From contig NZ_CP046171.1 of NCBI RefSeq assembly GCF_011801125.1, forward strand, positions 3,968,001-4,032,000: DNA of 64,000 nt. Direction: 5' to 3'. The DNA comes from Nocardia brasiliensis (GTDB lineage Bacteria; Actinomycetota; Actinomycetes; Mycobacteriales; Mycobacteriaceae). A model generated the notes under the pieces. It did not search any database. It had not been told where the DNA came from and saw only the letters and a program-made list of their open reading frames with translations. Of this stretch, positions 1 to 64,000 are shown in pieces. A program made the position numbers and the translations under genes. Within the stretch, counting starts at the first letter, position 1; each line of letters starts with the position of its first letter.

Positions 1-378
1 CCCGCGCATCGGCCGCACCCGCTCACCCAGCCGGCGCCGGGCACCGCGGTGCTGGCCAGCTGGCGGATGCTGCTGGACGAGGGCCGGATGCAGGACGGCG
101 AACCCAACCTCGCCGGCATCGCCAGGCCTGCGGTGCTGCGGCTGTCCCCCACCACCGCGGCCGAAATCGGCGCGGTCACCGACGATCTGGTGACCGTCGC
201 GGGCGAGCGCGGCAGCATCACGCTGCCGCTGATGATCAGCGACCTGCCCGACCGGGTGGTCTGGGTGCCGCAACACTCCCCGGGCAGCTCGATCGCCGAA
301 CAATTGGCCACCCAGCCCGGCGGCCTCGTCACCCTCCGACGCGCCGACGAGCGGATGAAGGAGCACAGGCATGAGTGA
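1..378 (+). CDS. nuoG: NADH-quinone oxidoreductase subunit G, C-terminal part (5' end outside window)
   Basis: This is the last 125 codons of an open frame that enters from the left edge and stops at TGA 376-378. The segment resembles the C-terminal molybdopterin-binding-like domain of actinobacterial NuoG, the iron-sulfur subunit of the complex I electron-input arm. The catalytic part lies upstream of the window, so the call relies heavily on its position directly before nuoH. The stop codon is embedded in ATGAGTGA, which looks like a former nuoH start, and a 77-bp spacer now separates the two genes. Confidence 0.8.
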   Translation, partial: PAHRPHPLTQPAPGTAVLASWRMLLDEGRMQDGEPNLAGIARPAVLRLSPTTAAEIGAVTDDLVTVAGERGSITLPLMISDLPDRVVWVPQHSPGSSIAEQLATQPGGLVTLRRADERMKEHRHE

Positions 379-455
379 GCGCAGCGAACGAATCGACCAC
401 ACAGCGTGCTTCGCTCATGCCGGAGCCGAGCGTAGCGAGGTGCGGGCATGAGTGA
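368..455 (+). repeat. 77-bp spacer flanked by 11-bp direct repeats at the nuoG/nuoH junction
   Basis: GGCATGAGTGA occurs at 368-378, where it contains the nuoG stop, and again at 445-455, where it contains the nuoH start. The DNA between is rich in GAGCG(C/T)AGCGA-type words (376-390 and 428-440). Removing one repeat and the spacer would restore a stop-start overlap like those elsewhere in the operon. This looks like insertion of a small extragenic element with duplication of the junction. The duplication is seen directly; the insertion mechanism is inferred. Confidence 0.7.
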
Positions 456-2283
456 TCTGAGTCTTTTCGGCCACGATCCGTTGTGGCTGGTGATCGCGAA
501 GTCGCTGGCCATCTTCGTGTTCCTGCTGCTCACCCCGATGATCGCGGTGGTCGCGGAGCGAAAGATCGTGGCGCGCATGCAGATGCGCATCGGCCCGAAC
601 CGGATCGGCCCGTACGGCATGCTGCAGAGCATCGCCGACGGCGTGAAGATGGCGCTCAAGGAAGACATCGTCCCGGCCATCGTGGACAAGCCGATCTACA
701 TTCTGGCACCGGTCATTTCGCTGATCCCGTCGGTGATGGCGTTCGCGGTGATCCCGTTCGGGCCCGAGGTGTCGGTGCTCGGCCATCGCACCGCGTTGCA
801 GCTGACCGACCTGCCGGTGGCGGTGCTCTACATCCTGGCGATCACCTCGATCGGGGTGTACGGGATCGTGCTCGCCGGCTGGTCGTCGGGTTCGACCTAT
901 CCGCTGCTGGGCGGGTTGCGCTCGACCGCGCAGGTGATCTCCTACGAGATCGCGATGGCACTGTGCTTCGCCACCGTATTCCTGCTCGGCGGCACCATGG
1001 CCACCTCCGGCATCGTCGAGGCGCAGGAGGGCACCTGGTATGTCTTCCTGCTGCTGCCCTCGTTCCTCATCTACTGCGTCTCGATGGTCGGTGAGACCAA
1101 CCGGGCGCCGTTCGACCTGCCCGAGGCCGAGGGCGAACTCGTCGGCGGCTTCCACACCGAGTACTCCTCGCTCAAGTTCGCCATGTTCATGATGGCCGAA
1201 TACATCAACATGGCAACGGTTTCCGCGCTGGCGACCACCCTGTTCCTGGGTGGCTGGCACGCGCCGTGGCCGCTGAACATGTGGGACGGCGCGAACAGCG
1301 GCTGGTGGCCGGTGCTCTGGTTCACCGCCAAGGTGTGGATGTTCCTGTTCGTGTTCATCTGGCTGCGCGGCACGCTGCCGCGCCTGCGCTACGACCAGTT
1401 CATGAATCTGGGCTGGAAGCTGCTGATCCCGACCTCGCTGCTGTGGGTGATGCTGGTGGCCACCGCGCGGGTGCTGCAGGCCGAGGGCTATCACGTGCAG
1501 ACGCCGTTCCTGGTGATCGGTGGCCTGCTGCTCTCGGGCCTGATGATCGGGATGTTCCTGCGGGCCGGCCGCAGGGCGGGCGCGGCACCGCCCGCCGAGC
1601 CGGAACCCGCTGTGCCCACCGCGGATTCGGCGGTGTTCCTCGGCTTCCCGACCCCGCCACTGCCCGAACGTCCGCGCGCGGCGGCCACGCCGGGCCTGCT
1701 CGATCCGCTGGCCGGGTTCGCGGTCACCGCGGCGACCATGTTCAAGAAGCCGAACACCGAGTTCTATCCGGAGCAGAAGGTCCCGACGGCGCCGCGCTAT
1801 CACGGGCGACACCAGCTCAACCGGCACCCGGACGGACTGGAGAAGTGCATCGGCTGCGAACTGTGCGCCTGGGCCTGCCCCGCCGACGCCATCTTCGTCG
1901 AGGGCGCGGACAACACCGAGACGGCCCGGTTCTCGCCCGGTGAACGCTACGGGCAGGTCTATCAGATCAACTACCTGCGCTGCATCGGCTGCGGACTCTG
2001 CATCGAGGCGTGCCCGACCCGCGCGTTGACGATGACCAACGACTACGAGATGACCGACGACAACCGCGCCGACCTCATCTACGAGAAGGACCGCCTGCTC
2101 GCGCCGCTGCAGCCCGGCATGACCGCGCCGCCGCACGCGATGTACCCGGGCACCGACGAGGGCGACTACTACCGCGGCAACGTGCCGGGCGGGGCGTCCG
2201 ACACCAACGGGGCGCACGCGGTGAACGGCTCCGACGATTCCAAACAGCCCGCCGTGGCGGGCGTGGAAGGAGGGGCGCGGTGA
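448..2283 (+). CDS. nuoHI: Fused NuoH-NuoI, complex I membrane subunit H plus ferredoxin-like subunit I
   Basis: One uninterrupted 611-codon frame carries two subunits that are normally separate. Residues 1 to about 406 are the multi-helix NuoH channel protein at the quinone site, including the [18 protein letters not shown] signature, ending in the FPTPPLP tail typical of NuoH. From about residue 415 (LLDPLAGF) it continues straight into NuoI, with two 4Fe-4S motifs starting at Cys467 ([12 protein letters not shown]) and Cys512 ([12 protein letters not shown]). No stop codon or clear internal ribosome site separates them; an internal start at ATG 1738 would remove only the first NuoI residues. 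The start ATG 448 follows the spacer repeat. A GTGA overlap leads into nuoJ. Either a true translational fusion or a local sequence error removed the stop. Confidence 0.85.
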
Positions 2284-3089
2284 ACGAATTCATCCTTGCC
2301 GCAGAGCCGCTCACCCGCACCTCCACCGGCGAGGCGGTGAACTTCTGGGTGCTCGCCCCGTTGGCCACGATGGGCGCGCTCGGCATGGTCTTCGCCCGCA
2401 AGGCGGTGCACTCGGCGATCTGCCTGGCCGCGACGATGGTGATCCTGGCGGTGTTCTACATGGCCCAGGACGCCCTGTTCCTCGGCGTGGTGCAGATCGT
2501 GGTGTACACCGGCGCGGTCATGATGCTGTTCCTGTTCGTGCTCATGCTGGTCGGCGTCGACTCCGCGGAATCGCTGCGGGAGAACCTGCGCGGGCAGCGG
2601 TTCGCGGCGGCTGCGGTGGGTCTCGGTTTCGGCCTGCTGCTGATCAGCGGCATCGCCCGCGGCATCCGCGAGTCCGGCATCGCCTTCCCGGCAACCGGTT
2701 TCGCCGGGCGCGACGTGATCGGCGAGCTCGCCGAGCTGATCTTCGTGCGCTACGTGTGGGCCTTCGAACTCACCGGCGCGCTGCTCATCACCGCCACCAT
2801 CGGCGCGATGGTGCTGGCGCACCGTGAACAGTTCGGGCCGCGCATCGGACAGCGGGAGATGTCGATCCGCCGCTTCCGCCAGGCCGGGCACCGGCCCACC
2901 CCGCTGCCCACCCCCGGCGTGTACGCCAGGCACAACGCGGTCGACATCCCGGCCAGGCTGCCCGACGGCTCCTTCGAGGAACTCTCGGTCAGCACCATCC
3001 TGCGGCACCGCCGCACCCGGGCGCTGACCGAGGCGGCCGTCATCTCGGTCGGTACCGAGACCACGAGCGACGAGGAAGGCAAGCGGTGA
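2280..3089 (+). CDS. nuoJ: NADH-quinone oxidoreductase subunit J
   Basis: This 269-aa membrane subunit of complex I belongs to the proton-pumping arm. GTG 2280 is chosen because it overlaps the nuoHI stop as GTGA and has GGAAGGA at 2265-2271 at good spacing. The frame is open further upstream, but that part is a shadow of nuoI. The N-terminal half holds about five hydrophobic segments with the conserved [18 protein letters not shown] stretch. The C-terminal 80 residues are a hydrophilic extension, as in mycobacterial NuoJ. It is followed by a GTGA overlap with nuoK. Confidence 0.93.
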
Positions 3090-3385
3090 ATCCCGAGAAC
3101 TATCTGTTCCTGTCGGCCCTGCTGTTCACCATCGGCGCGGCGGGTGTGCTGCTGCGGCGCAACGCGATCGTGGTGTTCATGTGCATCGAGTTGATGCTCA
3201 ACGCGGTGAACCTCGCGTTCGTCACCTTCGCCCGGTTGCACGCGAACCTGGACGGTCAGGTGTTCGCGTTCTTCACCATGGTGGTGGCGGCGGCCGAGGT
3301 CGTGGTCGGCCTGGCCATCATCATGACCATCTTCCGTGCCCGCCGCTCGACCTCGGTCGACGACGCCAACCTGCTGAAGTTCTGA
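3086..3385 (+). CDS. nuoK: NADH-quinone oxidoreductase subunit K
   Basis: A 99-aa three-helix membrane subunit of complex I, related to MrpC antiporter subunits. The usual length, the [17 protein letters not shown] segment with the conserved intramembrane glutamate, and the [17 protein letters not shown] segment with the second glutamate all match the family. GTG 3086 overlaps the nuoJ stop by four bases, and nuoL begins one base after its stop, so translational coupling is likely. Confidence 0.96.
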
Positions 3386-3386
3386 C

Positions 3387-5273
3387 ATGGACACCACAGC
3401 ACTCTGGCTGCTGCCAGCACTGCCGCTCGTCGGCGCGGTCGTCCTGCTGCTGAGCGGACGGTTCAGCGACAAATGGGGTCATCTGCTCGGCACCGCGATG
3501 GCGCTCGGGTCGTTCGTGGTCGCGGGAATCGCGTTCTTCGACATGCTCGGGCGCGACGGCGACCAGCGCGCGGTACACACCGAGCTGTTCCAGTGGGCGC
3601 CGGTCGCGGGACTGCAGGTCGACTTCGGGCTGCAACTCGACCAGTTGTCGATGTGTTTCGCGTTGCTGATCACCGGTGTCGGCTCGCTGATCCACATCTA
3701 CTCCATCGGGTACATGAGCCACGATCCAGCACGACGCCGGTTCTTCGCCTACCTCAACCTGTTCCTCGCGGCGATGCTGCTGCTGGTACTGGCGAACAAC
3801 TACCTGGTGCTCTACCTCGGCTGGGAAGGCGTCGGCCTGGCGTCCTACCTGCTGATCGGGTTCTGGCACGAAAAGCCCTCGGCGGCAACGGCGGCCAAGA
3901 AGGCCTTCGTCGTCAACCGGGTCGGTGACATGGGGCTGGCCATCGCGATGTTCGTCATGTTCGCGACCTTCGGCTCGATCGATTTCGGCACGGTGTTCGC
4001 CGCGGCGCCGCAGGCGGGCGAGGGCACGCTCACCGCGATCGGGTTGCTGCTGCTGCTCGCCGCGTGCGGCAAGTCCGCACAGGTGCCGCTGCAATCCTGG
4101 CTTGGTGACGCGATGGAGGGCCCCACCCCGGTGTCAGCGCTCATCCACGCCGCGACCATGGTGACGGCCGGTGTCTACCTGATCACCCGTTCCGGACCGA
4201 TCTTCGACCTGTCCCCGGACGCGCGGCTCGGCGTGGTGCTCGTCGGCGCGGTGACGCTGCTGTTCGGCGCGATCATCGGTTGCGCCAAGGACGACATCAA
4301 GAAGGCGCTCGCCGCGTCCACCATGAGCCAGATCGGTTACATGATGCTGGCCGCCGGCCTCGGCCCGGCCGGATACGCGTTCGCCATCATGCACCTGCTC
4401 ACGCACGGCTTCTTCAAGGCCGGGCTGTTCCTCGGCGCGGGTTCGGTGATGCACGCTATGGACGACGAGACCGACATGCGCCGCTACGGCGGATTGCGCA
4501 CCCTGCTTCCGGTCACCTACGTCACCTTCGGGCTCGGTTATCTGGCGATCATCGGGGTGCCGCCGTTCGCCGGCTTCTTCTCCAAGGACAAGATCATCGA
4601 GGCGGCGTTCAACCAGGGCGGCACAAGCGGTTTGGTGCTCGGCACGGTGACGCTGCTCGGCGCGGGCCTCACCGCGTTCTACATGACGCGGGTGATGCTG
4701 ATGACGTTCTTCGGCGAACGGCGCTGGAAACCCGACACCCATCCGCACGAGTCACCGGCCGTGATGACCGGACCGATGGTGCTGCTGGCGTTCGGCTCGG
4801 TCGCCGCGGGCGCGCTGTTCGTCTTCGGTTCCGCACTGCAGAACTGGCTGGCGCCGGTGGTCGGCGCGCATCATGGTGAGGAGACCGTCCCGGCGGCCGT
4901 CGTCACCGCGCTCGCGCTGGTCGTGGTCGCCGCGGGCGTCGGCTTCGCCTACTACCAGTACGCGCAGCGCACCATCCCCGAAACCGCGCCGCAGGCGGTG
5001 TCCGCGCTGACCGTCGCGGCCCGCAAGGACCTCTACGGTGACGCGTTCAACGAGGCCACGTTCATGCGACCGGGTGGCTACCTGACCCGCGCGCTGGTCT
5101 TCCTCGACAACCGCGGCATCGACGGAATCGTCAACGGCACAGCGGCTTTGATCGGCGGACTGTCCGCACGCATCCGCCGGGTGCAGTCCGGGTTCGTTCG
5201 CTCCTATGCCCTTTCCATGTTCACCGGCGCGGCCCTGGTGGCTGCCGCCCTGCTGGCGGTGAGGTTGTGGTGA
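3387..5273 (+). CDS. nuoL: NADH-quinone oxidoreductase subunit L
   Basis: This 628-aa antiporter-like subunit lies at the distal end of the complex I membrane arm. It has an N-terminal NADH-Ubiq_oxidored_chain5 region ([20 protein letters not shown], then [16 protein letters not shown]), the proton-translocation core with [20 protein letters not shown], and a C-terminal lateral-helix region. Length is normal. ATG 3387 is one base after the nuoK stop, and the 3' end overlaps nuoM. Confidence 0.96.
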
Positions 5274-6886
5274 CGGACTTTCCCTGGTTGACCATCCTGT
5301 GGGCGGCGCCCGTGCTCGGCGCCGTGATCGTGCTGCTGTTGCCCGCGGGGCAGCGGTTGCTCGCGCGAGTGCTCGCGTTGAGCGTCTCGGTCGCGGTGCT
5401 CATCTTCGCGGTGGTGCTCGCGGTGCGCTTCGATCCCGGTGGGGCGCAATACCAGTTCGTCGAGGACCACGAGTGGATCCCGGCGTTCGGCGCGGGCTAC
5501 ACCGTCGGCCTCGACGGGATCGCGTTGGTGCTGGTGCTGCTCACCACCGCACTCGTGCCGCTGCTGATCCTGGCGGGCTGGCACGACGACCGGGAGGTCG
5601 GCAGCGGCCGCCGGGTCTCGCACACCTACGTCGCGCTCACCCTGCTGGTCGAGGCGATGGTGCTGATCTCGTTCGTCTCGCTGGACATCCTGCTGTTCTA
5701 CGTCTTCTTCGAGGCGATGCTCATCCCGATGTACTTCCTGATCGGCGGCTTCGGGCCACGGTCGGCGGACGCGCAGTTGCGCGCGCAGCGATCGCGGGCC
5801 GCGGTGAAGTTCCTGCTGTACAACCTGTTCGGCGGGCTGATCATGCTGGCCGCGGTGATCGGGTTGTACGTGGTGACCGCGCGCGACGGGCTCGGCGCGG
5901 GCGGCTCGGGCACCTTCGACTTCCGGGTCGTAGTGGCGGCCGCGAACTCCGGCCAGCTCGGCGCGGCGCCCGCGGTGCTCAACGCGCTGTTCCTCGGGTT
6001 CATGTTCGCGTTCGCGGTGAAGGCGCCGCTGTGGCCGCTGCACACCTGGCTGCCGGACGCCGCCGTGGCCGCGACGCCGTCGAGCGCGGTGCTCATGATG
6101 GCGGTAGTCGACAAGGTCGGCACCTTCGGCATGCTGCGCTACTGCCTGATGCTGTTCCCCAGCGCCTCGGATACCTATGCGCCGCTGGTGATCACGCTCG
6201 CGGTGATCGGCATCCTCTACGGTGCGCTGCTGGCGATCGGCCAGACCGACGTGATGCGGTTGATCGCCTACACCTCGATCTCGCACTTCGGCTTCATCAT
6301 CCTCGGCATCTTCGCGATGACCAGCCAGGGCCAGACCGGGGCGACGCTGTACATGGTCAACCACGGCATCTCCACCGCGGCACTGTTCTTGATCGCCGGA
6401 TTCCTGGTCTCCCGCAAGGGTTCCCGGCTCATCGCAGAGTTCGGCGGGGTGCAGAAGGTGGCGCCGGTGCTGGCCGGCACGTTCTTCATCTCGGGCCTGG
6501 CCACCCTCTCGCTGCCCGGCCTCGCGCCGTTCGTCAGTGAATTCCTGGTGCTGATCGGCACCTTCGGCCGCTACCAGTTCGCCGCCGTCGTCGCGACCGG
6601 CGCGCTGGTGCTGGCCGCGGTGTATGTGCTCTGGCTCTACCAGCGGATGATGACCGGGCCGGTCAAGGAGGGTAACGAGCGCCTCTACGACCTGGTGCCG
6701 CGTGAACTCGCGGTGGTGGTGCCGCTGATCGCGGCCCTGCTGTTCCTGGGCGTCTATCCGAAACCGATGCTGAACTTCATCAATCCCGCGGTGAGTCAGA
6801 CGTTGACGACCATCGGCAAACACGATCCCGCACCGGCGGTTCCGGAGGCGGGCAAGGCCGATCAGCCTGGAGGTGTTCACAAGTGA
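5270..6886 (+). CDS. nuoM: NADH-quinone oxidoreductase subunit M
   Basis: This antiporter-like complex I subunit of about 538 aa has [16 protein letters not shown] with the conserved glutamate, [20 protein letters not shown], and [22 protein letters not shown] 5270 is preferred because it forms a GTGA overlap with the nuoL stop, as at the other junctions; GTG 5267 is equally readable and adds one residue. It is followed by a GTGA overlap with nuoN. Confidence 0.95.
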
Positions 6887-8511
6887 GTCACATGGCCTCC
6901 TACGAAACCTCGCTCGCCGCCGCGATACCGGCGCCGAGCATCGAATACGGCTATTTGTCACCGATGCTCATCGTGTTCGGCGTCGCGGTGCTCAGCGTGC
7001 TGGTCGAGGCGTTCGCCGGTCGGCGCTACCGGTTCGGCGGGCAGGCGCTGCTGAGCCTGGCCGGACTCATCGTCGCGCTCGTCGCGGTGGTGCTGCTGGC
7101 CGGCACCGACGCCACCGCCGTCGGCGGGGCCGTCGCGGTCGACGGCGTGACGCTGTTCCTGCAGGGCACCATCCTCGTGGTGGCGATTCTCGGCGTGCTG
7201 TTCATGGCCGAGCGGGGTGCCGACCGTCCTGTGCGGCCGCGCAGCGGGCCAGGCACGTGGAGCGCGGCCGCGGCCACCCTCGGGCGCGGCGTGGACGCGT
7301 TCACCCCGCAGGCATCGTCGGTGCCGGGCAGCGCCAGCGAAAAGGTCGCGCTGCGTGCGGGTATCGCGACCACCGAGGTCTTCCCGCTGACCTTGCTCGC
7401 CGTCGGCGGCCTGCTGCTGTTCCCGGCCGCCAACGATCTGCTCACCATGTTCGTCGCGCTCGAGGTGCTCTCGCTGCCGCTGTACCTGCTGTGCGGGCTC
7501 GCCCGGCGCAAACGATTGCTGTCCCAGGAAGCGGCGCTGAAGTATTTCCTGCTCGGCGCCTTCTCCTCGGCGTTCTTCCTCTACGGCGTCGCGCTGCTGT
7601 ACGGGCAGGCCGGGACGGTGCGGCTGGCCGGGATCGCCGACGCCATCGCCGCGCATCCGGACAACGCGATGCTCGCGCTGCTCGGGGTGGCGATGCTCGC
7701 CGTCGGGCTGCTGTTCAAAATCGGCACGGTGCCGTTCCAGTCGTGGGTGCCCGACGTGTATCAGGGTGCGCCGACACCGGTTACCGCGTTCATGGCGGCC
7801 GCCACCAAGATCGCGGCAGTCGGTGCGCTGTTGCGCGTGCTGCAGATCGCGGTGCCCGGCCTGCGCGACGACTGGCGGCCGGTGCTCGGCGCCATCGCCA
7901 TCGCCACCATGGCCGTCGGTGCGGTCATGGCGATCACTCAGACCGACGTCAAACGGATGCTCGCGTATTCCGCTGTCGCCCATGCCGGTTTCATCCTCAC
8001 CGGCTTGGTCGCCGCCAACACCAAGGGCGTCGCCGGGGTGCTGTTCTATCTGGTGGCCTACGGCGTCGGCACGCTGGGCGCGTTCGCGCTCGTCAGCCTG
8101 GTGCGCGACGCCGCGGGCGACGAAGCAACCTCGTTGAGCCAGTGGGCCGGGCTCGGCCGCCGCTCCCCCTGGCTGGCCAGCGTCTTCGCCCTGTTCCTGC
8201 TCTCCTTCGCCGGCATCCCGCTCACCAGCGGATTCGTCAGCAAGTTCGCGGTATTCGAGGCCGCGGCCGCGGGCGACGCCACCACCTTGGTGATCGTCGG
8301 CGTCATCTGCAGCGCGATCGCCGCGTTCTTCTACGTCCGCGTGATCGTGCTGATGTTCTTCACCGACCCACCCACCGACGCCCCCGTCATCGTCACCCCG
8401 TTCCTCACCACCGCGGTCGTTACCTTCGGCGCCGGCGCCACCATCATCCTCGGCCTCTTCCCTCAGGTGCTGCTGGACCTCGCCGACCGCGCCGCCACCT
8501 TCGCCCGCTGA
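6883..8511 (+). CDS. nuoN: NADH-quinone oxidoreductase subunit N, last gene of the nuo operon
   Basis: This 542-aa antiporter-like subunit sits next to NuoM and NuoK in complex I. Motifs include FVALEVLSLPLYLLCGLARR, the PFQSWVPDVYQGAPTPVTAF loop and ITQTDVKRMLAYSAVAHAGF. GTG 6883 overlaps the nuoM stop and has GGAGGT at 6869-6874 with 8-nt spacing. Residues around 115-150 form a hydrophilic, low-complexity insert. A perfect hairpin lies 9 bases past the stop, which fits the end of the operon. Confidence 0.95.
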   Translation: MSHMASYETSLAAAIPAPSIEYGYLSPMLIVFGVAVLSVLVEAFAGRRYRFGGQALLSLAGLIVALVAVVLLAGTDATAVGGAVAVDGVTLFLQGTILVVAILGVLFMAERGADRPVRPRSGPGTWSAAAATLGRGVDAFTPQASSVPGSASEKVALRAGIATTEVFPLTLLAVGGLLLFPAANDLLTMFVALEVLSLPLYLLCGLARRKRLLSQEAALKYFLLGAFSSAFFLYGVALLYGQAGTVRLAGIADAIAAHPDNAMLALLGVAMLAVGLLFKIGTVPFQSWVPDVYQGAPTPVTAFMAAATKIAAVGALLRVLQIAVPGLRDDWRPVLGAIAIATMAVGAVMAITQTDVKRMLAYSAVAHAGFILTGLVAANTKGVAGVLFYLVAYGVGTLGAFALVSLVRDAAGDEATSLSQWAGLGRRSPWLASVFALFLLSFAGIPLTSGFVSKFAVFEAAAAGDATTLVIVGVICSAIAAFFYVRVIVLMFFTDPPTDAPVIVTPFLTTAVVTFGAGATIILGLFPQVLLDLADRAATFAR

Positions 8512-8519
8512 CCAACCCC

Positions 8520-8556
8520 ACTGAGCCGCACACCCACCCAGGGTGTGCGGCTCAGT
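8520..8556 (+). terminator. Hairpin terminator after nuoN
   Basis: ACTGAGCCGCACACCC (8520-8535) and GGGTGTGCGGCTCAGT (8541-8556) are perfect complements around a 5-nt loop, starting 8 bases after the nuoN stop. There is no U-tract, which is usual for high-GC actinobacterial terminators. Confidence 0.85.
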
Positions 8557-8590
8557 CCTTCCCACCCCGGATTCCCGCCACCCCACTTCT

Positions 8591-8667
8591 GGTCATCCGA
8601 TCACCAGGTAATGGTGGCGTTGAGCTCTCGACCGATGCCGCCACCATTACCTGGTGATCAACCGACC
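8591..8667. repeat. Stem-loop repeat family, copy A
   Basis: The arms are 21 bp and perfectly complementary (8599-8619 and 8639-8659; left arm begins GATCACCAGGTAATGGTGGC) with a 19-nt loop reading GCTCTCGACCGATGC at its end. Outer GGTC (8591-8594) and GACC (8664-8667) mark the borders. It belongs to the TCACCAGGTAA arm subtype, with copy D. Confidence 0.85.
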
Positions 8668-8787
8668 AACAACTCGAAACCCTTTGGCTTCCATTACGCC
8701 GGACCTCGTTGCGCCGCTACAACAGTCACCCACGCTCGAGGCCGTGCGACGCGTTGCGGGTGTGGACACGGACTATAGGTCCGTGGG

Positions 8788-9014
8788 CCATCCCGGACCG
8801 ACACGCACCCGAGCGCGTGCCGTATCGAGTCGACACATGCTCAAGCCCTTGCCATCCCGGACCGACACGCGCTCGAGCGATTGCCAAATCGGACCCACAC
8901 GCGCTCGAGCCTTTTGCCATGTCGGGTCGGGCACGCGCTCGAGCGATTGCCATATCGGACCCACACGCGCTCAAGTCCTTTGCCATTTCGGTCGGGCACG
9001 CGCTCGAGCCCGTG
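8788..9014. repeat. Degenerate tandem array, about seven units of 32-33 bp
   Basis: Consecutive units each start CCA and share a core CGGACC(C/G)ACACGCGCTCGAG, ending near TTG or GTG. Seven units fill 227 bp. The period is not a multiple of three, and none of the long frames crossing it looks like a real protein, so it is read as non-coding. It lies between stem-loop copies A and B. Confidence 0.75.
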
Positions 9015-9083
9015 CGGTGTGCGGGGCCCCCACACCGCCCGCGCCATGCGCGCCGCGCGGCGAGCAACACGGTTCGACTCGCA

Positions 9084-9159
9084 GGTCGGCCGATCAGGAG
9101 GAACTGGTGGCGCAAGCCTCTCGGCCGATACCGCCACCGGTCCCCCTGATCAGCCGACC
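9084..9159. repeat. Stem-loop repeat family, copy B
   Basis: The left arm 9084-9112 (GGTCGGCCGATCAGGAGGAA onward) pairs imperfectly with the right arm 9132-9159, ending CTGATCAGCCGACC. The loop 9113-9131 contains GCCTCTCGGCCGATAC. It belongs to the TCAGGAGGAA arm subtype and is less perfect than copies A, D and E. Confidence 0.8.
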
Positions 9160-9323
9160 GACTCGGCACCGCTGCGCTTCCATTGCGCGGCGCGGCGCGC
9201 CGGTATTCATCCCGCACGCCGCGCGAGGTCGGGCACGTGCCCGTGCGCCATGCGAGGTCTCCCGCTCGCCAACCGATCCAATGCGCGCCGCGCGGCGCGC
9301 GACACGCCCGGCGACGCGCTGGA

Positions 9324-9397
9324 GGGCCGTTCAGGGGGAACTGGTGGCGGAGCCCTCTCGGCCGATGCCGCCGCCAGTTCCTCCTGATCGGCCGACC
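9324..9397. repeat. Stem-loop repeat family, copy C
   Basis: The left arm 9324-9350 (TTCAGGGGGAACTGGTGGCG inside) pairs with the right arm 9368-9397 (CCGCCAGTTCCTCCTGATCG inside). The loop holds CCCTCTCGGCCGATG. The left arm lost the GATC border that the right arm keeps. The 165 bp between copies B and C is GC-rich low-complexity DNA with GCGCGCCGCGCGG-like words and no convincing gene. Confidence 0.75.
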
Positions 9398-9533
9398 ATT
9401 TCCGTGCCGCGGCCCGAGTCGAGTGCCGGGGCGCTAGCGCGCCGTGCTCGGTGAGGAAGCGGGTCGTCGGATCGGGTTCCGTCATGGGCATCGCGCAGGG
9501 TCGGCAGTGCGTACCAGTACGACACTGGGCGGG

Positions 9534-10271
9534 TCAGTGCAGGTACGAGGCGCCGTTTACGTTCAGGACCGAGCCTGAGGTCCAGGTTGCTTCCGGCGAG
9601 GCGAGATACCTGACCGCGGAGGCGATCTCGGCGGGTTCGGCGACTCGGCCGAATGGGCTTTGGGCGCGCACGTCGTCGGTGACGCGGTGCGCGACGCGTT
9701 CGGTGGCGACGAAGCCCGGGGCGACCGAGGCGACGGCGATCCCGTGCGGCGCCAATTCCACGGCCAGCGACTGGCCCAGCGCGTGCACGCCTGCTTTTGT
9801 CGCGCCGTAGGCGGTGTATTCGGGTTCGCCACGGAAGGCGCCGCGCGAGCCGATGTTCACGATGCGGCCCGCGATCCCTTTGTCGATCATGTGCCTCGCT
9901 ACGAGATACGACACATTGGCCGTGCCGAACAGGTTGACGTCCAACGTTTCCCGCCAGGCCCGCTGCCACTCGGCATAGTCGGTATCGAGCACCGGCTGCG
10001 CGATGTTCACCGCCGCATTGTTGACCAGCACGTCGATCGCCCCGAGCCCCTCGATGGCCGCGTCGACGAACCCCGCCACCGCCTCCGGCGAACGCACATC
10101 CCCGCCGACAAGCACGTGTCCGCTCCCCGGCAACTGTTCCAGCGTCTCCGCCGCATCGTCACGCCTGGACGAATAGTGCACCGCCACCCGGTCGCCGCCC
10201 GCCGCGAACGCCACCGCGACAGCCCGCCCGATCCCCCGCGAAGCCCCCGTAACCAACACACCTCTACTCAC
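9534..10271 (-). CDS. SDR family oxidoreductase (FabG-like)
   Basis: A classical short-chain dehydrogenase of about 245 aa that should reduce a carbonyl or oxidise an alcohol with NAD(P). It opens with GVLVTGASRGIG (cofactor-binding TGxxxGxG), has the NNAAVN segment in place of NNAG, the catalytic Ser in VNIGSRG, YGATK (Tyr and Lys) and a C-terminal VLNVNGASYLH. The frame is open much further upstream (to 10445), but family alignment places the start at GTG 10271 or 10274, right before the Rossmann motif. The substrate cannot be inferred, and no partner gene is evident. Confidence 0.85.
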   Translation of the reverse strand: MSRGVLVTGASRGIGRAVAVAFAAGGDRVAVHYSSRRDDAAETLEQLPGSGHVLVGGDVRSPEAVAGFVDAAIEGLGAIDVLVNNAAVNIAQPVLDTDYAEWQRAWRETLDVNLFGTANVSYLVARHMIDKGIAGRIVNIGSRGAFRGEPEYTAYGATKAGVHALGQSLAVELAPHGIAVASVAPGFVATERVAHRVTDDVRAQSPFGRVAEPAEIASAVRYLASPEATWTSGSVLNVNGASYLH

Positions 10272-10511
10272 CACCCCACCAAGCCTGCCATCCCGCCGCA
10301 CAGTGGTCCCCACGGAGTGGTGCATCTCCTCGGCGCTCTGGCACGGCGAATGCCGCGCGAACGGTGCCCAGCGTTGACGCCTCGGCGTAACAGATCCGCC
10401 GGGCGAGACGGCGTGCACCGAACCCGAGGACTGCCGGTTGCCCACGCACGCAAAGAGTGACCCACCAGGCCGTCTCAGCCGCAGTCCGCGTCCAGGAGAA
10501 GATCATTGGTG

Positions 10512-10582
10512 AAATGCACTAGTGGAGCGGGGATCTCCTGGCAAATGCGCTAGTGACGTAGGACACGTTGGGTGGCAACGTG
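10512..10582 (+). promoter_or_regulatory. Direct and inverted repeats upstream of the secreted hydrolase
   Basis: AAATGCACTAGTG (10512-10524) and AAATGCGCTAGTG (10543-10555) are direct repeats 31 bp apart, about three helical turns; the first contains the palindrome CACTAGTG. CACGTT (10564-10569) and AACGTG (10577-10582) form an inverted repeat just before the GTG start at 10590. This is a likely promoter-operator region; the regulator is unknown. The rest of 10275-10511 shows nothing recognisable. Confidence 0.5.
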
Positions 10583-10589
10583 ACTTAGC

Positions 10590-12404
10590 GTGGCAAGAGC
10601 GACACGGCGTCTCGGACAGTCGAAACAGCAGGGGCGGGGGCGCGGTACGCGCCGAAATGGTTGGGCCGCAATGGTCGTGATGACGGTAGTCGCCGCCGGT
10701 CTGCTCCCGGCGGGTTCGGCGACGGCTGAGCAGCCGCCCGCGTCGGCGGCTACCGATCGGCAGGAACAGCCTGTCGCGACTCGCGACGGCATCGCCGTAT
10801 CCTACGTCAGCTTTCTGCTGCCGCTACCGGCGAGTGCCGCACCGCATCCGGCGTCGTGTGAACGCACCGGGTACCTGCGCTACCGCGCCGTCGGCAGCCC
10901 GCAGGACGCGCGGGACGCGGATGCCGTCGTGGTGCAGCAGGCCGGAATGATCGGCGGCGCAGTCAATTCCGACGGTGTCGCGGCGAATACCGTGCGTTCG
11001 GCCAAGTCACTCGGTCGCAACGTCGAATTCTGGGCGCTGGCCCGGCGCGGGTCCTGTTTGGATGAGACAGTCGGTTTCGATTACGCGCTCGAGACCGGCA
11101 ACTACTTGGACGCGGTCGACTACTACTTCAACGGCAAGCCGATCGAGGGCCGCACTTTCCCCGGCTTCAAGACCTCGGCCGAGCTGCCGATCCTGGACGC
11201 GTTCGGCGTGGAGCGAGTGGTTCGCGACCAGTACGAGATCATGCTGCACGAATTGCCGGATCAGGCTGAGCGGCAACGTAAATACGTGTGCACCGGCATC
11301 TCGATGGGCGGGCTCGTCACCGGGTTCTTCTCGGACTGGGACTTCGACGGCAACCCGGCCACGCAGGCCGACGCGGGTTACAACCAGTGCGCCGCCTTCG
11401 CCGCACAGGATTCCATGGTGTCCTCCGACCCGGCCGCGATCCAGAACACTCCGTTCTTCCGCGACGTCACCGAGGCCATCACCGGCCCGGCGAACGGAGT
11501 TCTCAAAGCCGGTTTCGACAGCGGTGTGCTGCCGATGCGCACGCTCGGGCCGATGCCGGTGATCGGCACCAAAGCGATGCTGCTCTATCGATTGGCCGGA
11601 CTCGCCGCGCATTTGGAGCCGGACGCGGAAAGCCAACTGCTGGCCCACATCCACGATCCCGAGCTCGAGGCGACGCTCACCACGCTGTTCAGCCCGAGCT
11701 GGGCGGCCACCGTCACGGGCGGGGCGAGCGGTGAGGGCACCATCCGGGACTACCGGTTCACCAACGCGGCGTTGCTCGGCACCCTGATCGACAACAACTC
11801 CGGCAATTTCGCGCTGCTGCAGCAGGGGCTCGGCGCACTGTCCGGCGGACCGGTGGCCGAGAAGACGTTCCCGAATCACGGTGGTCTGACCCAGGTTCCG
11901 GTGCTCGGCAACTACCTGCGGATGAGCGCCGGACCGCAGACCAGGATGGGGCCGACCGACCGCACCGCGCTGTATACGTGGCGCAACTACAACGACGTCG
12001 TCGGTGTCCCGTGGACCGCCCCGAATCGGGAGACCGCCGACATCCACGAGGTGGCACGGCAATTGGGCACCGGCTGGCCGAGCGCTTACTGGGAGACCTA
12101 CTTCCCGTTGCGGATCATCGTCGACATCGCCGCCGGGTTCGGCGGCGCACGCACCGGCGACATGGTGAACCTGCGCTACCACAACATGAGTCGCACCAAA
12201 CCGAACTTCATCGCCTACGCCGGCGACAGCGTCGTCCAATACGGTGTCGGCACTTGGCTGCCCGCCCCGCCGACGGCCCAGGTCGAACAACTCCCCGGCT
12301 ACACCCACGTGGACACGATCGGCGCCGCGGCCGTGCAGAACAACGGAAAACCGGACTACAGCGGGCAATATCTCGCCGAGTTCATCCGGGGTTTGACCCC
12401 GTAG
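10590..12404 (+). CDS. Secreted alpha/beta-hydrolase-like protein
   Basis: A 604-aa protein with a basic N-terminus (RRLGQ, RRNGW), a hydrophobic core at about residues 28-42 and a likely AEQPP signal-peptidase site near 47, so export is expected. Residues around 233-242 read CTGISMGGL, a GxSxGG nucleophile elbow with Ser238. The C-terminal GYTHVD could supply the His. This looks like an exported esterase or lipase, but the substrate is unknown. The GTG start gives the longest signal sequence; ATG 10671 would leave it too short. A hairpin follows its stop. Confidence 0.75.
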   Translation: MARATRRLGQSKQQGRGRGTRRNGWAAMVVMTVVAAGLLPAGSATAEQPPASAATDRQEQPVATRDGIAVSYVSFLLPLPASAAPHPASCERTGYLRYRAVGSPQDARDADAVVVQQAGMIGGAVNSDGVAANTVRSAKSLGRNVEFWALARRGSCLDETVGFDYALETGNYLDAVDYYFNGKPIEGRTFPGFKTSAELPILDAFGVERVVRDQYEIMLHELPDQAERQRKYVCTGISMGGLVTGFFSDWDFDGNPATQADAGYNQCAAFAAQDSMVSSDPAAIQNTPFFRDVTEAITGPANGVLKAGFDSGVLPMRTLGPMPVIGTKAMLLYRLAGLAAHLEPDAESQLLAHIHDPELEATLTTLFSPSWAATVTGGASGEGTIRDYRFTNAALLGTLIDNNSGNFALLQQGLGALSGGPVAEKTFPNHGGLTQVPVLGNYLRMSAGPQTRMGPTDRTALYTWRNYNDVVGVPWTAPNRETADIHEVARQLGTGWPSAYWETYFPLRIIVDIAAGFGGARTGDMVNLRYHNMSRTKPNFIAYAGDSVVQYGVGTWLPAPPTAQVEQLPGYTHVDTIGAAAVQNNGKPDYSGQYLAEFIRGLTP

Positions 12405-12406
12405 TC

Positions 12407-12443
12407 GTCGGTGACCGGGCGCCGGACCGCCCTGGTCACCGAC
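12407..12443 (+). terminator. Hairpin terminator after the secreted hydrolase
   Basis: GTCGGTGACC plus GGGC (12407-12420) pairs with GCCC and GGTCACCGAC (12429-12443), with one bulged T. It starts 3 bases after the stop codon. Confidence 0.75.
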
Positions 12444-12481
12444 GCCGGGCGCGCCTTCGTCTCGGGCTGCCCGGTGCTCGT

Positions 12482-12516
12482 CCTGGGCGGCGGTGTGGGC
12501 AGCGCCGCCGCCCAGG
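12482..12516 (+). other. Perfect 12-bp stem-loop between terminator and kinase-like gene
   Basis: CCTGGGCGGCGG (12482-12493) and CCGCCGCCCAGG (12505-12516) are perfect complements with an 11-nt loop. The hairpin lies 47 bp upstream of the next gene. It may be a second terminator that insulates the downstream gene, or a leader structure. Confidence 0.5.
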
Positions 12517-12562
12517 CCACGGCGGCCGCTTCGAGCAGTCCCGCCGATGACACAATCTTCGG

Positions 12563-13558
12563 ATGGCCGCCCCCAGAACTGTCTCACCCCAACGAATCTC
12601 GGCGATGCTGGCGTCCTGCGGCGACTTCGAACTGGTCGAACTGGTCGACACCGGTCGTGTCATCAACGTGGGCGTGGGCGGCGGCGCGACGCTTATCGAG
12701 GTCGACGGGGTGCCGGTCTTCGCCAAGCGTATCCCGTTGACCGACCGGGAACTGGCCGAGCCCGGTTCCACCGCGAACCTATTCGATCTACCGATGTTCT
12801 GCCAGTACGGAATCGGCGGCCCAGGCTTCAACGCCTGGCGCGAACTGGCTGCCAACATCATCGTCACCGACGCCGTGCTGGCCGGCGAGACGCGCTCGTT
12901 TCCGATCCTCTACCACTGGCGGGTCCTGCCCGGCCGCGCACCGATCGCCGACGAGCACGCCGATATAGACGCGGTGGTCACTGCGCAGGGCAACAGTCCG
13001 GCCGTGCGTGCCCGCCTCGAGGCGCTGGCCGCCGCACCGAGCAGCCTGGTGTTGTTCTCCGAGTACATTCCACATCCGATAACCGACTGGCTGCGCGAAG
13101 ACCCCGCCGGTAAAGCGGCCGCGGTCGAGGAGCAGTTCTCCGAGATTGTGACGTTCCTGCGCGATCGCGGGTTGCTGCACATGGACGGACATTTCGGCAA
13201 CATGCGCACCGATACCGAGCGGATCTATCTGACCGACTTCGGGCTGGCTCTCTCGGCGGACTTCGACCTGTCCGACAGCGAACGTCTCTTCGTCGAACAA
13301 CACGCCTGCTACGACGCCGATTACGCCGCGATGCGTCTCGTCAACTGGCTGGTGACCGATATCCCGATGCTGCCCAGCGGCAGTCCGATCACCCGCAACG
13401 AGTACGTACTCCAGTGCGCCGGTGGGCATATCCCGCCGGACGTGCCACCGGCGATCGCCGCGATCGTGGCCCGCCACGCGCCCGCCGCCGCGAAGATGAA
13501 CGCCTTCATCTGGAAGCTATTCGACGGCGAGGTCCACGCCGGGTACCACGAGATGTAA
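12563..13558 (+). CDS. Protein-kinase-fold protein, possible phosphotransferase
   Basis: A 331-aa protein with the C-lobe core of the kinase/aminoglycoside-phosphotransferase fold: GLLHMDGHFGNM (catalytic Asp and downstream Asn) followed by IYLTDFGLAL (metal-binding DFG). The N-lobe has a possible Lys in VPVFAKRIPL. The substrate is unknown; it could phosphorylate a protein or small molecule. The ATG at 12563 has no Shine-Dalgarno, but ACACAAT lies close upstream, so the transcript may be leaderless. It stands alone, convergent with the MerR gene. Confidence 0.7.
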   Translation: MAAPRTVSPQRISAMLASCGDFELVELVDTGRVINVGVGGGATLIEVDGVPVFAKRIPLTDRELAEPGSTANLFDLPMFCQYGIGGPGFNAWRELAANIIVTDAVLAGETRSFPILYHWRVLPGRAPIADEHADIDAVVTAQGNSPAVRARLEALAAAPSSLVLFSEYIPHPITDWLREDPAGKAAAVEEQFSEIVTFLRDRGLLHMDGHFGNMRTDTERIYLTDFGLALSADFDLSDSERLFVEQHACYDADYAAMRLVNWLVTDIPMLPSGSPITRNEYVLQCAGGHIPPDVPPAIAAIVARHAPAAAKMNAFIWKLFDGEVHAGYHEM

Positions 13559-13587
13559 AGGCCATCGCCCCAACACAACTCGCGGCA

Positions 13588-13616
13588 GCTCGTAGCTCAG
13601 CGGGTTGAGCTCGAGC
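13588..13616. terminator. Bidirectional hairpin between convergent genes
   Basis: GCTC..AGCTCA (13588-13599) pairs with TGAGCT/CGAGC (13606-13616) around a 6-nt loop. It overlaps the last codons of the MerR gene and lies 30 bp past the kinase-like gene, so it could serve both. Confidence 0.5.
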
Positions 13617-14025
13617 GTTCGGCGGCGGCCAGTGTGGCGGCGTGTGCGCGCAGGATGCGGCGGTGCTCGGGGCAATAGTCGAGCTGCTCGTGTCGGCAGT
13701 CGAGCAGGTGTCGCAAGACCACTTGCGCCTGCTGGATCTGCTCGATCTGCTCGTCGAGTTGGCGCACCTTGCCCGAGGTCATTGCCCGCCAACTTGATTC
13801 GTCACCATCGGACTGAGCGACAAACCGCGCGATCTCGGCGAGCGTGAAGCCGGCCGACTTGAGTAGATCGATGAAGGCGACCTGTTCGACCGCGCGTTCG
13901 TCGAAGCACCGTTTGCCACCCGCGCGTCCTGATGTTTGCAGCAGACCCTTGCGCTCGTAGAAGCGCAGCGCCGACGAAGCGAGTCCGGTGCGTTCGCGGA
14001 GTTCGGATATCGATAGTTCACCCAT
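13597..14025 (-). CDS. MerR family transcriptional regulator
   Basis: A 142-aa regulator. The N-terminal winged helix reads ISELRERTGLASSALRFYERKGLL, followed by the dimerisation helix KVRQLDEQIEQIQQAQVVLRHLL. The C-terminus has two cysteines in LDCRHEQLDYCPEHRR, which could sense metal or redox state as in SoxR-type MerR proteins. The ATG at 14025 fits the family start; the longer frame upstream is a shadow of the divergent SDR gene. The gap to the SDR contains a palindrome, so it probably controls itself and that gene. Confidence 0.9.
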   Translation of the reverse strand: MGELSISELRERTGLASSALRFYERKGLLQTSGRAGGKRCFDERAVEQVAFIDLLKSAGFTLAEIARFVAQSDGDESSWRAMTSGKVRQLDEQIEQIQQAQVVLRHLLDCRHEQLDYCPEHRRILRAHAATLAAAERSSSTR

Positions 14026-14029
14026 TGAC

Positions 14030-14045
14030 TTGAACCGTAGTTCAA
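14030..14045. promoter_or_regulatory. Putative MerR operator
   Basis: TTGAAC-CGTA-GTTCAA is a perfect 6-bp inverted repeat immediately upstream of the MerR start and 66 bp before the divergent SDR. The half-site TTGAAC is further echoed by GGGTTGAC at 14052. Location and symmetry fit an autoregulatory site. Confidence 0.65.
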
Positions 14046-14110
14046 CGTGAAGGGTTGACGGAAGCACGCCGTGCCCGCGGCGATAGACACCGGATTCGTG
14101 AGGAGTGGCA

Positions 14111-14884
14111 GTGGCTGACACAGCAGGTGTGGCGGTGGTGACCGGAGCCGGGCGAGGGATCGGGCTGGCGATCGTGCGCGCACTGGTCGACAACGGATTC
14201 ACCGTGGTCGCCGGCAGTCGCACGATCACCCCACAGCTGCGCGCGGCGACTCCGGACGCGGTCGAGGTGGATCTGACCGGCGCGGACGGCTCGGTCCGCC
14301 TGATCCGCCACACGATGGACCGGCACGGCGGTATCGACCTGCTCGTCAACAATGTCGCAGGTACCTCGACCCCGGCCGGTGGCTTTCTCGCGCTCGGCGA
14401 CGACTCGTGGCAGCACACCTTTGACGCGACGCTCATGTCAACCGTTCGCACGACCAGGGCAGCGTTGCCGAGTCTGCTGCATCGGCAGGGCACGATCGTC
14501 AACATCGGCTCGATCAACGCCAGACTGCCGCAGGCGCGGTTGGTCGCCCAGTCCGCCGCGAAGGCCGCGGTGTCGAATCTCGGCAAAGCGCTCGCCGAAG
14601 AGTTCGGCGGACAAGGTCTGCGCGTGAACACGATCTCCCCCGGCCCGGTGCTCACCGACCTGTGGACGACCCCCGGCGGCCCCGGCGACACCCTCGCCCG
14701 AAAAGCGGGCGTTCCGCTCAGCGACGTCGCGGCGCAACTACCCGCGATACTGGGCATGTCCACCGGCCGATTCACCAGCCCCGAGGAGATCGCGGCCCTC
14801 GTCGTGTTCCTCGCATCCGGCCACGCGCCGAACATCAGTGGCGCGGAACTGATCATCGACGGCGGCATGCTCAAGACCCTCTAG
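14111..14884 (+). CDS. SDR family oxidoreductase
   Basis: A 257-aa short-chain dehydrogenase: VAVVTGAGRGIGLAI cofactor motif, DLLVNNVAG, NIGSIN (catalytic Ser) and a C-terminal ISGAELIIDGGM. The usual YxxxK is changed: the segment reads LVAQSAAKAAV, so the catalytic Tyr position appears to be Gln or Ser while the Lys remains. That may mean altered or lost redox activity. GTG 14111 has AGGAG at 14101-14105; GTG 14105 would sit on the ribosome site. It is divergent from and probably controlled by the MerR gene. Confidence 0.82.
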   Translation: MADTAGVAVVTGAGRGIGLAIVRALVDNGFTVVAGSRTITPQLRAATPDAVEVDLTGADGSVRLIRHTMDRHGGIDLLVNNVAGTSTPAGGFLALGDDSWQHTFDATLMSTVRTTRAALPSLLHRQGTIVNIGSINARLPQARLVAQSAAKAAVSNLGKALAEEFGGQGLRVNTISPGPVLTDLWTTPGGPGDTLARKAGVPLSDVAAQLPAILGMSTGRFTSPEEIAALVVFLASGHAPNISGAELIIDGGMLKTL

Positions 14885-14923
14885 CTCGGAACCTCGGCGA
14901 TCCTGCCGCGCCCCGACCTGGAC

Positions 14924-14996
14924 GGTCGATCACCAGGTAATGGTGGCGGCGGCCTCTCGGCCGATACCGCCACCATTACCTGGTGATCAAGCGACC
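14924..14996. repeat. Stem-loop repeat family, copy D
   Basis: The arms are perfect over 22 bp (14928-14949 and 14967-14988; GATCACCAGGTAATGGTGGC start), bordered by GGTC and GACC. The loop is GCCTCTCGGCCGATA. It starts 40 bp after the SDR stop and lies about 90 bp before the next gene. Same arm subtype as copy A. Confidence 0.87.
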
Positions 14997-15084
14997 AAGA
15001 TGCGCCACGCGCCGTACAGGCGGGGACCGGTTGCGAGATAACCGGTTCCGTCCGGTATCGCCGACCTGCGGGAGGATGCTGCCC

Positions 15085-15456
15085 ATGGATCGCCTCATCG
15101 ACCTGGACCTGGCCGCCGCCGAGATCCTCTCGCGCTTACCCGCGTGGACCGCGTCGGGACTGGTTCCCGGCCCGCTCACCTGGCGCGACGGGACGGCGCG
15201 CTGGCCTCGGCCACTCGAGACCGAGCGAACCCTCGTCACCGATCCCGACTCGGTCGGAGTGCAGATCGAGGATGGCGACGAACGAAATATCGTGCGCATC
15301 GTCCTCTTTCGTGGCGGGTGGGCCGATGTCGACGCCCTGGCCGGCGGCGAAGGCATAACGGAGAACCCGGACGTCAGCAGCGTGGCGGAATTCGGCGCCC
15401 TCCTCGACTCGGCGATCACACGGTTCATGAACGTCCGACGGCCACCGGCGATCTGA
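15085..15456 (+). CDS. Hypothetical protein
   Basis: A 123-aa soluble protein that I do not recognise. The start ATG 15085 is chosen because GGGAGGA lies at 15069-15075; the frame upstream runs into stem-loop copy D. The sequence has a balanced composition with an acidic VQIEDGDERN segment and an aromatic LFRGGWADV segment, suggesting a small beta-rich domain. No membrane segment or signal is visible. Nothing in the context suggests a function. Confidence 0.6.
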   Translation: MDRLIDLDLAAAEILSRLPAWTASGLVPGPLTWRDGTARWPRPLETERTLVTDPDSVGVQIEDGDERNIVRIVLFRGGWADVDALAGGEGITENPDVSSVAEFGALLDSAITRFMNVRRPPAI

Positions 15457-15815
15457 GCACACCCACTCGGCCGCCAAGACACCGGCTTTCCCGGCGACGC
15501 CAAAGCCAGCACGATGAGGCCTGATGCCAACGCGGAACCTCAACCGTTCGAAGCACTCTGCGAACTCGTTCCAGCTGCCACACCTGACCGCAACGGCTCG
15601 CGACGCCTCCGAACAACCGTGACATCGAACCCGATCGGGGACGGACCACACCTCTCGGAGACTGCGCCACGACGTGAAGCCAGGTCGCCCTGACCGGCAA
15701 CCCGATCGACACCGCGCGCACCTTCGCCGGCCTCGCGGGCAAGTGCCCGCGCGTCGATGAGACGTGCACCCCTGACTCTGACTACGCAGCCGCGGCGCTG
15801 CTGGCCGCATTGCCA
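15457..15815. other. Region without recognisable gene
   Basis: About 360 bp between the hypothetical gene and the TetR operator. Short frames exist (for example a 59-codon ATG frame from 15514), but none has a ribosome site and protein-like composition together. It may hold decayed coding DNA. Confidence 0.4.
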
Positions 15816-15846
15816 AACCTAGTACCTCTAGGTTATAAACTAGGGG
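15816..15846. promoter_or_regulatory. Putative TetR operator
   Basis: AACCTAG (15816-15822), TACCT, CTAGGTT (15828-15834) is a perfect inverted repeat, followed by a third CTAG (15840-15843) that makes CTAGGTTATAAACTAG nearly palindromic. It lies 38 bp upstream of the TetR start and probably overlaps its promoter (TATAAA). Confidence 0.7.
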
Positions 15847-15871
15847 CACAAGCAAAGGAGGGTCGACGTTG

Positions 15872-16456
15872 ATGGCACGGGCGGGGCTCACCGCGGAGCG
15901 GATCACGCGGGCGGCGGCCGATCTCGCGGACGCGATCGGGTTCGACGGCGTCACGATGTCGGCGCTGGCCAAGCAGTTCGGGGTCAAGGACGCGAGCCTG
16001 TACTCCCACGTCAAGAACCTGCAGGAGCTGCGGGCGCGGGTGACGATGCTGGCGGCGGTGGAGAAGACCGAACTCATCGCGACCGCCGTCGCGGGGCGCG
16101 CGGGCCGTGACGCCCTCGCGGCGTTCGCGCACACCTGGCGCGATTACGCCCTGCGCCACCCGGGTCGCTACGCCGCGACTCAAGCGCCGGTGCCGCCCGG
16201 ACTGGTGAATCCCGACCCCGCCCTCGCCCGCGGCATCGAACTCACCTACGGCATGCTGCGCGCCTACGGGCTGGCCGAGCCGGACCTCACCGACGCGGTC
16301 CGACTGCTGCGCAGCACTTTTCACGGCTATGCCGCATTGGAGGCCGGCGGCGGGTTCAACCATTCCCGCGACACGGCGGCCTCCTGGGAACGCATCATCG
16401 ACGCCCTGCACGTCACGCTCGAGCAGTGGCCCCGCGAGAAGAAGGATGAATCATGA
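15872..16456 (+). CDS. TetR/AcrR family regulator with WHG-type C-terminal domain
   Basis: A 194-aa repressor. The N-terminal HTH reads ITRAAADLADAIGFDGVTMS, then ALAKQFGVKDASLYSHVKN as the recognition unit. The ligand domain resembles the TetR_C_33/WHG type (RHPGRYAATQ and FHGYAALE). ATG 15872 has AAGGAGGGT at 15855-15863; TTG 15869 is less likely. Its 3' end overlaps the hydrolase start as ATGA, so the two form an operon, and the operator upstream suggests self-repression. Confidence 0.92.
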   Translation: MARAGLTAERITRAAADLADAIGFDGVTMSALAKQFGVKDASLYSHVKNLQELRARVTMLAAVEKTELIATAVAGRAGRDALAAFAHTWRDYALRHPGRYAATQAPVPPGLVNPDPALARGIELTYGMLRAYGLAEPDLTDAVRLLRSTFHGYAALEAGGGFNHSRDTAASWERIIDALHVTLEQWPREKKDES

Positions 16457-17301
16457 AGTCCGGCACGCTGCAAGTCCCTGGCGCAACGCTGTTCTATGAG
16501 GAACGCGGCAGCGGCCCGCTGCTTGTTCTGCTGCCGGGCAGTGGCGCCGACGCCGCGATGTTCGATCATGTCGCACAGGTGCTGGTGCCGCACTTCACGG
16601 TGCTGGCCGCCGACCCGCGCGGCTATTCGCGCAGCCCGCTCGACGGCCCGCCGGTGGATCAACGGGTCGAGGTGATGAGCGACGACATCCATCGCCTCAT
16701 TGAAGACCGCGCTCCCGCAGGCGAATCCGTCTACGTCTTCGGGGCCAGCGGCGGTGCGGTGGTCGCGCTGGATCTGCTCGCTCGCCACCCCGAGCGGCTG
16801 GCCCTCGTCGTCGCCCACGAACCGCCGTCGTTCGGCGTGCTGCCCGACGCGGCGGACCATCGCGCGTTCGTCGACGAGGTCTACGCCCTGTTCCACCGCG
16901 AAGGCGCGGCCGTCGCCGGCGCCCATTTCGCGGCCGGTGTCGGCGCGCAACTGCGCGGCATGCCGGACCCGGCGACGCTGCCGCCGCGCGCCGCCGACAT
17001 GGTCGCCCGGGTCATGGCCAACCTCCCGATCATGCTGGAACACGAACTGCGGCAGATCACTTCGTATCTACCCGACGAAACCGCGCTCACCGAGCACGCC
17101 GACCGACTCGTGCTCGCCGTCGGCGCCGAGTCCCCCGGCACCCTTCCCTACCGACCGGCCACCACCCTCGCCGAACGCCTCGGCGCCCGGCTGGTCGAAT
17201 TCCCCGGCGGCCACGGCGGCCTCAACCAACACCCCGGACCCTTCGCCCAAAAACTCCTGGACCTCCTTCTCTCCGCCCGCACCGGCCCAAGCGCCACATA
17301 G
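16453..17301 (+). CDS. Alpha/beta hydrolase
   Basis: A 282-aa cytosolic hydrolase with the oxyanion LLPGSGADAAMFDHV segment, AADPRGYSRS, the nucleophile elbow VFGASGGAV (Ser99) and a C-terminal GGHGGLNQHP carrying the likely catalytic His. ATG 16453 overlaps the TetR stop (ATGA), so it is translationally coupled and presumably induced by the TetR ligand. The substrate may resemble that ligand. Its last 70 bases are C-rich, with no clear terminator. Confidence 0.9.
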   Translation: MKSGTLQVPGATLFYEERGSGPLLVLLPGSGADAAMFDHVAQVLVPHFTVLAADPRGYSRSPLDGPPVDQRVEVMSDDIHRLIEDRAPAGESVYVFGASGGAVVALDLLARHPERLALVVAHEPPSFGVLPDAADHRAFVDEVYALFHREGAAVAGAHFAAGVGAQLRGMPDPATLPPRAADMVARVMANLPIMLEHELRQITSYLPDETALTEHADRLVLAVGAESPGTLPYRPATTLAERLGARLVEFPGGHGGLNQHPGPFAQKLLDLLLSARTGPSAT

Positions 17302-17324
17302 AACACTCGTCGAAATCGGTCATA

Positions 17325-17843
17325 TCAGGCTGGGTCAGTCGGGCGCTGCGCGGCAATCGACGGCGGTCCCGCGAGTGCCGCCAGCCGGTCGACTACCTCG
17401 GCCAACGGTTTGCTCGTATCGATCTCGACAGTCGCCACCGAGCGCAGCAATGGTTCGATTTCGGCGATATCGGCCATGATTCGTTCGCGTTCTGCGGCGG
17501 TCTTGCCGAAGGGGTTGGTGTCGCGATGCGCTATGCGGTCGAGGATGACCGGCACCGGGGCGCTGAGCAGGACGATCTCGTCGAATCGAGGATAGAACCG
17601 GACCTGGTTGCTTACGGCGCCTCCGATGAACAGTGGTTGGCCGGACCGTTCGTGGTGTGCGAGCAGTGCTTCGACGCGCGCTTCGCGCCACTGTGGCTCC
17701 GAGCCGGTGCCGTCGGCGTGTGGAAGTTCCTCGATCCAGTCGCCGTAATCGGTGTCCACCACCGGGAATCCCCGGTGCGCCAGCGCGATCAGCGCCGTGG
17801 ATTTCCCGGTGCCGGACATGCCTGTCACCAAAATAGCCGCCAC
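17325..17843 (-). CDS. AAA-type/shikimate-kinase-like P-loop ATPase
   Basis: A 172-aa P-loop protein: MAAILVTGMSGTGKSTAL is a Walker A motif with the short kinase-type fold, followed by the DTDYGDW segment used by nucleotide and small-molecule kinases, and a lid-like RIAHRDTNPFGKTAAERER. Size matches adenylylsulfate/shikimate kinase relatives, so it probably phosphorylates a small molecule. GTG 17843 starts just before the beta strand. It is convergent with the hydrolase, with a 23-bp gap. Confidence 0.75.
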   Translation of the reverse strand: MAAILVTGMSGTGKSTALIALAHRGFPVVDTDYGDWIEELPHADGTGSEPQWREARVEALLAHHERSGQPLFIGGAVSNQVRFYPRFDEIVLLSAPVPVILDRIAHRDTNPFGKTAAERERIMADIAEIEPLLRSVATVEIDTSKPLAEVVDRLAALAGPPSIAAQRPTDPA

Positions 17844-18144
17844 CGGTGGATCGTATGGGAGACCACGTCACTGCGCTCGAGGCGTACAGGCGTTGCGGCG
17901 CAACGTATATGCCGCTTGCTAATTGTCAGATCCGAACGATGCCGCAAGCTCAACAACTCTGCGCCGGGACCTGCTGTACGCCCACAAGGGGCATAATCCG
18001 CGCTCGCCTGCTCGACGCCTAGTCCGAGCAATCCTGGCTGTGAACGCGATAATCGCTTGAACCGCAGAGTATTACGAGGTTCGTCGCCGAGCAGGCTCGC
18101 GCCGATGACGGCGTCGGGATCGAGCGGGGCCGCCCGCGGCAGGT
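17844..18144. other. Intergenic region without recognisable gene
   Basis: About 300 bp between two minus-strand genes. It contains the short palindrome GTTGCGGCGCAAC near 17892, which could be an operator for the P-loop gene. Nothing protein-like was found. Confidence 0.4.
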
Positions 18145-18744
18145 TCAGCGTGCGCGGTCGAAGACCAAGGCCATCTCACCCGATTCGCCGCTCTCCTGGT
18201 GAGTGAGCGTCCACTTCGAACCAGGCAGGCCGTCGTCGAACAACCGCTGTCCGCCCCCGGCGATCTCGGGGGTGATCATGAGGTATAGCCGGTCGATCAG
18301 GTCCGCGGCGAGCAGTGCCTTGACCACGGTCGGGCTGGTGTTGACGAGTATCTCGCCCTCGCCGGTCGTTCGGAGGTCGGTGATGACGTCGGCGGCCGGC
18401 GCGTCGACCACACGGGCGCGTTCCCACGGCGCTTCGGCCAAGGTGCTCGACAGGATCACCTTGTCGGTATCCACCAGCCACTTCGCGTACCCACGTTCGC
18501 GCGGATCGGCGTTTTCGTCTGTGGCGACTGTCGGCCAATATCCCAGGAATCCTTCGGCGCTGTTGCGGCCGAGTACCGCGATCGTCGCGTTCTCCCAGAT
18601 GCGAGTGAGGTAGTTGCGCGCGACCTCGGTGCTGGCGTATGGGACGATCGCGCTGAGATCGCCGGGTCCGCCGGGTCCGTTGTAGCGCCCGTCGAGGGTG
18701 AGGCTGATGTTCGCGGTGACCCTGCGTGTGGTCGAGTTCGTCAT
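18145..18744 (-). CDS. Dihydrofolate reductase family protein (RibD C-terminal type)
   Basis: A 199-aa protein with the RibD_C/DHFR-like fold: VTANISLTLDGRYNGPGG at the start, AVLGRNSAEGF, GEILVNTSPTVVKALLAADLIDRLYLMITP and GGGQRLFDDGL are typical of the actinobacterial dihydrofolate reductase family, which bind NADPH. The true substrate is unknown and is unlikely to be folate. ATG 18744 overlaps the upstream ArsR-SRPBCC stop as ATGA, so the two genes are co-translated. The longer upstream frame is a shadow of that gene. Confidence 0.88.
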   Translation of the reverse strand: MTNSTTRRVTANISLTLDGRYNGPGGPGDLSAIVPYASTEVARNYLTRIWENATIAVLGRNSAEGFLGYWPTVATDENADPRERGYAKWLVDTDKVILSSTLAEAPWERARVVDAPAADVITDLRTTGEGEILVNTSPTVVKALLAADLIDRLYLMITPEIAGGGQRLFDDGLPGSKWTLTHQESGESGEMALVFDRAR

Positions 18745-19556
18745 GGCTGTACTTCCTTCTTCTTGTTGGTGATGACGTTGGCGAGATTGTCGAGTACCTG
18801 GCCCCAACCGGTTTCGATCCCGGCGATGTAAGAAACGGCCTCCACCGTCGTTTCAGCAATGCTCAGATCAAGATGCAGGAGGGTGCCCTCCGGGACGGCC
18901 GTGAGCCTCAGGTCGTAGTTGCTGGTGAACGCGACCGCCCCTGCCTCGTCGAGCACCGAGAGGTCGAAGACGAGCTGCTCCGGTTCGCTCGCGGCCTGGA
19001 CTGATCCCACAGAGCGATACCGCCGCCCCTCGGGATCGAGGTAGTCCAGAACGGCGCGACCGCCCGGCTTCGCCTCAACGACGCAGTCGGTGACCTTCAA
19101 TGAAGCCGGGGCCCACCAGGATTGGAGCAGACTCGGATCGGTCCAGTACTGCCATGCGAGCTCCTGGGGCGCGGCGAGTATGCGCTCGAAGGAGAAGGCG
19201 CGCCCGTCCGCCCACCTATCCCGGTCCGCGACCGCGGTCTCGACTTCGATGGCGGTGCGATAGCGCGCGAGCACATCCCGCTCGTCGGCGTGCGCCGCGA
19301 TGGTCTCGTTCAGTGACCGCAGGCGACGTTCGAGGTTCTGTAGCGGCGCGGCTTCTATTGCGTACACGCGACGCTGCCCGAGTGGGAAGACCGTGACGAG
19401 GCCGGCTCGAGCCAGGGTCTGTAGGTGCTTAGTGGTCTGCGGCTGCCGGAGTCCGGTCAGTTCGGCAAGTTCACCGACAGATCGGGGCCGCACGGCAAGA
19501 AGTTCGACCATGCGCCACCGGGCGCCGTCTCCCAGTGCTGATGCGATCTCATCCAC
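18741..19556 (-). CDS. ArsR-type regulator fused to SRPBCC (AHSA1-like) domain
   Basis: A 271-aa two-domain protein. Residues about 1-85 form an ArsR winged helix (MDEIASALGDGARWRMVELL, then LRQPQTTKHLQTLARAGLV), followed by a short linker helix. Residues about 115-265 form an AHSA1/SRPBCC ligand pocket (FSFERILAAPQELAWQYWTD, GGRAVLDYLDPEGR). The SRPBCC pocket may bind the effector for the HTH. GTG 19556 is the only early start. It is the first gene of an operon with the RibD-type gene and has two palindromes directly upstream, suggesting autoregulation. Confidence 0.9.
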   Translation of the reverse strand: MDEIASALGDGARWRMVELLAVRPRSVGELAELTGLRQPQTTKHLQTLARAGLVTVFPLGQRRVYAIEAAPLQNLERRLRSLNETIAAHADERDVLARYRTAIEVETAVADRDRWADGRAFSFERILAAPQELAWQYWTDPSLLQSWWAPASLKVTDCVVEAKPGGRAVLDYLDPEGRRYRSVGSVQAASEPEQLVFDLSVLDEAGAVAFTSNYDLRLTAVPEGTLLHLDLSIAETTVEAVSYIAGIETGWGQVLDNLANVITNKKKEVQP

Positions 19557-19560
19557 GACT

Positions 19561-19601
19561 CAAAGTATTCACTTTGTAGAATATTCTTGTCAAGGAATAT
19601 T
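19561..19601. promoter_or_regulatory. Two palindromes upstream of the ArsR-SRPBCC gene
   Basis: CAAAGT-ATTC-ACTTTG (19561-19576) and AATATTC-TTGTCAAG-GAATATT (19580-19601) are two perfect inverted repeats in an AT-rich patch 5 bp before the GTG start. This fits a promoter covered by operator sites for the ArsR domain. Confidence 0.65.
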
Positions 19602-19693
19602 TGCGTTCTCCTCGACGCCGCCGCGGCGGCAGATCCCGGCTTCTATCGCGTAATCGACCCCGCCGGAACCCGAAACACCGATGCGCTCGCGTT

Positions 19694-19996
19694 TCAGGTG
19701 CGGCGGACGCCGGTGACGTCGGCGGGTGGGAACCGGCCGGTCACGCAGGTGCCGCTCATCTGGTCGCCCGTGGTGGTCATTTCGAAGGTCAGGCCGAGGC
19801 GCATCAGGCTCCGGGTGAGGGTTTGCCGCCAGCGCAGCGAGGTGCCGTCGAGCGTGATGTCCTCGAGCGCCATCTTCTTGCCTTTGCCGCGCGCGGTTCC
19901 GGTGAGAACTCCGTTGTCCAGCTGGAGTTCCAGGACGACGGGGATGTCGCCGAGCGGGGTGGCGACGGTCAGATCCCAGATCCCTGCTACCGACAT
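19694..19996 (-). CDS. Hypothetical protein
   Basis: A 100-aa protein starting MSVAGIWDLTVATPLGDIPV, with alternating hydrophobic strands (VVLELQLDNGVLTGTARGKG, SLRWRQTLTR) that suggest a small beta-barrel or sandwich fold. ATG 19996 has AAGGATGAG just upstream and is preferred over the start at 20026. It is cytosolic, with no signal or transmembrane segment. I do not recognise the family. It may be cotranscribed with the DUF418 gene whose stop lies 54 bp upstream. Confidence 0.65.
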   Translation of the reverse strand: MSVAGIWDLTVATPLGDIPVVLELQLDNGVLTGTARGKGKKMALEDITLDGTSLRWRQTLTRSLMRLGLTFEMTTTGDQMSGTCVTGRFPPADVTGVRRT

Positions 19997-20050
19997 GCTG
20001 CGCTCATCCTTCCGGTGGTCCGGCACCGCCCCACGGTATCGGCTGAATGA

Positions 20051-21313
20051 TCATGGCCGCCAGTGGCTTCCGGTGTCGTCGGAAGGTCGCGTGAGTCGTT
20101 CCTGATGTGCCGGAAGGGTTTCCGGGGCGCGCCGCCAGGCGGGAATCGACAGATAGGTGACCGCCCGGAGCAACCATTCGACCGGACCGTAGCGGTGACC
20201 GCGCAACCACCAGTCACTTGCCACCACCTGCACGGCGTAGGTGAGCAGGCCGATGCCGAGGACACCGGCGGGCGGCACCGTGTCGACCAGCCCGAACCCG
20301 TAACCGGTGTAGACGACCATCAACACGACGGACTGGAAGATGTAGTTCGAGGCCGCCATGCGTCCGGCCGGTGCGAGCCATCGCAGCATCGGCGCGGTGC
20401 GCGCCGACTGGGTGAGGCAGATGATGCCCGCGACGTAGGCGAAGGTCATCAGCGGATTGACGAGTTCTTGCAGCCCGGCCCAGTAGAACCCGGGGTCGAA
20501 CCAGTTCTGTCCGGCGCCGAAGTTCACCACCGTGATCGGCAACCCGATCGCTAGGCCGCCGATCAACACCCGAGGCGCCCAACGCCGCAAGACGTCTCGA
20601 TTCTCGAACAGTTGCCGTTTGCCCGCCGCCATACCGATCAAGAACATGCCGAGACTGGTCACGCCCTGGGTGAACCAGATCAGCACGAGGAAGACCGGCG
20701 CGGTCCCCGTCTGGATGGCGAAGGTGTCGGCGAACGATCCCGAGTATCCGTCGTGCATTCGCCGCAGGTCGAAGAAGACGCCGAGCTCCGAGAGGTCATC
20801 ACCGCCACTGCCGGGAATGAACATCCACCCGCACCACACGATGTAGAGCACGACGCCGGTGATCACCGCCGTGCGCGGCCGCAGTTTCTTCAACGTGATC
20901 AGGACCAGGCACAGCATCGCGTACAGGGTGAGGATGTCGCCGATCCACAGCAGGAACACGTGCGCGAGACCGACGGTCAGCAGGGCCGCACAGCGCCGCA
21001 GCAGTCGCGCGTTCGCCGACACCCCGGCCCGCTGCGCCGCGGCGATCTGCAACGTGAACGAATAGCCGAACAGGAACGCGAACAGCAGGTAGAACCGGCC
21101 GACGAAGAAGGCGTCGACGAATCCGCCGACCACATGGTCGATCGGTCCGTCCCAGTGCGGTCGCAACTGGTCGTCCGGTCCGCTGAACGACCACAGCGTG
21201 GTCGCGACAATCGCGTTGGTGATCAGGATGCCGAACAGCGCGAAGCCTCGCAGAATATCGACTTCGGCGATCCGGCGACCCGAGATCCCGTCAGGGACAA
21301 CCGATTCGGACAT
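20051..21313 (-). CDS. DUF418 domain-containing membrane protein
   Basis: A 420-aa integral membrane protein of the DUF418 family: the N-terminus RIAEVDILRGFALFGILITN and the C-terminal block with YIFQSVVLMVVYTGYGFGL and the GPVEWLLRAVTY signature are characteristic. About ten hydrophobic segments are visible. Relatives are often annotated as putative YeiB-like or heparan acetyltransferase-related proteins, but no reaction is established. ATG 21313 is chosen because the DUF418 start follows closely; the longer frame adds an unrelated stretch. Confidence 0.9.
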   Translation of the reverse strand: MSESVVPDGISGRRIAEVDILRGFALFGILITNAIVATTLWSFSGPDDQLRPHWDGPIDHVVGGFVDAFFVGRFYLLFAFLFGYSFTLQIAAAQRAGVSANARLLRRCAALLTVGLAHVFLLWIGDILTLYAMLCLVLITLKKLRPRTAVITGVVLYIVWCGWMFIPGSGGDDLSELGVFFDLRRMHDGYSGSFADTFAIQTGTAPVFLVLIWFTQGVTSLGMFLIGMAAGKRQLFENRDVLRRWAPRVLIGGLAIGLPITVVNFGAGQNWFDPGFYWAGLQELVNPLMTFAYVAGIICLTQSARTAPMLRWLAPAGRMAASNYIFQSVVLMVVYTGYGFGLVDTVPPAGVLGIGLLTYAVQVVASDWWLRGHRYGPVEWLLRAVTYLSIPAWRRAPETLPAHQERLTRPSDDTGSHWRP

Positions 21314-21430
21314 GGGATGAAAGTAGGCGTCCGCGCCGATCCGCCGCATCGGCCATCGGACTGACCCCGATACTGAAACGGACATATCGCAACCGCGACC
21401 TGCGGGGTATTGACAACCACCGTCGGTCGG

Positions 21431-22177
21431 TCACACCAGGTCGCCGACCTCCAGATAGATCTGGCGTCGCACCGCGATCTCGGCCAGGAATCCTTGCGCG
21501 CCATCGCGGAACGCCGCGACGGTCAGCTCGCCGGCCCGCAACCGTGGCCCGGTGAAGTCGCGCTGCCCGAGCAGGATCGGCTGGGCCCGTTCGAAACCGC
21601 GCCGCGCGACGTGGTCCGGCAGCGCGCCGCCGAGCAGGTCGGTCACGGAGCCGGGCACCAGCTCGGCCGAGACGATCTGATCGAAGCTGGGCCGCCGGAC
21701 GATCCGGTGCGCAAGATACAGCCGATCCGGCCGGCCGAAACACAGGTGGGTCGGGGTGCCGCAGTCGCCGTCGCGATCGAGTTCCGCGAAATGCAGGACC
21801 CGGCTGACGGTGGCCCGCACCTGCTCGGCGATCACGAGGCCGCCACGTTCGCGTCGTCCCCGGATCAGCGCGCCGTGGAAGGAGCGCCGTGGGCCGGGGC
21901 GTTGCGGGTCGAGTTCGGCGATCGGCAGGTCCCCGGGGTCGAAGGTATGGATATCGGTGTATCCCACGCGCCGGTCCGCCCCGATGGCCCGGCGGCCACG
22001 CTCGTCGAATTCGACGGCGAGCAGCACCTGATAGTTGTGCGGCACATCGAACGTGGGCCGGTAGGACAGGTAGCAGTCGAGTCCGGTACCGAAAACCACC
22101 ATGCTGTGCATGCCTGCGCCGCCTGCCATTTCGGGCCGATGGTGTGCCCCCGGCCTGCGCAGGTGCGCGACGTTCAC
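21431..22177 (-). CDS. Hypothetical protein
   Basis: A 248-aa soluble protein that I do not recognise. The middle holds VGYTDIHTFDPGDLPIAELD and a LCFGRPDRLYLAHRIV segment. Composition is typical for the genome, so it is likely a real gene. GTG 22177 overlaps the stop of a 20-codon upstream frame (GTGA); internal ATGs at 22132, 22111 and 22102 are alternatives and would give a better MVVFGTGLDCYLSY start. No neighbours point to a role. Confidence 0.6.
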   Translation of the reverse strand: MNVAHLRRPGAHHRPEMAGGAGMHSMVVFGTGLDCYLSYRPTFDVPHNYQVLLAVEFDERGRRAIGADRRVGYTDIHTFDPGDLPIAELDPQRPGPRRSFHGALIRGRRERGGLVIAEQVRATVSRVLHFAELDRDGDCGTPTHLCFGRPDRLYLAHRIVRRPSFDQIVSAELVPGSVTDLLGGALPDHVARRGFERAQPILLGQRDFTGPRLRAGELTVAAFRDGAQGFLAEIAVRRQIYLEVGDLV

Positions 22178-22236
22178 GACCTCGCTCCGCTCGTACGCCG
22201 GTGCGGCTCGGCCGTGTCGTAGGTTCGCTCATACAT
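22174..22236 (-). CDS. Possible 20-aa leader peptide
   Basis: ATG 22236 has a strong AAAGGAG at good spacing and reads MYERTYDTAEPHRRTSGARS before TGA 22176-22174, which overlaps the GTG start of the next gene (GTGA). It could be a translational coupling leader. Its 3' half coincides with GAGCGGAGCGAGG, a word type also seen at the nuoG/nuoH spacer. The peptide itself may be incidental. Confidence 0.35.
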   Translation of the reverse strand: MYERTYDTAEPHRRTSGARS

Positions 22237-22362
22237 CTCGAGCTCCTTTCTAGCCACTCACAGAGTGACCAGAACGGCGCCGGATGCCACGAGTGCCCGG
22301 CTACTCGAATCCGGCCGGACCGCCTACTCGCGCGTCGCGCGTGTGCTGCGCGATGCCCGTGA

Positions 22363-22974
22363 TCAGGGGTCGAGCCGCACCGGCCGTGGCCGTGACAGCC
22401 CCGACAGATCGAGCACGCCCTGCCGGACCGCGGCGACGCTGAGCACTTCCATCGTCGAGATCACGATCACCAGCAGGCCTATCACCAGTGCGAGCACGTC
22501 CAGTGAATCGAACGGCAGCACCCCGACGACGATGCCGAGCACGACGGTGCCCAGACCGAACACCTCCTGCCTGCCGCTGCCGTGCAACTCCGGGGACCAC
22601 ACCGCGACCGTCGCGTGGCAGATGCCGCGCACCGACCAGCCCAGCCCGACCCAGAACGAGAGCAGCAGGGGCGAGTTGCCGCCGCTGAAACACAGCACAG
22701 CGAGCAACGTCGAGGTCAGACCGCTGACGAAGATCAGCACGCGCAGGGCGGGCGCCACCCGCGCGCTGAACGCGATGATCACCTGCAACGCGGCATTGAC
22801 CAGCAAATACGCACCGAGCAGCAGTTCCGCGGTCGGCAACGTCTTGTGTGGCCATACGGCTATGACCACACCCAAAATCATCGAACAGGCACCGGACACA
22901 AGGATCGCGTACCGGGCTGTCCCGGCCAATGGGTCCGCACGCCCTTGGAGCTCGCCTTCGGGCATAGCCCCCAT
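22363..22974 (-). CDS. HdeD family membrane protein (DUF308)
   Basis: A 203-aa protein with about six hydrophobic segments in pairs (YAILVSGACSMILGVVIAVWP, ELLLGAYLLVNAALQVIIAF and so on), the layout of HdeD/DUF308 proteins, which are associated with acid stress in enteric bacteria; no such role is shown in actinobacteria. ATG 22974 is the longest start; ATG 22965 preceded by GGGGG is an alternative. It lies between two unrelated minus-strand genes. Confidence 0.85.
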   Translation of the reverse strand: MGAMPEGELQGRADPLAGTARYAILVSGACSMILGVVIAVWPHKTLPTAELLLGAYLLVNAALQVIIAFSARVAPALRVLIFVSGLTSTLLAVLCFSGGNSPLLLSFWVGLGWSVRGICHATVAVWSPELHGSGRQEVFGLGTVVLGIVVGVLPFDSLDVLALVIGLLVIVISTMEVLSVAAVRQGVLDLSGLSRPRPVRLDP

Positions 22975-23056
22975 AATATGGGCGTTCGCCTAAGTTAGCC
23001 GCGTGTTTGCTTTCACTCGGTGCGGCGGGCAGGCATGGACGAACAGAATTTGCCGA

Positions 23057-23674
23057 CTAGCCCACCCCGGGCCGCGTCGACAGCGCAACGCTGCGCACCC
23101 GCACCCCGTCCGCGAGCTGCCACGGCACGCTCACCTGTCCCGCGGTCGACACCGCCTCCGGCCGCAGCACGCGATGCACCCGGACCACGTCCCCGATATC
23201 GGTATGACCGTCACCGTCGACCGCCGGTGCGGGCGCGGGCAGCACGAGCTCGACGGGCGTGACACGGATCGACGGATCCGGCTTGCCGCTGTCGTGCTGG
23301 GCCTGCGGCTCGGCGGTTCCCGCCACCAGCGCCGCGATCTGCGCCTGCACCACCGGGTCGCGGGTGCCGTCGTAGAGCCAGCGCTGACCGAGCACACCGT
23401 GCATCGACGTGCCGACGAGTGCTTCCTCGGCGTCGTCGAGCGGTGCGCCACGGTAGGCGAACGGCACCAGGTACCCGACCGGCTCCACGCCCGCGCCGTC
23501 CACGATCACCAGGAACTCGATGCCGACCGCCCCCGCGGGATCGTCGAGTCGGAAGCCTCCGGCCCGCCGCAACACCGGCCGCCCCGTGCCCCGATACCAC
23601 GGGCGGGTCGGCAGCCAGGTGGTCAGTAGTTCCAGCTTCGTCGGCACCATCGTCGTCTGGTGGATGACAGCCAT
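23057..23674 (-). CDS. Maltokinase N-terminal cap-like domain protein
   Basis: A 205-aa protein opening MAVIHQTTMVPTKLELLTTW and containing AGGFRLDDPAGAVGIEF and YRGAPLDDAEEALVGTSMHG, a pattern known from stand-alone relatives of the N-terminal cap of mycobacterial maltokinase (Mak_N_cap, CG0192-type proteins). The kinase domain is absent, so it is not a kinase by itself. ATG 23674 has AAGGAGGA just upstream; the longer frame lacks family similarity. Function unknown. Confidence 0.78.
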   Translation of the reverse strand: MAVIHQTTMVPTKLELLTTWLPTRPWYRGTGRPVLRRAGGFRLDDPAGAVGIEFLVIVDGAGVEPVGYLVPFAYRGAPLDDAEEALVGTSMHGVLGQRWLYDGTRDPVVQAQIAALVAGTAEPQAQHDSGKPDPSIRVTPVELVLPAPAPAVDGDGHTDIGDVVRVHRVLRPEAVSTAGQVSVPWQLADGVRVRSVALSTRPGVG

Positions 23675-23782
23675 CCGCGCGTCCTCCTTCGCCCGCCCCG
23701 CTCGACTGCCGGACGTTCGGCTCGAGCATAAGCGACCGAAAACGCCCACGGCTGTGGGCAATCCGAGTGTGTCCGGGCGATC

Positions 23783-24180
23783 ATGCCGCTCGGCACACCG
23801 GCCATCTGGTGGTTGGCGTTCCCGGTGCTGGGGTGGGCGATCTGGCAGTCGGCGACCGGCGGGACTGGCGCTACCTCGCCGTACTCACCGCGTACGGCGC
23901 CGCGTGGCTGCCGTGGTTCGCCACCCTGGACCGGCAGATGTACTACTTCTACGCCAGCGCGATGGCGCCGTTCCTCGTCATGCCGCTGGCCCTGACGCTC
24001 GGTCAAATGCTCGGTCGCGCCGCGCAATCCAGAGAACGCCGCGGCACCGGGTTGCGCGCGGTCTGTCTGTATCTGGGCTTGGTGGTGGCCGACTTCATCT
24101 GCCTGCACCCGATTCTGACCGGGCTGCCGATTACCGCCGCCAGCTGGCAAGACCATCTCTGGTTGCCGAGCCGGCGCTGA
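23783..24180 (+). pseudogene. Remnant of protein O-mannosyltransferase (PMT), C-terminal fragment with frameshift
   Basis: One frame from 23783 reads LGTPAIWWLAFPVLGWAIWQ, the C-terminal membrane domain of actinobacterial Pmt enzymes, which mannosylate exported proteins. Near 23855 that reading ends, and the continuation DWRYLAVLTAYGAAWLPWFA, then LDRQMYYFYASAMAPFLVM, lies in another frame that runs to 24180. The catalytic N-terminal ~350 residues are missing. So this is a 5'-truncated and frameshifted relic; a functional copy may exist elsewhere. Confidence is limited by possible sequence error at the shift. Confidence 0.8.
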
Positions 24181-24213
24181 CCACGTCCGTGTCCCCCGGT
24201 ACCGAACATACGC

Positions 24214-24648
24214 TCAGTCCAGACAGAACTCGTTGCCTTCGACGTCCTGCATCGTCAGACACGACTCGTTCTCCTCGTCGGCCTCCAGCAGCCGCACCCG
24301 GACCGCGCCGAGCGGAATCAGCCGGGCGCATTCGGCTTCCAGCGCGGCCACGCGTTCGGCGCCGACAAGACCGGTCCCGACCCGAACATCGAGGTGCACC
24401 CGGTTCTTCACCACCTTGCCTTCCGGCACGCGCTGGAAGTACAGACGGGGGCCGACACCCGTGGGATCCTTCGCCGCGAACCAGGCATTCCGTTGCTCCG
24501 GTGGCAGCGTGCCGTTGTACTCGTCCCAGCTGGCGAACCCGTCCGGCGGTGGCGGCGCGACATACCCCAGTACCTCGCACCAGAAGCGCGCGACACGTTC
24601 GGGATCCGCGCAGTCGAAGGTGACCTGGACCTGTCTCACCGATGTCAT
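24214..24648 (-). CDS. VOC family protein (glyoxalase-like)
   Basis: A 144-aa vicinal oxygen chelate protein: VQVTFDCADPERVARFWCEVLGY opens the first betaalphabetabetabeta module, LYFQRVPEGKVVKNRVHLDV carries the usual metal or substrate region, and MQDVEGNEFCLD closes it. Members bind small molecules or metals, and many are uncharacterised. ATG 24648 has no obvious ribosome site. A second family member at 43285 and a tail relic at 54581 suggest several related genes in this genome. Confidence 0.9.
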   Translation of the reverse strand: MTSVRQVQVTFDCADPERVARFWCEVLGYVAPPPPDGFASWDEYNGTLPPEQRNAWFAAKDPTGVGPRLYFQRVPEGKVVKNRVHLDVRVGTGLVGAERVAALEAECARLIPLGAVRVRLLEADEENESCLTMQDVEGNEFCLD

Positions 24649-24809
24649 GGGATCACTTTAGGGGCGCGGGCCGCCATCACGCACATCCTTTACGCACCGA
24701 ACGCCCCTTGTCCCACAAGGAAACTGATCCGATAGGCCCGCGCATGCGGACCATTGGCGACTCGCGCATCGACGCCTCCGTCGAGCGTGAAATAACGGCG
24801 CGTCGAATT

Positions 24810-24886
24810 GGTCGATTGATCAGGAGGAAATGGTGGCGGCAGCCTCTCGGACGATGCCGCCACCATTTCCTCCTGATCGGCCGACC
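24810..24886. repeat. Stem-loop repeat family, copy E (best preserved)
   Basis: The arms are 30 bp, with 22 bp perfectly paired (24818-24839 and 24857-24878; GATCAGGAGGAAATGGTGGC start) and outer GGTCG/CGACC borders. The 17-nt loop is CAGCCTCTCGGACGATG. It lies in the divergent gap between the VOC and amidase genes, so it is not simply a terminator. Same arm subtype as B and C. Confidence 0.9.
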
Positions 24887-25092
24887 ACTTTCACCCAGCA
24901 CCCAATTCGCTGAGATATCTCTCTTATTGTGCCGAGCGGGAATTCGTGGCTTCCAGGGCGTCGTTAGGCTGCGGGTAGCGCCTTGACCTGCGGGTTGTCA
25001 AAGTTGTACGGCCGCAGCGACGTACGAAGTTCGTGACGGCGGCCGTCGTGCGTGGAATGGGACATCGACGCGACATCGGTATGGTCGCGTTC

Positions 25093-26559
25093 ATGGAGCG
25101 AAGTTTTCATTCGGCCGAACAACTTTTGACTGCACTGCGCGCGGGTGAGGTGACCTCGGTAGAGCTGACCGACGAGGCGATTACCCGGATCGAACGCGAA
25201 GACAAAACAATCAACGCGATCTGCGTGCCCGATTTCGACCGGGCCCGCGCGGCCGCGCGCCGCGCCGACGAGGCGCGGGCACGCGGCGAGTATCGACCAC
25301 TGCTCGGTCTCCCGATAACGGTGAAGGAGTGCTACAACATCGCGGGACTGCCCACCACCTGGGGCGTGCCGGAGCATCGCGACTACGTGCCCGACGAGGA
25401 CGCGCTGTCGGTGTCGCGGGTCGAGGCGGCGGGCGCGGTCGTGCTCGGAAAGACCAACGTGCCGTTCATGTTGAACGACATCCAGAGCTTCAACGACATC
25501 TACGGCACCACCAACAACCCGTGGGATCTCACTCGCACGCCGGGCGGTTCGTCCGGCGGGTCGGCGGCGGCGTTGGCGGCCGGATTCGGCGCGCTCTCCC
25601 TCGGCTCCGATATCGCCGGTTCACTGCGCACGCCCGCGCACTTCTGCGGCATCTTCGCGCACAAACCGACGCTCGGGCTGGTGGCGACCCGCGGCATGGT
25701 CCCGCCCGGCGTGCCCGCGCTGCCCGCCGATCGCGATCTCGCGGTGCTCGGCCCGATGGCGCGCACCGCCCGCGACCTCACCCTGCTGCTCGACATCATG
25801 GCCGGGCCCGATCCGCTCACCCAGGGCATCAGCTACCAGCTGGCGCTGCCGCCGACCCGCCATGAGCGCCTGGCCGACTTCCGCGTCCTGGTGCTCGACG
25901 AACATCCCGTGGTGCCGACCGGGTCCGCGGTGCGAGCCGCGCTGAACCGCGTCGCCGACGCGCTGACCGCCGCGGGGGCGCACGTGGCCCGGCACAGTCC
26001 CCTGCTGCCCGACCTCGCCGAATCCGCGACCATCTACACCCAGCTGATGGTCTCCGATGTCGCCGCCCGATATCCCGCGGACAGGTTCGAAGCGATGCGC
26101 GCCACCGCGGCCGCGCTCGACGCGCAGGACGACAGCTTTCAAGCCGTCTGGCTGCGCAGCGCGATCCTCGACCATCGCGGCTGGGTCGAGGCGAACAGCC
26201 GACGCGAACTACACCGTCAAGGGTGGCGAAACCTGTTCGCCGAGTTCGACATCGTCGTGTGCCCGATCACCCCGACCCCCGCGTTCCCGCACGACCACAC
26301 CGAACTCGACGAGCGCCGCATCACCATCGACGGCACCGACCACTCCTTCAGCGACCAGTTCGCCTGGGTCGGCGTGGCCACCATGCCCGGCCTGCCCGCC
26401 ACCGCCATCCCCGCGGATCACACCCCCGACGGCCTGCCGGTCGGCGTGCAACTCATCGGCCCGATGTTCGAGGACCGCACCCCGCTACGCCTGGCCGAAC
26501 TGCTCGAGCAGGAACTCGGCGGCTTCCGCGTCCCGCCGGGGCTGCAGCTGAACGGATAA
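25093..26559 (+). CDS. Amidase (amidase signature family)
   Basis: A 488-aa hydrolase of the amidase signature family that should hydrolyse a C-N bond. The Ser-cisSer-Lys triad is visible: Lys78 in PITVKECYN, Ser153/154 in TPGGSSGGSAAA and Ser177 in GSDIAGSLRTPAHFCG. Length is normal. ATG 25093 fits the family N-terminus (FHSAEQLLTALRAGEVTSVE); ATG 25081 and 25033 are alternatives, and none has a good ribosome site. The substrate is not predictable. A hairpin at 26681 follows. Confidence 0.93.
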   Translation: MERSFHSAEQLLTALRAGEVTSVELTDEAITRIEREDKTINAICVPDFDRARAAARRADEARARGEYRPLLGLPITVKECYNIAGLPTTWGVPEHRDYVPDEDALSVSRVEAAGAVVLGKTNVPFMLNDIQSFNDIYGTTNNPWDLTRTPGGSSGGSAAALAAGFGALSLGSDIAGSLRTPAHFCGIFAHKPTLGLVATRGMVPPGVPALPADRDLAVLGPMARTARDLTLLLDIMAGPDPLTQGISYQLALPPTRHERLADFRVLVLDEHPVVPTGSAVRAALNRVADALTAAGAHVARHSPLLPDLAESATIYTQLMVSDVAARYPADRFEAMRATAAALDAQDDSFQAVWLRSAILDHRGWVEANSRRELHRQGWRNLFAEFDIVVCPITPTPAFPHDHTELDERRITIDGTDHSFSDQFAWVGVATMPGLPATAIPADHTPDGLPVGVQLIGPMFEDRTPLRLAELLEQELGGFRVPPGLQLNG

Positions 26560-26680
26560 GCGGCTTCGGGCTGGGCGCGAGTCTTGGCCGATCTCGCCAT
26601 CGAGACCACCGACGAAATCCAACTGCGTCGCTGGATCGACGAGGTCGTCCCGGACACCCGACACTGCGCGGCTGAACGCT

Positions 26681-26720
26681 CGTGCTCGGTCAGGGGTGTA
26701 GCCGCCCCCGACCGAGCACG
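26681..26720. terminator. Bidirectional hairpin terminator
   Basis: CGTGCTCGGTC (26681-26691) and GACCGAGCACG (26710-26720) are perfect complements, extended inward by GGGG/CCCC. The hairpin lies between the convergent amidase and coiled-coil genes and probably ends both. Confidence 0.75.
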
Positions 26721-26736
26721 ACTCCGCTCCGCTCGC

Positions 26737-27855
26737 TCACGAGGCCCCTGCCCGCGCCGGTCGATCCGCGGCCGGGCGGCGGGCCTCGGCCAGCAGCTCG
26801 TCCAGTTGCGCTTCGGCGCGTTCGGCGCGGGCGAGGGTTTGCGCGCGGGCCTCGTCGAGCGCGTCTATGCGGTGGGCCGCCTCGGCGCGCGCCTTCTCCA
26901 CCGCCGCAGCCGATTCCGCACGTGCCGCCGCGATATCGGCGGCCGCGGTGCGGCGGGTTTCGGTGAGTTCGGTGCGGGCGTTGTCGAGCTCGACGCGGAC
27001 CCGGCGCCATTCCTCGCGCGCCTCGTTGGCGGCTTCGATCCGTTCCATCGCAGCCTGCTCGGCACGTTCGGTCGCGCGCTCGGCGTCGGCGGCACGCTGC
27101 ACCGCGAGGTCGCGTTCGGATTGCGCCGCCGCCACTTTGGCCGCCGACTCACGTTCCGCGTGCGCGATCTCGGTGGCGGCCCGCCGTTCGGCGCGCTCGA
27201 CCTGCTCGGCTGCCTCCTTGCGGATCCGCTCGATCTCCTCGGCGGCTTCGCGCCGGGCTGTGCGGATCTCGGCTTCGGCCTCGCTGCGCGCGGCGAACAC
27301 GTCGTCGGCGGCCTGACGGGTGGCACGTTCGACCTCCCGCAGCGCGTCGTCGCGGGTGCTTTGCGCGTCGGCGATCGCGGCCTCGGCTCGCTCGGCCGCG
27401 CCGGCCGCGTCATCGGCCGCAGCCTCCGCCAATGCCCGCGCCTCCTCGGCCTCACGACGCGCCTGTTCGGCCGCGACAGTGGCCATTTCAGCCTCGGCGA
27501 TCCGCCGTGCCGCATCGGCCTGCACCGCCTGGACCTGCGCCTCCGCCACCGACGGATCACCGAGCGTGGACAGCTCCGCGACCGCCGCGTTCAGCGTGTT
27601 CCCGAGTTGATCTGCCAGACCACGGAACTGAATCAGCAGCTCATCCGCACGTAGCCGAGCCGCCGTGACCGGCCCCTGCGGCGTCACAGTGACGGAACCC
27701 TCCGCACCCTCCGACTCCTGTTGTAGCCGTTGCCTTTCCCGCCACGCACGCCATCTCGTGTGATCCGGGTGATCACAGTATTCCGAAGGGCGACCAGGCC
27801 CTCCACCACGCGTGATGGGACGAGCACAGCCCGGGTAGTTGCAGACGTTGGACAC
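26737..27855 (-). CDS. Zinc-finger-like, long coiled-coil protein
   Basis: A 372-aa protein. Residues 1-35 read MSNVCNYPGCARPITRGG with a further EYCDHPDHTR, a Cys/His set that may bind zinc. From about residue 85 to 360 it is an almost uninterrupted Ala/Glu/Arg-rich coiled coil. The layout resembles KfrA-like or SMC-like plasmid and chromosome structuring proteins, but I see no sequence match, so a DNA-organising role is inference. GTG 27855 is the start. The 200 bp upstream carry several ACGAAAC words that could be binding sites. The stop TGA opens a GAGCGAGCGGAGCGG word. Confidence 0.65.
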   Translation of the reverse strand: MSNVCNYPGCARPITRGGGPGRPSEYCDHPDHTRWRAWRERQRLQQESEGAEGSVTVTPQGPVTAARLRADELLIQFRGLADQLGNTLNAAVAELSTLGDPSVAEAQVQAVQADAARRIAEAEMATVAAEQARREAEEARALAEAAADDAAGAAERAEAAIADAQSTRDDALREVERATRQAADDVFAARSEAEAEIRTARREAAEEIERIRKEAAEQVERAERRAATEIAHAERESAAKVAAAQSERDLAVQRAADAERATERAEQAAMERIEAANEAREEWRRVRVELDNARTELTETRRTAAADIAAARAESAAAVEKARAEAAHRIDALDEARAQTLARAERAEAQLDELLAEARRPAADRPARAGAS

Positions 27856-27873
27856 CCGAATATCGTAGCGTTG

Positions 27874-28057
27874 GTTTCGTCAATAATGACGTATTCACAC
27901 GAAACGAAACCTGTCGTGTCGCAACATGGTTCGCCGACTGACCCCCTCATCCTGACCTCCGATAAGTGAACATTATCGGGGGTCAGCCCTTGGGTCAGCT
28001 ACCCAATCTCGCTGCTGCTATTACGTTTACGTTTGGTTGGTACATACGAAACGAAAC
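27874..28057. promoter_or_regulatory. Repeated ACGAAAC motifs upstream of the coiled-coil gene
   Basis: ACGAAACGAAAC occurs at 27899-27910 and 28046-28057, each followed by a similar G(C)AAC context, with the inverted copy GTTTCGT at 27874-27880 and ACGTTTACGTTT at 28023-28034. The region is clearly AT-richer than its surroundings. This looks like a multi-site binding region for a regulator, perhaps the coiled-coil protein itself. No gene of note lies between 27856 and 28147. Confidence 0.55.
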
Positions 28058-28147
28058 TGCTACGCAACGTCCTGAAAACTGTGCACCCTCTCCTCCCGAA
28101 CGACACTCCCTGCGCGACCAGGCAAAGGGGTCGGGGTCACCTTCTTG

Positions 28148-28498
28148 ATGGTGGTGCCGGTGACCACCGAACTATTCGCCTCGAGCGGGGGAATCCGCGG
28201 CGTCACACAGCCCCTGGCCGAGGCTCTGTCCGCCACCGATTTCACCGGCTACCGCCTGGTACCGGCCACCGGCGAAGCCTCCGAATTCGCGGAAGATCCC
28301 AAGGCCCTCGCCATCCCCACCCTTTACGCGCTCGACATCCACGGTCGTCCAGGTATTGACGACTTCGCGTTCACTCGCAGACTCATCGTGTCCGAACGCG
28401 CCGCCGACTTCCTGTGCGCACGCGACCCTGCACTGTCGAAGACGCGATGGGAAGTAGACCAGAACGGCCGAATGACCCGCCGCAGCGTATTCGACTGA
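28148..28498 (+). CDS. Hypothetical protein
   Basis: A 116-aa soluble protein I do not recognise. ATG 28148 reads MVVPVTTELFASSGGIRG; the track-like longer start adds one residue. The C-terminal half, RRLIVSERAADFLCARDPAL and KTRWEVDQNGRMTRRSVFD, has a protein-like composition with one Cys. Such small proteins sometimes act as immunity or adaptor proteins, but there is no evidence here. It lies divergent from the coiled-coil gene, sharing its AT-rich upstream region. Confidence 0.55.
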   Translation: MVVPVTTELFASSGGIRGVTQPLAEALSATDFTGYRLVPATGEASEFAEDPKALAIPTLYALDIHGRPGIDDFAFTRRLIVSERAADFLCARDPALSKTRWEVDQNGRMTRRSVFD

Positions 28499-29005
28499 AC
28501 ACGGGCATAACGCATGCCGGCCCAGCGAGAAGGGCACGACGCTGACCGGTCCAGGTTTAGTCGGTGCGACCGAAGTATTTCGGCGCAGTGCGGGTGGACC
28601 TGGTGTTTGGGTGCCTTCGTGCCAAAGCGCACCTCGCCGGGCGTTTCGTCCGCGGCCGATGCAACAGCTCTGAAACCAGCGCGAGAACGTCCGGTGTAGG
28701 CGACTTGGACCCTGCGCCCAGGCGGCCCCGGCGGGGCCCCGAGTCCTCGACGTGGTAGCCCACGGGCGCCGGCACCGACCACACCGGGATAATCATCTCG
28801 CCGATACTGCCTTGCACCGCAACACATTTCGAACCGTATAGGCACTCCCTATGGCACCTGCTGCTATTTGGTCTTTGCCGGTCGTCGTTTCCCCGGCATA
28901 CGGTGAAACGGTTCGACGAGGTGCGCTCCGCACGGTTCAGCGATAAATGCGCACCGCTTCAATTCTCGTCGATCGAATACCCATGCGATCGAAAGGGCAC
29001 ATGGC
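28499..29005. other. Long gap without a supported gene
   Basis: About 500 bp. Both strands carry short frames (for example 28557-28817 minus) with partial protein-like stretches such as DETPGEVRFGTKAPKHQV in another frame, but no frame has a start, ribosome site and consistent composition. It may contain a degraded gene. Confidence 0.35.
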
Positions 29006-29779
29006 ATGACCATGTTCGAAAACAACTCGGCGACGGGCGAACTCGTGGGACGGCGGGCGTTGGTCACGGGTGGTTCGCGCGGTATCGGGGCGGCGGTGGT
29101 GCGCCAGCTGCTGGCGGCGGGGGCGCAGGTGGTCGCCACCGCCAGGTCCGCGACGAGCACCGTGCCGGACGGCGCTGCCTTCGTCGCCGCGGACGTGCGG
29201 ACCCGAGCGGGGACCGAGGCGTTGGCGGGGGCCGCGCAGGAGATGTTCGGCGAGATCGACATCGTGGTGCACAACGCGGGCGGGGCGCGACCGTTCGAGC
29301 GCAGCTCGGCCATCCCGGACGAGCAGTGGCAGGAGGCGTTGGACCTGAACCTGCTGGCGGCGGTGCGGCTGGACGCCCTGCTCACACCCGCGATGCGGGA
29401 ACGGCGTACCGGCGCGATCGTGCACATTTCCTCGGCCGCGGTCCCCGCGGCGGTGGGTCCGTTCCTGCACTACACGGCGGCAAAAGCGGCACTGGAGAAC
29501 TACAGCCGTGGGCTCGCGGCCGAACTCGCGCCGTTCGGCATCCGGGTCAACACCGTCCTGCCCGGCCGCACCGCGACCCCGGGCGGCGAGGCCACCCGGA
29601 AGCTGTGGGCAGAGCTGGTCCCGTCCGAAGAAAACGGTGTCGGCGCGCTGCCGCCGCTGGGGCGTGATGGGCAGCCCGACGATATCGCCCATGCGGTGTC
29701 GTTCCTGCTCTCCGAGCGGGCGGGCTGGTTGACGGGGAGCAGCCTCGTCGTCGACGGCGGCGAATTCCCCCGGGGATGA
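29006..29779 (+). CDS. SDR family oxidoreductase
   Basis: A 257-aa short-chain dehydrogenase: RALVTGGSRGIGAAVV cofactor motif, IVVHNAGG, HISSAAV with the catalytic Ser, YTAAKAALENY with Tyr and Lys, and SSLVVDGGEF at the end. It is the first of a tandem pair with the SDR at 29802 (22-bp gap), so the two are probably one operon acting on related substrates. ATG 29006 is in a weak ribosome context; an upstream TTG or GTG gives no improvement. The LysR gene convergent downstream may regulate the pair only indirectly. Confidence 0.9.
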   Translation: MTMFENNSATGELVGRRALVTGGSRGIGAAVVRQLLAAGAQVVATARSATSTVPDGAAFVAADVRTRAGTEALAGAAQEMFGEIDIVVHNAGGARPFERSSAIPDEQWQEALDLNLLAAVRLDALLTPAMRERRTGAIVHISSAAVPAAVGPFLHYTAAKAALENYSRGLAAELAPFGIRVNTVLPGRTATPGGEATRKLWAELVPSEENGVGALPPLGRDGQPDDIAHAVSFLLSERAGWLTGSSLVVDGGEFPRG

Positions 29780-29801
29780 AGCGAATACGAAGGAGAAGGG
29801 C

Positions 29802-30539
29802 ATGTACAGCGACAAGACCGCGGTGATCACCGGCGGTAGCACCGGCATGGGATTCGAGATGGCGCGTCAGTTGGTGGACGGCGGCGCCCGAGTGGTGATC
29901 ACCGGACGCTCGCGGGAATCGCTCGACGCCGCGCAGGAAAAGCTCGGCACAAACGCGCTCACCGTTCGAGGCGATGTGTCGGCATTGGCCGACCTGGATG
30001 CGCTCACCGAGCGGGTGCGGAGCGAATTCGGCACGCTCGACGCGCTTTTCGTGAACGCGGGGATAGCCCGCGCCATACCGTTCGAGGAGACGACCGAGCA
30101 GTTCTACGACGAACTGTTCGCAATCAACGTCAAGGGCGCGTGGTTCACCGTGCAGAAGCTGGCCCCGCTCTTGCGCTCGTCCGCAGGGGTGGTGCTCACC
30201 ACCTCGAACGCGAATGTCATGGGCATGCCGAGCGCCGGTGTCTACTCGGCAGGCAAGGCGGCGTTGCGTTCGATGGCCCGTACTCTCGCCAGTGAGCTGC
30301 TCCCCCGTGGCATTCGGGTCAACGCGGTCAGCCCCGGCCCGATCGATACGGGCATCCTCGACAGCGGCATGACCGAGGCAGCCGCCGCACAGTTCAAAGC
30401 CGAGCGGACCGCGGAGAACCCCATGCGGCGGTTCGGCACCGTGGACGAGATAGCAAGAGCAGCACTGTTTCTCGCCTTCGATGCCACCTACACCACCGGT
30501 GCCGAACTGGTCGTGGACGGCGGCGCTACCCAGCTCTGA
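29802..30539 (+). CDS. SDR family oxidoreductase
   Basis: A 245-aa short-chain dehydrogenase: TAVITGGSTGMGFEMARQL cofactor motif, ALFVNAGIAR, TTSNANVMG with the Ser replaced at one position, YSAGKAALRSMART (Tyr and Lys) and GAELVVDGGATQL at the end. It has a strong AAGGAG before ATG 29802. The NSYK set reads slightly differently from the first gene, so specificity may differ. Its end overlaps the LysR gene by 14 bp, tail to tail. Confidence 0.92.
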   Translation: MYSDKTAVITGGSTGMGFEMARQLVDGGARVVITGRSRESLDAAQEKLGTNALTVRGDVSALADLDALTERVRSEFGTLDALFVNAGIARAIPFEETTEQFYDELFAINVKGAWFTVQKLAPLLRSSAGVVLTTSNANVMGMPSAGVYSAGKAALRSMARTLASELLPRGIRVNAVSPGPIDTGILDSGMTEAAAAQFKAERTAENPMRRFGTVDEIARAALFLAFDATYTTGAELVVDGGATQL

Positions 30540-31446
30540 GTTCGTCGGCCCGCACCGGGGTGAACGACGCGGACCGGTGCCACGTTTCCTGCCGCAACAG
30601 CTCGAGCAGGGCCGTCTCGGCCGGGCCCGCGTTGTGCCGGATCGCGGCCAGGATCGGTTGCGAGACCACCGGAAACACCGGGCGGGCCAGGTGCTCGTAC
30701 CCCTGGGGCACCGCGGAGGCGGGCACGAGCGTGACGCCGAGCCCGTGCGAGGCCCAGCGCACCGCCGTCGCCGCCTGGGATACCCGAGCGGCGGTGCTCG
30801 GGGTGAGTCCGTTGTCCCGCAGGACTTCTCGGAGCACGCCGTCGAGGGCGCTGTCCCGGTCGAACCGCACCCAGGGTTCGTCGGCCAGCTCGCGCAGTTC
30901 GACCCGGTCCCCCGCGAGCAGGCGGTGTCCGTCGCTGAGCACCACGACGAATTCCTCGTCGCCGAGGTGATGGGCGTCGGCCGAGCGTTCGTCGCAGGGC
31001 GCGGTCACCAGCACGAGGTCGAGCACACCTTGACGGCCCATCCGTTCCAGCTCGGCCGGATTGGGCTCCTCGAAGACGGTCACCTCGAGGCGGGGAAAGC
31101 GGCGGCGCAGCGCGGCCAGCGCACTCGGCAACTGCCGCGTGCCGAGACCGAGCTGCGCCGCCACCAGCAACTCACCCACCAGCTCCGCGCCGGACGCGCG
31201 CGCCGCCGCCCGCGCCCGCCGCGACGCGCTCACCGCGACCTGAGCCTCGCGCAGGAACGCGCGACCGACGACGGTGGGCACCAACCCGGTCGGGGTGCGC
31301 GCGAAGAGCGTCACGCCGAGCTCGCGCTCCAGGGCACGGATCTGCTGGGACATCGAGGGTTGCGCCACGTGCAGCAACTCCGCCGCCGCCGTCACCGAGC
31401 CCGCCTCGGCGACGGCCAAGGCGTATTCGTACTGCCGAAGGGTCAT
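30526..31446 (-). CDS. LysR family transcriptional regulator
   Basis: A 306-aa LysR regulator. The N-terminal HTH reads YEYALAVAEAGSVTAAAELL then QPSMSQQIRALERELGVTLF. The rest is the effector-binding domain (GELLVAAQLGLGTRQLPSAL, VVVLSDGHRLL, HGLGVTLVPASAV). ATG 31446 has AGAGGGA and is the family start; the longer frame adds an unsupported 19 residues. It lies convergent to the SDR pair, unlike the usual divergent LysR layout, so its target may be elsewhere. Confidence 0.93.
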   Translation of the reverse strand: MTLRQYEYALAVAEAGSVTAAAELLHVAQPSMSQQIRALERELGVTLFARTPTGLVPTVVGRAFLREAQVAVSASRRARAAARASGAELVGELLVAAQLGLGTRQLPSALAALRRRFPRLEVTVFEEPNPAELERMGRQGVLDLVLVTAPCDERSADAHHLGDEEFVVVLSDGHRLLAGDRVELRELADEPWVRFDRDSALDGVLREVLRDNGLTPSTAARVSQAATAVRWASHGLGVTLVPASAVPQGYEHLARPVFPVVSQPILAAIRHNAGPAETALLELLRQETWHRSASFTPVRADELRAG

Positions 31447-31519
31447 CGGTGACTGTCCCTCTCTACCGTGGATCGCGGTCCGCCTCGCGGTGTTCCTCCG
31501 CAATCCTAGGTTCGGGCGG

Positions 31520-32005
31520 TCAACACGCCTTGTCGAGCTGTTCTCGCAGGATGTCGCCGTGGCCCGCGTGCCTGGCGAACTCTTCGATCATGGCGAGCAG
31601 GGTCCAGCGCATGCTGACCGTGCCTTCGAGGGGATTGTCCTTGGTCTCGTCGAGGTCGAAGCGGGCCGCGATCTCCCGGGAACGCGCGCTCGCCCGCTCG
31701 AATTCGGCGATGACATCGGCCAGCGACTCGTCCTCGGCGACGGCGAAGGTTCCTTCGTCGCGCCGCGAGTAGCCGTCGCATTCGGCCTCGTCCAGCTCGG
31801 CCCAGAACCGCTGGAACCAGATCCGTTCCGCGCCCGCGGCATGCTTGATCAACGAGATCGGCGTGGTCAGCGACGCGACCAGCTTGCGGCGCGCGTCGTC
31901 CTCCGACAGTCCGCGCACGGTCTCGATGAGCGCCTCCCGGTTGCGGTCGAGCATGTTCTCGATGAGTGCGCGTTCGCCACCGACGGTGATTCGGTTGGTA
32001 TTCAT
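31520..32005 (-). CDS. DinB family protein (DUF664)
   Basis: A 161-aa four-helix DinB/mycothiol-transferase-type protein: MLDRNREALIETVRGLSEDDARR, HAAGAERIWFQRFW (the usual metal-ligand His) and LLAMIEEFARHAGHGDIL (the second His pair) fit the DUF664 family, whose members use mycothiol or metal. The ATG 32005 has AAGGAGTG upstream. It is transcribed away from the methyltransferase gene that follows; the 375-bp gap 32006-32380 shows no recognisable feature. Confidence 0.9.
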   Translation of the reverse strand: MNTNRITVGGERALIENMLDRNREALIETVRGLSEDDARRKLVASLTTPISLIKHAAGAERIWFQRFWAELDEAECDGYSRRDEGTFAVAEDESLADVIAEFERASARSREIAARFDLDETKDNPLEGTVSMRWTLLAMIEEFARHAGHGDILREQLDKAC

Positions 32006-32380
32006 GGGCTTTCACTCCTTCTGTCATGTGCTCGCGGGAAGTGCGAGCTGATCGCAGGGGTGCACAAAGCGTCCGGTGTCAGAACATCCGGGAAACGCGA
32101 ATCGCTCGCCGCTGAGAATGCGGACACAGCATGATGCGGGCCTTCGGCGCCGCAGGCGAGGCCTGTGCGAAGACCTACCGCCGAAAGTCAGTATGTCGCA
32201 GATTCCGATCTCCGGCTACTCGTTATCCGGGACCAACCCGAATCGAACCGGCCGTCGACGCGAAGCATATGGCTGAACCCGTTGCCGAGCAGCACTATTC
32301 GCGATGCCGCCTGCTTCGAGCAGTTGCGCGGCGACCGAGTGCACCCGACCGGCGGAACCTACTCATGCCACGATGGGCCG

Positions 32381-33136
32381 ATGACTCCGGCTCCACACGA
32401 CCGCGCATCCACCGCCGGCTCGGCGCGGCCCAGCGCCTACGACAGCTTCGCGCAGGGCTACACCGCGGAGAGCGAGACCAGCCTGCTGACCGCGTATTAC
32501 AACCGTCCAGCGCTGCTCGAACTCGCGGGCGACATCCACGGTCGGCGGGTTCTCGACGCCGGCTGCGGCGCCGGTCCACTGTTCGACGCACTGCGCGCGC
32601 GAGGCGCCGACGTGACCGGCATCGACGCCAGTGCGGGCATGCTGGAACTGGCCCGGCGGCGCCTCGGCCCCGAGGCGGACCTGCGGGTGGCCGACCTCGC
32701 CGACCCACTCCCCTTCTCCGACAACACCTTCGACGATGTCGTCGCCTCCCTGGTCCTGCACTACCTCGAGGATTGGGGCCCGACGTTGGCGGAGTTCCGT
32801 CGCGTGCTTGCCCCCGGCGGCCGCCTCATCGCCTCGGTCGAGCACCCGTTCGCCAACTTCCTGGCGCAGCGCCTGAACGGGAACGAGACCAACTACTTCC
32901 GCACCCGCAACCGGACCGAAGAGTGGACCATGGGCGGACAGACCGCCCACCTGAGCTTCTGGGATCGCCCCTTGCACGCCATGACCGACGCCTTCACCGC
33001 CGCCGGCTTCCACATCGACGTCATCAGCGAACCGCCCGCCGCCCCCGCCGCCCGCGACCTGGCCCCCGACCTCTTCGACGAAGCCACAGGCACCCGCTTC
33101 CTCTGCTTCCTGTTCTTCGTCCTACACACCAACTGA
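32381..33136 (+). CDS. Class I SAM-dependent methyltransferase (paralogue of 43986)
   Basis: A 251-aa methyltransferase with the SAM-binding VLDAGCGAGPLFDALRARGA, LADPLPFSDNTFDDVVASL and FRRVLAPGGRLIASVEHPF motifs. It shares YYNRPA, HYLEDW and NGNETNYFRTR-type segments with the gene at 43986, so the two are paralogues. ATG 32381 follows family alignment; the longer frame upstream is not supported. The substrate is unknown. Confidence 0.93.
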   Translation: MTPAPHDRASTAGSARPSAYDSFAQGYTAESETSLLTAYYNRPALLELAGDIHGRRVLDAGCGAGPLFDALRARGADVTGIDASAGMLELARRRLGPEADLRVADLADPLPFSDNTFDDVVASLVLHYLEDWGPTLAEFRRVLAPGGRLIASVEHPFANFLAQRLNGNETNYFRTRNRTEEWTMGGQTAHLSFWDRPLHAMTDAFTAAGFHIDVISEPPAAPAARDLAPDLFDEATGTRFLCFLFFVLHTN

Positions 33137-33169
33137 CCCGTACCGGGGCCGCGCGAGGAAGGGGTTCGT

Positions 33170-34636
33170 ATGCGTGATCGACCTGAGGTTCGGACAGCTT
33201 CGGGAGTGGTGCGGGGCGAGTGGACGGGTGGGGTCGCGGTGTTCCGTGGCATTCCGTATGCGCGTCCGCCTGTCGGCGCGCGACGATTCGCAGCGCCGGT
33301 TCCGGCATTGTCGTGGGACGGGGTCAGGGAGGCAGCGGAGTTCGGTCCTTCGGTGCCGCAAGCCGGTTGTGCCGGTGCGGATTCCGGGGACTGTCTGACG
33401 TTGAACGTGTGGTCACCGGATCTCGGTCCCGCTCGACTCCCGGTGCTGGTGTGGATTCATGGGGGCGCATATCGGGAGGGCGGGTCCAGCAACCCGCACC
33501 ACGACGGCACGCTGCTGGCCGCGGCGGGTGCGGTGATGGTAACGCTGAACTACCGCACGGGATTCGAGGGCTTCGCGCACATCACTGGTGCACCGGACAA
33601 CCGTGGGATTCTCGATCAGGCGGCCGCGTTGCGGTGGGTACAGGACCAGGTGGCCGTGTTCGGCGGTGACCCGGGCACCGTCACGGTGTTCGGTCAGTCC
33701 GCGGGCGCGGGTTCGGTGGCGGCACTGCTCGCCATGCCGATGGCGGCCGGATTGTTTCGGCGGGCGATCGCTCAGAGTGTTCCCGGCACCTACTTCACAC
33801 CGGATCTGGCCGCGGCGGTATCGGCATCGATCGCCGCGGAAGTCGGTGTGCGGGCCGACGTCGACGAACTGACCCGAATCACGCCGCGCGCCTTGGTCGA
33901 TGCGACAGACGCGATGGTGCGGCGGATGCCCGAGTTCGTCGATTCCTGGGGTCCCATGGCGCTCACGCCGACCCCGTTCTCCCCGGTCGTCGACGGCGAC
34001 GTACTGCCCGATACGCCGTGGCGGGCGCTCGCCCACGGGACCGCGCACGATATCGATCTGCTGGTCGGTCACACACGAGATGAGTACCGGCTCTTCAATA
34101 CTCGCCGCGGCGACACGGTGTCGGATGCGGAGCTGGCGACCACCTTCGGCCGCCTGGCACCCGGTATCGACTACCGCACAGCCTTTCCCGGCGCCACGAA
34201 CGCCGAGTTGTACGAAACGGTCAACGCCGACTGGCTCTTTCGCATGCCCAGTGTGCGGCTGGCCGACGCACACTCCGTCGGCGGTGGGCGGACTCGGCTC
34301 TATGAGCTCTGCTGGAGTTTCCGTCAGGACCAGGGCGCCTCGCACAGCCTCGATGTCTTGCTCGTGTTCGGCACACTCGGCGTGACGGAGGTCCGTGCGC
34401 ATCCCCGCGCGCACCCGGACGCCGCAGAAGAACTCACCGCCGTAGGCGACGCCATGCGGGCCGATTGGCTGGCCTTCGCCACCACCGGCGACCCGGGCTG
34501 GGCCCCATATGATTCGCGGTCCCGCACAACTCGCGTCTACACCGGGGTACCCGAGACCCAGCCGTATCCCGAGGAACCTTCCCGTCGGATCTGGGCCCTG
34601 CATCCCTTCGCGCCCCTCGATCTGAGGAGCAGCTGA
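33170..34636 (+). CDS. Type B carboxylesterase
   Basis: A 488-aa carboxylesterase. VFRGIPYARPPVGARRF starts the type B family, PVLVWIHGGAYREG is the oxyanion region, GDPGTVTVFGQSAGAGSVAA carries the nucleophile Ser177, and HTRDEYRLF and the His in FGTLGVTE/RAHPRAHP region complete the fold. Such enzymes hydrolyse esters. ATG 33170 has GAGGAAGGGG upstream. No signal peptide is evident. It is convergent with the WXG100-related gene. Confidence 0.93.
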   Translation: MRDRPEVRTASGVVRGEWTGGVAVFRGIPYARPPVGARRFAAPVPALSWDGVREAAEFGPSVPQAGCAGADSGDCLTLNVWSPDLGPARLPVLVWIHGGAYREGGSSNPHHDGTLLAAAGAVMVTLNYRTGFEGFAHITGAPDNRGILDQAAALRWVQDQVAVFGGDPGTVTVFGQSAGAGSVAALLAMPMAAGLFRRAIAQSVPGTYFTPDLAAAVSASIAAEVGVRADVDELTRITPRALVDATDAMVRRMPEFVDSWGPMALTPTPFSPVVDGDVLPDTPWRALAHGTAHDIDLLVGHTRDEYRLFNTRRGDTVSDAELATTFGRLAPGIDYRTAFPGATNAELYETVNADWLFRMPSVRLADAHSVGGGRTRLYELCWSFRQDQGASHSLDVLLVFGTLGVTEVRAHPRAHPDAAEELTAVGDAMRADWLAFATTGDPGWAPYDSRSRTTRVYTGVPETQPYPEEPSRRIWALHPFAPLDLRSS

Positions 34637-34648
34637 TCGTGGCGGTGG

Positions 34649-36139
34649 TTATCGGGGTGGGGGCTGCGGGGTGCGGCCTGGTGGCGCCGGGACCGGTTCT
34701 CGAGGGGGCGGGGGCGGTGGGGGTGAATAGGGTTCCACCACAATGGCTTTCGGCGGGTTCTCTACTGGTCCCGCGTCTGTCGGCGTGTATGGGGCTGGGT
34801 GTTTGGGGCTGCTGTCGGTGGGCTGGGCCGGGTAGGACGACATCGGGGTGGATTCCATAGTGCCGACCTGGGTCCTCGGGCCAGGCAGATCTGTGGCCGC
34901 CGCCCAGGGGTCGGTGGACGCGCGCCGGTCGATGAGGGTGGTCGTCGAACCGTCGGACCGGTACTGATAGGCCTCGGTGCTCGGGTACTGGGTGATCTGC
35001 CCGCCCGCGACGACCTCGCCGCCTTTACGGGTGATCGTCATGTCACCGTCGACGTGTGCCACCGGTTTGGCGATCTCCGGGGCGTAGGGGTCGACCGCGG
35101 AGTACTGCACCTTCAATGAACCGTCCGCGCCTTGAGCCACCCGGACGTCGGGCACTCCGGCACCGGCTTGCCTGCCGTCGACCGACACCGTCGGGTTCTG
35201 CCGGGCGATCAGCAGGCCGTTCTCCATGTCGACATACAGCGACACCCGCGACGCCTCGGCCGCCGCGTCGGCGGAGGGGCCGCGGTTGTCTCCGCGCATC
35301 GGATAGACCAGGCGGCCCTCGAGCCAGTCATTGATATTGAGGGCGATATTGTTCACCTCGTCCGTCGGGATGTACATGTTCTGCCGGTACAGACCGGCAC
35401 CGGTGACCGGGTCGAACCGCACCGCCACGATATTGGCGTCAACGCCTTGGTATTTGGGGTCGTAGGTGTGCCGATCGAGGGCTTCGGCCATCCGCCAGTC
35501 GTTCTCCGACACCGGATCTCGGTGGTAGACGGCACGGAACGCGGCGATCTGGTTGGCGCGTTTCTGTTCGTCCGTGCGTTGTATCGGCGCGACCGCGGCG
35601 AACTCGACGTTCAACGTGATGCGAATACCTGCCAGCTCCTGCTGGATTCGGCTATCGGCGGCCGAGACGGCATCGGCGGCCGCGACGATCCGCCGTTCCC
35701 AGTCGGCGCGGGTGAGCTCTCGATCCGGCGCGGGCACGATGCCCGCTGGGTGATAGACCGAAATCGGGACTGCGACGAACATGCCGCCCCCGCTCGGCAC
35801 CACGAAGCCCGCGCTCTCCGCGCCGGAGATCAGACCGCGCGCGGAGTTCAACGGCGCGTGGATATCCCAGTAGCCCTGTTCGAGCCGGCGCGCCGCGTCT
35901 TCCAAGGCATCGACAAGTGAGAATGCCTTCTTACGGTCGCCGACAGCGCGGTCGTGCGCTGCCTCGGCCGCCTTACCCCGCCAGTCGACATCGGTGACGG
36001 AGGTGACGTAGCGGTCGAACAATCCCTCGATCTTCGCGCCGCATTCCCGGAACTCGCGTGCGATGGTCAGCAGCGGCTGCGGGTCGTATTCGTCGAGTTG
36101 CCGCCTGGACGGGGTCAGCCTCACCTTGGTGCCCCCCAT
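34649..36139 (-). CDS. Large WXG100-linked protein with Pro-rich tail
   Basis: A 496-aa protein. Residues about 1-100 are helical with the WRGKAAEAAHDRAV motif, a WXG100-like element. The middle has ALDRHTYDPKYQGVDANIVA and MYIPTDEVNNIALNINDWLEG, a conserved module of uncharacterised mycobacterial and nocardial proteins. The last 80 residues are Pro-rich and may be disordered. A type VII secretion (ESX) substrate or effector is plausible, since the preceding gene is also WXG100-like. ATG 36139 overlaps that gene by 19 bp. No toxin catalytic motif was found. Confidence 0.7.
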   Translation of the reverse strand: MGGTKVRLTPSRRQLDEYDPQPLLTIAREFRECGAKIEGLFDRYVTSVTDVDWRGKAAEAAHDRAVGDRKKAFSLVDALEDAARRLEQGYWDIHAPLNSARGLISGAESAGFVVPSGGGMFVAVPISVYHPAGIVPAPDRELTRADWERRIVAAADAVSAADSRIQQELAGIRITLNVEFAAVAPIQRTDEQKRANQIAAFRAVYHRDPVSENDWRMAEALDRHTYDPKYQGVDANIVAVRFDPVTGAGLYRQNMYIPTDEVNNIALNINDWLEGRLVYPMRGDNRGPSADAAAEASRVSLYVDMENGLLIARQNPTVSVDGRQAGAGVPDVRVAQGADGSLKVQYSAVDPYAPEIAKPVAHVDGDMTITRKGGEVVAGGQITQYPSTEAYQYRSDGSTTTLIDRRASTDPWAAATDLPGPRTQVGTMESTPMSSYPAQPTDSSPKHPAPYTPTDAGPVENPPKAIVVEPYSPPPPPPPREPVPAPPGRTPQPPPR

Positions 36140-36450
36140 TCGCCGGATTCCTTGGTGTACGTCGCGGCCAGGATGTCCGCCGCGTTGTCCCCCTCGGCAT
36201 CCCGGAACGTGACCGTGGCATCGTGCATGAGACCGCTGATCTCGCGCAGCCGCCCCGCCACGGCCGGGATCAAGGCCGTTTCGACATCACCGGCCAGCCC
36301 GGTCGCCTCGCCGACCGCGCGCAGCATCTCACCCGAGGAAAACAGCGGCAGCATGCCGTCGTAGATCGCCAGCCCGGCGGCCTCCTCGCTCAATCCGTAT
36401 AGCAGATTCGACTTCACACGGAGCTTTTCCAGGTCGGCTTCCAACGTCAT
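36121..36450 (-). CDS. WXG100-family-like small protein (possible ESX partner)
   Basis: A 109-aa helical protein, MTLEADLEKLRVKSNLLYGL, with a C-terminal YTKESGEWGAPR. Size, helix pattern and the downstream gene fit a type VII (ESX) substrate or partner. The strict WXG turn is not clear, so this is a family-like call. ATG 36450 is chosen because GGGGG sits before it; the alternative TTG at 36456 adds two residues. It overlaps the downstream 496-aa gene, which implies coupled translation. Confidence 0.65.
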   Translation of the reverse strand: MTLEADLEKLRVKSNLLYGLSEEAAGLAIYDGMLPLFSSGEMLRAVGEATGLAGDVETALIPAVAGRLREISGLMHDATVTFRDAEGDNAADILAATYTKESGEWGAPR

Positions 36451-36633
36451 CGACAACCCCCTTGCGACTCGGGGGACGCGACGCCGGCCGCCCCCCGCTG
36501 ATATCGAACACGCCGAACGGTATTCACCACGTCGTCCGGCTCGGTCGCCATGCTATCCACGCACACGCCGCTGGTCGGAAATATCTTCCGGATATGTCAA
36601 TTCGGCCACCCCCTATTTATAAGGTCTTGATCA

Positions 36634-37797
36634 CTATCCGGAGTGCGATGGAAGGGGTTGTGGCGCAGGCGGACCCACATACCGTGCGGACGGGCGGATC
36701 ATCTTCGCCGCCTCGGCCTGTTCGAGAATATTGGCGCTCCAGCCGACCACCCGACTGGCGGCGAAGGTAGGTGTGAACATCGCGCGGGGAATGCCGCACA
36801 GCTCCATCACGACCCCGGCATAGAATTCCACATTCGCGTACAGATGGCGTCCAGGTTTGAGTTCGGCGAGCAATTCGGTGACGCGCCGCTCCACGCTCGT
36901 CGCGAATTCGACCAGATCCCCGCCCATCTCGACGGCGATCGACCGGAGCAACCGCGCCCGCGGATCCTCCGTGCGATACACCGCGTGCCCGAAACCCATG
37001 ATGCGCGCACCACCGGCGATCTTGCCGGTCACCCACTCATCGATCCGCTCAACCCGCCCGATCTCGTCCAACCCCTCGAGCGCCCGATCCGGCGCGCCAC
37101 CGTGCAGGGGTCCGGAGAACGCCCCGATGCCGGCGATGACAGCCGAAGCGATGTCGGCCCCGGTCGCGGCCACGACCCTGGCCGCGAAAGTGGACGCGTT
37201 GAAGCCGTGGTCGATGGTGGCGATCAGATACTGTTCGATCGCCCGTGCCGCTTGGCTTTTCGGCTCCTCGCCGGTCAACAGGTACAGCCAGTTCGCGGCC
37301 GCGGACAGGTCCGCGCGAGGCGCCAGCGGCGTGAGCCCGCGGCGTAGCCGGTGCAGAGCCGCCAGCATCGTCGGCGTCACCGCGCAGATCAACAGCGCGT
37401 GTTGCTTACGCAGCGCGGGGTCGCAGTCCCACAGCGGCGGCAACTCGCGGATACCCGCCAGCAGCGACAGCGCCGTACGCAACCCAACCATCGGATCGAA
37501 CCCGGCTGGGGGCGACAACATCGGCAGCAGGTCCGCGGGCAACGCGCGCAGCCGCGCCGTCTCGGCGGTGAACGCGGCCAGTTCCGCGTGCTCGGGCAAT
37601 CGCCCCTCGAAGAGCAGAAACCACACTTGCTCGAAGGTGCACGCGGTCGCCAGCTCGATCGCGGAGTACTGACGGTAGTGGTAGAAGCCCTCTCGACCGC
37701 GCACGTCGCCGAGCCGGGTCTCGGCAGCCACCACGTGGCGCAAACCGGCGGGTACCTCGATCAATTCGTCGTGTGCGTGGATGGCGTTGCTCGTCAT
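36634..37797 (-). CDS. Citrate synthase family protein
   Basis: A 387-aa citrate synthase-type enzyme that would condense an acyl-CoA with oxaloacetate. Conserved sites: TIDHGFNASTF (His197), GPLHGGAP (His232) and GFGHAVYRTEDPRA (His271). The third catalytic residue, usually Asp in NVDFYSG, is Glu324 in NVEFYAG. ATG 37797 has AAGAGGAGGT upstream; the longer frame is a shadow of the divergent gene. Divergent HTH-containing citrate synthase shares the operator region between them, so the pair is probably co-regulated. Confidence 0.93.
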   Translation of the reverse strand: MTSNAIHAHDELIEVPAGLRHVVAAETRLGDVRGREGFYHYRQYSAIELATACTFEQVWFLLFEGRLPEHAELAAFTAETARLRALPADLLPMLSPPAGFDPMVGLRTALSLLAGIRELPPLWDCDPALRKQHALLICAVTPTMLAALHRLRRGLTPLAPRADLSAAANWLYLLTGEEPKSQAARAIEQYLIATIDHGFNASTFAARVVAATGADIASAVIAGIGAFSGPLHGGAPDRALEGLDEIGRVERIDEWVTGKIAGGARIMGFGHAVYRTEDPRARLLRSIAVEMGGDLVEFATSVERRVTELLAELKPGRHLYANVEFYAGVVMELCGIPRAMFTPTFAASRVVGWSANILEQAEAAKMIRPSARYVGPPAPQPLPSHSG

Positions 37798-37847
37798 GTT
37801 CAGACCTCCTCTTGACTGAACTGTGCGAGCATGATGCATTACAGTCA

Positions 37848-37866
37848 ATATTGATCGAGTCAATAT
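37848..37866. promoter_or_regulatory. Palindromic operator between the divergent citrate synthases
   Basis: ATATTGA-TCGAG-TCAATAT is a perfect 7-bp inverted repeat in the 89-bp gap. It lies 20 bp before the HTH-containing gene and 50 bp before the other, in an AT-rich patch, and a third TCAATA half-site lies at 37845. The HTH of the 37887 protein is the natural candidate to bind it. Confidence 0.7.
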
Positions 37867-37886
37867 AAGCGGGGAAGGGCCAGGTC

Positions 37887-39095
37887 GTGGCCGAGAAAAG
37901 TGACGCACGTTACCTGAGCACCGCCGAGGTGGCGAGCCGGCTCGAGATCAAACCCGCGACGGTATACGCATACGTCAGCCGGGGATTGCTGACCAAGCTC
38001 CCGGCGGCGGACCGGCGCGGCAGCCTGTTCCGCGAGGACGAAGTGGCGCGCCTGGCCCGCGGTCGCCGCCGCGGCACGGGCCACCGCAGCACGATCGACG
38101 ATGTCACGACAGCGATCTCCGCCATCGACGACGACCGCCTCTACTACCGGGACCACGACGTCGCCGAGCTGGTCGCCGTGCACTCGGCAGAATCGGTGGC
38201 CGGCCTGTTGTGGACCGGCGAGGCGGTGCCGCAGGAATTCGCCGCGCCCGCACCCATGCTTGCCACCGTGCGCGCCGCGGTGGACGCACTCGACCCCGGG
38301 GTGCGGTCGACAGATCGGATGCGGGTCGCGGTCACGGTCGCCAGCGCGAGTGACCCGCTGCGCTTCGACTTGTCCACGCCGGGTGTACTGCGCACCGCAC
38401 GCATACTCCTCGCGGTCGAGGCGGCCGGTCTCGGTGCCGCCCAACATGATTCGGGCACGCTCGCCGAACGAATCGCGCCGATCCTGACCGAGGAGCCCGT
38501 GCCGGCCGAATTGCTCGATACGGCACTGACTTTGCTGGCCGAGCACGGGCTGGCCGTCTCCACCGTCGCCGCTCGGGTCGCGGCGAGTGCGCGTGTGCAT
38601 CCCTACGCGGTGGTCTCCGCCGGGCTCGGCGCCCTGGACAGCCAATACCACGGCACCGCAAGCACTCTCGCCTACCGGTTCCTGAGCGAGGCAATCGGCG
38701 ACCCGCTCGGCGCGGCGTCCGAACGGCTCCGTCTGGGCGGCGGGCTGCCGGGTTTCGGGCATCTCGTCTATCGCTCGACCGACCCGCGCGCCGAAATACT
38801 GTTGGAGAAGCTCCGCGCAGTGCCGGCAGCCGCTCCCGCGTTCGCCGCGGTCGACACCATCGCCGACCAGCTCGGCGCACCGCACGCCGCGGTCGCGAAC
38901 ATCGACCTCGCACTCGCGGTACTCATGCACGCCTATCGCATGCGTCCCGATGCCGGCGAAACGCTCTTCGCTCTCGCACGCACCATCGGGTGGGTCGCGC
39001 ACACGCTCGAGGAATACACCGAGCCTCCGCTGCGCTTTCGTCCCACCCGCCGTGGCGGCGCCTATGCGGAGACCGGGAGCATCGCTACTACGTAG
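37887..39095 (+). CDS. HTH-domain citrate synthase-like protein
   Basis: A 402-aa protein. Residues about 8-58 form a MerR/excisionase-type HTH (YLSTAEVASRLEIKPATVYAY, RGLLTKLPAADRRG). The rest is a citrate synthase fold with QYHGTAS (His255), GFGHLVYR (His292) and NIDLAL (Asp340). Unlike its neighbour, it keeps the Asp. It may be an active enzyme that also binds DNA, or a CoA-sensing regulator. GTG 37887 is the start. The palindrome 20 bp upstream supports autoregulation. Similar adjacent pairs occur in other actinobacteria (from memory). Confidence 0.88.
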   Translation: MAEKSDARYLSTAEVASRLEIKPATVYAYVSRGLLTKLPAADRRGSLFREDEVARLARGRRRGTGHRSTIDDVTTAISAIDDDRLYYRDHDVAELVAVHSAESVAGLLWTGEAVPQEFAAPAPMLATVRAAVDALDPGVRSTDRMRVAVTVASASDPLRFDLSTPGVLRTARILLAVEAAGLGAAQHDSGTLAERIAPILTEEPVPAELLDTALTLLAEHGLAVSTVAARVAASARVHPYAVVSAGLGALDSQYHGTASTLAYRFLSEAIGDPLGAASERLRLGGGLPGFGHLVYRSTDPRAEILLEKLRAVPAAAPAFAAVDTIADQLGAPHAAVANIDLALAVLMHAYRMRPDAGETLFALARTIGWVAHTLEEYTEPPLRFRPTRRGGAYAETGSIATT

Positions 39096-39556
39096 GCGAC
39101 GGGGCGGCCGTCTTGGATGCAGGAGTGTTCGGCGCACTCGGCGAAGCCGAGTTGGCGCACCAGCTGCCTGCTGCGCGCGTTCCATGCCTGGATGACCGCG
39201 CGGACCGGGGTCGAGGGGTGGTCGCGGCGCAGTTCGGTCAGCACGGCGCTGCCGAATTGTTTGCCGTGGCCCTTGCCGACCCAGCGCGGGTCCATGCCGA
39301 CGCCGAGATCGATGATGCCGGGGTCGGCGGCGATGCCGGGCACCCGCGCTTCGGGGCCGGTGCAGAAGAATCCGACGAGGCGGCCGTTACTGGCGTCGGC
39401 CACCGCCCGGTAGCCGTCGACGGCGCTGGGTAGCTCGTCGTCACCGGTCAGGTTGTAGATCTGCCACGGTCCGCCGTACTGCCACCCGACCACCTCGCGG
39501 GCATCGTCGACGGTCAAGGGACGCACCACCAGGTGATCGGACCATCCAGCGCTCAT
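39062..39556 (-). CDS. GNAT family N-acetyltransferase
   Basis: A 164-aa acetyltransferase: LVVRPLTVDDAREVVGW start, DLGVGMDPRWVGKGHGKQFG as the acetyl-CoA loop (RxxGxG/A) and VIQAWNARSRQLVRQLGFAE. Size fits the RimJ/RimL-like group. It overlaps the HTH-citrate synthase by 34 bp, tail to tail. ATG 39556 is chosen; GTG-type starts further upstream add little. Its substrate is unknown. Confidence 0.9.
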   Translation of the reverse strand: MSAGWSDHLVVRPLTVDDAREVVGWQYGGPWQIYNLTGDDELPSAVDGYRAVADASNGRLVGFFCTGPEARVPGIAADPGIIDLGVGMDPRWVGKGHGKQFGSAVLTELRRDHPSTPVRAVIQAWNARSRQLVRQLGFAECAEHSCIQDGRPVAYVVAMLPVSA

Positions 39557-39622
39557 GTCACGATCGTCTCGCAAACTCGCGGCACATTCGACGCGTTTGC
39601 GTTTTCCGGCAGACTCGAGCCC

Positions 39623-40432
39623 ATGCCGGTTCCACCATTAGTAGCACGAACCACCGCCAGGTATCTCGCGTTGGCCGACGCCGAGGCGCCGGGACTGGTC
39701 GCAGGTCTGTATCTGGAAGGCTCTGTCGCACTGGACGATTACCGCCCCGACGTGAGTGACATCGATTTCGTCGCCGTCACCGCCGAGCCGCCGGATCCCG
39801 CGACGCTCGCCGCACTCGGCCGGGTCCATGCTCGACTCGCCGACCAGCAGCCTCGCCCGTTCTTCGACGGCACCTACCTCACCTGGGACGACCTCGCCGC
39901 AGGCCCGGCAACCACTACCGGGCGCCCGGTCATCCTCGAGGGACGCTTCGAGCCGGCGGGCGGGGACCAGAGCCCGGTCACCTGGCACACCCTCGCCCAG
40001 AGTGGCGGGCCCGACATAGCGACGATCGATGTGTGGACCGACGCGGCCGCGCTGGCGGCCTGGCAGAACACCAACCTCGACGACTACTGGGCGCGCGGTC
40101 TCACCGCCGCGACTCGGTTGCTCAGCAAGAACGGTCTCGGTCTGCTCACCGATTACGGCACGGTCTGGACCGTCACGGGGATCGCGCGGCTGCACTACTC
40201 GATCATCACCGACGAGATCACGTCCAAGGACGGTGCGGCGATGTATGCCCGCGAGCACTTCCCGCAGCGGTGGCATAAGCTCATCGATGAAGCACTTCGG
40301 TTGCGTCGCAACAGCTCTCAAAGGTCCAGTTACTGGACGCGGTTCGCGCGCCGCCGCGATATCCTCGAGTTCGGGCGCACTGTGATCGCCGATGCGCATG
40401 CGGCGTATGCGAGGCGTTACTCAGGCGGGTAG
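39623..40432 (+). CDS. Nucleotidyltransferase, aminoglycoside-adenylyltransferase-like
   Basis: A 269-aa protein with the nucleotidyltransferase signature GLYLEGSVALDDYRPDVSDIDFV (GS followed by D-x-D near residue 35-50) and a C-terminal DUF4111-like helical part. This is the layout of ANT(3'')-type streptomycin/spectinomycin adenylyltransferases and their chromosomal relatives, so it may adenylylate an aminoglycoside or another molecule; resistance is not shown. ATG 39623 is chosen by alignment. It is divergent from the GNAT gene. Confidence 0.82.
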   Translation: MPVPPLVARTTARYLALADAEAPGLVAGLYLEGSVALDDYRPDVSDIDFVAVTAEPPDPATLAALGRVHARLADQQPRPFFDGTYLTWDDLAAGPATTTGRPVILEGRFEPAGGDQSPVTWHTLAQSGGPDIATIDVWTDAAALAAWQNTNLDDYWARGLTAATRLLSKNGLGLLTDYGTVWTVTGIARLHYSIITDEITSKDGAAMYAREHFPQRWHKLIDEALRLRRNSSQRSSYWTRFARRRDILEFGRTVIADAHAAYARRYSGG

Positions 40433-40531
40433 TCGATAACTGTGCGACTCGCACTCGAGTTTCCATGCGGCTCACCGATACCGCAGCGAGTCGATGTGGA
40501 AGTCCGTCGAAACCCGGCCGCCCGCAACGCC

Positions 40532-41572
40532 CTATCCACTGACCGGCGCGACCACCGGGTCCGGATGGGCGGCTCGCGGACCGAATTGCGCTGCCAGAGC
40601 GGCCTGTTCGTGCCGGAGCACCGACCAGTTGTGCAAGTAGCCGGGATGGTCGGCTACTTCGAGCAGCACCGCGGCACCGAAAACGCGGTAGGTTCGTGCG
40701 GCGCGAACGGTGGTGCGCCCGCCGTGCAGGTTGGCCTGCCCGCGCAGAACGAAAAGGTGAGAGTCGACGTAGACCTGCGTGCCGGGCGCCGGATCGGCCG
40801 CGGCAGTCCACCCGTCACGTAACTCCCGTGCCGCGTGTTCCCCTTCGCCGCCGACACGGAAGCGAACCTCCAGCCCGCGCCCGCCCTCCGGCACCGACCA
40901 GGACACGTTCAGTCCCGCACCGGACGGGTCCTCCGCGCGGCCCGCCGCGCCGACCGCGATCAACACATAGCCCTGCCCGGCCAGTTCCGCGCACGCCTGG
41001 GCGACGTCGTCGAGGTAGGTCTCGCCGGGAAAGGTGAAGTCGTAGTGGTGCATGTCGTTGATGGTGGACAGCACCGCCTCGACCGGAACGCCCTTGGCGA
41101 CCTCGCGTTCGACCAGCCGCTGCATATCGCCCACGTCGAGCAGGGAATCGGGGGCCTCGGCGGGCTCCTCGAAGAGCCGGTCGGTGTCGCCACGCGCGAT
41201 CATCACCGATTTCGCCAGGAACCGCGCGGCTCGGGAGCTGACTTGATAGACCGCCTGCACCGGATCGGGATCGTCGCCGCGGCCGAACGTCTCAGCGATC
41301 ACCCGGCACAGCTCGTCCTCGGCCGGCACGCAGCGCGCGGCGATGTCGTGGGTCTGGTCGCGCAGGGCTTGCACGTCGTCGCTGAAAGGCACCCGCGTCT
41401 CCGCGAGAAACAGGTCGATCACCCGGTCGAGCACCATCAGCCCCTCGGCGCCGTGGATCGCGATGTCGAGCACATACGCCAATCGATACGCCCGGACCGC
41501 CGCCTCCTGCGCACGTAGCACCGCCGCGCTCGGATAACCCAGTACCGCCGCGACCACATCCGCGTTGTCCAT
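40532..41572 (-). CDS. Hypothetical protein
   Basis: A 346-aa soluble protein I do not recognise. It begins MDNADVVAAVLGYPSAAVLR and is helical in the first 200 residues, with DDDVQALRDQTHD-like acidic stretches; the C-terminal 140 residues are beta-rich (VLIAVGAAGRAEDPSGAGLN, GTQVYVDSHLFVLRGQANLH). ATG 41572 has GAGGTGGG upstream. There is no neighbour on the same strand. It precedes the integrase, facing away. Confidence 0.6.
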   Translation of the reverse strand: MDNADVVAAVLGYPSAAVLRAQEAAVRAYRLAYVLDIAIHGAEGLMVLDRVIDLFLAETRVPFSDDVQALRDQTHDIAARCVPAEDELCRVIAETFGRGDDPDPVQAVYQVSSRAARFLAKSVMIARGDTDRLFEEPAEAPDSLLDVGDMQRLVEREVAKGVPVEAVLSTINDMHHYDFTFPGETYLDDVAQACAELAGQGYVLIAVGAAGRAEDPSGAGLNVSWSVPEGGRGLEVRFRVGGEGEHAARELRDGWTAAADPAPGTQVYVDSHLFVLRGQANLHGGRTTVRAARTYRVFGAAVLLEVADHPGYLHNWSVLRHEQAALAAQFGPRAAHPDPVVAPVSG

Positions 41573-41797
41573 ACCCACCTCAGCTCCGCGCGGCCAGGAT
41601 CGCCGCGAACCCCGACACCGTATCCGGGTGGGTGGTCCGGATCGGAATCCACGACCGATTTCGGGTTTCCGCCGCACCTCTCGAATGCGACACCGCACCC
41701 GCGAATCGGGGCATGCTCGACGCGCAGGATGGTGCTACCGCGAATTCGACTGTGGCGGCGGCAGAATGAGAACCGGCGTCGAACAGGGAGTTGATCG

Positions 41798-43006
41798 ATG
41801 GAAGAGCGGTCCGCGGTGGTCGCCGTGCCGGAGTCAGTACGTGACGAGCTACGCCGTGGTGTGCGCAGCGTGCTGGTGGACGCGGCGGCGTTGCGGTTGG
41901 TGCGCGAACGGTTCGACGACGTGCAGGCCGGGTCGCTGCGGCGATATCTCGAGGCCTCACAGTCGGCGAACACGTTGCGCGCGTATCGAACCGATTGGAT
42001 CGCCTGGTCGGCGTGGTGTCTGGCCGAGACGAGGCAGGCGATGCCCGCCGACCCGCTCGATGTGGCGGTGTATCTCGCGGCCGCGGCCGACGCGCGCCGC
42101 GACACCGGCGGCTGGGCGTTCAGCGCCGCGACGCTGGAACGGAAGTCGGCCGCCATCGCGGCCGTGCACGCCGCCAACGGGCTGCCCTCGCCGACCCGAT
42201 CCGATGTCGTCCGCCTGACCCTGCGCGGCATCCGGCGCACCCGCCGCACCCAGCCGACCCGCAAACGCCCGGTCCTGTTGCACACTCTCGACCAACTGCT
42301 GGCAGGCCTGCCCGAACCCGGCTGGCCCACCGAACCGGCCCGCCGCCGTGACGCGCTCATGCTGCTGGTCGGCTTCGCGGGCGCGCTGCGCCGCAGTGAG
42401 CTGGCGGGCCTGCGGGTCGCCGACGTGGAGGTCCGCGTCGATCACGCCACCGGCGAACCGGTGCTGCTTGTGCGCTTGCCGTCGACGAAAACCGACCCCA
42501 CCGGCGTTGCCGAACAGCGGGTCGCGTTGCCGCGCGGTCAGCGCCCGCACACCTGCCCCGTATGCGCCTTCGCCGATTGGGTGCGGTTGCTCGAAATACA
42601 CACCGCCGAAGGCACTTCGGGCCTGCGCGCATGGCTCGCCGACGGCGCGGGCACCGATCCGGCACTGCACCGCTGCCACGGCTTCACCGGCACCGCAATG
42701 GCCGCCGACCCCGACCTTCCGTTGTGCCCCACCATCAATCGGCACGGCACGATCGCCACGACGCCGATGTCGGGCCGCGCCGTCGCCGAACTCGTCAAAC
42801 GCTACGCCGCCCGCGCCGGCCTGGACCCCGACCTGTTCTCCGGCCACTCCCTGCGCGCCGGTTTCGCCACCCAGGCCGCCCTCGGCGGCGCCAGCGACCG
42901 CGAGATCATGCGCCAGGGCCGCTGGTCCAACCCGCGCACCGTACACGGCTACATCCGCACAGCGAATCCGTTGGAAGACAACGCGGTAACCAAACTCGGG
43001 CTGTAG
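41798..43006 (+). CDS. Tyrosine recombinase (site-specific integrase)
   Basis: A 402-aa tyrosine recombinase. The N-terminal SAM-like DNA-binding part reads SLRRYLEASQSANTLRAYRTDW. The catalytic set is complete: Arg in GALRRSEL (near 197), Lys in PSTKTD, GHSLRAG (His350, Arg353), RQGRW and the nucleophile Tyr in VHGYIR (near 385). ATG 41798 has AGGGAG. No tRNA, excisionase or phage gene adjoins it, so it looks like a solitary integrase or relic of an element. A 96-residue insert before the catalytic Arg box is unusual. Confidence 0.92.
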   Translation: MEERSAVVAVPESVRDELRRGVRSVLVDAAALRLVRERFDDVQAGSLRRYLEASQSANTLRAYRTDWIAWSAWCLAETRQAMPADPLDVAVYLAAAADARRDTGGWAFSAATLERKSAAIAAVHAANGLPSPTRSDVVRLTLRGIRRTRRTQPTRKRPVLLHTLDQLLAGLPEPGWPTEPARRRDALMLLVGFAGALRRSELAGLRVADVEVRVDHATGEPVLLVRLPSTKTDPTGVAEQRVALPRGQRPHTCPVCAFADWVRLLEIHTAEGTSGLRAWLADGAGTDPALHRCHGFTGTAMAADPDLPLCPTINRHGTIATTPMSGRAVAELVKRYAARAGLDPDLFSGHSLRAGFATQAALGGASDREIMRQGRWSNPRTVHGYIRTANPLEDNAVTKLGL

Positions 43007-43284
43007 GCGGCATTGTGCGCCCGCGCACCAGATCCGGCCAGATCGGACACCGTGAGCGATATCGACGCCGAGCGCACCATGCTGGAAAGCTGCGCAAGGG
43101 CGCCCCGTACGGCAGCGGCCCATCGCGAGTGTGCAGCCACTGGGCACCGGGAAGCGGTCCCACACTCACACCCGAAGAAGCCCCCCGCGCCCGGGGCGAG
43201 TCGGTGCCGGTTCGACCGGCCACAGCGGTGCCGTGCCGCGATCTCAGGACGCGTCGCGTGACCGCTGCGCCGGGCGAGCGGCGG

Positions 43285-43704
43285 TTATGCGACGCAGAAC
43301 TCGTTGCCTTCCGGGTCGGCCATCGTCACCCACTCGGAGGGGCCTTGTCTGCCCTCGTACAGCACCTTCGCGCCCATGGCGGTCAATCGCTGGACTTCCT
43401 CGGCACGCTCGGCGGGATCGACGCGGATGTCGAGGTGCAGGCGGTTCTTCACCGATTTGGCTTCGGGAACCAGCTGGAACAGCACGCGCGGACGGTCCGG
43501 GTGCCGGATCGCCGCGCCGACCTTCCATTTCAATTCACCGTTGTGCGTGGTGGTCTGGTCTTCGGTGGCGTGTCCCTGCGCCACCATGCTCCGGATGAAG
43601 TCCGCGTCCTGCGGCTCGACCTCCCACCGCAGCGCCTCCGCCCACCAGTCGGCCAGAGTGTGCGGGTCGGCGCTGTCGACGACGACCTGAAATTTGTAAC
43701 CCAT
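43285..43704 (-). CDS. VOC family protein
   Basis: A 139-aa vicinal oxygen chelate protein: YKFQVVVDSADPHTLADWWAEAL, FQLVPEAKSVKNRLHLDIRV and EWVTMADPEGNEFCVA are typical. It resembles the VOC gene at 24214 in the KxVKNRxHLD segment, so they are related. ATG 43704 is the family start; two upstream ATGs are in frame. The 280 bp between it and the integrase have no gene I can support. Confidence 0.88.
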   Translation of the reverse strand: MGYKFQVVVDSADPHTLADWWAEALRWEVEPQDADFIRSMVAQGHATEDQTTTHNGELKWKVGAAIRHPDRPRVLFQLVPEAKSVKNRLHLDIRVDPAERAEEVQRLTAMGAKVLYEGRQGPSEWVTMADPEGNEFCVA

Positions 43705-43769
43705 GCCCCGAACCCTAGCCATAGGGTCCGACATGTCCGCTATGCGTCACTCTGGGGGTATGGAGAGAA

Positions 43770-43976
43770 TTGACCGAGCCCACCCAGAAGATCACCGAAC
43801 GTCATTGGCCCAGATGGCGTTTCGCTCCTATCGGCAAGGCCGTGGCCGGCTATCCGATGGCCATCTCGGAACGCTGGATGCGCCCCATATCGCTGGACGA
43901 GATTGCCGCAGAGCCGCACCGCCGAAAGCGAGAAGCGGACATCACCTCACCCAGTGAGACACGGCCGCGCCTGTAG
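43770..43976 (+). CDS. Possible small hypothetical protein
   Basis: A 68-codon TTG frame between two real genes, with a natural-looking composition (HWPRWRFAPIGKAVAGYPMA). It has no clear ribosome site and overlaps the upstream region of the methyltransferase, so it may be chance or a remnant. Confidence 0.3.
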   Translation: MTEPTQKITERHWPRWRFAPIGKAVAGYPMAISERWMRPISLDEIAAEPHRRKREADITSPSETRPRL

Positions 43977-43985
43977 CGTCGTGTA

Positions 43986-44723
43986 GTGACCACTCCAAAG
44001 GCTCGGTCGAGTACCAACAGCGCTGCCGCATACGACACGATCGCGGAGGCGTACGCGGCCGAGAACGCAACCAGCCTCTTGAACGAGTACTACAACCGGC
44101 CCGCGATCCGCGAGCTGCTCGGCGATGTACACGGAAAGCATGTATTGGATGCCGGATGCGGTTCCGGTCCGACGCTGGTCGATCTCATCGAAGGCGGAGC
44201 CACGGCGGTCGGCCTCGACGGCAGCAGCGCCTTGATCGACATCGCCCGAGATCGCGTCGGGGCGGACACCGAACTGCTCGTCGCTGATCTAGGCGATCCG
44301 TTGCCATTCGACGACGAGACTTTCGACGACGTAGTTTGCTCGCTGGCTTTGCACTATCTCGAAGACTGGCACCGACCGCTCGCCGAGATGCGCCGCGTGC
44401 TCAAACCAGGCGGTCGCGTGATCCTCTCGATCGAGCATCCGCTCGTGATCTGGTTCACCGAGCGCCAGGATGGAAACAAGACGAACTACTTCACCACCCG
44501 CCCTCGGCACGTGACCGACATGGCCGGCGCGGAGGCGGACCTCGTGTTCTGGGACCGCTCACTGTCGACGATGTTCAAGACATTCCTCGAATGCGGATTC
44601 CGCGTGACGCATCTCGATGAACCGGGACCGTCTCCCGAAGCGGTCGAACGCTTTCCCGACGTCTTCAAGGATGGAGGCGACCCACGATTCCTCGCGTTTC
44701 TGTTCGTAGTCCTGGAAGCATGA
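43986..44723 (+). CDS. Class I SAM-dependent methyltransferase (paralogue of 32381)
   Basis: A 245-aa methyltransferase: HVLDAGCGSGPTLVDLIEGG SAM motif, LGDPLPFDDETFDDVVCSLA, RRVLKPGGRVILSIEHP. It shares YYNRPAIRELLGD, HYLEDW and the C-terminal FLAFLFVVLEA pattern with the gene at 32381, so a duplication is evident. GTG 43986 is the start, with weak ribosome context. The substrate is unknown; the two paralogues differ mainly after residue 150. Confidence 0.92.
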   Translation: MTTPKARSSTNSAAAYDTIAEAYAAENATSLLNEYYNRPAIRELLGDVHGKHVLDAGCGSGPTLVDLIEGGATAVGLDGSSALIDIARDRVGADTELLVADLGDPLPFDDETFDDVVCSLALHYLEDWHRPLAEMRRVLKPGGRVILSIEHPLVIWFTERQDGNKTNYFTTRPRHVTDMAGAEADLVFWDRSLSTMFKTFLECGFRVTHLDEPGPSPEAVERFPDVFKDGGDPRFLAFLFVVLEA

Positions 44724-44803
44724 CCTCCGTCGCCGCGCTGCCAAGACCACGCGCGTATCGCGCCTCCAGCGAGGAACGTCGGCTGCCTGCCGCGGATGGG
44801 CGC

Positions 44804-45070
44804 TCAGACGGGAATGGTTTGTTTGATGAGGAGGGCGCCTGATTGTCGGGTCGTCGGCACCGGGCCTCCGGTGTACATCGCGACGGGGGTGCCGGAACTG
44901 TCCACGGCCGTGATCGCCGCGGGCGCGAGCGTTCCGCCGCTGACGACGAGTGTGGGCACTCCGTCCACGTATCGGAGGCTCAGCATGGCCACCTGCTCGG
45001 GCTCGATCTCGATCTCGGTGGCCGGGTTCTCGCTCGATTCGGTGTTCTCGCGGTTCGCTTCGTCGGACAT
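44804..45070 (-). CDS. Hypothetical protein
   Basis: An 88-aa acidic protein, MSDEANRENTESSENPATEI, with a beta-like C-terminal MLSLRYVDGVPTLVVSGGTL. AGGAGG sits at good spacing before ATG 45070, so it is likely translated. I do not recognise it. The longer frame upstream (to 45214) is not supported. It lies next to the DNA ligase on the same strand, 170 bp away. Confidence 0.65.
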   Translation of the reverse strand: MSDEANRENTESSENPATEIEIEPEQVAMLSLRYVDGVPTLVVSGGTLAPAAITAVDSSGTPVAMYTGGPVPTTRQSGALLIKQTIPV

Positions 45071-45239
45071 GGGGCGATGCCTCCTCCTGGCCGGGCGAGC
45101 GCCGACCGATACCCATGGTCCCATGCATGATCGCGCGAGGTTCCGGATCGATTGTGTCCCACGCAAACCGCGCCTCCAGTGGGGCCCGGCAGGCGTCGGG
45201 TCGGGTCGAAGCAAGTTGTATCCGAGCCGTCGGTCGCGA

Positions 45240-46184
45240 CTACGAAGGCATTGTGACCTCGCGTGGCGCTTTGTCGAAGCGCAGGCCGCGCCATGAGGGA
45301 TGTCGTAGTCGTCCGTCGCCGGTCCATTCGGTGAAGCTCACCTCGCCGACGAGTTGGGGTTCGACCCATACAGCATCCGGGACGGGGGCTTCGACTACGG
45401 GGGTGTCGCGTTGCAGCAGTTGGAGTTTCGCGCGCAGGTCGGCCAGGATGGCTTGGGTGAATCCGGTTCCGACGTTGCCGATGTAGACCAGTTCGCCGCG
45501 GTCGTTGTTGACGGCCATCAGCAGCGAGCCGATCTGGCCCGTGCGTCGGCCTGCGCCCGGCTTCCAGCCGACGACAATGACCTCTTGCTCGCGAATGTTC
45601 TTGGCTTTGAGCCACAGTGGGCTGCGGCGCCCGGGTTGGTAGGGGCTGTCGAGGCGTTTACAGACGATGCCCTCGAGGCCGAGGCGGCGCGATTCGTCGA
45701 GGACGGCGCCACCCGGACCGGACAGGCGGGGCGGAGTTTGCCAGTGCCGACCGTGGAGGTCGAGTTGTTCCAGTAGTTCGCGTCGCTGCTGATACGGCAG
45801 ATCGATCAGGGAGCGATCGCCGATGTGGAGCAGGTCGAAAATCATGTAGGTGATCGGAGTGGTGTTTGCCAGGGCACTGACAATGGCGGGGTTGCGTTGA
45901 TGCATTCGCGGCTGGAGGGCCTCGAACGAGGAGCGTCCGTCGTCGGTCAACGCGACGATTTCACCGTCGATGACGAAGGGCAGATCCGAAGGCGCCAAGG
46001 CGGCGAGTTCAGGCCAGGCCGCGGTGATGTCATTGTCGTTGCGCGAGCGAATGCGCAGCTCTTCGGCAATGTAGCTGATGGCGCGGATGCCGTCGAACTT
46101 CACCTCATAGTTCCAGCGCGCGTCGTCGTGGGGCACGAGGCCGGCCGTAGCCAGCATCGGCGCATAATGCGGTAGCCCCGCCAC
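45240..46184 (-). CDS. ATP-dependent DNA ligase (LigC/LigD-type)
   Basis: A 314-aa DNA ligase. Motif I with the adenylated lysine is EVKFDGIRA (Lys29). It also has motif III-like YMIFDLLHIG, motif IV EGIVCKRL and motif V GRRSPLWLKAKN, then a C-terminal OB domain. Length fits a stand-alone actinobacterial LigC/LigD ligase part, used in end-joining or repair. No Ku, polymerase or nuclease neighbour is present, so a NHEJ role is inference. GTG 46184 has GAGGCGG upstream. Confidence 0.92.
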   Translation of the reverse strand: MAGLPHYAPMLATAGLVPHDDARWNYEVKFDGIRAISYIAEELRIRSRNDNDITAAWPELAALAPSDLPFVIDGEIVALTDDGRSSFEALQPRMHQRNPAIVSALANTTPITYMIFDLLHIGDRSLIDLPYQQRRELLEQLDLHGRHWQTPPRLSGPGGAVLDESRRLGLEGIVCKRLDSPYQPGRRSPLWLKAKNIREQEVIVVGWKPGAGRRTGQIGSLLMAVNNDRGELVYIGNVGTGFTQAILADLRAKLQLLQRDTPVVEAPVPDAVWVEPQLVGEVSFTEWTGDGRLRHPSWRGLRFDKAPREVTMPS

Positions 46185-46361
46185 TACCGCCTCGTCGCCA
46201 TCGCCGGTCCTCTCACGAACAGTAACGTTGCTAGACTATTGCTAGAATGATACCGACCGGTCCAACCGACGGTTGTTGTCTGCGCACCGAATTTCGCGAG
46301 TTCGAGTGAAGCCGCTATTGAACCCCGGCGTGACGGGCCCGGACTTGACGCAGGAGGTCAG

Positions 46362-46646
46362 ATGACGCCACGAAAGCCGGACATCCTCGCCGACCCGCCT
46401 GTCGAACTCACTCGTGAGCAGAAGCAACGCGGGCTGACCAGCGCCCGTAGGGCAGCACGCGAAGCGCAGCAATCCCTCACATTGACGAAGAAGAAGCAAT
46501 ATCGGCGTTATCGCGCGATCGTTGGCGACGCCTATCTCGACTGGCCGCGCTGGAAAGCCGCCTACCTTCGCGAATACAACCGACGGATCAGACTCGAACC
46601 CGCGTCGATGAGTCATTACCTGGGCAGCAGCATGGGAAGCCCTTGA
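46362..46646 (+). CDS. Hypothetical protein
   Basis: A 94-aa basic protein, divergent from the ligase. It starts at ATG 46362 with AGGAGGT nearby. The middle, QKQRGLTSARRAAREAQQSL and TKKKQYRRYRAIVGDAYLDW, is strongly positively charged and helical, which may indicate nucleic-acid binding. No family match is apparent. Confidence 0.65.
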   Translation: MTPRKPDILADPPVELTREQKQRGLTSARRAAREAQQSLTLTKKKQYRRYRAIVGDAYLDWPRWKAAYLREYNRRIRLEPASMSHYLGSSMGSP

Positions 46647-46769
46647 TCGCGAATCAGGACACCGGCCCATCGACACGGCAAAGGCTCGAGCTACAGCACT
46701 CAGGACGATCCCGACGATCAGCGTTTTCGCCGGGCCCGGACATCGCTGGTATCAATGCCGATCGTGGGG

Positions 46770-46985
46770 TCAGTACCGGAGTTCGCCGGTGTAGTCGCTG
46801 GGGTGAACGACGATGTAGTGGGAGTCCCCGATGGACCGGTCTCGGTACGCGATGACCTTGTCCTGCAACCGATTTCATTGCGTGAGCTGCTTCTCGATCA
46901 GCTCGGGAGCCTGGGTCCATCGACTCGGGCGGGCGAATCTGAACACGTTCACCACCATGTAGCCGATCTCGTTGCCGTCGATCAC
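46770..46985 (-). pseudogene. Small gene interrupted by an in-frame TGA
   Basis: On the minus strand from GTG 46985 the frame reads MIDGNEIGYMVVNVFRFARP and on to KQLTQ, then TGA at 46877-46875, and continues in the same frame NRLQDKVIAYRDRSIGDSHY, then IVVHPSDYTGELRY to TGA at 46772-46770. Both halves look like one protein. Restoring CGA (Arg) would give an intact 71-residue protein. It is either a nonsense-mutated gene, a sequence error or recoding. No upstream longer frame exists (TAA at 47000). Confidence 0.6.
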
Positions 46986-47079
46986 GCCGATATCCGCTTA
47001 CGCCACCATGCACCCATTCGACCGTCCGTCGGGTGTCGGCCTCGTGGACTCTGCGGGAGGCAAGCCACATACTGCTCGG

Positions 47080-47829
47080 GTGAGCGATCTTGTGGTGCGG
47101 ACCGAGGGAGCTGGGCCGCCGGTGGCGCTGGTGCACGGCGGCGCGGGCCCGAAATCGACTTGGGCAGGGCTGGATTCACTCGCCGACCGCTGGACGGTGC
47201 TGCAGGTGTACCGGCGCGGCTACGACCCGAGCCCGCCCCCGCCCAACGGTCACCAAGACTTCCTGGTCGACGCCGCCGACCTCACCGCGCTCTTCCGCAC
47301 CCACCGCCCACACGTGGTCGCTCACTCCTACGGGACGCTGGGCGCGGTACTGGCCGCGGCGGCCGACCCGCGTACCGTCCGTTCCCTGACCCTCATCGAA
47401 CCACCGCTGTATGTCGTCGCCCCCGACGATCCCGAGGTGGTTCATCTCGAACGCCTCGGCGACGCGGTCCTCACCCACGGCCTCGACGCCGACCCGGAGG
47501 TGCTGCGCGAATTTCTCGCACTCTCGGGCGCACCCGGCGTCGACGCGGCCCAACTCCCGGACCCGGTGGTCGCCTCCGTCCGTCGCGCATTGGGCGCCCG
47601 CCTGCCCGGCGAAGCCCATCCCGACTGGTCCGCGTTGCGCGCCGCCGAAATACCCACCCTGGTAGCTTCCGGCGGGCACACCCCCGCGCTCGAGCGAATC
47701 TGCGACGCACTCGCCGAGGTAACACACGCTCAGCGCCTCATCGCCCCCGGCGCAGGCCACTTCGTCGCCGCCGCCCCCGGTTTCGCCGACCAACTCGCCC
47801 ACTTCCTCGCCGCACACGACGCCCGATAG
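47080..47829 (+). CDS. Alpha/beta hydrolase
   Basis: A 249-aa hydrolase: PPVALVHGGAGPKSTWAGL oxyanion region, YDPSPPPP, HVVAHSYGTLGAVLAAA with the nucleophile Ser, and a C-terminal GAGHFVAAAPGF with the His. GTG 47080 fits the family start, with CGGGAGG a little upstream; the longer frame is unsupported. Substrate unknown. Stem-loop copy F starts 36 bp downstream. Confidence 0.9.
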   Translation: MSDLVVRTEGAGPPVALVHGGAGPKSTWAGLDSLADRWTVLQVYRRGYDPSPPPPNGHQDFLVDAADLTALFRTHRPHVVAHSYGTLGAVLAAAADPRTVRSLTLIEPPLYVVAPDDPEVVHLERLGDAVLTHGLDADPEVLREFLALSGAPGVDAAQLPDPVVASVRRALGARLPGEAHPDWSALRAAEIPTLVASGGHTPALERICDALAEVTHAQRLIAPGAGHFVAAAPGFADQLAHFLAAHDAR

Positions 47830-47865
47830 GAGCCCGACCCGCGACGCGAGCCCCAGCACCGAGCC

Positions 47866-47943
47866 GGTCACCCGATCAGGAGGAAACTACGGCGGCATCC
47901 GCCGAGAAGCCCCCGCCACCAGTTCCCCCTGATCAACCGCCCA
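47866..47943. repeat. Stem-loop repeat family, copy F (inverted orientation)
   Basis: The arms are degenerate: left 47866-47895 (GGTCACCCGATCAGGAGGAA start), right about 47912-47942 (CCACCAGTTCCCCCTGATCA inside). The loop CATCCGCCGAGAAGCC is the reverse complement of the usual CAGCCTCTCGGCCGATG form, so this copy points the other way. It sits next to a GC-rich minisatellite. Confidence 0.75.
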
Positions 47944-48168
47944 GCGCGTCGAGCGCGCGTGTCGCGCCACACGAGCGAGTAGACGCCCGCCGCGTGCCGC
48001 AGAGCGCGCGGCACGAACGCGCGGCGGGCGCGCCGCGTACCGCGAAGAGGGCGGAGCGCAAGAGGGCACGGCGCTGTGCGGCGCACCGAGCGTCTGATGC
48101 AGAGCGCACGCCCAATAAGGCCCGGAGCCTATGGCACAGGGGCGGGCACGCGCCTCGACAATGGCCCC

Positions 48169-48327
48169 CTGGCGCGAGGCGCGCATGCCCCCGGGGCAGG
48201 GCGCGCATGCCCCCTGGCGCGAGGCGCGCATGCCCCCTGGCGCGAGGCGCGCATGCCCCGGGGCAGGGCGCGCATGGCCCATGGGGCGAGGCGCGCATCA
48301 CCCACGGGGCAAGGCACAGAATGCATG
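48169..48327. repeat. GC-rich minisatellite, about seven units of 21-23 bp
   Basis: Units alternate CTGGCGCGAGGCGCGCATGC and GGGGCAGGGCGCGCATGC types, seven in 159 bp. Frames crossing it encode only low-complexity Arg/Pro/Ala stretches, so it is read as non-coding. The 47944-48168 stretch is GC-rich and poor in protein-like frames too. Confidence 0.75.
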
Positions 48328-48653
48328 ACGATGTGCAGAGCACGGGTATACCGCGAGACGAAACGTGCGTGGCACCACCGCAACGGAGAACGCGCGCCGC
48401 ATACGGCGCACGACGCCGCCCCGAAGCACCGCCCCGAAGCACCGCCCACGGTATCGACACCAGGCTTCGCCGACAGCGACCCCACATCCCCGCAGCCCAA
48501 TCCCCTGCGCCCCAACCCCTCCCACGTCACCCGCAAGGGCGGGAACCGGCACCAACCGGCAAAGACTGAAGCAGAAAGAACGGGATCATCGGCCCACCAA
48601 GGGCCGGAAGCGAAAGGGATTCTTCCCTTTCCGGTATCTATTTTATATCGCAC

Positions 48654-48678
48654 CCCCGGTCTTGCGGCAAGGCCGGGG
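48654..48678 (+). promoter_or_regulatory. Palindrome resembling the rifamycin-associated element (RAE)
   Basis: CCCCGGTCTTG (48654-48664) and CAAGGCCGGGG (48668-48678) are complements with one mismatch around CGG. The core CTTGCGGCAAGGCC matches the published RAE consensus (from memory: GGGGCTTGCGGCAAGGCCC) found upstream of rifamycin-inducible genes. It lies 142 bp before the HelD/HelR-type gene. An AT-rich TATTTTATAT at about 48637-48648 could be the promoter -10. Confidence 0.75.
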
Positions 48679-48820
48679 TAAGGGTGCACAATCGTCGGCC
48701 TGAGCTGGAATCCCATTCGAATCGGGGGTGTCGAATTGTGTCGTGATCCGCGGCCTGGGCATGCCGCCGGTGGCGGAGTGAGCCAGGTTATGTTTTCGAT
48801 CCGGAAAAAGTTAGGGGCAC

Positions 48821-51034
48821 ATGTCAACCGAGGGCTATGACGCGGAACTGGCGGCCGAGCGCGGCTATATCGCCGATCTCTACGCACGTCTCGACGCTGA
48901 GCGCGCACGGGTCAAGGGCCAGTACGGTGCGGCGTTGCGGGGCCGGGAGGTGAGCGCGATGGAACGCGAGGATCAGGTGCGTGCGCTGGCCAAATCGGTG
49001 CAACGCTATGACGTGGCCGACAACGGATTGTGTTTCGGCCGGCTCGACACCGTCGCAGGCGAACGGTCCTATATCGGCCGGATCGGGTTGTTCGACGAGA
49101 CGAACGAGTTCGAACCGCTGCTGCTGGATTGGCGGGCGCCCGCGGCGCGCGCGTTCTATGTGGCGACGGCGGCGAATCCGGAGAACATGCGCAGGCGCCG
49201 ACAGTTCCATACGCGCGGGCGGCAGGTCGTCGATTTCACCGACGAGGTGCTGGGGCGTCCGGAGGGCGCCGAGCGGGGTGACGCGGCCTTGCTGGCGGCG
49301 GTGAACGCGCCGCGCGGGCCGGGCATGCGTGACATCGTGGCGACGATCCAGGCCGAACAGGACGAGATCATCCGGCACGAGCATCAGGGCGTGCTGGTGA
49401 TCGAGGGTGGTCCGGGCACCGGTAAGACCGTGGTGGCGTTGCATCGGGTCGCCTACCTGCTCTACACGCAGCGTGAGCGGATGGAACGGCAGGGCGTGCT
49501 CGTGGTCGGGCCCAATCCGGCGTTCCTCGACCACATCGCGCACGTGCTGCCGTCACTGGGCGAGACCAATGTGGTGTTCACGACCACCGGCGATCTCGTG
49601 CCGGGACTGCGCGTGACGGCCGAGGACGGTCCGGAGGCCGCGCGGCTCAAGGGCGCGTTGCCGATCTTGGACGTGCTCGCCGCCGCGGTGGCCGACTGCC
49701 AGCGCATCCCCGCGGCACCGGTGCCGATCGAACTGGCCGACGTGACGGTCCGCATCGACGCCGAGATCGCGCAGTGGGCCAGGGAAGAGGCGCGCGCGAG
49801 CGGGCTCCCGCACAACGAGGCGCGCAAGGTGTTCTACGACGTCCTCACGTGGGCACTCACCGAACGCGCCATCGCCCGCATCGGCAAGGGCTGGCTGACT
49901 CGCGCCGACAAGCAGGCCTGGGAGGACCTGCGCGAGGACCTGCTCACGGAACTGGCCACGCACGCGGCGTTCACCGCGGCACTGGATGCGTGCTGGCCGA
50001 TCATGACACCGGAAAAGCTGCTGGCTCAGTTGTATTCGTCACGAGATCGGCTGCGTGCGGTGGGCGCCGACGCGGCATTGTGGCGCGCGGACGGGTCGGC
50101 GTGGACGGTCTCGGACGTGCCGTTGCTCGACGAGCTGCACGATCTGCTCGGTCCCGACAAGCCCGCCGACGACAGCGCCGAGCGGGAACGCCGGGAGGAA
50201 GCCGAGTACGCCGCGGGCGTCCTGGATGTCATGGTCAGCCGCGAGGACATGATGGACGACGAGGATCACCTGTTCGCCCAAGACCTGCTCTACGCCGAGG
50301 ATCTGGCCGACCGGTTCCTCGAACGCGACACCCGTGATCTCGCCGAACGCGCTGCGGCGGACCGCGATTGGACCTACCGGCATGTGGTGGTCGACGAGGC
50401 CCAGGAGTTGTCGGCGATGGATTGGCGGGTGCTGATGCGTCGCTGCCCCGGCAAATCGTTCACGGTGGTCGGCGATCTCGCGCAACGTCGCTCGGCGGCG
50501 GGCGCGAGTTCGTGGGCGGCGATGCTGGAACCGTATGTGCCGGGTCGCTGGGTCTACCGGTCGCTGACGGTGAACTACCGCACCCCGGCGGAGATCATGG
50601 CGGTCGCGGCCGCGCTGCTCGCCGAGTTCGCACCCGCGGTGAAGGCTCCGGAATCGGTGCGCGCCTGCGGGGTGCGGCCGTGGTCAAGGCTCGTCACCGA
50701 GGACGAATTGCCTTCGGCCATCGAAGCGTTCGTGCGCGACGAGGCAGACCGGGCGGGAACCAGCGTGGTGATCGGGCCGCCGGACGTGCCGGGCACGGTG
50801 ACCGCCGCGGCGACCAAAGGCCTCGAATACGATGCCGTGCTGGTCGTTTCACCGGAGCGGATCCTCGCCGACGGACCGCGCGGTGCCGCCGAGCTCTACG
50901 TCGCACTCACCCGCGCCACCCAGCGCCTGGGCGTCCTGCACGAGGGGCCACTACCCCGGTCCCTGTCCGGGCTGGCTGAACTCGACATGGACACGGCCAG
51001 CCCTACACCCACACAAAAAGTGTTGTCGCCCTGA
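48821..51034 (+). CDS. helR: HelD/HelR-type RNA polymerase remodelling ATPase
   Basis: A 737-aa UvrD-like ATPase. An N-terminal coiled coil (AELAAERGYIADLYARLDAE) enters the RNA polymerase channel in this family, followed by Walker A GGPGTGKTVVALHR (Gly196 on), YLLYTQR and Walker B VVVDEAQELS (Asp525-Glu526). HelD-type proteins remove RNA polymerase from DNA; the actinobacterial HelR branch also displaces rifamycins. Length and the RAE-like palindrome upstream favour HelR, but without alignment HelD cannot be excluded. ATG 48821 has GTTAGGGG at short spacing. A strong terminator follows. Confidence 0.85.
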   Translation: MSTEGYDAELAAERGYIADLYARLDAERARVKGQYGAALRGREVSAMEREDQVRALAKSVQRYDVADNGLCFGRLDTVAGERSYIGRIGLFDETNEFEPLLLDWRAPAARAFYVATAANPENMRRRRQFHTRGRQVVDFTDEVLGRPEGAERGDAALLAAVNAPRGPGMRDIVATIQAEQDEIIRHEHQGVLVIEGGPGTGKTVVALHRVAYLLYTQRERMERQGVLVVGPNPAFLDHIAHVLPSLGETNVVFTTTGDLVPGLRVTAEDGPEAARLKGALPILDVLAAAVADCQRIPAAPVPIELADVTVRIDAEIAQWAREEARASGLPHNEARKVFYDVLTWALTERAIARIGKGWLTRADKQAWEDLREDLLTELATHAAFTAALDACWPIMTPEKLLAQLYSSRDRLRAVGADAALWRADGSAWTVSDVPLLDELHDLLGPDKPADDSAERERREEAEYAAGVLDVMVSREDMMDDEDHLFAQDLLYAEDLADRFLERDTRDLAERAAADRDWTYRHVVVDEAQELSAMDWRVLMRRCPGKSFTVVGDLAQRRSAAGASSWAAMLEPYVPGRWVYRSLTVNYRTPAEIMAVAAALLAEFAPAVKAPESVRACGVRPWSRLVTEDELPSAIEAFVRDEADRAGTSVVIGPPDVPGTVTAAATKGLEYDAVLVVSPERILADGPRGAAELYVALTRATQRLGVLHEGPLPRSLSGLAELDMDTASPTPTQKVLSP

Positions 51035-51050
51035 TCTTTACGTGCCCCAC

Positions 51051-51086
51051 CCGATGCCCGCCCCCATCATGGGCGGCGGGCATCGG
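51051..51086. terminator. Hairpin terminator between HelR-type and HxlR genes
   Basis: CCGATGCCCGCC (51051-51062) and GGCGGGCATCGG (51075-51086) form a perfect 12-bp stem with a 12-nt loop. It lies 17 bp after the helR stop and 18 bp before the end of the convergent HxlR gene, so it can serve both. Confidence 0.8.
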
Positions 51087-51104
51087 CCACACCCCCGCCG
51101 CCGG

Positions 51105-51692
51105 TCACCGTGTCTGGACGACCTCGGTCAGCGGGAGGGCGCCCGTGGCGACGGCAATGGCGGTGTCGAGGTCGAGGTGGAGCTCACGGCCGGGAATGGG
51201 CGCGGGACCGTCGCGATGGGTGACGTTGCCCGCGTCGTCGACGGTGACATGGAAGATGGTCTCGCCGATCTGAATGGTGACGGTCTCGCCCGAGAAGTGT
51301 TGCGCGACAGCCCGTCCCAGCGGTAGCGCGAACCAGTGGGCGCGCACGGCGTCGGTGGCGCGGCGTTCGCCGAGCAGCGGTGTGCCCCAGACCGACAGCG
51401 CGTCGAGCACCGGGCGCAGGGCGGCTCCGGCGGCGGTGAGCTCGTAGCGCGCGGTGCTCGCGCGCGGGCCGACCCGCTGGCGGGTGAGGATGCCGTCGCG
51501 CTCGAGGTCCTTGAGCCGGGCCGCGAGGATGTCGGTGCTGATGCCGGGCAGGTCGGCGAACAGGTCGCTGTATCGGCGTGGGCCCGAGGACAATTCGCGC
51601 ACCACCAGCAGGCTCCAGCGGTCCCCGACGACATCGAGGGCACGGCCGACGCCGCAGTAGTGATCGTAGCTTCGGTGTGGCACGCCACCCAC
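51105..51692 (-). CDS. HxlR family regulator with SCP2-like C-terminal domain
   Basis: A 195-aa regulator: CGVGRALDVVGDRWSLLVVR and PRRYSDLFADLPGISTDILA are the HxlR winged helix, followed by a C-terminal HWFALPLGRAVAQHF/IQIGETIFHVTVDD segment resembling SCP2. This fused type is common in actinobacteria. GTG 51692 is the longest start; GTG 51683 is an alternative. It is divergent from the aminotransferase with a 38-bp palindrome between them. Confidence 0.9.
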   Translation of the reverse strand: MGGVPHRSYDHYCGVGRALDVVGDRWSLLVVRELSSGPRRYSDLFADLPGISTDILAARLKDLERDGILTRQRVGPRASTARYELTAAGAALRPVLDALSVWGTPLLGERRATDAVRAHWFALPLGRAVAQHFSGETVTIQIGETIFHVTVDDAGNVTHRDGPAPIPGRELHLDLDTAIAVATGALPLTEVVQTR

Positions 51693-51703
51693 TGTAGCTT
51701 GCT

Positions 51704-51741
51704 ACTTGGAAAATCCAAGTGCAGACTTGGATTTTCCAAGT
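51704..51741. promoter_or_regulatory. 38-bp double palindrome, operator for HxlR
   Basis: ACTTGGAAAATCCAAGT (51704-51720), GCAG, ACTTGGATTTTCCAAGT (51725-51741) is a perfect inverted repeat. Each arm is itself a nested palindrome (ACTTGG/CCAAGT), so two HxlR dimers could bind side by side. It lies in the divergent HxlR/aminotransferase gap. Confidence 0.88.
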
Positions 51742-51776
51742 AGAGTGGGGCGCAGTCGCCGCGAGAAGGGAAGTTC

Positions 51777-52991
51777 ATGCAGGTCAAGCAGTCCAGCAAG
51801 CTGTCAGGGGTGTCCTACGAGATCCGCGGACCCGTGGCCGAGCAGGCGGCACGACTCGAGGCCGAGGGCCACCACGTGGTGAAGCTCAACACCGGCAACC
51901 CGCTGCTGTTCGGGTTCGAGGCGCCCCCGGAGATCCTGCAGGACATCGTGCGTACGCTGCCCGCCTCGAGCGGCTACTCCAGCTCGAAAGGACTGCTGCC
52001 CGCGCGCCGTGCGGTGGTGCAGTACTACCAGACCCTCGGTCTCACCGAGGTCGACGTCGAGGAGGTGTTCCTCGGCAACGGCGTCTCCGAACTGGTGATG
52101 ATGGCGATGACCGCGCTGATCGAGAACGGCGACGAAGTCCTCGTGCCCGCACCGGATTTCCCACTGTGGACCGCGGCGACGACGCTCAACGGCGGGCGCG
52201 CGGTGCACTACATCTGCGACGAGGCCGCCGACTGGTATCCCGACCTGGCCGATATCGAAGCCAAGATCACCGACCGCACCCGCGCCCTGGTGATCATCAA
52301 CCCCAACAACCCCACCGGGGCGGTCTATCCCCCGGAGGTACTGCGCGAGCTGCTCGAGATCGCCCGCCGACATCAGCTGGTCGTGTTCGCCGACGAGGTC
52401 TACGACAAGATCCGCTACGACGGCTCCACCCACACCGCGGCCGCCGCCCTGGCCCCCGACCTGCTGTGCCTGACCTTCTCCGGACTCTCGAAGTCCTACC
52501 GCTGCGCGGGATTTCGCTCCGGCTGGCTAGTGGTCTCCGGGCCAACCCAGCACGCGGCCAGCTACCTGGAGGGGCTGACCATGCTGGCCGGAATGCGCCT
52601 GTGCGCGAATGTTCCCGCCCAGCAAGCGATTCAAGCAGCACTCGGTGGCCATCAGAGCATCTTCGATCTCACCATGCCCACCGGGCGGCTGCGCGAGCAA
52701 CGCGACCGGGCCTGGGAGGCGCTCAACGCGATCCCCGGCATCAGCTGCGTCAAGCCACAGGGCGCGATCTACGCGTTCCCGCGCATCGACCTGCACATGT
52801 ACCGGATCAACGACGACGAACAGTTCGTGCTGGATCTGTTGCTGCAGGAGAAGATTCACATCGTGCAGGGCACCGGGTTCAACTGGCCGCACCCCGACCA
52901 CTTCCGCATCCTCACCCTCCCGCACGCCGACGACCTGGAGGCGATCATCGAACGCATCGGCCGGTTCCTGGCCGGCTATCGGCAGTACTGA
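51777..52991 (+). CDS. Pyridoxal-phosphate aminotransferase (AlaA/AspC-like)
   Basis: A 404-aa class I/II aminotransferase: LNTGNPLLFGFEAPPEI, YSSSKGLLPARRAVVQYY, IINPNNPTG, VFADEVYDKI and the PLP-lysine in FSGLSKSYRCAGFRSGW. The family transfers amino groups, here most like alanine/aspartate aminotransferases. ATG 51777 has GAAGGGA close upstream. The divergent HxlR gene and the 38-bp operator between them suggest HxlR control, which is unusual for a housekeeping aminotransferase. It overlaps the sirtuin gene by 47 bp, tail to tail. Confidence 0.94.
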   Translation: MQVKQSSKLSGVSYEIRGPVAEQAARLEAEGHHVVKLNTGNPLLFGFEAPPEILQDIVRTLPASSGYSSSKGLLPARRAVVQYYQTLGLTEVDVEEVFLGNGVSELVMMAMTALIENGDEVLVPAPDFPLWTAATTLNGGRAVHYICDEAADWYPDLADIEAKITDRTRALVIINPNNPTGAVYPPEVLRELLEIARRHQLVVFADEVYDKIRYDGSTHTAAAALAPDLLCLTFSGLSKSYRCAGFRSGWLVVSGPTQHAASYLEGLTMLAGMRLCANVPAQQAIQAALGGHQSIFDLTMPTGRLREQRDRAWEALNAIPGISCVKPQGAIYAFPRIDLHMYRINDDEQFVLDLLLQEKIHIVQGTGFNWPHPDHFRILTLPHADDLEAIIERIGRFLAGYRQY

Positions 52992-53832
52992 GCAGGGTTC
53001 GGGCGAGGGCGGGCAGCACCTCGGAGCATCCGGCGTCGACGATGCGGGTCGCCAGCTCGTCACCGCGGGTCGCGCCGCGGTTCACGATCACCACGGGCTT
53101 GCCGTGTTTGGCGGCGTGCCGCACGAAACGCAGCCCCGACATGACCGTGAGCGAGGAACCCGCGACCAACAGCGCGTCCGCTTCGTCGACGAGGGCGAAG
53201 GAGGCGGCGACCCGATCCTTGGGCACGTTCTCGCCGAAGTACACGATGTCGGGTTTCAACATGCCGCCGCAGCGCGCGCAGTCGAGCATCCGGAAGCCCG
53301 CGGTATCGGCGACCACCGCGTCCGCGTCCGGGGCCACCTCCACCCCGTCGGTGGCGACGCCCTCGGCGAAACCCGGATTCGCCGCCTCCAACTGCTCGGC
53401 CAGCGCCATGCGCGAGATCCGGGCCGCACAGCCCAGACAACACACCTGCGCGTAGGTGCCGTGCAGATCGATCACCCGGCGCTGCCCGGCCTTGGTGTGC
53501 AGCAGATCGACGTTCTGGGTGATCAACCCGCTCACCACACCCATCCGCTCCAGCCGGGCCAGCGCGGCGTGCCCGGCGTTCGGCCGCGAAGCGTCCATCC
53601 GGCGCCAGCCGACATGGTTACGCGCCCAATACCGCTGCCGGAAGACCGGATCACCGACGAACTGCTGATAGGTCATCGGGTTGCGGGGCGGCGAAGCCGG
53701 ACCGCGGTAGTCGGGGATGCCGCTGTCGGTGGAGACACCGGCACCGGTGAGCACCGCGACACGGCGCCCGGCCAGCACCTCGGCCAGCGCTTCGACGTCC
53801 GCGTCGAGCCGCGGCGTGGTGATCTCCGGCAT
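52945..53832 (-). CDS. NAD-dependent protein deacylase, sirtuin
   Basis: A 295-aa sirtuin: AVLTGAGVSTDSGIPDYRGP NAD-binding, LITQNVDLLHTKAG, IDLHGTYAQ with the catalytic His, and zinc cysteines in VCCLGCAARI and LDCARCGGML. It removes acyl groups from lysines using NAD. It lacks an obvious partner acyltransferase here, though a GNAT lies in the wider window. ATG 53832 has no clear ribosome site. The end overlaps the aminotransferase by 47 bp. Confidence 0.94.
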   Translation of the reverse strand: MPEITTPRLDADVEALAEVLAGRRVAVLTGAGVSTDSGIPDYRGPASPPRNPMTYQQFVGDPVFRQRYWARNHVGWRRMDASRPNAGHAALARLERMGVVSGLITQNVDLLHTKAGQRRVIDLHGTYAQVCCLGCAARISRMALAEQLEAANPGFAEGVATDGVEVAPDADAVVADTAGFRMLDCARCGGMLKPDIVYFGENVPKDRVAASFALVDEADALLVAGSSLTVMSGLRFVRHAAKHGKPVVIVNRGATRGDELATRIVDAGCSEVLPALARTLLSTADSRPGTGRCVR

Positions 53833-53855
53833 GCCGTCCAGGGTACGTCGGCTGC

Positions 53856-54506
53856 TCAGACCCGCCGCATCACCGAGACCACCTTGCCGAGCACGACCGC
53901 CTCGTCACCGTCGATCACCTGGTAGGCCGGATTGCGCGGCTCGAGGTAGACGTGCCCGTTGCGCCGCCGATACACCTTCACCGTGGCCTCGCCCTCGATC
54001 ATCGCGGCCACGATCTCCCCCGAATGGGCCTCGTTCTGCTTGCGCACCACGACGATGTCACCGTCGCAGATCGCCGCGTCGATCATCGAGTCACCGCGCA
54101 CCCGCAGACCGAACACGGTGCCGCGGCCGACGAGCTGGCGCGACATGGTGACCATGTCGTCGGTGTGCTCCTCGGCGAGGATCGGCGTGCCCGCCGCGAT
54201 GTCGCCGACCACCGGCACCGCCACCGAGTCCTCGTTCGTTTCCCGGGGCGCGCTCGCCTGCAGGAACATCCGCACGTCGATCGGGCGCGACATCGTCTCG
54301 CTGCGCCGCAGGAAACCCTGCTCCTCGAGACTGTTCAGATGCTTCGACACCGACGACGAGGAACGCAAACCCACCGCGTCCCCGATCTGGCGGGAGTTCG
54401 GCGCGTACCCGTGGCGCACCACCCAATCCCGGATGGTGGCAAGGATCCGCTGCTGGCGCTCCGGCAGCCGGGAGGTGTCGAGATGCTCGAGGTCGTCGTA
54501 GGTCAC
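53856..54506 (-). CDS. LexA-like repressor (paralogue)
   Basis: A 216-aa LexA-type protein: N-terminal winged helix with LPERQQRILATIRDWVVRHG and SSVSKHLNSLEEQGFL, cleavage site in GDIAAGTPI (Ala105-Gly106), and the serine-lysine dyad in RGDSMID (Ser140) and EATVKVY (Lys177). It keeps self-cleavage features but lacks the N-terminal extension of the main mycobacterial LexA and has a different recognition helix (SSVSKHL), so it is probably a second LexA with its own targets. GTG 54506 is the start. No SOS-box is obvious upstream. Confidence 0.9.
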   Translation of the reverse strand: MTYDDLEHLDTSRLPERQQRILATIRDWVVRHGYAPNSRQIGDAVGLRSSSSVSKHLNSLEEQGFLRRSETMSRPIDVRMFLQASAPRETNEDSVAVPVVGDIAAGTPILAEEHTDDMVTMSRQLVGRGTVFGLRVRGDSMIDAAICDGDIVVVRKQNEAHSGEIVAAMIEGEATVKVYRRRNGHVYLEPRNPAYQVIDGDEAVVLGKVVSVMRRV

Positions 54507-54580
54507 GCGGGCATCCTAGAGGTCACCGCCGATCTCCGTGCCGCACAGGCCATCGCAGGGAGTGTCGCCCCGCCGCACGC

Positions 54581-54670
54581 TCAACCGTTGCGGCCACGCT
54601 CGGATGCGCTTCGCTCGACACAGAATTCGTTGCCCTCGAGGTCGAGCAGCGTCACCCGACCGTTAACCCA
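54581..54670 (-). pseudogene. VOC family tail remnant
   Basis: On the minus strand the frame reads GRVTLLDLEGNEFCVERSAS and on to GRNG before TGA 54583-54581. The VTLLDLEGNEFCVE segment is the C-terminal strand of VOC proteins (compare MADPEGNEFCVA at 43285). The rest of the gene is missing; an in-frame stop lies just upstream. It is a truncated relic between lexA and the molybdopterin gene. Confidence 0.75.
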
Positions 54671-54679
54671 GCACCGTCC

Positions 54680-56959
54680 CTAGCGGAGGATTTCGGGGGC
54701 TCGGGTGACGGTCAAGGGTGGCGGTGTGCCTTCGTAGCGTTCGATCTCCACCAAGGACAGTTGACCGGTGCAGCCCTGGGACAGGCGGGAGGAGGGGCGG
54801 TCAGGAGTGAGGGCGTTCGGGTTGCCGTGGCGGCAGAAAGTCGGGTCGGCGGGGTCGGGGTCGTACCAGGCGCCCGTCGACAACTGCGCCACCCCGGGAC
54901 GGACCGCGTCGTCGACGATCAGCCCGGCCAGGCAGCTGCCGCGCGGGCTGAGCAGGCGCACCACATCGCCGGAACGCAGGCCACGCGCGTCCGCGTCCTC
55001 GGGATGCAACCGGACCGGTTCGCGTCCAGCGACTTTCGTGGACTGACTGAACGCACCGACATCGAGTTGGCTGTGCAGCTTCGAACGCGGCTGATTCGCC
55101 ACCAGCTGCAACGGGAACCGCGCCGCCTCCGGCGCACCCAACCACTCGTCGGGCTCGAGCCACACCGGATGCCCCGGGCAGTCTGCGTAACCGAACCCGT
55201 CGATGGTCTCGGAGAAGATCTCGATCTTGCCGGTGGGGGTGCCCAGCGGATACCGCTGCGGGTCGGCCCGGAACCGCGCGCCGAGCACCTGGTCCGGGTC
55301 CGGGACCGGCAGCTCCAATTCACCACTGGCCCAGAACGTGTCGAAATCGGGCAGCGCGTGCTCGGTGAAACGCGACCGCCACCCCGTATAGAGGTGGCGC
55401 AGCCACTCCCGCACGGTGCGCCCCTCCCCGAACTCCTTACCCACCCCGAGCCGTTCGGCCAGCTCCACGAAAACGGCGTAGTCGTCGCGTGACTGACCGT
55501 GCGGCCGGGTGATCGCCTTCATCGCGAAGAAGACCCGGTCGTTCTCACCGGCCCCGTAGTCGTCGCGTTCGATCGACATGGTCGAGGGCAGCACGATATC
55601 GGCGTGCCGGGCCGTGGCCGACCAGAAAGGATCGTGCACCACCACCGTCTCCGGCCGGGCGAACGCCGCACGCAACCGGGCCAGATCCTGATGATGGTGA
55701 AACGGATTCCCGCCGCACCAATACACCAGCCGGATATCCGGATACACCAACTCCTGCCCGTTGTAGTCGAACGACCGACCCGGATTGAGCAGCATGTCGG
55801 CGATCCTGGCCACCGGAATGAACGTCGCCACCGGATTGTGCCCCTGCGGCAGCCGCGGCGGCGAGAACGCGCGCGCCGGCTCCCCCAAACTCGCCGCCGA
55901 ACCATAGCCGTGCCCGAAACCGCCACCGGGCAAACCGATTTGGCCGAGCATCGCCGCGAGCACCACACCCAGCCACAACGGCTGCTCCCCGTACTGCGCG
56001 CGTTGCAGCGACCAGCTGACCGTCACCACGGTCCGCGCCGCCGCCATCTCCCGCGCCAGCGAGTGGATCCGCGCGGCGGGCAGGCCGGTGATCGGCGCGG
56101 CCCACTCCGGCGATTTCGCCACGCCGTCCACCTCCCCGCGCACATAGCCGAGGAAACGGTCGTAGCCGACGGTGTACTTGTCCAGGAACGCACGATCGGC
56201 CAGCCCGTCCGCGTCCAGCACCTGCGCCAACGCCAGCATCAGCGCCGCGTCGCTCCCGGGCCGGGCCGCGAGCCACTCCGCGTGCGCCGCGGCGGGGATA
56301 TCGTCGCGCAAGGGCGAGACCGACACAAAACGGCAGCCCCGGGCTCGCGCGGCCGCGATCCAGCCCGTCGTATTGTGCCGGGACACGCCGCCCGGCGCGA
56401 CCGCCGCGTTCTTCGGCGACAACCCACCGAAGGCCACCACCAGCTCCGTGTGCTCGGCCAGCACCGATTTCGAGGTCGCCTGCTGCATCACCCAGCCCAG
56501 CTCACCGATCACATGCGGCAACAACACCTGCGACACACCGAGGCTGTAGCTGTTGACGTGATACACGTACCCGCCGAGGCAGTTCAGGAACCGATGCAAC
56601 TGACTCTGCGCATGATGAAACCGGCCCGCGCTCGCCCACCCGTAGGACCCGCCGTACACCGACTCGGCCCCATGCTCGCGATACACCCGGCCCAGCTCCC
56701 CGGACAACAGATCGAGCGCCGTCTCCCAGGACACCGGAACGAACGGCTCCTCGCCCCGGCCCGGCGCGCCCGGACCGTGCTCGAGCCAGCCCCGCCGCAC
56801 ATACGGTTGATCGATCCGCGTCGGATGATGCTGGGCGGAGGCCACATTGTCGATCAGCGCCATCGGCTCCGGATCCGCGCCCCACGGCCGCACCGCCGTC
56901 AGCCGCTCACCGTCGCTGTCCGCCTCGAAAGCTCCCCAGTGCGTCAAATGCGTGGTCAC
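54680..56959 (-). CDS. Molybdopterin-dependent oxidoreductase (BisC/TorA-like)
   Basis: A 759-aa DMSO-reductase-family enzyme. There is no N-terminal 4Fe-4S cysteine motif, as in biotin/TMAO sulfoxide reductases; the molybdenum ligand is probably Ser in HVNSYSLGVSQVLLP, followed by the usual GGLSPKNAAVAPGG cofactor segment. The C-terminal barrel reads SKLHSQLDVGAFSQSTKVAG and FCRHGNPNALTPDRPSSRLS. No Tat signal is visible, so it is likely cytosolic. GTG 56959 is preferred over TTG 56962. No chaperone gene is adjacent. Confidence 0.92.
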   Translation of the reverse strand: MTTHLTHWGAFEADSDGERLTAVRPWGADPEPMALIDNVASAQHHPTRIDQPYVRRGWLEHGPGAPGRGEEPFVPVSWETALDLLSGELGRVYREHGAESVYGGSYGWASAGRFHHAQSQLHRFLNCLGGYVYHVNSYSLGVSQVLLPHVIGELGWVMQQATSKSVLAEHTELVVAFGGLSPKNAAVAPGGVSRHNTTGWIAAARARGCRFVSVSPLRDDIPAAAHAEWLAARPGSDAALMLALAQVLDADGLADRAFLDKYTVGYDRFLGYVRGEVDGVAKSPEWAAPITGLPAARIHSLAREMAAARTVVTVSWSLQRAQYGEQPLWLGVVLAAMLGQIGLPGGGFGHGYGSAASLGEPARAFSPPRLPQGHNPVATFIPVARIADMLLNPGRSFDYNGQELVYPDIRLVYWCGGNPFHHHQDLARLRAAFARPETVVVHDPFWSATARHADIVLPSTMSIERDDYGAGENDRVFFAMKAITRPHGQSRDDYAVFVELAERLGVGKEFGEGRTVREWLRHLYTGWRSRFTEHALPDFDTFWASGELELPVPDPDQVLGARFRADPQRYPLGTPTGKIEIFSETIDGFGYADCPGHPVWLEPDEWLGAPEAARFPLQLVANQPRSKLHSQLDVGAFSQSTKVAGREPVRLHPEDADARGLRSGDVVRLLSPRGSCLAGLIVDDAVRPGVAQLSTGAWYDPDPADPTFCRHGNPNALTPDRPSSRLSQGCTGQLSLVEIERYEGTPPPLTVTRAPEILR

Positions 56960-57034
56960 CAACCCACCGTAACCGGGGCCGCCGACAAACGGTGTGCCAC
57001 CAAAACCACCGGCGGCGCACGCCTTTGCGCTACC

Positions 57035-57511
57035 TCAGCGGCGCCGCAACAAGAACATCCGGAACTGCCTGCCGCCCGAGAGCTCGTACTCCATCTCGTA
57101 GCCGGGCCAGAACTCCACCGCGAGATCCCACGCCGCTTTGCGCTGCACCCCGGTGAGTTCGACGACCTCGACCTCGAACCGCTCCCCCTGGTGCCGAACG
57201 GTCGCCGTCGCCGCGGCCCGCAGATTGGCCGACCACGACGGGTGCCGCGCACTCCCCCAATTCGAGCCGATCACCAGGAAGTCCTCGCCCCGCGGTACAT
57301 ACAGCAGCGACGTCGTGCGCGGCGTCCCGGTCTTGCGACCCGCGACGGTGATCTCGATCGAGGGCAGCCCGGCCAGATCGAGCACACCCTTGCGTCCACC
57401 GCTCCAGCGCCGAATCGTCCGCTCCAGCGGTAGCACCACCGGCGCGCCCCGCATCACCCAGCGCTGACGGGCCAGCTGTCGCGCGAACGACGGCAACGGA
57501 TTCGACACCAT
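57035..57511 (-). CDS. Deazaflavin (F420)-dependent nitroreductase family protein
   Basis: A 158-aa protein of the Ddn/DUF385 type: ITVAGRKTGTPRTTSLLYV and GSNWGSARHPSWSANLRA are the typical F420-binding stretches. In mycobacteria such enzymes use reduced F420 for nitro- or quinone reduction. ATG 57511 is chosen by alignment; the upstream extension is not family-like. It lies 72 bp past the molybdopterin gene start, both on the minus strand. Confidence 0.88.
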   Translation of the reverse strand: MVSNPLPSFARQLARQRWVMRGAPVVLPLERTIRRWSGGRKGVLDLAGLPSIEITVAGRKTGTPRTTSLLYVPRGEDFLVIGSNWGSARHPSWSANLRAAATATVRHQGERFEVEVVELTGVQRKAAWDLAVEFWPGYEMEYELSGGRQFRMFLLRRR

Positions 57512-57675
57512 CCTCGAATCCTGACACGTCCGGCCCCCACCTCCGCCTCGGCAGGCCCGGACGAGGGCGATCTCACAGCCGGGCGGGCCCGCCGCACCGC
57601 AAAGTCGTTGACGGACAACACCGCACGCGTCGACATCGCAACCCACCGTGCAACCCCTGGCACACCCCTACCCGG

Positions 57676-58152
57676 TCAGATCAATGCGATCGCCGCGCCC
57701 AAGCCGGCGAGCGTGACGGCCTGCAGCGCGACACGCACATGAATGACACTGTCCCACTTATCCTGCAGCGCACGCGCATTCGGTGGAGTGGCGCCGGCCT
57801 GGGCCGCGGCGGTCTGCACCGTGTTGATCGGCTTCGCGACACGCACGTACACCACCAACCAGATCGCCAGGGCCGCCACCGCGACGCCCGCGGCGATGGC
57901 GGCCGCGACCTGACCACCGACGGCCGCCAGCACAACCGTCAGCACCGCGGTGATCACCCCGCCGGCACCGAACACCGGCATCCGGCGGTCACCGTAATAG
58001 TGACCCCAGCCCGCCGAGAACGTCAGGGTGCTGTCGTCCAGGCGCGCGTACACCGACCGGGTGATCAGCGCGTAGCAGGCGTCCGTGCCGTAGATGATCG
58101 CGTTCGCGAGGACCGCGACGATGGCGACGATCTGGGCGGCTGAGCTGAGCAT
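57676..58152 (-). CDS. DUF1772 membrane protein
   Basis: A 158-aa protein with four hydrophobic segments (IVAIVAVLANAIIYGTDACY, FGAGGVITAVLTVVLAAVGG and so on), the DUF1772 layout. Function unknown. ATG 58152 has GGAG upstream. It is divergent from the MMPL gene; CTAG-type repeats lie between. Confidence 0.85.
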   Translation of the reverse strand: MLSSAAQIVAIVAVLANAIIYGTDACYALITRSVYARLDDSTLTFSAGWGHYYGDRRMPVFGAGGVITAVLTVVLAAVGGQVAAAIAAGVAVAALAIWLVVYVRVAKPINTVQTAAAQAGATPPNARALQDKWDSVIHVRVALQAVTLAGLGAAIALI

Positions 58153-58175
58153 GAGTGGAACTCCATTTCATCAAT

Positions 58176-58207
58176 CTAGCGTTGCTACTCAACCTAGCAT
58201 GACTAGC
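58176..58207. promoter_or_regulatory. CTAG-rich inverted repeat between DUF1772 and MMPL
   Basis: CTAGCGTTG (58176-58184), CTACT, CAACCTAG (58190-58197) forms an inverted repeat, with a third CTAGC at 58203-58207. The AACCTAG half-site (58191-58197) also occurs in the TetR operator at 15816. It sits 24 bp upstream of the DUF1772 start and so probably controls it and perhaps the MMPL gene. Confidence 0.6.
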
Positions 58208-58410
58208 TTCGATCGTCGCAAGACATCGCCGATCATCGACGCACATAGCGGGGAGCTATTGACCGACAACCGCTTTCCCAGGAGCACTGCACCGACGCCG
58301 GTACTTTGGAGAACGCGCACATTGGGCGCGACCTACCGGAAAGGACACAGACACTTGACGATCGGTGCCTCGGGGCCGCAGCCCACCCACCCCTCCCGCA
58401 GGCACCGCTG

Positions 58411-60714
58411 ATGTTCGCGCGCTGGGGCGAGCTCGTCCACCGATTCCGATTCGTCGTGCTCACCGTCGTCGGCGCGGGCATGCTCGCCCTCGGCGGGTAC
58501 GGCTACGACCTCGGAAACCACCTCGGCACCGGCGGATTCGAAGACCCGACCTCCGAATCCGCACAAGCCGCCCGGTTAGCCGACGCGGCCTTCGGACGCG
58601 ACCACAACGCCGACGTCATCGTGCTCTACACCGCACCGCCCGGCGTGGCCCTCGACGATCCCGCGTTCAGCGCCGCGATCATCGACAACCTCAACCGCCT
58701 CCCGCGCAAACACCCGCAGATCGACAAGATCAACGGCGCCTACTGGCCCACCGAGCACGCCCCCGGCCAACCCAGCTACTTCGGCAAGCCCGACCAGAAC
58801 CGCGCCTTCGCCTCGATCGCCATCAAAGGCGACAACGACACCGACATCGTCAACAACTTCCGCGCCGTCAAAGACGCCTTCTACATTCCCGGCGTCGACG
58901 TCCAAGTAGCAGGCCTGCAACCGATCGCGGGCGCGCTCATCGACACCCTCGCCGACGACCTCCAGCGCATGGAGCTGCTCGCGCTGCCCGCCGTCGCCGT
59001 CCTGCTGTTCTTCATCTTCGGCGGCCTCGTCGCCGCGGCACTGCCGCTGATCCTCGGTGGCCTCACCATCATCAGCGCCAACGGCATCGTCCGCCTCGTC
59101 ACCGAATTCACCCCGGTCAACTCGTTCGTCTCCAGCGTCGTCACGATGATCGGCCTCGGCCTCGCCATCGACTACGGCCTGTTCATCGTCAGCCGCTTCC
59201 GCGAAGAACTCGCCGAAGGCTACGACACCCCCACCGCGGTCCGGCGCACCGTCATGACCGCGGGCCGCACCGTCGTGTTCTCCGCCACCATGATCGTCAC
59301 CAGCCTCGGCGGCATGCTCTTCTTCCCCCAGGGCTTCCTGCGCTCACTCGCCTACGGCTCCATCGCGACGGTCTCGCTGGCCGCACTCTCCGCGATCACC
59401 ATCCTGCCCGCGATCCTCGGTATCCTCGGACCCCGCGTAGATCTGCTCGGCGTCAAACGCTTCAGCCGCACCAAAACCGCCGACGAGGTCGAGAACGGGC
59501 TCTGGGGTCGCAGCACCCGGTGGGTGATGAAACACCCCACCAAGATCGCCATCCCGCTCACCATCGGGCTGCTCATCCTGATCGTCCCGGTCAAGAACAT
59601 CGCCTTCGGCACCTTCAGCGAAACCTACCTGCCGCCAGACCATTCCACGCGCACCGCGCAGCACAGCTTCGACACCACATTCCCCCTGCGCAAACCTGAC
59701 GCACTGCAACTCGTCTTCGTCACCGACGACACCGACGCCACCCGCCAAGCCAACCGCAACGCCATCGGGGCACTGCTGAAACGAGCCGACCAGGCACCCG
59801 GGCTCGCCGAGCAAAAGCCTGGCGTACCAGGCCAATTCGCCGTCCCGACCGCCTCGACCAGCCAACCTGGCATCTACCGCACCGAAGCGCCACTGGCCGA
59901 CTCCACCGACACCGCGGCGGCCGACGCCACCATCGACTACCTCCGGACGATGGACGTGCCCGACAACATCACCATGCTCGTCGGCGGCCAACCCGCGATC
60001 AAGAAAGACACCATCGACGGCATGCTCGGCCGCATCCCGTTCATGGTCGCCGTGGTGTTGTTGCTCACCACCCTGCTGATGTTCCTGACCTTCGGCTCCC
60101 TCGTACTGCCGATCAAGGCCGCGCTCATGAGCGTGCTCGGCCTCGGCTCCACCCTCGGCATCCTCACGCTGATCTTCGTCGACGGCCACGGCGCGAACCT
60201 GCTCAACTTCACCCCGCAACCGATCCAAGCCAACGTGCTCATCCTGATCATCGCGATCATCTACGGGCTCTCCACCGACTACGAAGTATTCCTGTTGTCC
60301 CGCATGGTCGAAGCGCGTGCCAAAGGCGCGACGACCACCGACGCCATCCGCATCGGCACCGCGCACACCGGCGGCATCATCACCGCCGCCGCGCTCATCC
60401 TGCTCGTCGTCACCGGCGCGTTCGCCTTCTCCGACCTGGTGATGATGCAGTACATCGCCTACGGCATGATCGCGGCGCTGTTCATCGACGCCACCATCCT
60501 GCGCATGCTGCTCGTCCCCGCCGTCATGAAGTTGCTCGGCGACGACTGCTGGTGGGCGCCTGCCTGGATGAAACGACTGCAGCAGCGCGCGGGCCTCGGC
60601 GAACCCGCCCTCGATGACGAGCACCCCGCTACCCCCGGTAAGTCGGAGATCGTCGAAACCACACCGGCCACCGTCCGGCTCGCCGAATTCGAGCCGCAAC
60701 AGCCTCGGCACTGA
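58411..60714 (+). CDS. MMPL family transporter (RND superfamily)
   Basis: A 767-aa RND-type transporter. The first helix (LVHRFRFVVLTVVGAGMLAL) is followed by a large periplasmic loop and helices with the LGLAIDYGLFIVSRFREE motif and, in the second half, IIYGLSTDYEVFLLSRMVEA, the paired Asp-Tyr motif used in proton-driven MMPL transporters. In mycobacteria such proteins export lipids or siderophores. ATG 58411 is chosen because the family starts there; the TTG at 58306 extends it without similarity. Neighbours do not identify the cargo. Confidence 0.93.
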   Translation: MFARWGELVHRFRFVVLTVVGAGMLALGGYGYDLGNHLGTGGFEDPTSESAQAARLADAAFGRDHNADVIVLYTAPPGVALDDPAFSAAIIDNLNRLPRKHPQIDKINGAYWPTEHAPGQPSYFGKPDQNRAFASIAIKGDNDTDIVNNFRAVKDAFYIPGVDVQVAGLQPIAGALIDTLADDLQRMELLALPAVAVLLFFIFGGLVAAALPLILGGLTIISANGIVRLVTEFTPVNSFVSSVVTMIGLGLAIDYGLFIVSRFREELAEGYDTPTAVRRTVMTAGRTVVFSATMIVTSLGGMLFFPQGFLRSLAYGSIATVSLAALSAITILPAILGILGPRVDLLGVKRFSRTKTADEVENGLWGRSTRWVMKHPTKIAIPLTIGLLILIVPVKNIAFGTFSETYLPPDHSTRTAQHSFDTTFPLRKPDALQLVFVTDDTDATRQANRNAIGALLKRADQAPGLAEQKPGVPGQFAVPTASTSQPGIYRTEAPLADSTDTAAADATIDYLRTMDVPDNITMLVGGQPAIKKDTIDGMLGRIPFMVAVVLLLTTLLMFLTFGSLVLPIKAALMSVLGLGSTLGILTLIFVDGHGANLLNFTPQPIQANVLILIIAIIYGLSTDYEVFLLSRMVEARAKGATTTDAIRIGTAHTGGIITAAALILLVVTGAFAFSDLVMMQYIAYGMIAALFIDATILRMLLVPAVMKLLGDDCWWAPAWMKRLQQRAGLGEPALDDEHPATPGKSEIVETTPATVRLAEFEPQQPRH

Positions 60715-60799
60715 CAACCGAATCCGCTGTCAGCAGACACGCATTCGGCGCGACCGCCCGTCGAACTAGCCTCGAGTGCTCCGAGAGGGAGGTCGAAAA

Positions 60800-61729
60800 A
60801 TGCCAACGCCGATCAAGTTCTCCATGGCCGCCGACGTGATCGCGGTCGGGTCGTTGCCGGAGTTCGCCCTCGGCTGCGAAGCCGACGGATTCGACACGCT
60901 GATGGTCCCCGACCATCCCGGCGCGTGCGCCGCGCCGTTCGTGGCCCTGGCCGCCGCCGCGACCGCCACCGAGACGATCAAACTCGGGACCAACGTCGTC
61001 AACGCGGGCATGTGGGAGCCCTTCCTGCTTGCCGGCGAGGTCGCGACGCTCGATCTGCTGTCCGGCGGACGGGCGGTGTTTGGGATCGGCGCCGGGCACA
61101 CACCGGCGGAGTGGACCATGCAGGGACGCGAGCAGCCATCGGCCGCAACACGGGTAGCCCGGATGATCGAGGTCGGCGACACGACCCGGCGGCTGCTCGC
61201 CGGTGAGAAAGTCACCTTCACCGGCAAGCACGTCCGGCTACAGGAAGCGCTGCTCGACCGGCCGCGACCGATCCAGGAACCGATCCCGTTCCTCGTGGGC
61301 GGCAACGGGAACCGCGTCCTGCGCTATGCCGCGGAGACCGCCGACATCGTCGGATTCTCCGGCCTGGGCCGTACCCTGCCCGACGGTCACAACCACGAAA
61401 CCCGCTGGAGTCGCGCAGAAATCGACGAACAGGTCGCGAAGGTACACCGCACCGCGGCGGGACGCACACCAGTCCTCGAAGCCCTCGTCCAGCACGTGGA
61501 GATCACCGATGACGCCGAGGCCGCCTGCGCGCGGTTCGCCGCCGACGTACCGACCACCAATGTCGCCGAACTGCTCAGCGCACCGTACGTCCTGATCGGC
61601 ACCGTGGACGAGCTGGTCACCGAACTGCGCGAGCACCAGCGGCGCTGGGGCTTCGACCGATTCGTCATCCGGTCCGCCGCCCGATCGGCCGGTGCAGAGC
61701 TATTGCGGGCGCTCCGCACCGCAGGCTAG
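60800..61729 (+). CDS. LLM class F420-dependent oxidoreductase
   Basis: A 309-aa luciferase-like F420-dependent enzyme: IKFSMAADVIAVGSLPEFAL, MVPDHPG, LGTNVVNAGMWEPFLLAGEV, DLLSGGRAVFGIGAGHTPAE and GGNGNRVLRYAAETADIVGF are typical of the TIGR03621-type group. It should catalyse a hydride transfer with F420. ATG 60800 has GAGGGAGG upstream. Substrate unknown; the F420-type Ddn gene is 3 kb upstream. Confidence 0.93.
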   Translation: MPTPIKFSMAADVIAVGSLPEFALGCEADGFDTLMVPDHPGACAAPFVALAAAATATETIKLGTNVVNAGMWEPFLLAGEVATLDLLSGGRAVFGIGAGHTPAEWTMQGREQPSAATRVARMIEVGDTTRRLLAGEKVTFTGKHVRLQEALLDRPRPIQEPIPFLVGGNGNRVLRYAAETADIVGFSGLGRTLPDGHNHETRWSRAEIDEQVAKVHRTAAGRTPVLEALVQHVEITDDAEAACARFAADVPTTNVAELLSAPYVLIGTVDELVTELREHQRRWGFDRFVIRSAARSAGAELLRALRTAG

Positions 61730-61788
61730 CCGAACGAACACGCACTCCCTCTTCGGTGCTGGTGACTTAGTTGGGGGTGTGTGTTCGG
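61730..61788 (+). terminator. Imperfect hairpin after the LLM gene
   Basis: CCGAACGAACACGCACTCCC (61730-61749) pairs with GGGGGTGTGTGTTCGG (61773-61788) with a 4-nt bulge. It starts at the end of the LLM gene and probably ends its transcript. The rest of 61790-62110 is a gap; no gene is supported there. Confidence 0.4.
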
Positions 61789-62110
61789 TGTTAGGTGATG
61801 CGTGCCGGTGGTTGAGGTGAGATGTATACATGTTCCGATGCGCATATCTACGTATGACTATGTCTTTTCTAGGGTCAGAACCACCGGTGATCGCCGGCGC
61901 TCCCCTCGATCGACCTTCCACACCCAGCGCCGCCCCTACCCTGGCCGACACTCTCAGTGAGACAACCGCACTCCCCCAGTGCGCAACCGCGGCCCGGCGG
62001 ACATTCGACCAGATACGCTGTCCCCCACGCTCCCCCAGCGCCGTCTCGTCGTGTCGAACAGGAGTCCGGATGCGAGCCCAGCGTCGTAACCTCCCGATCA
62101 CCCTCCCCCG

Positions 62111-62311
62111 ATGAACGAAACCCCGGATCCCACAGCGACTCTGCGCCGATGGGAGGACTCCGGCGCCATCTGGCGGGTGCTCGCCCGCACCACCGCCCGG
62201 GTGACCATCGGACTGTTCGAATGCACCGGCGGCCAGGAGGTGGACCGCTTCACCTCCACCGATCCCGCCTTGCTGCGGTTCATCGGCGATCGTTGGAGCA
62301 ACGAGGACTGA
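62111..62311 (+). CDS. Hypothetical protein
   Basis: A 66-aa protein, MNETPDPTATLRRWEDSGAI, with WRVLARTTARVTIGLFECTG and GGQEVDRFTSTDPALLRF. It has a natural composition and could be a small conserved actinobacterial protein, though no family is recalled. ATG 62111 has no ribosome site, so the mRNA may be leaderless. It is convergent with the TetR gene, 5 bp apart. Confidence 0.55.
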   Translation: MNETPDPTATLRRWEDSGAIWRVLARTTARVTIGLFECTGGQEVDRFTSTDPALLRFIGDRWSNED

Positions 62312-62315
62312 CCGC

Positions 62316-63014
62316 TCAGCGCCGCCACCCGAGCATGGCGAGCAACGCGTCCACCTGGAGATCGAACAGTTCGGTGCGGTCGGTGAAGGTGTCCGGGCCG
62401 TACATGTCGAAGATGTCGGCACTCACCGCGCCGACGAAGCTCGCCCAGAAGGTGATCCCGCGCGCGTACAGCCAATCGGGCATGGACAGGCCGAATTCGG
62501 CCCGGATGCGCTCGAAATCGGCTGCCAGGACGGCCGATACGGCGGGCTCGGGATCGGGCGCGTGCAGCAGGCCCGCTTGGTATGCCTCGGCGAACAGGGT
62601 CTGCAAGCTGACGATCACCCGGGTGCCAGGCGTCGTGGTCTGCTCGACGGGGGCGTCGTAGCCGGGGACGGGCGTGCCGAATAGCAGTCCGTAGCGGGCC
62701 GGCTCGGCGTGCGCCCAGCGGCGGACCGAGTGACAGAGGGTGCGGATCCGCGCGATGGGATCGTCCGGCGCACTGGCCAGGTCGGCGTCGACCGCGTCAC
62801 CGAGCGCGTTGTAGCCGTCGACGACCAGTAGCGTGAGCAGTTCGTCGCGGCTGCGCACGTATCGATACACCGCCGAGGACACCACGCCGAGGTCGCGGGC
62901 GACCGCGCGCAGCGACAACGCCGCGGCGCCGTCCGAGGCGAGATGCTCGCGGCCGATACGGACGATGTCGTTCATGGTCTGCGCCCTGGCACGGGCGCGC
63001 GGGGTGGTCGGCAT
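62316..63014 (-). CDS. TetR family regulator with WHG-type C-terminal domain
   Basis: A 232-aa repressor: MNDIVRIGREHLASDGAAAL, LRAVARDLGVVSSAVYRYVR as HTH, then a ligand domain with WHG-type RIRTLCHSVRRWAHAEPARY and FWASFVGAVSADIF. ATG 63014 has GGTGGGG upstream. It is divergent from the ChoD-like gene and probably controls one or both. It resembles the TetR at 15872 in domain type. Confidence 0.92.
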   Translation of the reverse strand: MPTTPRARARAQTMNDIVRIGREHLASDGAAALSLRAVARDLGVVSSAVYRYVRSRDELLTLLVVDGYNALGDAVDADLASAPDDPIARIRTLCHSVRRWAHAEPARYGLLFGTPVPGYDAPVEQTTTPGTRVIVSLQTLFAEAYQAGLLHAPDPEPAVSAVLAADFERIRAEFGLSMPDWLYARGITFWASFVGAVSADIFDMYGPDTFTDRTELFDLQVDALLAMLGWRR

Positions 63015-63033
63015 ACCCCACCGTGCAATATTA

Positions 63034-63067
63034 AGAGAGCGCTGTCAACAACAGTGAGCGCCGCTCT
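63034..63067. promoter_or_regulatory. Imperfect palindrome between TetR and ChoD-like gene
   Basis: AGAGAGCGCTGT (63034-63045), CAACA, ACAGTGAGCGCCGCTCT (63051-63067) shows an imperfect inverted repeat. It lies 20 bp upstream of the TetR start and is a candidate for self-repression. Confidence 0.4.
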
Positions 63068-63175
63068 TTGAGCTGGGCATCGGGACAGCTCGAGCAGGCC
63101 AGCCCTGGTTCGGCAGACAAGCTACTCGGTAGTAGTGTTAGCCGAGTCACTGGCGACACGATCGAGGAGTTCACC

Positions 63176-64000
63176 ATGGACCAGCGGACGACGGATTTCG
63201 ACGTCCTCATCGTCGGCTCCGGCTTCGGTGGCAGCGTCACCGCATTGCGACTGGTCGAGAAGGGGTACAAGGTCGGCGTGCTCGAGGCGGGACAGCGCTT
63301 CGCCGACGACGAATTGCCCAAGACCAGCTGGGAACTGAGGAAGTTCCTCTGGGCGCCCAAGCTCGGCTGCTACGGCATCCAGCGCATCCACCTGCTGCGC
63401 GATGTCCTGATCCTCGGTGGCGCCGGTGTCGGCGGTGGCTCGCTGAACTATGCCAACACGCTGTACGTGCCGCCGGAGCCGTTCTTCAAGGACGCGCAGT
63501 GGCGCGACATCACCGACTGGCAGGCCGAGCTCGCGCCTTACTACGAGCAGGCGCAGAAGATGCTCGGGGTGGTGCGCAATCCACACATGACCCCCGCCGA
63601 CGAGGTGTTCAAGCAGGTAGCCGACGACCTCGGGGTCGGCGACACGTTCGTGCAGACGCCGGTCGGTGTGTTCTTCGGTGAGGCGGGAAAGACCGTCACC
63701 GACCCGTATTTCGGCGGCGTCGGGCCCGAGCGCACCGGCTGCGTCGAGTGCGGCGACTGCATGGTCGGGTGCAAATACGGCGCCAAGAACACCTTGGTCA
63801 AGAACTACCTCTACCTCGCGGAAAAGGCAGGCGCGCAAGTCGTTCCGATGACGACGGTGACCGATCTGCGGCCGCATCCGGACGGCACATGGGACGTGTC
63901 CACCGCACGCACCGGCGCTTGGCTGCGCAAGCAGCCCAAGACCTATACCGCCGCCAATGTGGTGCTCGCCGCGGGCACCCGCGGCACCCAGAAGCTGCTG
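63176..64000 (+). CDS. choD: GMC-type cholesterol oxidase homologue ChoD, N-terminal part (3' end outside window)
   Basis: The first 275 codons of a GMC family flavoprotein: FDVLIVGSGFGGSVTALRLV FAD motif, GKTVTDPYFGGVGPE, GCVECGDCMVGCKYGAKNTL (a ferredoxin-like cysteine set found in ChoD) and VVLAAGTRGTQKLL. It resembles the mycobacterial ChoD (from memory, Rv3409c), which may not act on cholesterol as primary substrate. ATG 63176 has GAGGAG at 63164-63169. It is divergent from the TetR gene. The C-terminal half lies beyond the window. Confidence 0.9.
   Translation, partial: MDQRTTDFDVLIVGSGFGGSVTALRLVEKGYKVGVLEAGQRFADDELPKTSWELRKFLWAPKLGCYGIQRIHLLRDVLILGGAGVGGGSLNYANTLYVPPEPFFKDAQWRDITDWQAELAPYYEQAQKMLGVVRNPHMTPADEVFKQVADDLGVGDTFVQTPVGVFFGEAGKTVTDPYFGGVGPERTGCVECGDCMVGCKYGAKNTLVKNYLYLAEKAGAQVVPMTTVTDLRPHPDGTWDVSTARTGAWLRKQPKTYTAANVVLAAGTRGTQKLL

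Follow-up and report, generated by a model that had tools for sequence, protein, structure and literature searches.

The window analysed here, a stretch of 64,000 nucleotides (64 kb; positions 3968001-4032000) within a single contig of 7,949,490 bp, carries six copies of an 81-nt hairpin element that is associated with genes, located outside the window, whose products combine an AbiEi-like half with a Vsr/EDxHD-fold (DUF559) nuclease domain. REPs are a common feature of bacterial genomes, with the HUH transposase RAYT proposed as their mover. The hairpins described here are probably REP-like mobile elements, each family tied to its own flanked AbiEi-like and Vsr/EDxHD (DUF559) nuclease gene, and our best reading is a system like a REPtron, but with a Vsr-like nuclease in place of the HUH transposase. 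A broader proposal, to which we give about an even chance, is that a Mycobacteriales-wide class of mobile hairpins is propagated by AbiEi-Vsr (EDxHD/DUF559) nucleases, with each nuclease recognizing its own hairpin partly by the apical loop and with hairpin-gene-hairpin units being autonomous.

The six copies, five on the forward strand and one degenerate copy on the reverse strand, are those that the preliminary description had listed as a dispersed stem-loop family (Table 1). Arms, inner stem, and loop are as given there, and the copy first delimited at 24810..24886 is present with the wider extent shown in Table 1 and lies in a divergent gap. The GGTC..GACC borders were also seen but are not the sole form; the foot of the family is CTGG(A/T)C...G(A/T)CCAG, next to which a 4 x 4 nt stretch pairs weakly, as do positions 7-10 and 72-75 of the element. 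All six copies fold far better than their dinucleotide shuffles (z -4.8 to -11.5; 0/200 shuffles equal), and, when aligned, they show blocks without variation in each arm, in the inner stem, and in the loop. Across 50 distinct in-register copies, pairs 16-66, 17-65, 21-61, and 23-59 exchange both partners (at 17-65, for example, 34 C-G vs 16 G-C), and the loop is asymmetric and near-invariant, with the CTCG, CGAT, and GCC positions at least 90% conserved among 106 distinct copies from two genomes, counts that are inflated in both cases by copies related by descent. For the set of 50 copies, the observed pairing was reached by none of 500 shuffles.

Table 1. Hairpin copies in the window and the genes beside them (window coordinates).
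Feature	Position	Strand	Context
Hairpin copy	8589..8669	+	CCAGGTAA-arm subtype; 3' of Proton_antipo_M-domain gene (nuoN-like, by position) ending 8511
Hairpin copy	9082..9162	+	Same gap as 8589; model match one nucleotide short
Hairpin copy	9319..9399	+	Same gap as 8589
Hairpin copy	14918..14998	+	CCAGGTAA subtype; 33 nt past stop of short-chain dehydrogenase gene 14105-14884
Flagged hairpin copy	24808..24888	+	GGAGGAA-arm subtype; divergent gap
Apical loop and closing bases, flagged copy	24838..24858	+	
144-aa ORF beside flagged copy	24214-24648	-	
Amidase gene beside flagged copy (ORF)	25033-26559	+	
Degenerate hairpin copy	47864..47944	-	34 nt past alpha/beta-hydrolase gene 46972-47829

The preliminary description had allowed that the arms might be absent from the rest of the genome and had proposed a covariance search of genome and genus. 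In the source chromosome (G000, 7.95 Mb), a covariance model of the six window copies identified at least 66 distinct places from 128 two-strand matches at E <= 0.01, a lower bound in that 150 of 8416 first-look candidates were scored, and a blastn search that used only the flagged copy returned 76 matches over both strands. Two arm types predominate among the 66 copies, CCAGGTAA in 33 and GGnGGAA in 29, with four copies carrying neither. With stricter filters and E <= 1e-7, the model matched 9 of 36 same-genus genomes (source included; 5 to 77 matches each) and none of 24 genomes from other genera of the order. The window family is therefore patchy within the genus.

Comparison at orthologous loci, also suggested beforehand, showed that copies insert. 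A copy in N. vulneris (G008, C35:252452) is an insertion of ~85 bp immediately 3' of a stop codon, and the same site is uninterrupted in N. brasiliensis NBRC 14402, which therefore provides an empty site; at the same position N. brasiliensis IFM 10847 shows 4 different bases, and unalignable bases number 14 in G017 and ~47 in G000. No target duplication was seen at this empty site, and the flanks of 48 full-length copies showed no clear excess of duplications (none of 5, 6, or 8 nt; one of 4 nt at one offset vs 0.15 expected). Three relatives (N. vulneris and two N. brasiliensis genomes) lack the flagged copy in the orthologous gap; because the entire gap is ~300 bp shorter in them, this locus does not count as a clean empty site. 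Near other sites of L279, indels of 72 and 538 nt were noted.

Two paralogous AbiEi-like and Vsr/EDxHD-fold (DUF559) genes in G000 have a window-family hairpin at one or both ends. One of them, P0001, has a hairpin at its 3' end only, the next one lying ~700 bp upstream, which counts against the preferred reading. The G008 and G017 homologues, too, have hairpins at both gene ends. The upstream hairpin ends some 35-160 nt before the nuclease start codon, and the downstream hairpin usually overlaps the stop codon or begins within ~35 nt past it. The C-terminal domain is predicted to adopt a Vsr/homing-endonuclease fold, and residues E181, E185, D218, H235, and D245, invariant in 32 of 32 sequences, form a putative active site whose residues are likely those of the EDxHD type. 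I-Bth0305I (PDB 3r3p) is an EDxHD homing endonuclease. TALE-repeat matches of the nuclease profile in the PDB yielded no passing stretches and were treated as artefacts.

A scan of named genomes gave 79 homologue loci in Nocardia, Antrihabitans, Mycobacterium/Mycolicibacterium, Tomitella, and further genera. Flanks were compared at 53 of these (26, nearly all short or weak matches, were dropped), 52 of which had both flanks long enough, and the threshold was set at the 99th percentile of 940 cross-locus flank pairs. Matching stretches upstream and downstream of the gene were found in 21 of the 52 loci across Mycobacteriales (18 direct, 3 inverted), and none of 411 pairs from control positions in the same loci reached the score, in a comparison that used approximate gene ends and recovered the same 21 loci. 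Most of the matching stretches fold as hairpins; that of L197 has no clear fold. The arms vary from locus to locus while the two sides of one gene match, and loops that contain CTCG are a recurring feature of Nocardia, Tomitella, and Antrihabitans, mycobacterial loops being different. The remaining 31 loci, which fail this two-sided test and so weigh against the preferred reading, have one hairpin, two diverged hairpins, a contig end, or none. Homologues at contig ends (L118, L127, L135, L143, L152, and L175) are as expected if flanking repeats break draft assemblies. Among relatives, matching flanks occur at L379 and L382 (G025) and, below threshold, at L384 (G028); no matching pair was found at L380 (G000), L381 (G022), L385 (G009), or L383 (a fragment in G028), a further point against the preferred reading.

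Plasmid or phage carriage of the P0001 clade was considered and rejected, with no match in 72,556 plasmid records (E <= 1e-20) or 50,697 phage records (E <= 1e-10). At E <= 0.01, remote relatives appeared in seven plasmid records, of which the three from Tsukamurella were examined; these three look like pieces of chromosome, because gatA and purB adjoin the gene in two of them.

Hairpins of other nuclease genes are themselves dispersed, as the cases of N. cyriacigeorgica, Tsukamurella, and L379 indicate. Within its own genome, the N. cyriacigeorgica flank hairpin gives 26 matches at 22 places, two of which adjoin the gene, and paired arm changes were observed in the 19 of these 22 copies that were compared; elsewhere it was found in N. 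abscessus (5 matches), N. amamiensis (2), and N. altamirensis (3) and in neither G000 nor Antrihabitans. L379, a third G000 paralogue (5070247-5071423, match at 5070362; profile E 3.7e-29), lies in a stretch with no Pfam match and is bordered on either side by a quite different hairpin, in inverted orientation. Places with this hairpin number 8 in G000, 15 in G008, and 6 in G017, the first two counts each including the two that flank the gene; none was found in G011 or G005. Each of the three relatives from Tsukamurella (27-33% identity) passes the flank test, with a different stretch in each case. Two of these stretches are clear hairpins, and the one stretch searched was found at 16 places in 7 records. 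The M. rhodesiae hairpin is only slightly dispersed: its own genome has it at 5 places and strain shizuoka-1 at 4, each count including two copies next to the gene, and none was found in 4 other genomes searched.

The main rival to the preferred reading is that the nuclease only binds the hairpins, for example for autoregulation via its AbiEi-like half or as a structure that is cut or protected, while another agent spreads them. We regard this as unlikely. The 3' hairpin overlaps the last codons or sits just past the stop, an odd place for an operator, and dispersal is seen for each of several gene-hairpin pairs whose sequences are unlike. As to another agent, a RAYT/Y1 transposase was rejected as mobilizer: a search confined to the Y1 class (PF01797) gave no match in the genome at E <= 0.01 and was positive in 6 of 14 control genomes.

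Among the 36 same-genus genomes, five have both the window hairpin and a full gene, four the hairpin only, three a full gene only, and 24 neither (Fisher p 0.013 for full genes vs window hairpin). This co-occurrence is imperfect, which also counts against the preferred reading: one of the four hairpin-only genomes (G028) has gene fragments and the other three have no gene at comparable score, and the 27 genomes without the window hairpin include, besides the three full genes, a gene fragment in G018. Hairpins in genomes without the gene could be relics or could reflect gaps in draft assemblies. Of the gene-only genomes, G025 has another sequence pair at the gene, none was found in G022, and the locus in G006 is cut by a contig end. 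Broken genes in G006 and G025 were considered and rejected, the stops in the match being natural ends at residues 290 and 291. In G008, where the only gene of this clade is P0001-like, 60 of ~69 places comprise 39 CCAGGTAA, 14 GGnGGAA, and 7 other copies, and the shift in arm type relative to G000 (39:14 vs 33:29, p 0.033) is weak evidence of paralogue-specific arm matching, a weakness that likewise tells against the preferred reading.

Alternatively, the hairpins may be host elements under selection, such as bidirectional terminators, mRNA 3' ends, or chromosome-structure sites, with the copies near nuclease genes forming part of that use. Their positions lend this some support. By a rough ORF proxy, a stop codon is no more than 40 nt away from 27 of the 66 copies. 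Furthermore, the 100 kb on either side of the genome midpoint hold 12 of the 66 vs 1.7 expected, the cluster at 3.887-4.016 Mb including the window; after collapsing to 52 groups, 8 fall in 130 kb (p 0.0004), in a region picked post hoc. The midpoint is presumed to be near the replication terminus because the ORF at genome position 1 looks, by eye, like dnaA. Nevertheless, we consider the host-element explanation quite improbable given the patchy presence of the family, the insertion polymorphism of the N. vulneris copy, the lack of the hairpin from the flagged gap in three relatives, and the fact that hairpin sequence varies by nuclease gene and yet matches on both sides of one gene. TTTT within 12 nt 3' of the stem follows only 1 of 48 full-length copies, and AAAA precedes none. 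The preliminary description's view that these are not ordinary terminators is thus upheld, but its argument from the divergent gap is weak: by the rough ORF proxy, 18 of the 66 copies are in tandem gaps, 15 in convergent gaps, 1 in a divergent gap, and 2 inside ORFs (2 of the 36 that could be resolved), with 30 unresolved, an overall placement like that of known REPs. A replication-strand bias is not claimed: 42 of 66 copies in G000 gave p 0.036, but p was 0.17 with neighbours collapsed, and 35 of 60 in G008 gave p 0.25.

We infer that the hairpins are moved by the nuclease. It may recognize the conserved loop and internal loop of a hairpin that is extruded or single-stranded and then cut at the hairpin foot or at a target, whereupon the hairpin, or sometimes the whole hairpin-gene-hairpin unit, would be copied into the break during repair. 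Solo copies, dispersed and mostly intergenic, would be non-autonomous passengers, as REPs are to RAYTs. Copying into a break would account for the missing target duplications. A PD-(D/E)XK nuclease by itself leaves the cut DNA unjoined, which counts against this scheme and means that host repair has to do the joining; Ku/LigD end joining, encoded in Mycobacteriales, would be compatible with junctions that show no target duplication. That the hairpins are instead MITEs of an ordinary DDE insertion sequence whose full copy went unrecognised would suit short, palindromic, dispersed copies able to insert, but this is the least probable explanation given the lack of duplications at the empty site or in clear excess elsewhere, compensatory changes along the stem that terminal repeats alone would not lead one to expect, and the nuclease gene standing out in the flank comparison, where one other shared flank was seen (240 nt beside G000 copies 2163199 and 6673557, at 97%).

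Known systems share parts of this arrangement. In IS200/IS605 elements, hairpins bracket the enzyme gene, no target is duplicated, and the enzyme is an HUH Y1 protein. The genes described here resemble them in having hairpins on both sides and no target duplication and differ in that no such enzyme was found in the genome. With REPtrons (REP plus a RAYT/TnpA-REP Y1 HUH transposase), in the passages of PMC8266576 and PMC3733652 that bear on them, they share short hairpin repeats at many intergenic places, mainly in tandem or convergent gaps, an enzyme gene flanked by its own repeats that sometimes overlap its 3' end, and several family-specific repeat-enzyme pairs per genome; the REPtron repeat is recognized by its loop or a bulge, and we propose the same here. 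Unlike in REPtrons, a nuclease of Vsr/EDxHD fold that includes an AbiEi-like half stands in place of the HUH transposase, and the foot of the 81-nt element carries neither a GTAG nor a CGTC unpaired tag. The system is not classed as a REPtron because the enzyme is different. CGTC-tagged REPs, mostly alphaproteobacterial, are likewise dispersed and "apparently lack a dedicated transposase" in the relevant passage of PMC3733652, which also gives them 8-9 bp stems, other phyla, and a tag at the foot.

An EDxHD homing endonuclease family appears in a list in PMC6083498, and a passage of PMC9403480 that discusses inteins places a DUF559 gene in that family. Unlike those enzymes, the gene described here is flanked by dispersed hairpins and has an AbiEi-like N-terminal half, and no intron, intein, or split gene was noticed. 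Caulobacter VsrA, a Vsr-like DUF559 protein, shares the fold of the C-terminal domain; the relevant part of PMC12907096 credits it with a DNA damage response and proposes it for T:G mismatch repair, and the word "repeats" is absent from the main text.

The earlier statement that no named family has this pattern agrees with what we found, as no Rfam family matched at gathering score anywhere in the window and none emerged from the open-access literature searched. No earlier report of such a family or of a hairpin-nuclease pairing was found, in mostly open-access papers where absence is not proof; searches on DUF559, with or without palindromic repeats, returned nothing on dispersed repeats by title and start of abstract, and those on REP or MITE in Nocardia returned nothing relevant. 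That the hairpins sit beside Vsr-like nuclease genes suggests that small bacterial repeats may spread through a pairing of repeat and enzyme not recognised before. Hairpins of unlike sequence are repeatedly paired with a nuclease of quite different fold from RAYT, so that the spread of such repeats becomes a directly testable question, with ready-made enzyme-hairpin pairs for comparison, and some DUF559 proteins, whose domain Pfam lists as of unknown function, gain a candidate role. The survey in PMC3733652 leaves one of its two large REP groups without any enzyme; if the proposal is true, DUF559 proteins may also be the missing mobilizers of further REPs that lack an enzyme, the CGTC type among them.

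Several other features accompany the hairpin copies. In the window, a tandem array with units of ~32-33 nt (CACGCGCTCGAGC..TTGCCAT) occupies 8782-9009, between the copies at 8589 and 9082, and a GC-rich tandem array that repeats about every 23 nt (48166-48315) adjoins the degenerate copy; the single tRNA found is a tRNA-Arg gene (anticodon gcg) at 41857-41931. In G000, a second GC-rich repeat of ~60-80 nt is common to the flanks of clustered copies near 2667, 3977, 4940, and 5162 kb. Different outer arms (CCAAGATCA...) surround the same core in G000 copies 2163199 and 6673557 and in G008 C3:101564.
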